21,695 bases of DNA from a virus: positions 1-21,695 of the IMG/VR virus record IMGVR_UViG_3300023174_004917; one strand, given 5' to 3'. Position numbers and translations under genes: made by a program. This document shows, piece after piece, positions 1 through 21,695 of this stretch (position 1 is the stretch's first letter; every line of letters starts with the position of its first letter). The notes beneath the pieces were generated by a model that ran no database searches, was not told the origin of the DNA, and was given only the letters and a program-made list of their open reading frames with translations.

Positions 1-1
1 C

Positions 2-1456
2 TATCAAGTTTTTCCTGAAAGAGTTAATTTAGGTTGGACTGCGGAGTTCATGTTGAGATACAGATGGACTGGAGATACTTCAGGAGGTCTTAACAATCGT
101 TATCCAAACAACAAAGGAACTTTCTTTTACATGGGAGCAAGAGCCGAAAACAAATTTTATCACTACGCTGACGGTCATCCAAAACAAGATACAGGATATA
201 CAAGAGTTACTTCTGGTTTAACTTGTATGCACACTTGTGAATGTGAACAAACAGGAATTACCGCATCTCACGGATGTCTACCTGTTTATCAACCATCAGG
301 TGTTACGTCGACAACTTGTATGTGTGGATGTCCTTGTAGTTGTGAAACTCACGCAGAATATCCAGAAAAAGACCCATTGTTCGATGAAGTATCAAACGCA
401 CTATCATTAAGATTAAGTGGAGACACAGGTAGTCCAAAACTTTGTATTAAAACATATACACTAACTGGTCATTGTGAGGCAACGGGAACTTGTCTTACCG
501 GACAAACATACGTTACAGGAACATCCATAAATGAGTGGTGTTCTACAAGAGGAATCTTTGATGATTGTTCAGGAACCACTTATGCAAATGTTGAACATTG
601 GGTTCAAATTGACGTTGTCTTTAGAAGAAGGGAATGGTTTGGTGAATGTGACTTGTGGGATAAAGGGGGGTTAGGTTTAATAGTTTCAGAGCAATATACC
701 GCAACAACAGCAAATAATAGTATTAGTTTAATACAACCACCAATAACACACGAAAAAGATTATGACCCGGCAAAAACTGAAGTTGTTAATTTTAGTAATG
801 ATTGGCTTGTTGAGGAACCTTTCAGAGTTGGTACTTTAAAAATTTATGTTAATGGTAAATTATTCATGGTTGCTGAAAATTTTGAAGAAATCATACCAAG
901 ACTTTTAAATGTTGAAAAAGAAAAACAAATAGGTGTTGGATACAACATCTCTTTAGGTGGAGGAACTCAAGGACTACACGATAACTTAACTTTCTCAGGA
1001 GGGTGTCCTGATACGGTCGATGAAATAGTTTATCAACAAGACCCTGAATGCTTAACAACAAATGACTTAGACCATACAATTTATTCGGGTTTAACAACTC
1101 AAATACATTTGGAAGAAATCTTTGGTGGTAGTATGATTGGGGATATTAGTGCGTTTAGAATGTATACTGAACCATTGGATGCGGGACAAATAGCTCACAA
1201 CTACAGAGTGTTAAAAAACAAATATAACTTATTAAATCCAAATTGCCCTAATTGTGTTATTGTAATACCAAACAATGACCTATATTATCTATCATTCCCT
1301 TGTAATGATTTATATTATACAATGTATGTATGTCCTACACCAACACCAACTGTTACTCCATCGGTGACTCCAACCAACACCCAAACACCAACTAATACCA
1401 AAACCAACACTCCGACACCAACTAATACTCCAACATTAACACAGACTCCAAGTTAA
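2..1456 (+). CDS. Modular surface/adhesin protein with LamG-like domain and Thr/Pro-rich tail (5' partial)
   Basis: The reading frame is open to the left window edge, so the true start lies outside; the first internal ATG is at 50. Three parts can be seen. First, a segment (about 224-343) with nine cysteines in about 40 residues, including CxCxCxCxC spacing. Second, a region (about 590-1230) that reads like a LamG/concanavalin A-like jelly-roll: alternating strands, a 'GTLKIYVNGKLF' strand, and near its end 'GDISAFRMYTEPL' followed by 'NYR..KNKY', a common closing pattern of such domains. Third, a C-terminal tract of about 40 residues, almost only Thr, Pro, Asn and Ser (1331-1453). It is followed after 11 nt by another Thr/Pro-rich gene. 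It is likely a virion surface protein that binds carbohydrate or decorates a fibre. The fold call rests on pattern reading, not a search. Confidence 0.6.
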   Translation, partial: YQVFPERVNLGWTAEFMLRYRWTGDTSGGLNNRYPNNKGTFFYMGARAENKFYHYADGHPKQDTGYTRVTSGLTCMHTCECEQTGITASHGCLPVYQPSGVTSTTCMCGCPCSCETHAEYPEKDPLFDEVSNALSLRLSGDTGSPKLCIKTYTLTGHCEATGTCLTGQTYVTGTSINEWCSTRGIFDDCSGTTYANVEHWVQIDVVFRRREWFGECDLWDKGGLGLIVSEQYTATTANNSISLIQPPITHEKDYDPAKTEVVNFSNDWLVEEPFRVGTLKIYVNGKLFMVAENFEEIIPRLLNVEKEKQIGVGYNISLGGGTQGLHDNLTFSGGCPDTVDEIVYQQDPECLTTNDLDHTIYSGLTTQIHLEEIFGGSMIGDISAFRMYTEPLDAGQIAHNYRVLKNKYNLLNPNCPNCVIVIPNNDLYYLSFPCNDLYYTMYVCPTPTPTVTPSVTPTNTQTPTNTKTNTPTPTNTPTLTQTPS

Positions 1457-1467
1457 ATTTAATATAA

Positions 1468-2025
1468 ATGTATACAACAGACTGCAATTATTTTAAGATA
1501 ACAAACTATAATACCGTTCAACAAGGGTATTATGCTTGGACAGGTTGTACTGGAATTTATAGTGTTACACCAATTGACCCTTTACAGTCTCATTATGTTT
1601 GTGCTAAAGATTTATATGCTCAAGATTGTGGAGCTCCTTTAACAATTGTATTTGCCGGATTATGTCCTTCTATTACACCAACACCATCATTTACACCAAC
1701 TCCTACACCGACAAATATTACTCAAACACCAACTCCTACACCAACTTTAACACCAAGTCTTACTCAAACTCTTATCCCTGTTTATAATTTGTGGGGTGCA
1801 GGATATTTTGAAGATGCGTGTGGTGAAGCGGGATATGGACCATCAAATGTATCGTTTTATAGTGTAATTTCTTTTGAGGCATTACAACCTGGTGATTATG
1901 TTTATGGGAATGCGGCATTAACAATTCCTCCTATTTTCCAAGGTAATATAGTTTCGGATGGTGCTGTGTGGGTACAATTTGATATTAATAATGGCCTTGT
2001 CCTTGACACGGGTATTTGTTTTTAG
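1468..2025 (+). CDS. Small modular Thr/Pro-linker protein, probable virion surface protein
   Basis: A 185-residue protein of three parts. The N-terminal module (residues 1-66) is beta-rich and has scattered cysteines (DCNYF, TGCTG, YVCAKD, QDCGAP). A Thr/Pro linker of about 35 residues follows (1663-1771). The C-terminal module has a cysteine near each end (EDACGE and DTGICF), with a pattern of short strands around 'VSFYSV', 'PGDYVYGNAAL' and 'DGAVWVQF'. This kind of repeat-like module recurs in Bacteroidota and phage surface proteins. No signal peptide or membrane segment is visible, as expected for a virion part rather than an exported protein. The start follows 11 nt after the previous stop, so the genes are probably cotranscribed. 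Exact function is unknown. Confidence 0.55.
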   Translation: MYTTDCNYFKITNYNTVQQGYYAWTGCTGIYSVTPIDPLQSHYVCAKDLYAQDCGAPLTIVFAGLCPSITPTPSFTPTPTPTNITQTPTPTPTLTPSLTQTLIPVYNLWGAGYFEDACGEAGYGPSNVSFYSVISFEALQPGDYVYGNAALTIPPIFQGNIVSDGAVWVQFDINNGLVLDTGICF

Positions 2026-2042
2026 AAAACAAAATAATTAAG

Positions 2043-2050
2043 TATTTATA
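2043..2050 (+). promoter_or_regulatory. TATTTATA motif before the mucin-like gene
   Basis: The sequence AG-TATTTATA ends 3 nt before the ATG at 2054. It is one of eight sense-strand TATTTAT copies found just upstream of genes in this window. It may be a phage promoter core or an initiation-enhancing element; the function is not shown. Confidence 0.4.
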
Positions 2051-2053
2051 ATC

Positions 2054-3199
2054 ATGTCTGATTGTGGTGTTTCAATTTTTAGTAATAACTTGAGTGGTTT
2101 AACCGCCAATGTTACCTTTTATCCTTGTTCTGGTGGAACAATTGATTTGGGTCAACAGACCTTTCCATTTTCATATGAGACCGATTATTGGTATGGGACA
2201 TACGATTGTTATGTTCCCTATTATGCATTTAATTATGTTTTAGATGTACCGTGTCCAACACCTACTCCAACTCAAACTTCAACTCAAACATCTACACCAA
2301 CAACAACTCCAACACCATCAGTCACAGTTGGTTTGACACCAACGATGACGGAAACTCCAACACAAACTCCAACTAAAACACCAACACCAACTCCTACGGT
2401 AACAATAGGTTTAACTCCAACCGCAACTCAAAGTCAAACTCCAACACCAAGACCAACTGAAACTCCAACTAATACTCCTACAAATAGTGAAACGCCAACT
2501 AATACACCAACTAATACCGAAACACCAACGAATACTCCTACACTAACTAATACACCAACTAATACCGAAACACCAACAAATACTCCTACACCAACACCCA
2601 CACCAAGAGCTGCAGTTCCATTTAATTTTGATTTTGATTATATGTTATGTGAATATTTCTTTACTGATGGTACTGATATGGACACTGTCACTTATATGAC
2701 AGTACCGTCAATTATGGAAACAACACCATCTGACCCTAATCCTAATATCGGTCCTGTTAATGGTAAGTATTATAATTATGTTGGTACTTGTGCGGTATCA
2801 GACAGTGGTCCTCAATACCCATTATCACCATCAACACCATTTTTAACTTATGGTGGTGATAATAGAAGTGCAAGTGGTACTGAATCAGTGTTATTTAATT
2901 TAATTGAGTTTAAGAGTCAAAATCCAGGTGTTGTAAATATCCAATTCGCATTCACTGCAGATTGGTTTGGTGATGTAGGTATTAATCCTGTTATTATGAA
3001 AGCAACTTTATGGAAAGGAGGCACACCAATATATTTCGGAGACCCTGATTACACATGGACTAATCCAACAGCAACAGGAACATATTCAGTAAATTCCATT
3101 GGTCAAGTAATTACTTTAAACGTACAAGATTGTGAACCTTATGAGTTAGTTTCAAATTTACAATATAATACTTCGACTTACCAAGGACAGTTCAATTAA
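2054..3199 (+). CDS. Mucin-like Thr/Pro-repeat protein with N- and C-terminal beta modules
   Basis: A 381-residue protein. Residues 1-66 form a Cys-containing beta module ([22 protein letters not shown]). Residues 67-185 are an uninterrupted Thr/Pro tract of about 119 residues with Gln, Asn, Glu and Lys spacers; it includes a near-exact 48-bp tandem duplication (2498-2590). Residues 190-381 form a globular domain rich in Asn, Gly and Tyr with no recognised family. The long, charge-poor, extended tract should behave as a rod or spacer and offers many Thr acceptors for O-glycans. The ATG at 2054 sits 3 nt after a TATTTATA motif. Neighbours on both sides have the same architecture, and glycosyltransferase genes follow the operon terminator. 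A fibre, adhesin or capsid decoration role is inferred. Confidence 0.55.
2498..2590 (+). repeat. 48-bp tandem repeat coding for a 16-residue Thr/Pro unit
   Basis: A 45-nt stretch starting at 2498 recurs from 2546 with one mismatch, a period of 48 bp (16 codons: [15 protein letters not shown] plus one variable residue). The period is a multiple of three, so gain or loss of a unit keeps the frame. The rest of the Thr/Pro tract is repetitive at protein level but more degenerate at DNA level. Confidence 0.85.
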
Positions 3200-3242
3200 A
3201 AACATTTTTTTTCTCTCTTTAATAAATTAGAATAATTCGTAG

Positions 3243-3250
3243 TATTTATT
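3243..3250 (+). promoter_or_regulatory. TATTTATT motif before the small Thr/Pro gene
   Basis: AG-TATTTATT lies 17 nt before the ATG at 3268, in a 68-nt AT-rich intergenic gap with no other clear signal. Same motif family as at 2043 and 16315. Confidence 0.4.
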
Positions 3251-3267
3251 AGTTAAATAAGAATATT

Positions 3268-3561
3268 ATGTCATGTAGTAAATATACTCTAACAAATACA
3301 GGTTCCTCAATTGTGAACTTCAGTTATCAAAGATGCGACGACGCGATGTGGGAATATCAAGTTGAGATTAATCCAAATCAAACAAAAACAATTTGGTTAT
3401 TAGACCCAACTTATTCAACAGCTTTTTCATCAAGCATTGTTAAAATTGATTTGGGGGCTTTTCCTCCAACAGATAATGGTCCAACCTTAACCCCAACTCA
3501 TACCCCAACACCAACAGGTACTCCTTCGGTTACTCCTACACCAACTCCAACACGTCCTTAA
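3268..3561 (+). CDS. Small Cys-containing beta module with Thr/Pro tail
   Basis: A 97-residue protein. The first 67 or so residues form a compact beta module starting 'MSCSKYTLTNTGSS', with 'NFSYQRCDD' and a 'NPNQTKTIWL' strand. It has the same general pattern as the N-terminal modules of the two genes upstream: a cysteine, a Y/F-x-hydrophobic-x-N strand, a second cysteine about 20 residues on, and a Pro/Asn turn. The last 27 or so residues (3478-3558) are a Thr/Pro tract that ends the protein. It is the smallest of the four Thr/Pro proteins, and a rho-independent terminator follows 32 nt later. A TATTTATT motif lies 17 nt before the start. No family can be named with certainty; a surface-exposed virion or decoration role is inferred. 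Confidence 0.5.
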   Translation: MSCSKYTLTNTGSSIVNFSYQRCDDAMWEYQVEINPNQTKTIWLLDPTYSTAFSSSIVKIDLGAFPPTDNGPTLTPTHTPTPTGTPSVTPTPTPTRP

Positions 3562-3592
3562 TTTTTTTAATTAAAAATAATTTTATACATTT

Positions 3593-3626
3593 AAACCCTA
3601 TTCTTTTGGATAGGGTTTTTTATTTT
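3593..3626 (+). terminator. Rho-independent terminator after the Thr/Pro gene block
   Basis: A 9-bp perfect stem (AAACCCTAT, 3593-3601, with ATAGGGTTT, 3610-3618) and an 8-nt loop are followed by a T-rich run. It separates the four Thr/Pro-rich surface genes from the glycosyltransferase block that begins at 3645. Confidence 0.85.
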
Positions 3627-3644
3627 TAAAACAAAATACAATTA

Positions 3645-4913
3645 ATGAGCAAAATTTTTATTCAAATCGCATCATATAGGGACCCACAGTTAATCCCAAC
3701 TTTAAAAGATATGATTGCAAATGCCAAGAAACCAAAAAATTTGGTTTTTTCAATCGCAAGACAATTCAGTGAAACCGATGGTTTCGATAACCTTGATGAA
3801 TTCAGAAACGACAAAAGATTTAAAATCTTGGATATTCCTTATCAAGATGCAAGAGGAGTTTGTTGGGCAAGAAATTTAACTCAACAACTATATGGTGGTG
3901 AGACTTATACAATGCAAATCGATTCTCACATGAGATTTGTTAAAGATTGGGATGATATCCTGATTAAAATGATAAAGGGGTTGCAAAAGGATGGGTATAA
4001 GAAACCTCTACTTACGGGTTATGTACCTTCCTTTGACCCTGATAATGACCCTGCGGGTAGAGCACAAGATGCTTGGAGAATGGCGTTTGATAGATTTATT
4101 CCTGAAGGTGCGGTATTCTTTTTACCTGAAACAATTCCTGGATGGAGAGAAATGAAAAAACCTGTAACGGCAAGATTTTATTCGGCTCACTTCTGTTTCA
4201 CATTAGGTGAATTTTCAAAAGAAGTTCAACACAATCCTGAATACTATTTCCATGGAGAAGAAATTTCAATCGCAGCAAGAGCTTACACTTGGGGTTATGA
4301 TTTATTTCATCCTCACATTCCTGTGGTTTACCATGAATATACTCGTAAGGGTAGAACAAAACAATGGGACGATGATAAGACTTGGGGTGACAAAAATAAA
4401 CATTCACATTTAACAAATAGAAAGTTATTTGGAATGGATGGCGAAACCCAAGAAGGTCACGATGGTCCTTATGGTTTTGGTACTGTTAGAACATTAAGAG
4501 ACTATGAAAAATATTCTGGTTTGTTATTTGAAAGAAGAGCAATCGACAAACATTGTTTAGACAAACAATATCCACCAAGTCCTTATAATTTTGAAACAGA
4601 AGAAGAGTGGAAGGATAGTTTTGCAACAATATACAAACATTGTATTGACGTTGGTTACACAAGCGTACCTGAAAAAGATTATGATTTTTGGGTGGTTGCA
4701 TTTCATAATGCTAAAGATGAAACGTTACATAGAAGAGATGCAGATAAGAATGAGATTGCTGGTTTCATGAGAGACCCTGACGGATACTGTAAAGTTTGGA
4801 GAGAATTCCAAACCACAGAATTACCAACATATTGGGTTGTTTGGCCTCACTCAGAATCAAAAGGTTGGTGTGATAGATTAACGGGTCAGTTAAACCACAA
4901 CAACGTTAGTTAA
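3645..4913 (+). CDS. Glycosyltransferase of the GlcNAc-transferase (Skp1 Gnt1-like) family
   Basis: A 422-residue GT-A-type enzyme. Residues 4-16 (FIQIASYRDPQL) match the opening strand of the GlcNAc glycosyltransferase family (PF11397). Further signs are ARGVCWAR at 69-76, the metal-binding QIDSHMRF with D93-S-H95 in place of a classical DXD, and FHGEEISIAARAYTWGYD at 202-219 followed by H230 in YHEY. These are the core motifs of that family, whose founding member adds GlcNAc to a hydroxyproline of Skp1 in Dictyostelium. About 90 C-terminal residues with 'FHNAKDETLHRRD' and 'TYWVVWPHS' form an extra region of unknown role. The gene heads the glycosyltransferase block and its stop overlaps the next start by 1 nt (TAATG). 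The sugar and acceptor cannot be read from sequence; the Thr/Pro proteins upstream are plausible acceptors. Confidence 0.82.
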   Translation: MSKIFIQIASYRDPQLIPTLKDMIANAKKPKNLVFSIARQFSETDGFDNLDEFRNDKRFKILDIPYQDARGVCWARNLTQQLYGGETYTMQIDSHMRFVKDWDDILIKMIKGLQKDGYKKPLLTGYVPSFDPDNDPAGRAQDAWRMAFDRFIPEGAVFFLPETIPGWREMKKPVTARFYSAHFCFTLGEFSKEVQHNPEYYFHGEEISIAARAYTWGYDLFHPHIPVVYHEYTRKGRTKQWDDDKTWGDKNKHSHLTNRKLFGMDGETQEGHDGPYGFGTVRTLRDYEKYSGLLFERRAIDKHCLDKQYPPSPYNFETEEEWKDSFATIYKHCIDVGYTSVPEKDYDFWVVAFHNAKDETLHRRDADKNEIAGFMRDPDGYCKVWREFQTTELPTYWVVWPHSESKGWCDRLTGQLNHNNVS

Positions 4914-5656
4914 TGAAATTTAATGAAATACCAAAGTTTGTTGTTAATTTAGAAACAAGACCTGATAATCTTGAACTTATAAAAAAAGAGATGGATTATA
5001 TTGGTTGGGAGTTTGAAAAGTTCAACGCGGTAAATAGAAACAGTTATATGGGTTGTACCCTATCTCATTTGGAAATTATTAAAATTGCCAAAGAAAGGGG
5101 GTATGATAGAGTTATGGTTATTGAAGACGATTGCGTATTCATGCCATACGCCAAATCCCTTTTAGATGACATTGAAAAACAAACTGAAGGTATTGAATTT
5201 GGTGTGTTTAATATAACTCCGACTTTAAATAGGAAACTTAATCCGAGCGATAAATATGATTTATTATTAGACATTACAAATATTCCTCCAAAAGAAGAAC
5301 ATCATACTGAAACATTTGCAACAAATATTTTAATCTATGATAAGTCAGTATATGACGAAATGTTTAATATTGCTTTGACCGCATTTACTGAATCAGGAGA
5401 TTATTATTTTCCAATAGACGGGTACCTTGTTAAATTTATTTATCCTAAGTTTCAAAGTTATTGTGCGGTATTACCTATTGCACCACAAAGAAATTCGTAT
5501 TCTGACGTTTCTCATGGTATGTATAATAACTTCTATACTCAAACGTATAATTGGAATTTATATTCTCCCAAGAAACTTCCAAACGAATTTAAAAGTGAGC
5601 AGGAGAATGAAAAAATAAAAGAAGAAAAAAAACACATTCAATATTATGTCAGTTAA
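4913..5656 (+). CDS. Glycosyltransferase family 25 (LPS/protein glycosyltransferase-like)
   Basis: A 247-residue protein with the GT25 signature. An N-terminal 'VVNLETRPDNLELI' strand (residues 10-23) is followed by 'MGCTLSHLEIIKIAKE' (46-61). Next comes 'VMVIEDDCVF' with the catalytic/metal-binding E71-D72-D73. Family members transfer hexoses to lipopolysaccharide in bacteria, and animal relatives galactosylate hydroxylysine in collagen, so protein acceptors are known in the family. Length fits a single-domain enzyme. The ATG overlaps the stop of the GlcNAc-type gene by 1 nt and the stop lies 11 nt inside the next gene, so translational coupling is likely. There is no Shine-Dalgarno sequence. 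The substrate is unknown. Confidence 0.8.
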   Translation: MKFNEIPKFVVNLETRPDNLELIKKEMDYIGWEFEKFNAVNRNSYMGCTLSHLEIIKIAKERGYDRVMVIEDDCVFMPYAKSLLDDIEKQTEGIEFGVFNITPTLNRKLNPSDKYDLLLDITNIPPKEEHHTETFATNILIYDKSVYDEMFNIALTAFTESGDYYFPIDGYLVKFIYPKFQSYCAVLPIAPQRNSYSDVSHGMYNNFYTQTYNWNLYSPKKLPNEFKSEQENEKIKEEKKHIQYYVS

Positions 5657-6527
5657 ATTTATAACATCGATTTATAGTGATTTACACGGAACAGAATTAG
5701 GTGGTAGAACAGGTAGAAATGGTCATTATAGATATAGTTTATTGTCATTATTAAAAATGACGGATGCTGATTTTTTATGTTATACGTCAGATAGAGAAAT
5801 AGAATCATTAAAAGAATTTTTCTATACAGATAATAAAATTTCAGAAGAAAAATTAAAGTTTCAAATTTTTAATATTAGTGATACTAAATTTAAAGATTTA
5901 ATTAGTAAAAGAAAAAATATAGACCAAATTAAACAAGGGGATAGATGTGTTGAGATTCAATACTCTAAGTTTCATTGGTGGTGGAATGAGGATAAATCTT
6001 ATGATTACTATTATTGGATTGATGCAGGATTTTCTCATTGTGGGTTAATTCCACCAAAATATTTACTTGGCGAACATCCTCAAGCAAGATATTATGAAAG
6101 TAGTTTATTTAGTAATGATTTTTTGAAAAATTTGATTGAAGATACTGGTGACAAATTTTTAATTTTAGGTAAAGAGAATGATAGGAACTATTGGTCAGGA
6201 ACTGTGAACCCAAAATGGTATACTGAGTATGATAGAAGTATTCACATTATTGGTGGTATGTTTGGTGGTCACAGAGATAAGTGGGATACTATAGTTAGTA
6301 TGTTTGAAAGTTATATTGAGAATGTATTAACTGAAGATGAGGGATTACCTCACGAAGAACAAATAATGAGTTTGATGCACGTAAATCATAGAGATTTATT
6401 TGTAAGAAAACATTTTGATATATGGTGGTATAAAGGTAACTCCCCTTCAGGAGTATCGGACGAGATGTTCGAACAAAATAAAAGTTTTTATAAAATATTA
6501 GAAGAATTTAATAGAATTTATGAGTAA
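5646..6527 (+). CDS. HtrL/YibB-like protein, putative glycosyltransferase
   Basis: A 293-residue protein resembling the HtrL/YibB family (PF09612), whose members sit in polysaccharide or LPS loci. Key visible stretches are 'YYYWIDAGFSHCG' (residues 121-133), 'HIIGGMFGGHRDKW' (200-213) and 'LPHEEQIMSLM' (234-244). The same ordered landmarks (WIDGG, GGFFGG, EES) occur in the N-terminal half of the next gene, so the two look like diverged paralogues from a duplication. The WID(A/G)G strand may play the part of a GT-A metal-site strand; this is inference. The gene overlaps its neighbours by 11 nt (upstream) and 8 nt (downstream), placing it firmly in one translation-coupled operon with the other glycosyltransferases. 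Biochemical function is not established. Confidence 0.55.
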   Translation: MSVKFITSIYSDLHGTELGGRTGRNGHYRYSLLSLLKMTDADFLCYTSDREIESLKEFFYTDNKISEEKLKFQIFNISDTKFKDLISKRKNIDQIKQGDRCVEIQYSKFHWWWNEDKSYDYYYWIDAGFSHCGLIPPKYLLGEHPQARYYESSLFSNDFLKNLIEDTGDKFLILGKENDRNYWSGTVNPKWYTEYDRSIHIIGGMFGGHRDKWDTIVSMFESYIENVLTEDEGLPHEEQIMSLMHVNHRDLFVRKHFDIWWYKGNSPSGVSDEMFEQNKSFYKILEEFNRIYE

Positions 6528-8190
6528 AATAACTTTAGTAACCGGTATATGGAATATCGGTAGAGATGAATTACAGGAAGGATGGTCAAGACCATTCCAA
6601 CATTATTTGGATAAATTTTCTCAATTATTAGAGGTGGATACCAACATGATAATTTTTGGAGAAGAAGAATTAAAAGATTTTGTCTTTAGTAAAAGAAGTA
6701 GAGAAAACACTCAATTTATTACAAGACCATTAGATTGGTTTAGAAACAATGAGTTTTTTGATATGATTCAAAAAATAAGAACTAATGAATCTTGGTCAAA
6801 CCAAGTTGGTTGGTTAAAAGAATCAACACAAGCAAGATTGGAAAATTACAATCCTCTTGTAATGTCTAAAGTATTTTTACTTAACGACGCTAAAATCATG
6901 GACCAATTCAATTCGGAATATTTGTTTTGGATTGATGGTGGTTTAACAAATACCGTTCACCCTGGTTACTTTACTCACGATAAAGTTTTAGATAAATTAT
7001 CTAAACATATTTCTAAATTTTCATTCATTTGTTTCCCTTATGATGCTGAAACTGAAATTCATGGATTTGAATATAATAAATTAAATTCAATTGCTGGAGA
7101 TAAGGTAACAAAAGTTGCTAGAGGTGGTTTCTTTGGTGGTCCTAAAGATTCTATTAGTGATATTAATGGAATTTACTATTCATTATTAAAGACAACCTTA
7201 GATGAGGGATATATGGGTACTGAGGAATCTATTTTCAGTATTATGTGTTATAAACATTCTGATATTATAAATTATTTTGATATTGAATCAAATGGTTTAA
7301 TTGGTAAGTTTTTTGAGGATTTAAAAAATGATACCCTTAAAACTAAAAATGAAAGTAAGGTTGTTGTAACAAATAATTTGGACACCAATAAAGTTGGTCT
7401 ATATGTTATAACATTTAACAGCCCAAATCAATTTAGAACTTTAATTAAATCAATGACTGAGTATGATAAAGATTACTTACTTAAAACTGAAAAGTTTTTA
7501 TTAGATAACTCTTCTGACGAATCTACCTTTGAAGAATACGCTAAACTTTGCGAAGAACATAACTTTACTCATATCAAAAAAGATAATTTAGGAATATGTG
7601 GTGGAAGACAATTTATTGCCGAACATTTTGATACAACAGATTTAGATTATTATTTATTCTTTGAAGATGATATGTTTTTCTTTCCAAATGAAGGGGTTTG
7701 TAGAAATGGGTTTAATAGATATGTCCCAAACCTATACACCAAGTCATTAGAGGTTATGAAAAAAGAAAATTTTGATTTCTTAAAACTTAATTACTCAGAA
7801 TTTTACGGAGATAATGGAACCCAATGGGCTTGGTATAATGTACCTCAACATGTTAGAGAAGAATTTTGGCCAGGTAAAAACAGATTACCTGTTCAAGGGT
7901 TAGACCCAAATGCACCAAAAACAGTTTATAGTAATGTCTTATCCCACAAAGGATTACCTTACTCAGTTGGTGAAGTTTATTACTGTAATTGGCCACAACT
8001 TGTTAGTAGACCTGGAAACCAAAAGATGTTTTTAGATGTGACATGGGCACACCCATTCGAACAAACATGGATGAGTCATATGTATCAGTTAGTTAAAAAA
8101 GAGGAATTATATCCTGGATTACTACTTTTAACCCCAACTGAACATAATAGATTCGAACATTATGACGGGGGTCTTCGTAAAGAGTCATAA
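6520..8190 (+). CDS. Two-domain glycosyltransferase: HtrL/YibB-like domain fused to GT2-like domain
   Basis: A 556-residue fusion. Residues 1-265 match the HtrL/YibB pattern: 'ITLVTGIWNIGRDEL' at the N-terminus, 'YLFWIDGGLTNTVH' (134-147), 'ARGGFFGGPKDS' (200-211) and 'GTEESIFSIM' (233-242). After a linker (266-290), residues 292-400 look like a GT-A family 2 domain: 'VGLYVITFNSPNQF' as first strand, 'LLDNSSDES' (327-335), 'NLGICGGRQF' (356-365) as the acceptor/donor loop, and 'YYLFFEDDMFF' (377-387) with the DXD-type E382-D383-D384. The remaining 155 or so residues, rich in Trp, Tyr and His, belong to the GT2 half or a third domain. The start overlaps the previous gene by 8 nt. It probably carries out two sugar-transfer steps; substrates are unknown. 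Confidence 0.7.
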   Translation: MSKITLVTGIWNIGRDELQEGWSRPFQHYLDKFSQLLEVDTNMIIFGEEELKDFVFSKRSRENTQFITRPLDWFRNNEFFDMIQKIRTNESWSNQVGWLKESTQARLENYNPLVMSKVFLLNDAKIMDQFNSEYLFWIDGGLTNTVHPGYFTHDKVLDKLSKHISKFSFICFPYDAETEIHGFEYNKLNSIAGDKVTKVARGGFFGGPKDSISDINGIYYSLLKTTLDEGYMGTEESIFSIMCYKHSDIINYFDIESNGLIGKFFEDLKNDTLKTKNESKVVVTNNLDTNKVGLYVITFNSPNQFRTLIKSMTEYDKDYLLKTEKFLLDNSSDESTFEEYAKLCEEHNFTHIKKDNLGICGGRQFIAEHFDTTDLDYYLFFEDDMFFFPNEGVCRNGFNRYVPNLYTKSLEVMKKENFDFLKLNYSEFYGDNGTQWAWYNVPQHVREEFWPGKNRLPVQGLDPNAPKTVYSNVLSHKGLPYSVGEVYYCNWPQLVSRPGNQKMFLDVTWAHPFEQTWMSHMYQLVKKEELYPGLLLLTPTEHNRFEHYDGGLRKES

Positions 8191-8195
8191 CAATA

Positions 8196-8203
8196 TATTT
8201 ATT
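8196..8203 (+). promoter_or_regulatory. TATTTATT motif before the small beta protein gene
   Basis: TATTTATT ends 3 nt before the ATG at 8207, the same spacing as at 2043 and 16315. This supports 8207 as the real start rather than the upstream in-frame ATG at 8162. Confidence 0.35.
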
Positions 8204-8206
8204 GTT

Positions 8207-8587
8207 ATGGAATTTTATATCAAGAAGAATGCGACCCTACCTGTTTTAAAAATGCAGGTTGTTAAAGACGGAAGAGCTGGCTATATCCAACTAATGCAAG
8301 ATTTGGAAGTATCGACTATTTTCTTTTCAATGGTTGATGTTTACAACGGTATTCCAAAAATTGTTTCTGCTCCGTGTTATATTGTCCCCCTTATCTTTGC
8401 AGAAGACGGGGCACCAACAGAATATTATATTTATTATCAATTTAATGAAAGGGATACAAATACACCTGGCAGATATCAAGGTCAATTTTTAATTAAAAAT
8501 GATGAGGGTAATTTAATTTTACCTATCAGAGAAGACTTGTATATTAATATCCAAGATAGTTTTATTTCTGAAACTGCGTGTTGTTAA
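8207..8587 (+). CDS. Small beta-structured protein, BppU N-terminal-like baseplate/receptor-binding module
   Basis: A 126-residue protein from the ATG at 8207. An in-frame ATG at 8162 would add 15 residues but would overlap the upstream glycosyltransferase by 29 nt, and its extension looks unlike a protein start. The order of strands recalls the BppU N-terminal fold of phage baseplate/receptor-binding proteins: 'FYIKKNATLPVLKMQVV' first, then 'IQLMQDLEVSTIFFSMVDV', 'EYYIYYQFNERDTNTPGRY' followed by 'QGQFLIK', and a closing 'LYINIQD'. The 'DTNTPGRYxGxF' turn is the most telling part. It follows the glycosyltransferase operon closely and probably encodes a virion part. The match is a pattern judgement and could be coincidental. 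Confidence 0.45.
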   Translation: MEFYIKKNATLPVLKMQVVKDGRAGYIQLMQDLEVSTIFFSMVDVYNGIPKIVSAPCYIVPLIFAEDGAPTEYYIYYQFNERDTNTPGRYQGQFLIKNDEGNLILPIREDLYINIQDSFISETACC

Positions 8588-8612
8588 TTTGATTAATCCA
8601 AACTAATTTTTA

Positions 8613-8620
8613 TATTTATT
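8613..8620 (+). promoter_or_regulatory. TATTTATT motif in the polymerase leader
   Basis: TATTTATT lies 57 nt before the polymerase ATG at 8678 and upstream of the leader hairpin. If it is a promoter core, the hairpin would be part of the transcript. Confidence 0.35.
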
Positions 8621-8632
8621 AAAGAAGGTAAA

Positions 8633-8649
8633 TTTCACATATCGTGAAA
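8633..8649 (+). promoter_or_regulatory. Inverted repeat/hairpin in the DNA polymerase leader
   Basis: TTTCAC (8633-8638) and GTGAAA (8644-8649) form a perfect 6-bp stem with a 5-nt loop, 28 nt before the polymerase start. No T-run follows, so it is not a terminator. T4 gp43 is known to repress its own translation by binding a leader hairpin; this could be an analogue, or a DNA operator. Function is inferred from position only. Confidence 0.4.
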
Positions 8650-8677
8650 GCTAATACACCACTTTAAAAAATATATT

Positions 8678-11476
8678 ATGATATCTGACGAAGAGATTGA
8701 ATCGTTCCTACACGGAAACGACCCCGAAGAATTTATTGTCGCCATCGAGTACGACTATCGCGAAAACTGCATTTACAAAATCAAAGAAATCCCTGGTAAA
8801 GGAAAAGAAATACGTAAAGATACGTTTACCCCATTTGCGTGGGTGGGTGATTTACGTGGTATTAAGTTCTATAATGATTCCAAGGCATTACAGAAAGAGG
8901 CGATGACCAAACACGGTATCGTCATAGACAAATTAGAAACTCACGGTAACGAGAGATTAGAAAAAGGTATGACCTACATGGTTAAATCCCTTAAAGGTTA
9001 TAGAGAACTTATTCAGTTCTTTAGAGATGGTGGTTGCGACCCGTGGGGAGACAGGACAAAGGATAAGGTGATGATTCTACCTCCTGTGGAACAATATTTA
9101 ATTTCCAAAGAAAAAAGACTATTCAAAGGTTTTGAGAACTACGAAGAAGTGACTCGACTTGTATATGACTTAGAAACGACAGCCCTTGACCCAAAGGATG
9201 GTCGTATATTCATGATTGGAATTAAAACAAATAAGGGTTACCACAAGGTTATCGAATGTATGGATGAGTCCCAAGAGATGGGTGCCATCATAGAATTCTT
9301 TAAGATTATTAACGAAATCAAACCAAGTATTATTGGTGGGTATAACTCAGCGAACTTCGACTGGCATTGGATATTCGAAAGATGTAGAATCTTAGGTATC
9401 GACCCAAAGAAGATATGTAAGTCGTTACACCCCGAACATTCATTCACAAGAAAGGATAGTATGTTAAAACTTGCCAATGAGGTGGAGGAATATGTTCAGA
9501 CATCCATTTGGGGTTATAACGTAATTGATATTATCCATGCTGTTCGTAGAGCTCAAGCGATTAATTCAAGCATCAAAGCTGCGGGTTTAAAGTATATTAC
9601 AAAATTTATTAATGCTGAAGCTCCTGACCGTGTGTATATCGACCACGAGAACATTGGTAAAATGTATACTAACAAAGAAGATTATTGGTTGAATATACAA
9701 AACGGTAAATATAGAAAGGCGAAAGTTGACCCAAAGATTGATGAAGTTTGTGAAAAAAGAACTGACGTTTATATTAAGACAACAGGAGATAATATTGTTG
9801 AGAGATATCTTGACGATGACTTGGATGAAACATTAAAAGTTGACCAAGAGTTTAACCAAGGTTCGTTCTTGCTTGCTGCAATGATTCCAACAACTTATGA
9901 GAGAGTATCAACAATGGGTACCGCAACATTATGGAAGATGTTAATGTTGGCGTGGTCTCATAAACACGGACTTGCAATACCAGCAAAAGAATCCAAGACA
10001 GACTTCGTAGGAGGTCTTTCTCGACTACTTAAGGTTGGTTATAGTAAGAATGTATTAAAGCTCGACTTTTCGTCTCTATACCCCTCTATTCAGCTCGTAC
10101 ACGATGTGTTCCCCGACTGTGATGTAACAGGTGCAATGAAAGGTATGTTAAGTTACTTCCGTAACACCCGTATCAAATACAAACAACTTGCTGAAGAGTT
10201 TTATAACATCGACCGTAAGAAGTCCGAATCATATGGTAACAAACAATTACCGATTAAGATTTTTATTAACTCGATGTTCGGAGCCTTGTCTGCACCTCAG
10301 GTGTATGCGTGGGGTGACATGTATATGGGAGAACAAATTACTTGTACGGGTAGGCAATACCTTCGTCAAATGATTAAGTTCTTTATGACTAAGGGTTATG
10401 TTCCGTTGGTAATGGATACGGATGGTGTGAACTTCTCTACTCCTGATGATGCCAAAGACCGAGTTTATGTTGGTCGTGGATTGAATTGGAAGGTAGTGTT
10501 GGGTAAAGAATATTATGGTCCTGAGGCCGATGTTGCAGAGTATAATGATATCTTTATGAGAGGTGAGATGGCTCTTGATACCGATGGGGTGTGGCCGTCT
10601 TGTATTAACTTGGCTCGTAAGAACTATGCTGTTATGGACTCCAAGGGTAAGATTAAGTTAACCGGTAATAGTATTAAGTCAAAGAAACTTCCATTGTATA
10701 TTGAGGCGTTCTTGGATAAAGGTATTAAAATGTTATTGGAAGGTAATGGTAAGGCGTTCGTAGAATACTATTATGAGTATCTACAAATCATTTATGATAA
10801 GAAAATTCCATTGAGTAAAATCGCCCAAAGAGCAAAGGTTAAATTAACCCTTGAGGATTATTCTAAAAGATTAAATACCAAAACTAAAGCGGGTAATAGT
10901 ATGAGTAGAATGGCTCATATGGAATTGGCAATTAAAGAAAAATTAAATGTGAACTTGGGAGATGTTATTATGTATGTTAATAACGGTACCAAGGCGTCTC
11001 AGGGTGATGTTCAGAAGATGACTGCAAAACAAATTAAAGATACGAATTTAGTTAATCAATATAATGACCCTAAATCTAAACCAATCACTGATGGCGTTAT
11101 GATTAATTGTTATATGTTGGATAAAGATATTTTGGAGAAAGACCCTGATTTAACAGGTGATTATAATGTTCCAAGAGCGATAACAACATTCAACAAAAGA
11201 ATTGAACCGTTGATGGTTGTATTCCAAGATGAAGTTAGAAATCATTTGATTGTTGATAATCCACAGGATAGAGGAATTTTTACAACATCTCAGTGTGAGT
11301 TAATAAACGGACATCCGTTAGGTGAAGGTGACCAAGATGATTTACAAAAAGATGTTATGGATATAACCGAACCTGAATTACGTTATTGGGAAAAAAGAGG
11401 TTTGAAATCTGATTATATGTATGATTTAGCTGAAGAGGGTTGGAAAGAAAAATTAGGAATTCTTCAAACCGTCTGA
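8678..11476 (+). CDS. Family B DNA polymerase with 3'-5' exonuclease (T4 gp43-like)
   Basis: A 932-residue replicative polymerase. Exonuclease motifs: Exo I YDLETT with D164 and E166, Exo II GYNSANFD with D228, and Exo III Y377-x3-D381 in ERYLDDDLDET, so proofreading should be intact. Polymerase motifs: A KLDFSSLYPSI with D463; B K527-x3-NSMFG; C VMDTDG with D580 and D582. The N-terminal 150 residues correspond to the N-terminal domain of gp43-type enzymes, and length is close to T4 gp43 (898 residues). The C-terminus may contain the clamp-binding tail, but no clear motif is seen. It is transcribed alone on the plus strand, with a hairpin in its leader. Its last 24 nt overlap the 3' end of the convergent gene on the minus strand. 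Local codon use around motif A is richer in C than elsewhere. Confidence 0.95.
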   Translation: MISDEEIESFLHGNDPEEFIVAIEYDYRENCIYKIKEIPGKGKEIRKDTFTPFAWVGDLRGIKFYNDSKALQKEAMTKHGIVIDKLETHGNERLEKGMTYMVKSLKGYRELIQFFRDGGCDPWGDRTKDKVMILPPVEQYLISKEKRLFKGFENYEEVTRLVYDLETTALDPKDGRIFMIGIKTNKGYHKVIECMDESQEMGAIIEFFKIINEIKPSIIGGYNSANFDWHWIFERCRILGIDPKKICKSLHPEHSFTRKDSMLKLANEVEEYVQTSIWGYNVIDIIHAVRRAQAINSSIKAAGLKYITKFINAEAPDRVYIDHENIGKMYTNKEDYWLNIQNGKYRKAKVDPKIDEVCEKRTDVYIKTTGDNIVERYLDDDLDETLKVDQEFNQGSFLLAAMIPTTYERVSTMGTATLWKMLMLAWSHKHGLAIPAKESKTDFVGGLSRLLKVGYSKNVLKLDFSSLYPSIQLVHDVFPDCDVTGAMKGMLSYFRNTRIKYKQLAEEFYNIDRKKSESYGNKQLPIKIFINSMFGALSAPQVYAWGDMYMGEQITCTGRQYLRQMIKFFMTKGYVPLVMDTDGVNFSTPDDAKDRVYVGRGLNWKVVLGKEYYGPEADVAEYNDIFMRGEMALDTDGVWPSCINLARKNYAVMDSKGKIKLTGNSIKSKKLPLYIEAFLDKGIKMLLEGNGKAFVEYYYEYLQIIYDKKIPLSKIAQRAKVKLTLEDYSKRLNTKTKAGNSMSRMAHMELAIKEKLNVNLGDVIMYVNNGTKASQGDVQKMTAKQIKDTNLVNQYNDPKSKPITDGVMINCYMLDKDILEKDPDLTGDYNVPRAITTFNKRIEPLMVVFQDEVRNHLIVDNPQDRGIFTTSQCELINGHPLGEGDQDDLQKDVMDITEPELRYWEKRGLKSDYMYDLAEEGWKEKLGILQTV

Positions 11477-11788
11477 TGATAAGATGTACCATGTACCACC
11501 AACAAATCTAAACTCAACACAGGCATATCTGTCCATTACTATTTCGTCATAATCCTCATCAATCTTACCTACATCAGGTCTGATTGTGAGGTGTGTCATA
11601 GACTTAACTACAACGTGGTCGGTTGTTCTTGAATCAAGAACCACAACTGAAAATGGTATGCCTGTTACAATAACACACTCTTCACCGTTTGTGCGATAAT
11701 CCAACTCCGAAACCATTGAGATTTCTGATGTGGTGATTTGCATCCCGTTGATAATCCTTCTTGAGGGTATTGTTCTTACTATTGCCAT
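11453..11788 (-). CDS. Small beta-rich protein, probable phage structural protein
   Basis: A 111-residue protein, last in the leftward operon and 4 nt after the stop of the gp13-like gene, so probably translated with it. The C-terminal half alternates short strands: 'DHVVVKSMTHLTIRPD', then 'DEIVMDRYACVEFRFV', then 'GGTWYILSSDG'. The closing pattern of strand, G-x-W-Y-I-L-S-S-D-G resembles the final beta module common at the ends of phage tail and head decoration proteins. No catalytic motif is seen. Its stop lies inside the 3' end of the polymerase gene (24-bp tail-to-tail overlap). A structural or fibre-tip role is inferred from fold pattern and the neck gene next to it; it remains a hypothetical protein. 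Confidence 0.5.
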   Translation of the reverse strand: MAIVRTIPSRRIINGMQITTSEISMVSELDYRTNGEECVIVTGIPFSVVVLDSRTTDHVVVKSMTHLTIRPDVGKIDEDYDEIVMDRYACVEFRFVGGTWYILSSDGLKNS

Positions 11789-11792
11789 AAAA

Positions 11793-12917
11793 TTAGATTA
11801 CGTAAATTTGACGAGGCATTGCTCTAAATTTCATTTGTTTGTTTAGGTTTTCAGCAATTTGGGCTTCTCTTTCCATTACTTTTTCAGGTCTTAATCTTGT
11901 TAACCAACCTTCAGCACCTGTTAATTCTTCTAATAGTTTAGATTTTTCGTCTTTAGCTTCTGTTAATAAACTTGTGTAGTCCATTGTAATTTCAGAGTCT
12001 GGTGTTTTTAAATTACCACTATACTTACCTCTTACTCTTGCTAATGTTTCTTTTACATAAGCTGTGAACCATCTTCTAACCCATTGTTTTCCCGGAACAT
12101 TTAATTCTTCCCACGATAGTTCTTCTAATGGAACATCTGTTGGAAGTTTAATAACATCTTTGTTTGCCTTAAGACAAGCCGCCCTGTCATCAGGACCTAC
12201 ATCATAATACCAATACCATACTGCTTTTCCAACGTAACCACTATATTGATTCCAGTTAAATTTTCCACCAGGTGTATTGTATAAGAAAATATTCTTTTTA
12301 CCATCAGGTAAACCTGTAATTCTGTAAGTTAATGAACCACCTAAAATTCTATTTAGGATATTGGCTTCTTGCATTCTGATTAAATAATCAAAACCCGACA
12401 TCATATAATAAGAACCTTGATTACCCATTTGAGCAAATCCTGCTTGGTCAGCACCAAGACCTACACCACCGCCAACACCAGCAAATCCGCCCAAACCAAA
12501 TGCGGTCCAAGCTTGATTGCTAAACCATAAAAGTTCATTAACCTCACGACCTGCGGGGATTTCATAGTTTTGTGTGTTAGCACTTAATATAAAATAATCT
12601 TTCTTTAATACCCACGGACCCATAGTTTGAAGTCCAACAATTTTTGAATATGAATATGCGAACTGTTGTTCAAAATCCATTGTTCTTGTAACCAACGCCT
12701 TTGCAACAGATTTTTCAGACATGTTTAAGTTAACAAGGTTAACCCATTGACTATCAATTAACCATTGTAAAATGTATTCTTCATAATCTTGAATAGATAA
12801 TTCCATCAAAGAATCCATCATTTCATCTTCGACTTCTACACTTCTCAAAGGAGCACCTAACAGGTGTTTAATTCTCGTGTATATTTTTGACCTTTCTGGT
12901 TCTGGAATTACTGCCAT
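11793..12917 (-). CDS. Putative neck protein (T4 gp13-like)
   Basis: A 374-residue protein. The N-terminus 'KIYTRIKHLLGAPLRSVEVEDEMM' followed by 'QDYEEYILQWLI' resembles the helical opening of T4-like neck/head-completion proteins that start with a short domain binding the portal side. The region around residues 275-345, 'QWVRRWFTAYVKETLARVRGKYSG' split by a Pro turn from 'DYTSLLTEAKDEKSKLLEEL', is a pattern I associate with gp13-type connector proteins. A glycine-rich insert at about 139-160 is unusual. No enzyme motif is visible. The gene lies between the SOD-fusion gene and a small structural gene on the minus strand, while gp14-, gp15- and gp18-like genes lie on the plus strand about 3.4 kb away. 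A role in head-tail joining is inferred; a family search is needed for certainty. Confidence 0.55.
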   Translation of the reverse strand: MAVIPEPERSKIYTRIKHLLGAPLRSVEVEDEMMDSLMELSIQDYEEYILQWLIDSQWVNLVNLNMSEKSVAKALVTRTMDFEQQFAYSYSKIVGLQTMGPWVLKKDYFILSANTQNYEIPAGREVNELLWFSNQAWTAFGLGGFAGVGGGVGLGADQAGFAQMGNQGSYYMMSGFDYLIRMQEANILNRILGGSLTYRITGLPDGKKNIFLYNTPGGKFNWNQYSGYVGKAVWYWYYDVGPDDRAACLKANKDVIKLPTDVPLEELSWEELNVPGKQWVRRWFTAYVKETLARVRGKYSGNLKTPDSEITMDYTSLLTEAKDEKSKLLEELTGAEGWLTRLRPEKVMEREAQIAENLNKQMKFRAMPRQIYVI

Positions 12918-12921
12918 ATCA

Positions 12922-12929
12922 AATAAATA
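12922..12929 (-). promoter_or_regulatory. TATTTATT motif before the gp13-like gene
   Basis: On the minus strand TATTTATT ends 4 nt before the ATG at 12917. The motif orientation follows the gene, as for the plus-strand copies. Confidence 0.4.
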
Positions 12930-12941
12930 TCATCAAAACGT

Positions 12942-14480
12942 TTATTCGATGTTTAACTTTAAAGCATCGATTGGAAACACATAATTACCATTAAATATCT
13001 TAGGTTTTTTGTTAAAAATTAAAACGTTTTTTCCTTTTTGGAATATCAATAAATCGGTACTATAATACTTAACCTTACCAGTACCAAGAAGTGTAATAGT
13101 TCCTTTTTCTTCGTCAACTATTTTAACTTTGAATGGTTTAACTTGTGCAGTTTCTGTCTTGCCTCCACTTGTCAATTTCAAATCAATTCCTGATAATGCA
13201 TCTTCTTTACTACCAAGTTTACCAATTTGTTCTATCTTAACATCTTTACCAAAATATCTTCTTAATATGGCTGCTGTTATTTCTTCTCTCTTATCCCCCA
13301 TAGCGTTTTTCTCTTCAAGAGTCTTCATTATGTTAACAAACGTTGAACTTTTAGTATCAAAAATTTTATATTTAAAATGGTCTAAAGCGTTAACAAATCT
13401 TTCAACTTCTTTAAGTTGTTCGTTAGGGTTTTTACCTTTAAATACAATTGGTTTTTTACCTTCTATTGTTTTAATAACTTGGTTGATGTCGCTAAGTAAA
13501 ATACAGAACGTTGTGTAGTTTGTGTTTAATTTATTAATAACAGACCTTCCTTCATTTTCTAAATTGAATATCCCCGGTAATTCACCCTTAGGTGGATTGG
13601 AAACATATAGGTCACTAAAGACCTCAATTAATATTCTTTCGATTCCGGCTCTATATCTTGATTCAATATCTTTGTGTGTGTTGAATAACTTTCTATAAAA
13701 ATCAGTTTCTTCAGGTGAACATGCTTCTGATTTTGCTTCAGACATAAGTTTTTTTAATTCTGTAGACTCAGTTAATTTTGTCTTGGTCTTCATTTTGTAC
13801 ATCTTGGTTACAAAATCCCAGTTCACAACTTTCCAAAAGTTTGCAATATATTCGTCTCTTTTGTTTCTGTATTTTAAATAATATGCATGTTCCCATAAGT
13901 CTAATCCTAAAAGTGGAAACCCACCGTTCTCAATAACATTCATTAATGGATTGTCTTGATTAGGTGTCGACATTATTTTCAAAGTATTTCTTGTTGTTAA
14001 TACTAACCATACCCAACCTGAACCAAATCTGTCTTTAGCAACTGCTTCAAACTTTTTCTTAAAGGTAGGAAAACTTCCAAAGTCTTTTATAATTTTCTTG
14101 TAAAGGTCTCCTTCTAATTTCTTTGGAGTTGGGGTCAACATATTCCAAAACAGTGCGTGGTTAAATGCCCCACCTGCGTTGTTTCTAATTGATTTATCAA
14201 ACCTACTTATCGTTTTGATAATTTGTTCTAACTCTACATCCCCATATTCTTTCTTTGATAAAGCACTGTTTAACTTGTCTACATAACCTTTATAGTGTTT
14301 GTTGTAGTGAAAGTTCATTGTCTCTGCGTCAATGAATTGTTTGAGGGCGGAATAGGAATAGGGTAATTTTTCTATTCCAATTTTTTTCATTTCAGTTATT
14401 AACTGATTGGCTTGTTCTTCAACTTTTGATTCAATTATCTTATTTTCTGTAAGTTGAATTTTCTCTTCTATTTTGTTCAT
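12942..14480 (-). CDS. Fe/Mn superoxide dismutase domain fused to a nuclease-like C-terminal domain
   Basis: A 512-residue fusion in one unbroken frame. Residues 38-225 form a full Fe/Mn-SOD domain: 'LPYSYSALKQFID' opening, H58 in MNFHYNKHY, H108 in GGAFNHALFW, the 'FGSGWVWL' core at 152-159, and D194-x3-H198 in LDLWEHAYYL. All four metal ligands are present, so activity is plausible. A linker rich in Lys, Glu and Ser (226-255) leads to a helical region (260-390). The last part (395-512) shows 'SGIDLKL' with D433, then 'ETAQVKPF' with Q446-V-K448, after a helix with E400. This is the D-x(n)-(E/Q)xK arrangement of PD-(D/E)xK nucleases. The gene lies between helicase and neck genes on the same strand. 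The SOD call is strong; the nuclease call is inference. Confidence 0.8.
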   Translation of the reverse strand: MNKIEEKIQLTENKIIESKVEEQANQLITEMKKIGIEKLPYSYSALKQFIDAETMNFHYNKHYKGYVDKLNSALSKKEYGDVELEQIIKTISRFDKSIRNNAGGAFNHALFWNMLTPTPKKLEGDLYKKIIKDFGSFPTFKKKFEAVAKDRFGSGWVWLVLTTRNTLKIMSTPNQDNPLMNVIENGGFPLLGLDLWEHAYYLKYRNKRDEYIANFWKVVNWDFVTKMYKMKTKTKLTESTELKKLMSEAKSEACSPEETDFYRKLFNTHKDIESRYRAGIERILIEVFSDLYVSNPPKGELPGIFNLENEGRSVINKLNTNYTTFCILLSDINQVIKTIEGKKPIVFKGKNPNEQLKEVERFVNALDHFKYKIFDTKSSTFVNIMKTLEEKNAMGDKREEITAAILRRYFGKDVKIEQIGKLGSKEDALSGIDLKLTSGGKTETAQVKPFKVKIVDEEKGTITLLGTGKVKYYSTDLLIFQKGKNVLIFNKKPKIFNGNYVFPIDALKLNIE

Positions 14481-14498
14481 ATTATTGGACTATCTTAT

Positions 14499-14506
14499 AA
14501 TAAATA
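14499..14506 (-). promoter_or_regulatory. TATTTATT motif before the SOD-fusion gene
   Basis: On the minus strand TATTTATT lies 18 nt before the ATG at 14480, in the 39-nt gap after the helicase gene. Confidence 0.35.
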
Positions 14507-14519
14507 ATCCGTTTTTCGT

Positions 14520-16271
14520 TTAACGACGCATTTCTTGAATTCTCTTTAGAATTTCCTCCGCAGCATCTGTCGTGTTTTGATTGTCCCCCATAACTGTGGC
14601 AATCACTTGTTTTTTATTATTTAAGATGTCGTAGATAATTCCTTCGATTGTGTTTTCGAATATGGGGTAGTAAACTAATACATTGTTCTTTTGACCGTAT
14701 CTGTAGGCACGGTCTTCGGCTTGTGAGTGGTCTGATGGTAGAAATGATAGGTCATTCATAATAACAGCTTCAGCGGCGGTTAATGTTAAACCAACACCGG
14801 CTGCTTTGATGTTACCAACAAACACTTTTATTTTTTCATTGTCTTGGAATTGGTCAACCGAGTTTTGTCTTTCGTGCTTTGGTGTTGAGCCATCGACTCT
14901 AACCGCCGCCTTTCCAAAGTGTTCACATATCTTAGATAGTGAGTCTGTGAAGTTACAGAATATAATAACTTTCTTTCCTTGCTCAACGATGTTTTCGGCC
15001 AACTCAATTGTTTGACTAATCTTCTCATCGGCAATTACTTGTCGTATCTTGGTTAACTTGGTGAACTGAACGGTAAGTGATTTTGATTCGTCGGGGTTCT
15101 TATCATACCAATCATAATATTCACCCATAATATCTTCATATGCTTTCGACTTTAATCTAAGGTATACTGGTGTGATAATCTTATCAGGTAAATCTAAAAC
15201 ATCTTCCTTTAATCGTCTTAAGGTAAGACCCGCAGTCCTATCTCTTAACTCTTCAAGATTACTGGCACCTGTAACGTTCCATATCTTTCTACCACCAGCA
15301 TTGAACTGATATCCACTACAATATCTGATGGCGTATGCCATCCAGTTTTTGGCTACGGGTGAATCAACTAAACTTAATAAGTTAAAATAATCCATCGGTC
15401 TTGAAGTCATTGGTGTACCTGTTAACAACCAAAGTCTATCAACTTTCTTTACAAGGTCGTTGATTAGTTTTGTTCTTTGTGCTTGACCGTTTTTAATATA
15501 GTGTGCTTCATCAACGACAACCAAATCAAAATCGGCTCCAAGAATTTGCGAATCAGATTTCTTTTTAACATTATGAAAATTTTTAATAATATCGTAATTT
15601 ATAATAACAAAGTCGTGTTCTTTACTGAAGTTCTTTCCTTCAGAAATATAAACACTTCTGTCTGTGTAGTTTGCAATTTCTCTTTGCCAGTTTATCTTCA
15701 AACTCGCAGGACAAACAATCAAAACTTTTTTGGACCCACTTTCAAGTGCCGCAATTATAGTTGATGTAGTCTTACCAAGACCCATATCATCAGCCAAGAT
15801 ATACTTCTTATTCTCAACAAGTTTTTGAATTGCCTCTTTTTGATGAGATAGTGGTGGTCTGTGAGAATATTTTTCATAACTAATAACAACGTCTTTTACT
15901 GTATTATCTTTAATGACCGCGGCTTTAGGTAACCAAAAGTCGTGGAGTTCTTCTCTCTCAAAAACTTTTCCCCAAATGTGAAACGCCTTTTCCTTTTCTG
16001 CCAACAACTTCTCCACCCAAACTTTTTCAGGTATTGTGGTGTATAATTTATCGTCAGCCAGTCTCTGAGCAAAATAAGCATCAAGTATCACCCACTTCTT
16101 GGCTACTTTAGGTGGCTTGTCGTGATTGTTTATAATATATTCAGATTGACTCCTTGTAGGATAAAATCTCTTATTCAACCGTGACTTCCTTTTAAGCTCA
16201 AGAATGTAGTTGTTGGGACCTTCATAGTTATCCAATAAGGACATTGCTTTTGACTCTAAACTTAATTCCAT
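14520..16271 (-). CDS. SNF2-family DNA helicase/translocase
   Basis: A 583-residue superfamily 2 ATPase. Motif I is DDMGLGKT (residues 161-168) with K167, motif Ia 'VLIVCPASLKINW' (183-195), motif II DEAH (254-257), motif III LLTGTP (282-287). In the second RecA domain 'KVIIFCNFTDSL' (434-445), motif V GVGLTLTAA (492-500) and motif VI QAEDRAYRYGQ (517-527) are complete. The 'DMGLGKT', 'NWQREI' and 'R.YR.GQ' wording is typical of SNF2/SMARCAL1-like proteins rather than the DExH UvsW of T4. The 120-residue N-terminal part is not recognised. It probably takes the role of a repair, recombination or fork-remodelling helicase. It heads the leftward operon, with a 54-nt divergent region to the gp14-like gene. 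Confidence 0.92.
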   Translation of the reverse strand: MELSLESKAMSLLDNYEGPNNYILELKRKSRLNKRFYPTRSQSEYIINNHDKPPKVAKKWVILDAYFAQRLADDKLYTTIPEKVWVEKLLAEKEKAFHIWGKVFEREELHDFWLPKAAVIKDNTVKDVVISYEKYSHRPPLSHQKEAIQKLVENKKYILADDMGLGKTTSTIIAALESGSKKVLIVCPASLKINWQREIANYTDRSVYISEGKNFSKEHDFVIINYDIIKNFHNVKKKSDSQILGADFDLVVVDEAHYIKNGQAQRTKLINDLVKKVDRLWLLTGTPMTSRPMDYFNLLSLVDSPVAKNWMAYAIRYCSGYQFNAGGRKIWNVTGASNLEELRDRTAGLTLRRLKEDVLDLPDKIITPVYLRLKSKAYEDIMGEYYDWYDKNPDESKSLTVQFTKLTKIRQVIADEKISQTIELAENIVEQGKKVIIFCNFTDSLSKICEHFGKAAVRVDGSTPKHERQNSVDQFQDNEKIKVFVGNIKAAGVGLTLTAAEAVIMNDLSFLPSDHSQAEDRAYRYGQKNNVLVYYPIFENTIEGIIYDILNNKKQVIATVMGDNQNTTDAAEEILKRIQEMRR

Positions 16272-16314
16272 TATTTCAGAATAATCTTTGAGTTAAATAT
16301 AGTTATAATTAAAG

Positions 16315-16322
16315 TATTTATC
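16315..16322 (+). promoter_or_regulatory. TATTTATC motif before the gp14-like gene
   Basis: AG-TATTTATC ends 3 nt before the ATG at 16326, within the 54-nt divergent intergenic region shared with the helicase gene. It has the same AG prefix and spacing as the copy at 2043. Confidence 0.4.
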
Positions 16323-16325
16323 AAT

Positions 16326-16838
16326 ATGGAAAAATTAGTCCCTATTACTCGTTTAGGTAAGTTCTTCGGTGGAGAGGATTATACGTTGGATATTGGTATG
16401 GGTGAGGAGTGGTTGTTAGGTGATATGAACTTTACAATAATTCTTTATAGAATTGATAGATACAAAACTAAAACGGATGATGTTTATGGTGAGGTATTGG
16501 AAGATGGTATACAATTCTTGGCTCCTGTTGAGTTGAAAGGGTTGGTACAGATTATGGCGCCTTCCAATAAGAATTTGGGTAATTCTAAGGTTGCACAAAA
16601 TGAGCCAGGTAATATGAAGTTTTCAATTTACCAAAAAACATTGGAAGACCTTCAGGTTAATGTTTTTGTGGGGGATTATATTGGATACTATGAGACTGAA
16701 GACAGGGTTAGATATTACACAGTAATTGATGACGGTCTTGTTAAGTCCGACAATAAACACACTTATGGTGGATACAAACCATTCTACAGAACGGTTACAG
16801 CAACATGGGTAAGTGAAAATGAATTTAGAGGAATATAA
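16326..16838 (+). CDS. Putative neck protein (T4 gp14-like / head closure)
   Basis: A 170-residue protein with mixed beta structure. 'DDVYGEVLEDGIQFLAPVEL' (split by me into adjoining strands, residues 52-71), then 'DYIGYYETEDRVRYYTVID' and 'GYKPFYRTVTATW', follow the order seen in gp14-type neck proteins: a 'YGE' turn early, a domain stating 'D-I-x-Y' before a strand, and a 'P-F-Y' strand near the end. It is shorter than T4 gp14 (256 residues). Its stop overlaps the start of the next gene by 1 nt (TAATG), and a tail sheath gene follows, so order 14-15-18 as in T4 is plausible. No enzyme motif is present. The name rests on gene order and weak pattern likeness; a general head-tail joining role is safer than the exact gp14 name. 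Confidence 0.5.
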   Translation: MEKLVPITRLGKFFGGEDYTLDIGMGEEWLLGDMNFTIILYRIDRYKTKTDDVYGEVLEDGIQFLAPVELKGLVQIMAPSNKNLGNSKVAQNEPGNMKFSIYQKTLEDLQVNVFVGDYIGYYETEDRVRYYTVIDDGLVKSDNKHTYGGYKPFYRTVTATWVSENEFRGI

Positions 16839-17878
16839 TGGCGTTTCCAAAACAAGTTAAACCAACACTACCGTTAGTACCTAAGAAAACTTTACACGCT
16901 CGTAGAGAACAATTATTAGAGTACATCAACAAAGACGGAACTTATTTACCTAAGTCGGTATTACATGCTGATTTGGATAGAGGTATGTTAGATTTTGTTA
17001 AAGAAGATTTAAAAGTTGTTACTGCCGGAAAAATTGTTCCGATGGTTGACATTATTATTACAACACAAAACTGGTCTCAATACGTTGAAACCGCTTTGTT
17101 TGTTGATTTGGATTACAATCCAACCCCACCATTTATCACGGTTGTTAGAAGCCCTGAAGTAAAGTACGGGACAAACCCGTCACTTCAATATACAATTCCA
17201 AACAGAAAACAATTTTATTATGCATCTGTCCCAACATGGAATGGTAATGAACAAGGTATGGACATTTACACAATACCTCAACCAGTTCCTGTTGATATCA
17301 ATTATAGTGTGAAAATTATTTGTAATAGAATGAGAGAGTTGAATCAACTTAACAAGATTGTAATGCAGAAGTTTTCATCAAGACAGGCTTACACATTTAT
17401 TAAAGGCCAATACGTTCCAATCGTTATGAATAATGTTTCGGATGAATCTCAAATGACTTTGGAGTCGAGAAAATATTATATTCAAAGTTATGACTTCACA
17501 ATGTTGGGTTATCTTATTGATGAGGAAGAGTTTGAAGTTAAGCCCGCAATTCAAAGGGTCACACAATTATTTGAACTTGATACAAGAGTGTTGAATAAAA
17601 AAAGAAAACAATTTCCTGAGAACCCTGATGAAATTGTGAACAACTTTTTATTTGTTGTAGGGAACACAACTTTAGTTGATGTTATCGATTATACCGCTAA
17701 TATGGTTTTAGTCGGGACGGAAAACATTGCGAGTTACGATGTGTATATTAATAATGATTATTATGGTAGTGATGTTAATCTAATTCAAATCACAACTAAT
17801 GATACTTTGAGAATTCAAGCATTCAAAAACGATTATAGTTATGAGGCCAAAATTATCTTCGATAGTAAGTTAGTTTAA
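16838..17878 (+). CDS. Putative tail terminator/sheath stabiliser (T4 gp15- or gp3-like)
   Basis: A 346-residue protein without membrane segments or enzyme motifs. The middle part has 'VPVDINYSVKIICNRMREL' followed by 'NQLNKIVMQKFSSRQAY', a pattern of strand then helix reminiscent of tail completion proteins, which form hexameric rings at the top of the tail. Then comes 'YIQSYDFTMLGYLIDEEEF', another strand-rich segment. The C-terminal 90 residues, from 'FLFVVGNTTLVDVIDYT', look like a separate small beta domain ending in 'YSYEAKIIFD'. It is longer than T4 gp15 (272 residues). It overlaps the gp14-like gene by 1 nt and lies upstream of the tail sheath gene. Gene order is the main reason for the call. 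Its 3' end overlaps by 4 nt a small antisense gene. Confidence 0.5.
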   Translation: MAFPKQVKPTLPLVPKKTLHARREQLLEYINKDGTYLPKSVLHADLDRGMLDFVKEDLKVVTAGKIVPMVDIIITTQNWSQYVETALFVDLDYNPTPPFITVVRSPEVKYGTNPSLQYTIPNRKQFYYASVPTWNGNEQGMDIYTIPQPVPVDINYSVKIICNRMRELNQLNKIVMQKFSSRQAYTFIKGQYVPIVMNNVSDESQMTLESRKYYIQSYDFTMLGYLIDEEEFEVKPAIQRVTQLFELDTRVLNKKRKQFPENPDEIVNNFLFVVGNTTLVDVIDYTANMVLVGTENIASYDVYINNDYYGSDVNLIQITTNDTLRIQAFKNDYSYEAKIIFDSKLV

Positions 17879-18036
17879 CCCTCACCATAGATATCTTTCT
17901 TTTCCTTACACTTTTCCATAATTAAATTTTCAACAAATTTGTAAATCTTAATTCCACGTTTATCACAGTATTTTTTTAATACCTCGTGTGATTCAGGTGA
18001 TATCTTTAAGTTCTTTATTTCTTTCTTTGTTTTCAT
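17875..18036 (-). CDS. Small ribbon-helix-helix-like protein
   Basis: A 53-residue reading frame on the minus strand, ATG at 18036, stop at 17875-17877. The translation begins MKTKKEIKNLKISPESH, then helices 'EVLKKYCDKRGIK' and 'IYKFVENLIMEKCKEK'. A Lys-rich arm, a short beta strand (NLKIS) and two helices are the layout of Arc/MetJ-type ribbon-helix-helix DNA-binding proteins. It is the only minus-strand gene between two plus-strand tail genes and fills most of the gap before the sheath gene. Its stop overlaps the gp15-like gene's end by 4 nt. It may be a phage transcription regulator or a late insertion. Short length means chance cannot be excluded, but composition and fold pattern argue for a real gene. 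Confidence 0.6.
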   Translation of the reverse strand: MKTKKEIKNLKISPESHEVLKKYCDKRGIKIYKFVENLIMEKCKEKKDIYGEG

Positions 18037-18115
18037 AGGTAGAAAAAAGGCAGAATAAAATCATACCGTTTACAAATACATATCTAAAAGTCAAGTTTTT
18101 TGTGTTAGTAATGAA

Positions 18116-18123
18116 TATTTATC
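18116..18123 (+). promoter_or_regulatory. TATTTATC motif before the tail sheath gene
   Basis: TATTTATC lies 33 nt before the ATG at 18157, in the 120-nt AT-rich gap between the small antisense gene and the sheath gene. It is the best promoter candidate for the sheath. Confidence 0.4.
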
Positions 18124-18156
18124 ATTAAAATAAATCTGCAATAGAATTAATTAATA

Positions 18157-21100
18157 ATGGCAACAGCACAAGCAAACAAAAAGGTGTACGTTTCACCTGG
18201 TGTATACACTTCTGAAACGGACTTATCGTTCGTAGCCCAAAGCGTGGGTGTTACGACTTTAGGGGTAGTTGGGGAAACATTGAAAGGTCCCGCTTTCGAA
18301 CCGATTTTTATAACTAACTATGATGAGTTCCAAGCCTATTTCGGTGGTACAGAACCAGTGAAATTCGTGAACACACAAATCCCCAAGTATGAAGCTGCGT
18401 ATATCGCAAAATCTTACTTACAACAATCAAACCAATTATTCGTAACAAGAGTATTAGGTTTATCAGGATATGACGCGGGTCCATCTTGGAGTATTACTGT
18501 AACTGCGAATGTTGACCCTTTAACTATTGGACTTACGTCTTCAGTTGGTGTTCCATTTACCGCATCATTTACAGGTAGTAATTCTGCAAATACTGTAACA
18601 GTTAATACTTCGGCGTTACCTGTTTCAATTCAACAAGATTATACAACACAATATAGATTAAGTGATGGAAGTACATCAACTTATCAGGCAGACTTTAACA
18701 CATATCTTAGTGGTATTTGGGATACTTCAGGTTCTTCGGGTAACACTTCTGTGATTTATGGTTCAATACCTAACGGTGATTGGTATTCGTTGGCAACAAC
18801 ATATCAAAATATTAATAACGTTTTTGGTGTACCAGGAAATTGTAATATTGAATATAACGATTTAAGTTCGGGTTCTAACGACCCTTGGTATTATGCAACG
18901 TTCACAGGTTATACTGGAGATAATTATTCAGGATATTCTTTTGATTATATCGTTAATTCACTATCTTCAGGTGCTACAAGTGATGCGTTTGTTGGAACAA
19001 TATCTGGTACAATTTATACTTTCTCAGGATTTGCTTATACTGAATACAACAACATGGTTGTTGCAACATTACGTTCAAGAGGTATTTCTGAATATACAAA
19101 CAACGTTTCTTCACCAAATCACGGTCCTATCTATCAAGTTACTGGTATAACAGATGTAAGTTTGGTAACTGATGGAGCGTATTCAGGTGTAAGTAAAAAT
19201 CCTTATGGAACATTCATAGTTTCTGGTATTACTAAAGCTGACTTTAATACAGGACAAAGAACAACTTTCCAACTTGAAACTTCATTAGCTGCTTCATCTT
19301 CAAAATACTTAACTAAAGTTTTTGGAGTTGATAATTTTGGAAAAGATAGATTTTCTGTACCTTTGTTTGTTGAGGAGTCTTATCAAGCATCATTAAATAT
19401 TGCTTATCAAAAAGGTTACATTAGAGGATTAAATTCTACTTTAATTGAACTTGAAGATGCTAGAAGTGAAAATAACACATCTATTGCATATAGTTTAGAG
19501 AAATACCAATCTCCTGAAACACCTTTCTTGGTTTCTGAATTAAGAGGTAATAAAGTTTACAACTTATTCAAATTCATTTCAATCTCCGATGGAGATGCTG
19601 CAAATATGGAGGTTAAAGTTTCAATTGCAAATCTTTCTTTTAATAATATGTCTTTTGACGTATTAGTTAGAAATTTCTATGATACTGATGCTAATCCAGT
19701 GGTTATCGAAAAATTCACTAACTGTAATATGGACCCAGCTTCTAACAACTTTATTGGTGTTAAGATTGGTACATCTAACGGTGAATACGCATTACTTTCA
19801 AAATATGTTATGGTTGAATTATCACCAACGGCTCCTATAGATGCAATACCTTGTGGATTCCGTGGGTACACTCAAAGAGAATATGAAAATCTTTCTTCAT
19901 ATCCTTCACCATATATTCAATACAAAACAAAATATTTCTACCCAGGTGAAACTATTACAAACCCTCCATTTGGTGGGGCAGCAAATACAACAGAATCTGC
20001 GGGGGATATTGTTAGAAGAGCTTATTTAGGTTTCTCAACTCAATACGGCGTTGATGAATCATTTTTAACTTATAAAGGAAAACAAAATCCATCTAATTGG
20101 ATTTCAAGTCCTACACAAGAAGCGGCTCCTTGGAATGTACAAAGTAAAGGATTCCATATGGACTCAGGTGCTACGGTTGTTACAATTTCAAACACTTATC
20201 AAACAAGTGGTGAAACAGCGTTTGAGTGTGGAACTGCTGACTTTAGATTTGACCCAGAATCTCAAGAAAACCCTTACTACTTCATTTACGCTAGAAAATA
20301 TACAGTATGTTTTGCTGGTGGTTTTGATGGTTGGGATATCTATAGAGAGTGGAGAACTAACGAAGACAGATTCCAATTAGGTGCGTCAGGTTTCTTAGCA
20401 GGAGCTTATCCTTCTTCAAGATATCCAAACGCTACAGGTGAAGGTTTATTCAAGAGAATTGTTGTACAAAACAATACTCAAGACTTTGGTAACACTGACT
20501 ACTACGCTTACTTACTTGGTATCCTTACATTCGCAAATCCTGAATCTACAAATATTAATGTATTTGCAACTGCAAGTATCGATTATATTAACAACTCAAA
20601 CCTTTGTGAAGACGCTATTAACATGGTTCAATATTCAAGAGCTGACTCGGTTTACATCGTAACAACTCCTGACTATAAAATGTATACACCAGACGGAACA
20701 AGTCAGTATGACGTTATCTACTCTCAAGAAGCTGTTGATAACTTAGACAATACAGGAATTGATTCCAACTACACAGCAACTTACTATCCTTGGATTTTAA
20801 CAAGAGATACAGTTAACAATACACAAATTTACTTACCAGCAACTGGTGAGGTTTGTAGAAACTTAGCTCTAACAGATAACATTGCATTCCCTTGGTTCGC
20901 ATCAGCGGGTTACACAAGAGGTCTTGTAAATTCAATCAAAGCTAGACAAAAACTAACTCAAGAAGATAGAGATACATTGTATCAAGGTAGAATTAACCCT
21001 ATCGCAACTTTCTCTGATGTTGGAACAGTGATTTGGGGTAACAAAACTTTACAAGTTGCTGACACAGCTCTTAACAGATTAAACGTTAGAAGATTGTTGT

Positions 21101-21384
21101 TACAAGCTCGTAAGTTGATTTCAGCGGTAGCGGTAAGATTATTGTTCGAACAAAACGACCAAATCGTTAGACAACAATTCTTAGACAGTGTTAACCCAAT
21201 TTTAGATTCTATCAGAAGAGACAGAGGTTTATACGATTTCCGTGTAACAGTTTCATCTTCTCCTGAAGACTTAGACAGAAATACACTTACAGGTAAGATT
21301 TACTTAAAACCTACGAAGGCTTTAGAATTCATTGACATCGAATTCTTCATCACTCCAACAGGAGCTTCGTTTGAAAATATCTAA
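18157..21384 (+). CDS. Contractile tail sheath protein (T4 gp18-like), enlarged
   Basis: A 1075-residue sheath subunit. The N-terminus 'YVSPGVYTSETDLSF' followed by 'GVTTLGVVGETLKGPAF' and 'FITNYDEFQAYFGG' is the classical sheath opening. The C-terminal 150 residues hold the conserved core: 'FPWFASAGYTRGLV', 'LYQGRINPIATFSDVGTVIW', 'NRLNVRRLLLQARKLIS', then 'DRGLYDFRVTV' and the last strands ending 'FIDIEFFITPTGASFE'. That core forms the inter-subunit mesh and the contraction machinery in the family. It is about 60% longer than T4 gp18 (659 residues). The extra residues lie in the middle (about 110-900), rich in Ser, Thr, Asn, Gly and Tyr, and probably form surface-facing insert domains. The start at 18157 fits the conserved N-terminus. 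A strong terminator follows directly. Confidence 0.95.
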   Translation: MATAQANKKVYVSPGVYTSETDLSFVAQSVGVTTLGVVGETLKGPAFEPIFITNYDEFQAYFGGTEPVKFVNTQIPKYEAAYIAKSYLQQSNQLFVTRVLGLSGYDAGPSWSITVTANVDPLTIGLTSSVGVPFTASFTGSNSANTVTVNTSALPVSIQQDYTTQYRLSDGSTSTYQADFNTYLSGIWDTSGSSGNTSVIYGSIPNGDWYSLATTYQNINNVFGVPGNCNIEYNDLSSGSNDPWYYATFTGYTGDNYSGYSFDYIVNSLSSGATSDAFVGTISGTIYTFSGFAYTEYNNMVVATLRSRGISEYTNNVSSPNHGPIYQVTGITDVSLVTDGAYSGVSKNPYGTFIVSGITKADFNTGQRTTFQLETSLAASSSKYLTKVFGVDNFGKDRFSVPLFVEESYQASLNIAYQKGYIRGLNSTLIELEDARSENNTSIAYSLEKYQSPETPFLVSELRGNKVYNLFKFISISDGDAANMEVKVSIANLSFNNMSFDVLVRNFYDTDANPVVIEKFTNCNMDPASNNFIGVKIGTSNGEYALLSKYVMVELSPTAPIDAIPCGFRGYTQREYENLSSYPSPYIQYKTKYFYPGETITNPPFGGAANTTESAGDIVRRAYLGFSTQYGVDESFLTYKGKQNPSNWISSPTQEAAPWNVQSKGFHMDSGATVVTISNTYQTSGETAFECGTADFRFDPESQENPYYFIYARKYTVCFAGGFDGWDIYREWRTNEDRFQLGASGFLAGAYPSSRYPNATGEGLFKRIVVQNNTQDFGNTDYYAYLLGILTFANPESTNINVFATASIDYINNSNLCEDAINMVQYSRADSVYIVTTPDYKMYTPDGTSQYDVIYSQEAVDNLDNTGIDSNYTATYYPWILTRDTVNNTQIYLPATGEVCRNLALTDNIAFPWFASAGYTRGLVNSIKARQKLTQEDRDTLYQGRINPIATFSDVGTVIWGNKTLQVADTALNRLNVRRLLLQARKLISAVAVRLLFEQNDQIVRQQFLDSVNPILDSIRRDRGLYDFRVTVSSSPEDLDRNTLTGKIYLKPTKALEFIDIEFFITPTGASFENI

Positions 21385-21386
21385 TA

Positions 21387-21416
21387 AAAAAATGGGGGAG
21401 TTTATCTCCCCCTTTT
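21387..21416 (+). terminator. Rho-independent terminator after the tail sheath gene
   Basis: A 7-bp GC-rich stem GGGGGAG (21394-21400) / CTCCCCC (21406-21412) with a TTTAT loop is flanked by an A-run before and TTTT after. It starts 3 nt after the sheath stop codon. This is the strongest terminator in the window. Confidence 0.9.
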
Positions 21417-21423
21417 AGCCAAT

Positions 21424-21695
21424 ATGAGAAGAATAGTAGAGGGATTTAAATCAGAGCATACACCAGATATGAAATATTATGCATTCGATTGGGATGATAA
21501 TATTGTTCATATGCCGACTAAGATAGTTTTAAAAACTGAAGACGGTGATGAGATTGGGATGAGTACTGATGATTTTGCAGAATATAGACACAACATTGGA
21601 AAAAAACCATTTAATTATAAGGGTGAAACTGTTGTTGGTTTTGCTGATGATGCATTTAGAAACTTTAGAACCGATGGTGATAAAGATTTTTTAAT
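21424..21695 (+). CDS. HAD-like protein, N-terminal part (3' partial)
   Basis: An open frame from the ATG at 21424 to the window edge, 90 residues seen. Residues 18-31 read 'YYAFDWDDNIVHMP': a hydrophobic strand ending in D22-W-D24-D-N, the layout of motif I of HAD-superfamily phosphatases/nucleotidases (nucleophile Asp, then acid Asp two residues on). The next 60 residues are charged and would form the cap region. Later HAD motifs lie beyond the window, so catalytic capacity cannot be judged. It begins 8 nt after the sheath terminator and has no Shine-Dalgarno sequence. A role in nucleotide or nucleic-acid end processing is possible, but the substrate is unknown. Confidence 0.6.
   Translation, partial: MRRIVEGFKSEHTPDMKYYAFDWDDNIVHMPTKIVLKTEDGDEIGMSTDDFAEYRHNIGKKPFNYKGETVVGFADDAFRNFRTDGDKDFL

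Follow-up and report, generated by a model that had tools for sequence, protein, structure and literature searches.

To our knowledge, glycosylation of phage-particle proteins is known from few cases. It has rarely been identified in phages according to PMC5852040, in which proteomics of the Xanthomonas jumbo phage XacN1 revealed at least two glycoproteins and only ORF328 and ORF334 are named as transferases. Mycobacteriophage virion proteins carry glycans (Freeman 2023, as cited in PMC12619734 and PMC12894461), and ten other phages are described as giving no glycoprotein stain (PMC12894461). The moraphages are presented as jumbo phages whose core includes four putative glycosyltransferase orthogroups alongside a tail sheath, a helicase, and DNA polymerase B (PMC12619734). 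Among eukaryotes, PMC3769586 and PMC6939170 describe a GT60 enzyme that adds alpha-GlcNAc to Thr of Trypanosoma cruzi mucins, and PMC6939170 places Skp1 Gnt1 in the same family. Among the matches listed in the open-access literature, none joins Thr/Pro tracts with phage glycosyltransferases; the main text of PMC12619734 contains neither "threonine" nor "proline", and that of PMC5852040 does not contain "proline".

The stretch analyzed here (the window; 21,695 nucleotides) is probably a fragment of a jumbo phage genome of ~320 kb. It likely carries a phage-encoded mucin-type O-glycosylation module, in which the product of g5 would start, and those of g6 to g8 would extend, O-glycans on the Thr residues of tracts in neighboring proteins.

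Thr/Pro tract genes and the transferase cassette

Four genes on the + strand carry Thr/Pro tracts. g1 (2..1456, cut at its 5' end) encodes a tail/adhesin-type protein with a tract at its end (1334-1450), g2 (1468..2025) a small protein with a tract at 1675-1755, g3 (2054..3199) a protein whose tract at 2255-2605 is followed by a phrog_24956 domain at the C terminus (about 2837-3190), and g4 (3268..3561) a conserved N-terminal domain followed by a tract at 3481-3552. As maximal-scoring segments (+1 for T or P, -1 for any other residue), the tracts span 39, 27, 117, and 24 residues; the lengths of 40, 35, 119, and 27 in the first-pass annotation agree for the first, third, and fourth, but not for the second. 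Composition-preserving shuffles matched these scores in 0, 0, 0, and 1 of 1000 trials. g5 to g8 follow on the same strand with successive overlaps of 1, 11, and 8 bases, and the annotated arrangement of four tract genes directly before four overlapping glycosyltransferase-type genes is borne out by the ORFs, shuffles, Pfam, and predicted fold.

The g1 of the window is shorter than its counterparts in contigs L003 and L005. In L003, which is 99.5% identical downstream, g1 runs on through a tract of 287 residues into a C-terminal domain, and ~2.7 kb at this position is absent from the window; g1 looks shortened, by a deletion or an assembly collapse. The longer relative in L005 (L005:2733-7157) has Laminin_G_3 at its C terminus. 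Without its tract, g1 matched no phage record at 1e-3. The phrog_24956 domain of g3 is also present in XacN1 ORF372, through which it is distantly related to crAssphage tail proteins.

Thr and Pro make up 45% and 26% of residues across three of the four window tracts. In these, the probability that a Thr is followed by another at +2 is 0.88 (0.82 in G002 and 0.75 in XacN1), whereas at +1 it is 0.02-0.07 in all three sources. Alternation in the g3 tract is 0.87, compared with a shuffled mean of 0.45 and maximum of 0.65 (5000 shuffles). Synonymous codons are mixed within the tracts, which together with the alternating Thr indicates that selection acts on the protein; a DNA microsatellite origin was rejected because of this mixing. 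A tract of 24-267 residues is present in all 74 g4-type proteins found among 80 loci, and the tracts are dense in Thr/Pro and variable in length, as in a mucin-like acceptor.

g5 (3645..4913, +), the proposed initiating enzyme, is a PF11397 glycosyltransferase (225.7 bits, curated cut-off 21, E 1.5e-66) with a QxDSHxRF motif at about 3915-3938. D93, S94, and H95 are invariant in 17/17 sequences, leaving intact the DSH that we take to be a DXD-like metal/nucleotide motif. Polypeptide GalNAc-transferases occupy Foldseek ranks 1-42 for the g5 model (TM about 0.4-0.5) and VIA-align ranks 1-29 (Z 22.0-18.9; next 16.7); the best VIA-align match (Z 22.0, 276 aligned residues, rmsd 3.8, 11% identity) is the nearest among 999 chains aligned. 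A g5 profile gave 0 matches to PDB sequences at E<=1, so the relation to GT27, the polypeptide GalNAc-transferase family, is one of resemblance and not of membership. The predicted structure of g5 is thus closest to these enzymes, a shared fold that does not show the acceptor. Its C-terminal part (about 326-415) is strand-rich in the model, and many VIA-align ranges stop near 330.

The proposed extenders are more diverse. g6 (4913..5656, +), situated in the portion of the cassette that is exchangeable, is a GT25-type transferase (PF01755, Pfam 8.8e-11) with weak profile matches in the PDB to mimivirus R655 (0.0042) and procollagen galactosyltransferase (0.095). g7 (5646..6527, +) has no Pfam match up to E 1 and no PHROG match, and falls below the HtrL_YibB (PF09612) cut-off; it is predicted to adopt a GT-A-like fold (pLDDT 90; Foldseek best E 7.5e-7, TM about 0.4-0.5, with sugar-nucleotide transferases also among the matches). 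Only profile comparison links g7 to g8, through the latter's N-terminal half (hhalign 98.7%, E 2.1e-16). g8 (6520..8190, +) joins an HtrL_YibB part (PF09612, about 6526-7275; 1.9e-17, 64.2 bits, cut-off 24.1) to a C-terminal part that weakly matches phrog_842, beta-glucosyl-HMC-alpha-glucosyltransferase (1.2e-5). Neither g7 nor g8 profiles matched PDB sequences at E<=1. No membrane helix is expected in g5 to g8, given that their highest 19-residue hydropathy values are 0.56-0.99. After the cassette lies a small protein gene, g9 (8162..8587, +); three of its four homologues in contigs L424-L427 carry a Thr/Pro tract, suggesting that g9 may sit on the acceptor side.

Pairing of g5 homologues with tracts in phages and bacteria

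Among 80 relatives of the window, a tract gene ends <1.5 kb upstream of g5 in 77, and the contig stops there in the other 3. The tract ORF ends a median of 81 b upstream of g5, and <150 b in 70 of the 77 loci with upstream DNA. Outside this clade, PF11397 and the Thr/Pro (TP) pattern occur together in three of 22 phage records, XacN1, RAS14, and CM1 (29, 19, and 19 pattern matches; 0, 1, and 1 in the backwards control), and the other 19 have neither. The first-pass annotation had named enzymes equally common in phages lacking Thr/Pro proteins as an outcome that would speak against its reading; for g5/PF11397 in these 22 records, that outcome was not observed.

A wider scan for the TP pattern returned at least 120 stretches; among the 80 listed, 42 contigs were >=30 kb, of which 36 were searched, leaving out five without a tract ORF in the DNA examined (L188, L212, L216, L230, L237) and L174, which has one but is present in both scans. 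PF11397 was found in 11/36, compared with 0/26 reversed-pattern contigs (p 0.0016); the latter are the 28 contigs >=30 kb among 80 listed, less L174 and L230. A shorter forward pattern is also present in 15/117 control stretches. PF11397 was undetected in the remaining 25 tract contigs, four of them >=100 kb, so tracts occur without a PF11397 enzyme or with another. Three of the 11 positive contigs belong to the window's clade (8/33 vs 0/26 without them, p 0.007), and another five have g5 identities of 59-72%, with a 68-72% identical PolB shared by at least two of them. Only three deep contigs are then left (g5 40, 36, and 34%; 3/28 vs 0/26, p 0.24). By these identities, most of the 11 lack independence from the window's clade, and only a few lineages are independent. 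The window and XacN1 lineages are themselves not fully independent, since g3 and ORF372 both carry phrog_24956. Contigs found with the XacN1 g5 show the TP pattern in 13/17, the other four being 20-40 kb fragments. In contigs L165 and L166 (g5 38%), a tract ORF lies upstream of the g5 ORF, with 17 b between them.

Bacterial g5 loci contain the pattern in 9/79 cases, compared with 0/79 in the backwards control and a rough Poisson expectation of 0.37 in 1.12 Mb, for which one genome was entered with 13 places (12 contigs on recount). Several of the nine loci are homologous to one another or resemble phage contigs in MAGs. The ten baseline genomes were hand-picked, two of them for having a tract at the g5 locus, and six gave no pattern match. 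In Jiulongibacter (4.5 Mb), all 3 pattern matches lie in a gene 236 b from g5, with a second PF11397 gene on the other side of the tract gene; in a Desulfobacterales MAG (5.3 Mb), all 4 lie in a gene 291 b from g5.

Proposed mechanism and rival explanations

We propose that g5 places a first sugar on the Thr residues that recur at regular spacing along (T-P/T-x)n tracts of the phage's own tail/adhesin proteins (g1 to g4, and more elsewhere in related genomes); this sugar is probably alpha-HexNAc, donated by a UDP-sugar. Glycosylation would precede assembly and take place within the infected cell. The glycan would then be lengthened and varied by g6, g7, and g8, or by other transferases or methyltransferases in the same slot. 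We infer that this would give stiff glycan-coated stalks on the virion, holding adhesin domains away from the particle; such a coat might, as first annotated, aid adhesion, protect against proteases, or hide the phage from host defenses. That the enzymes glycosylate the phage's own Thr/Pro proteins, as first annotated, gains support by comparison: from the way g5 pairs with tracts across several phage groups and two bacterial genomes, the ppGalNAc-T-like fold, the neighboring tail genes, and the glycoproteins reported for XacN1 (PMC5852040). Its proline side is not supported, as detailed below.

The tracts could instead be flexible linkers in tail fibers, with the enzymes sharing a variable appendage or host-interaction region and acting elsewhere. 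The tract contigs lacking detectable PF11397 fit this explanation, as do XacN1-type phages, in which 5-9 kb separates g5 from the nearest tract gene if this gene falls within the DNA examined at all, and the 63/79 bacterial g5 loci with no tract ORF within the 8 kb examined. Linkers, however, would not need Thr at every second residue, and homologous tail-type domains lack a tract in one crAssphage and one cyanophage record. The co-occurrence of PF11397 and tracts across the 22 phage records, whatever their position, and the two bacterial genomes with every match beside g5 further argue against linkers, which we consider unlikely. Modification of the surface of the infected host (LPS/O-antigen or capsule) is suggested by the Pfam description of PF01755 as an LPS biosynthesis family, by the mention of HtrL in listed papers on lipooligosaccharide loci, and by a statement that temperate phages alter host serotype with such enzymes (PMC12619734). 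It is nonetheless very unlikely: g5 to g8 lack an expected membrane helix, no flippase family is among the Pfam matches of the nine genes scanned, and adjacency to tract genes is left without explanation.

Two further readings change the acceptor. In a Skp1-like route, a phage 2OG oxygenase would hydroxylate tract Pro and g5 would add GlcNAc; Skp1 Gnt1 is a GT60 enzyme (PMC6939170), and PF13640 oxygenases occur in 10/16 records. XacN1 and RAS14, recorded as complete and carrying tracts and g5, have no PF13640 (the one oxygenase family searched), so this family is not required. The oxygenase genes of G002 lie at 28.7, 153.0, and 161.6 kb, compared with 68.5 kb for g5, and the periodic residue is Thr, making this route highly improbable. 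Glycosylation of phage DNA bases would account for the phrog_842 match of g8 and is one of the functions proposed for the transferases of moraphages (PMC12619734). PF00303 (TS-like) occurs in 8/16 records, but the PFN asparagine, which tells TS from dCMP hydroxymethylases, is retained in the G002 and XacN1 proteins. Tet_JBP was found in 0/16 records by a search that had no working positive control, and the nearest folds to g5 are polypeptide transferases; we regard DNA bases as an extremely improbable target.

Own-protein glycosylation on Thr may extend beyond the window. We suggest, at slightly under an even chance, that prokaryotes have a mucin-type O-glycosylation whose ppGalNAc-T-like PF11397 enzyme is encoded together with its own (T-x)n acceptor, building glycan-coated stalks in many large phages and some bacteria, with the exchangeable transferase/methyltransferase cassette setting a strain "glycotype". 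If so, mucin-type stalks would be common to many large phages of metagenomes, and transferases core to some jumbo phages, usually guessed to act on DNA, would gain a function. Single-gene enzymes with their own Thr acceptors would be useful for O-glycan engineering, and mucin-type initiation chemistry might exist in prokaryotes.

Comparison with known systems

Mucin-type O-glycosylation (GT27; GT60 of T. cruzi and Dictyostelium) acts on Thr/Pro-rich acceptors that resemble the window tracts, although Thr alternation is less strict in animal mucins. The g5 fold is nearest to ppGalNAc-T (GT27), yet shares 9-16% identity with the solved enzymes listed. GT27 enzymes end in a ricin-type lectin domain; the strand-rich C-terminal part of g5 lies mostly beyond the point near 330 where many of the aligned ranges end. 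Unlike GT27 and GT60 systems, the one proposed here is phage-encoded, with no membrane helix seen.

Mycobacteriophage glycans are reported at the C termini of capsid and tail tube subunits (Freeman 2023, as cited), whereas the window has dedicated Thr/Pro tracts on tail/adhesin-type proteins. The moraphages, as described, resemble the window's group, itself probably of jumbo phages, in their core of polymerase, helicase, tail sheath, and putative glycosyltransferase genes. XacN1 differs in that a carbamoyltransferase follows g5. It shares homologues of g5 (ORF334), g7, and g8 (46, 32, and 43%) and has 15 tract ORFs, like the tract genes of the window.

Thr/Pro tracts and the adjoining gene cassette

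The 21,695-base virus record opens with four genes, g1 to g4 (2-1456, 1468-2025, 2054-3199, and 3268-3561), whose products carry Thr/Pro-rich tracts. These are followed by g5, a PF11397 glycosyltransferase (3645-4913), the GT25-type g6 (4913-5656, overlapping g5 by 1 base), g7 (5646-6527, overlapping g6 by 11 bases), and g8, a two-part HtrL_YibB protein (6520-8190, overlapping g7 by 8 bases). Past this cassette, the window encodes a DNA polymerase of family-B type, a head-tail adaptor, a protein with superoxide dismutase domains, a helicase, and a tail sheath.

Composition shuffles reached the scores of the four window tracts in 0, 0, 0, and 1 of 1000 cases. The probability of finding Thr two residues after a Thr is 0.88 in the window (three of four tracts), 0.82 in G002, a related jumbo phage of 321 kb, and 0.75 in the Xanthomonas jumbo phage XacN1, while Thr directly follows Thr with a probability of 0.02-0.07 in all three. 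For the g3 tract, the value at +2 is 0.87, compared with a mean of 0.45 and a maximum of 0.65 in 5000 shuffles. Pro makes up about 25% of the tracts, and Lys and Arg are scarce in them. All four Thr codons are in use; the Thr alternation and mixed codons therefore indicate selection on the protein pattern and rule out a DNA repeat as the origin of the tracts.

A contig that is 99.5% identical to the window further downstream (L003) contains, at L003:1-2931, about 2.7 kb encoding a long tract and a C-terminal domain that are absent from g1 at window positions 1334-1462. The short end of g1 looks like a different tract in this locus (73% to L003:3906-4024). Adhesin tips may be exchanged by recombination at the tracts, or else the short g1 may be an assembly collapse. 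Homologues of g9 (8162-8587) carry a tract in L425:13620-14465, L426:13073-14290, and L427:1584-2816; the window g9 has none, and none was seen in the homologue of L424.

Association of the tracts with g5

A g5 scan of viral contigs returned 354 relatives, the best 80 of which, each at least 85% identical, were kept as the window's clade; their contigs reach up to 326 kb. Among these best 80 of 354 loci, g5, g6, g7, and g8 are found in 80, 72, 77, and 80, respectively, and tract ORFs lie 5' of g5 in 77. The three other loci (L030, L051, and L062) have at most 156 bases of sequence upstream of g5. The median distance between the end of the closest upstream tract ORF and g5 is 81 bases, and it is below 150 bases in 70 of the 77 loci. 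A tract of 24 to 267 residues is present in all 74 g4-type proteins found, despite a median identity of 64% in their N-terminal domain, and G002 has nine tract ORFs across its genome. Pairing within the clade is by itself weak evidence because close relatives inherit the same neighbours by descent. The window's superoxide-dismutase-domain protein (12942-14480, minus strand; 512 amino acids), a relative of which is present in 64 of the 80 clade loci, has at its N-terminus the two domains of an Fe/Mn superoxide dismutase (Sod_Fe_N at 2.2e-23 and Sod_Fe_C at 8.7e-40), fused to a further C-terminal half.

Outside the clade, a g5 relative (E 1e-5) is encoded by 3 of 50,697 phage records, XacN1, CM1, and RAS14 (43-46% identity), which are also the only phage records with a g8 match covering at least 80%. 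In XacN1, which has 15 tract ORFs, g5, a carbamoyltransferase gene, g7, and g8 are consecutive; the gene order in RAS14 is identical, with a second gene that by eye is similar to the XacN1 carbamoyltransferase. We compared these three records with 19 others, of which 16 were picked for a similar polymerase, 2 for a similar sheath, and 1 for partial g8 similarity. The pattern ACNCCNACNCCNACNCCN occurs 29, 19, and 19 times in XacN1, RAS14, and CM1 and was not found in the other 19 of the 22 records; similarly, PF11397 is restricted to the same three of the 22. The Fisher value of 0.00065 overstates this co-occurrence because the three phages are one lineage. The pattern is also present in 13 of 17 contigs collected using the XacN1 g5, and in L165 and L166 (g5 38%) the g5 ORF follows a tract ORF at a distance of 17 bases.

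Viral contigs were further chosen by a Thr/Pro DNA pattern alone, and control contigs by the same pattern reversed (2.95 Mb versus 2.15 Mb of sequence among the matches listed). Among the matches listed, PF11397 is present in 11 of 36 pattern contigs, with identities to g5 from 87 to 34%, versus 0 of 26 reversed-pattern contigs (p 0.0016), and in 8 of 33 versus 0 of 26 (p 0.007) when the three closest to g5 are left out. Five of these eight listed contigs are 59-72% identical in g5, and at least two of the five also have the window's PolB at 68-72%. The three deepest listed contigs alone give 3 of 28 versus 0 of 26, which is not significant (p 0.24).

Among bacterial loci with a g5 relative (MAG contigs included), 16 of 79 have a tract ORF at up to 8 kb, part of these tracts being Pro-rich repeats of a different kind. 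In Jiulongibacter sediminis (4.5-Mb genome), all three pattern matches belong to a single gene, located 236 bases from g5; on the chromosome (L440:5948-10812), the tract protein lies between two PF11397 genes, and past g5 come a carbamoyltransferase relative and then a g8 relative. In a Desulfobacterales MAG, all four matches fall in an ORF, including a masked stretch, 291 bases from g5. Both entered the genome search because a tract near g5 had already been seen, and the new information from them is that no further match occurs elsewhere. No pattern match was found in 6 of 10 bacterial genomes searched; bacterial g5-g8 pairs may therefore often act in something other than tract modification.

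Candidate enzymes and acceptors

With a structure model of g5 (pLDDT 87, from 17 sequences), Foldseek ranks 1-42 are ppGalNAc-transferases. VIA-align, a re-examination of Foldseek's own matches, places these enzymes at ranks 1-29 (Z 22.0 to 18.9, 10-13% identity), followed after a gap by SpsA (Z 16.7). PF11397 corresponds to GT60. This CAZy family, to which Skp1 Gnt1 belongs, also contains a T. cruzi enzyme (PMC6939170) that attaches alpha-GlcNAc to Thr of mucins (PMC3769586). g7 has a predicted GT-A-like fold and is related to the first half of g8. Between g5 and g8, the best 80 of 354 loci contain one to eight ORFs of at least 120 residues (two in 58 loci). Ten inserted cassette genes scanned gave two matches to GT10 fucosyltransferases, one to a methyltransferase, a weak GT2 match, and an RXYLT1_C match; the other five gave no match. 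In G002, the DNA about 5 to 13 kb away from g1 encodes GT2, GT4, GT10, and GT11 enzymes together with methyltransferases and two relatives of sugar-nucleotide epimerases. Together with the exchanged cassette genes, these suggest that the outer glycan is likely variable.

The RXYLT1_C match is L072:11288-12676 (5.1e-9); this domain belongs to an animal dystroglycan glycan enzyme. The G002 run near a tract gene (L095:2112-9907; 82-90 kb) comprises GT2+GT4, GT2, FkbM, GT11, TylF, GT10, and the two epimerase relatives, and three 2OG-Fe(II) oxygenase-like genes lie at 28.7, 153.0, and 161.6 kb (L092, L098, and L099).

Three XacN1 tract ORFs (ORF369, 370, and 372) lie just past the tail sheath genes, and a fourth, ORF350, adjoins a structural protein. 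ORF384 is another tract-bearing ORF of this phage. ORF370 matches a virion structural family, and ORF372 shares the g3 C-terminal domain phrog_24956 (7.3e-41). The ORF372 domain has further matches in a tail protein of a crAssphage and in a cyanophage protein whose gene adjoins gp9. Proteomic analysis of XacN1 is reported to have identified at least two glycoproteins (PMC5852040); the virion spectra are public as ProteomeXchange PXD008065.

Proposed mechanism and known systems

The first-pass annotation had proposed glycosylation of the phage's own Thr/Pro proteins. We consider phage-encoded mucin-type O-glycosylation of tail or adhesin tracts to be the most likely mechanism and a probable one, in which g5, the putative initiator, would start the O-glycan. 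That the tracts are linkers and the enzymes unrelated to them is unlikely. PF11397 was not found in 25 of the 36 tract contigs among the matches listed (including G035, G051, G060, and G066), which counts against the pairing, and it is present in 5 of 9 listed tract contigs of at least 100 kb. The crAssphage and cyanophage relatives of the ORF372 domain lack a tract, with best scores of at most 3, and neither comes from one of the three g5-bearing phage records.

Hydroxyproline as the acceptor is very doubtful. Action on the host surface is improbable, slightly less so than hydroxyproline, and action on DNA is the least probable reading. Judged by published description, the window's genome type resembles the moraphages, described as aquatic jumbo phages of up to 307 kb with mostly Bacteroidota as predicted hosts and a core that includes four putative glycosyltransferases (PMC12619734).
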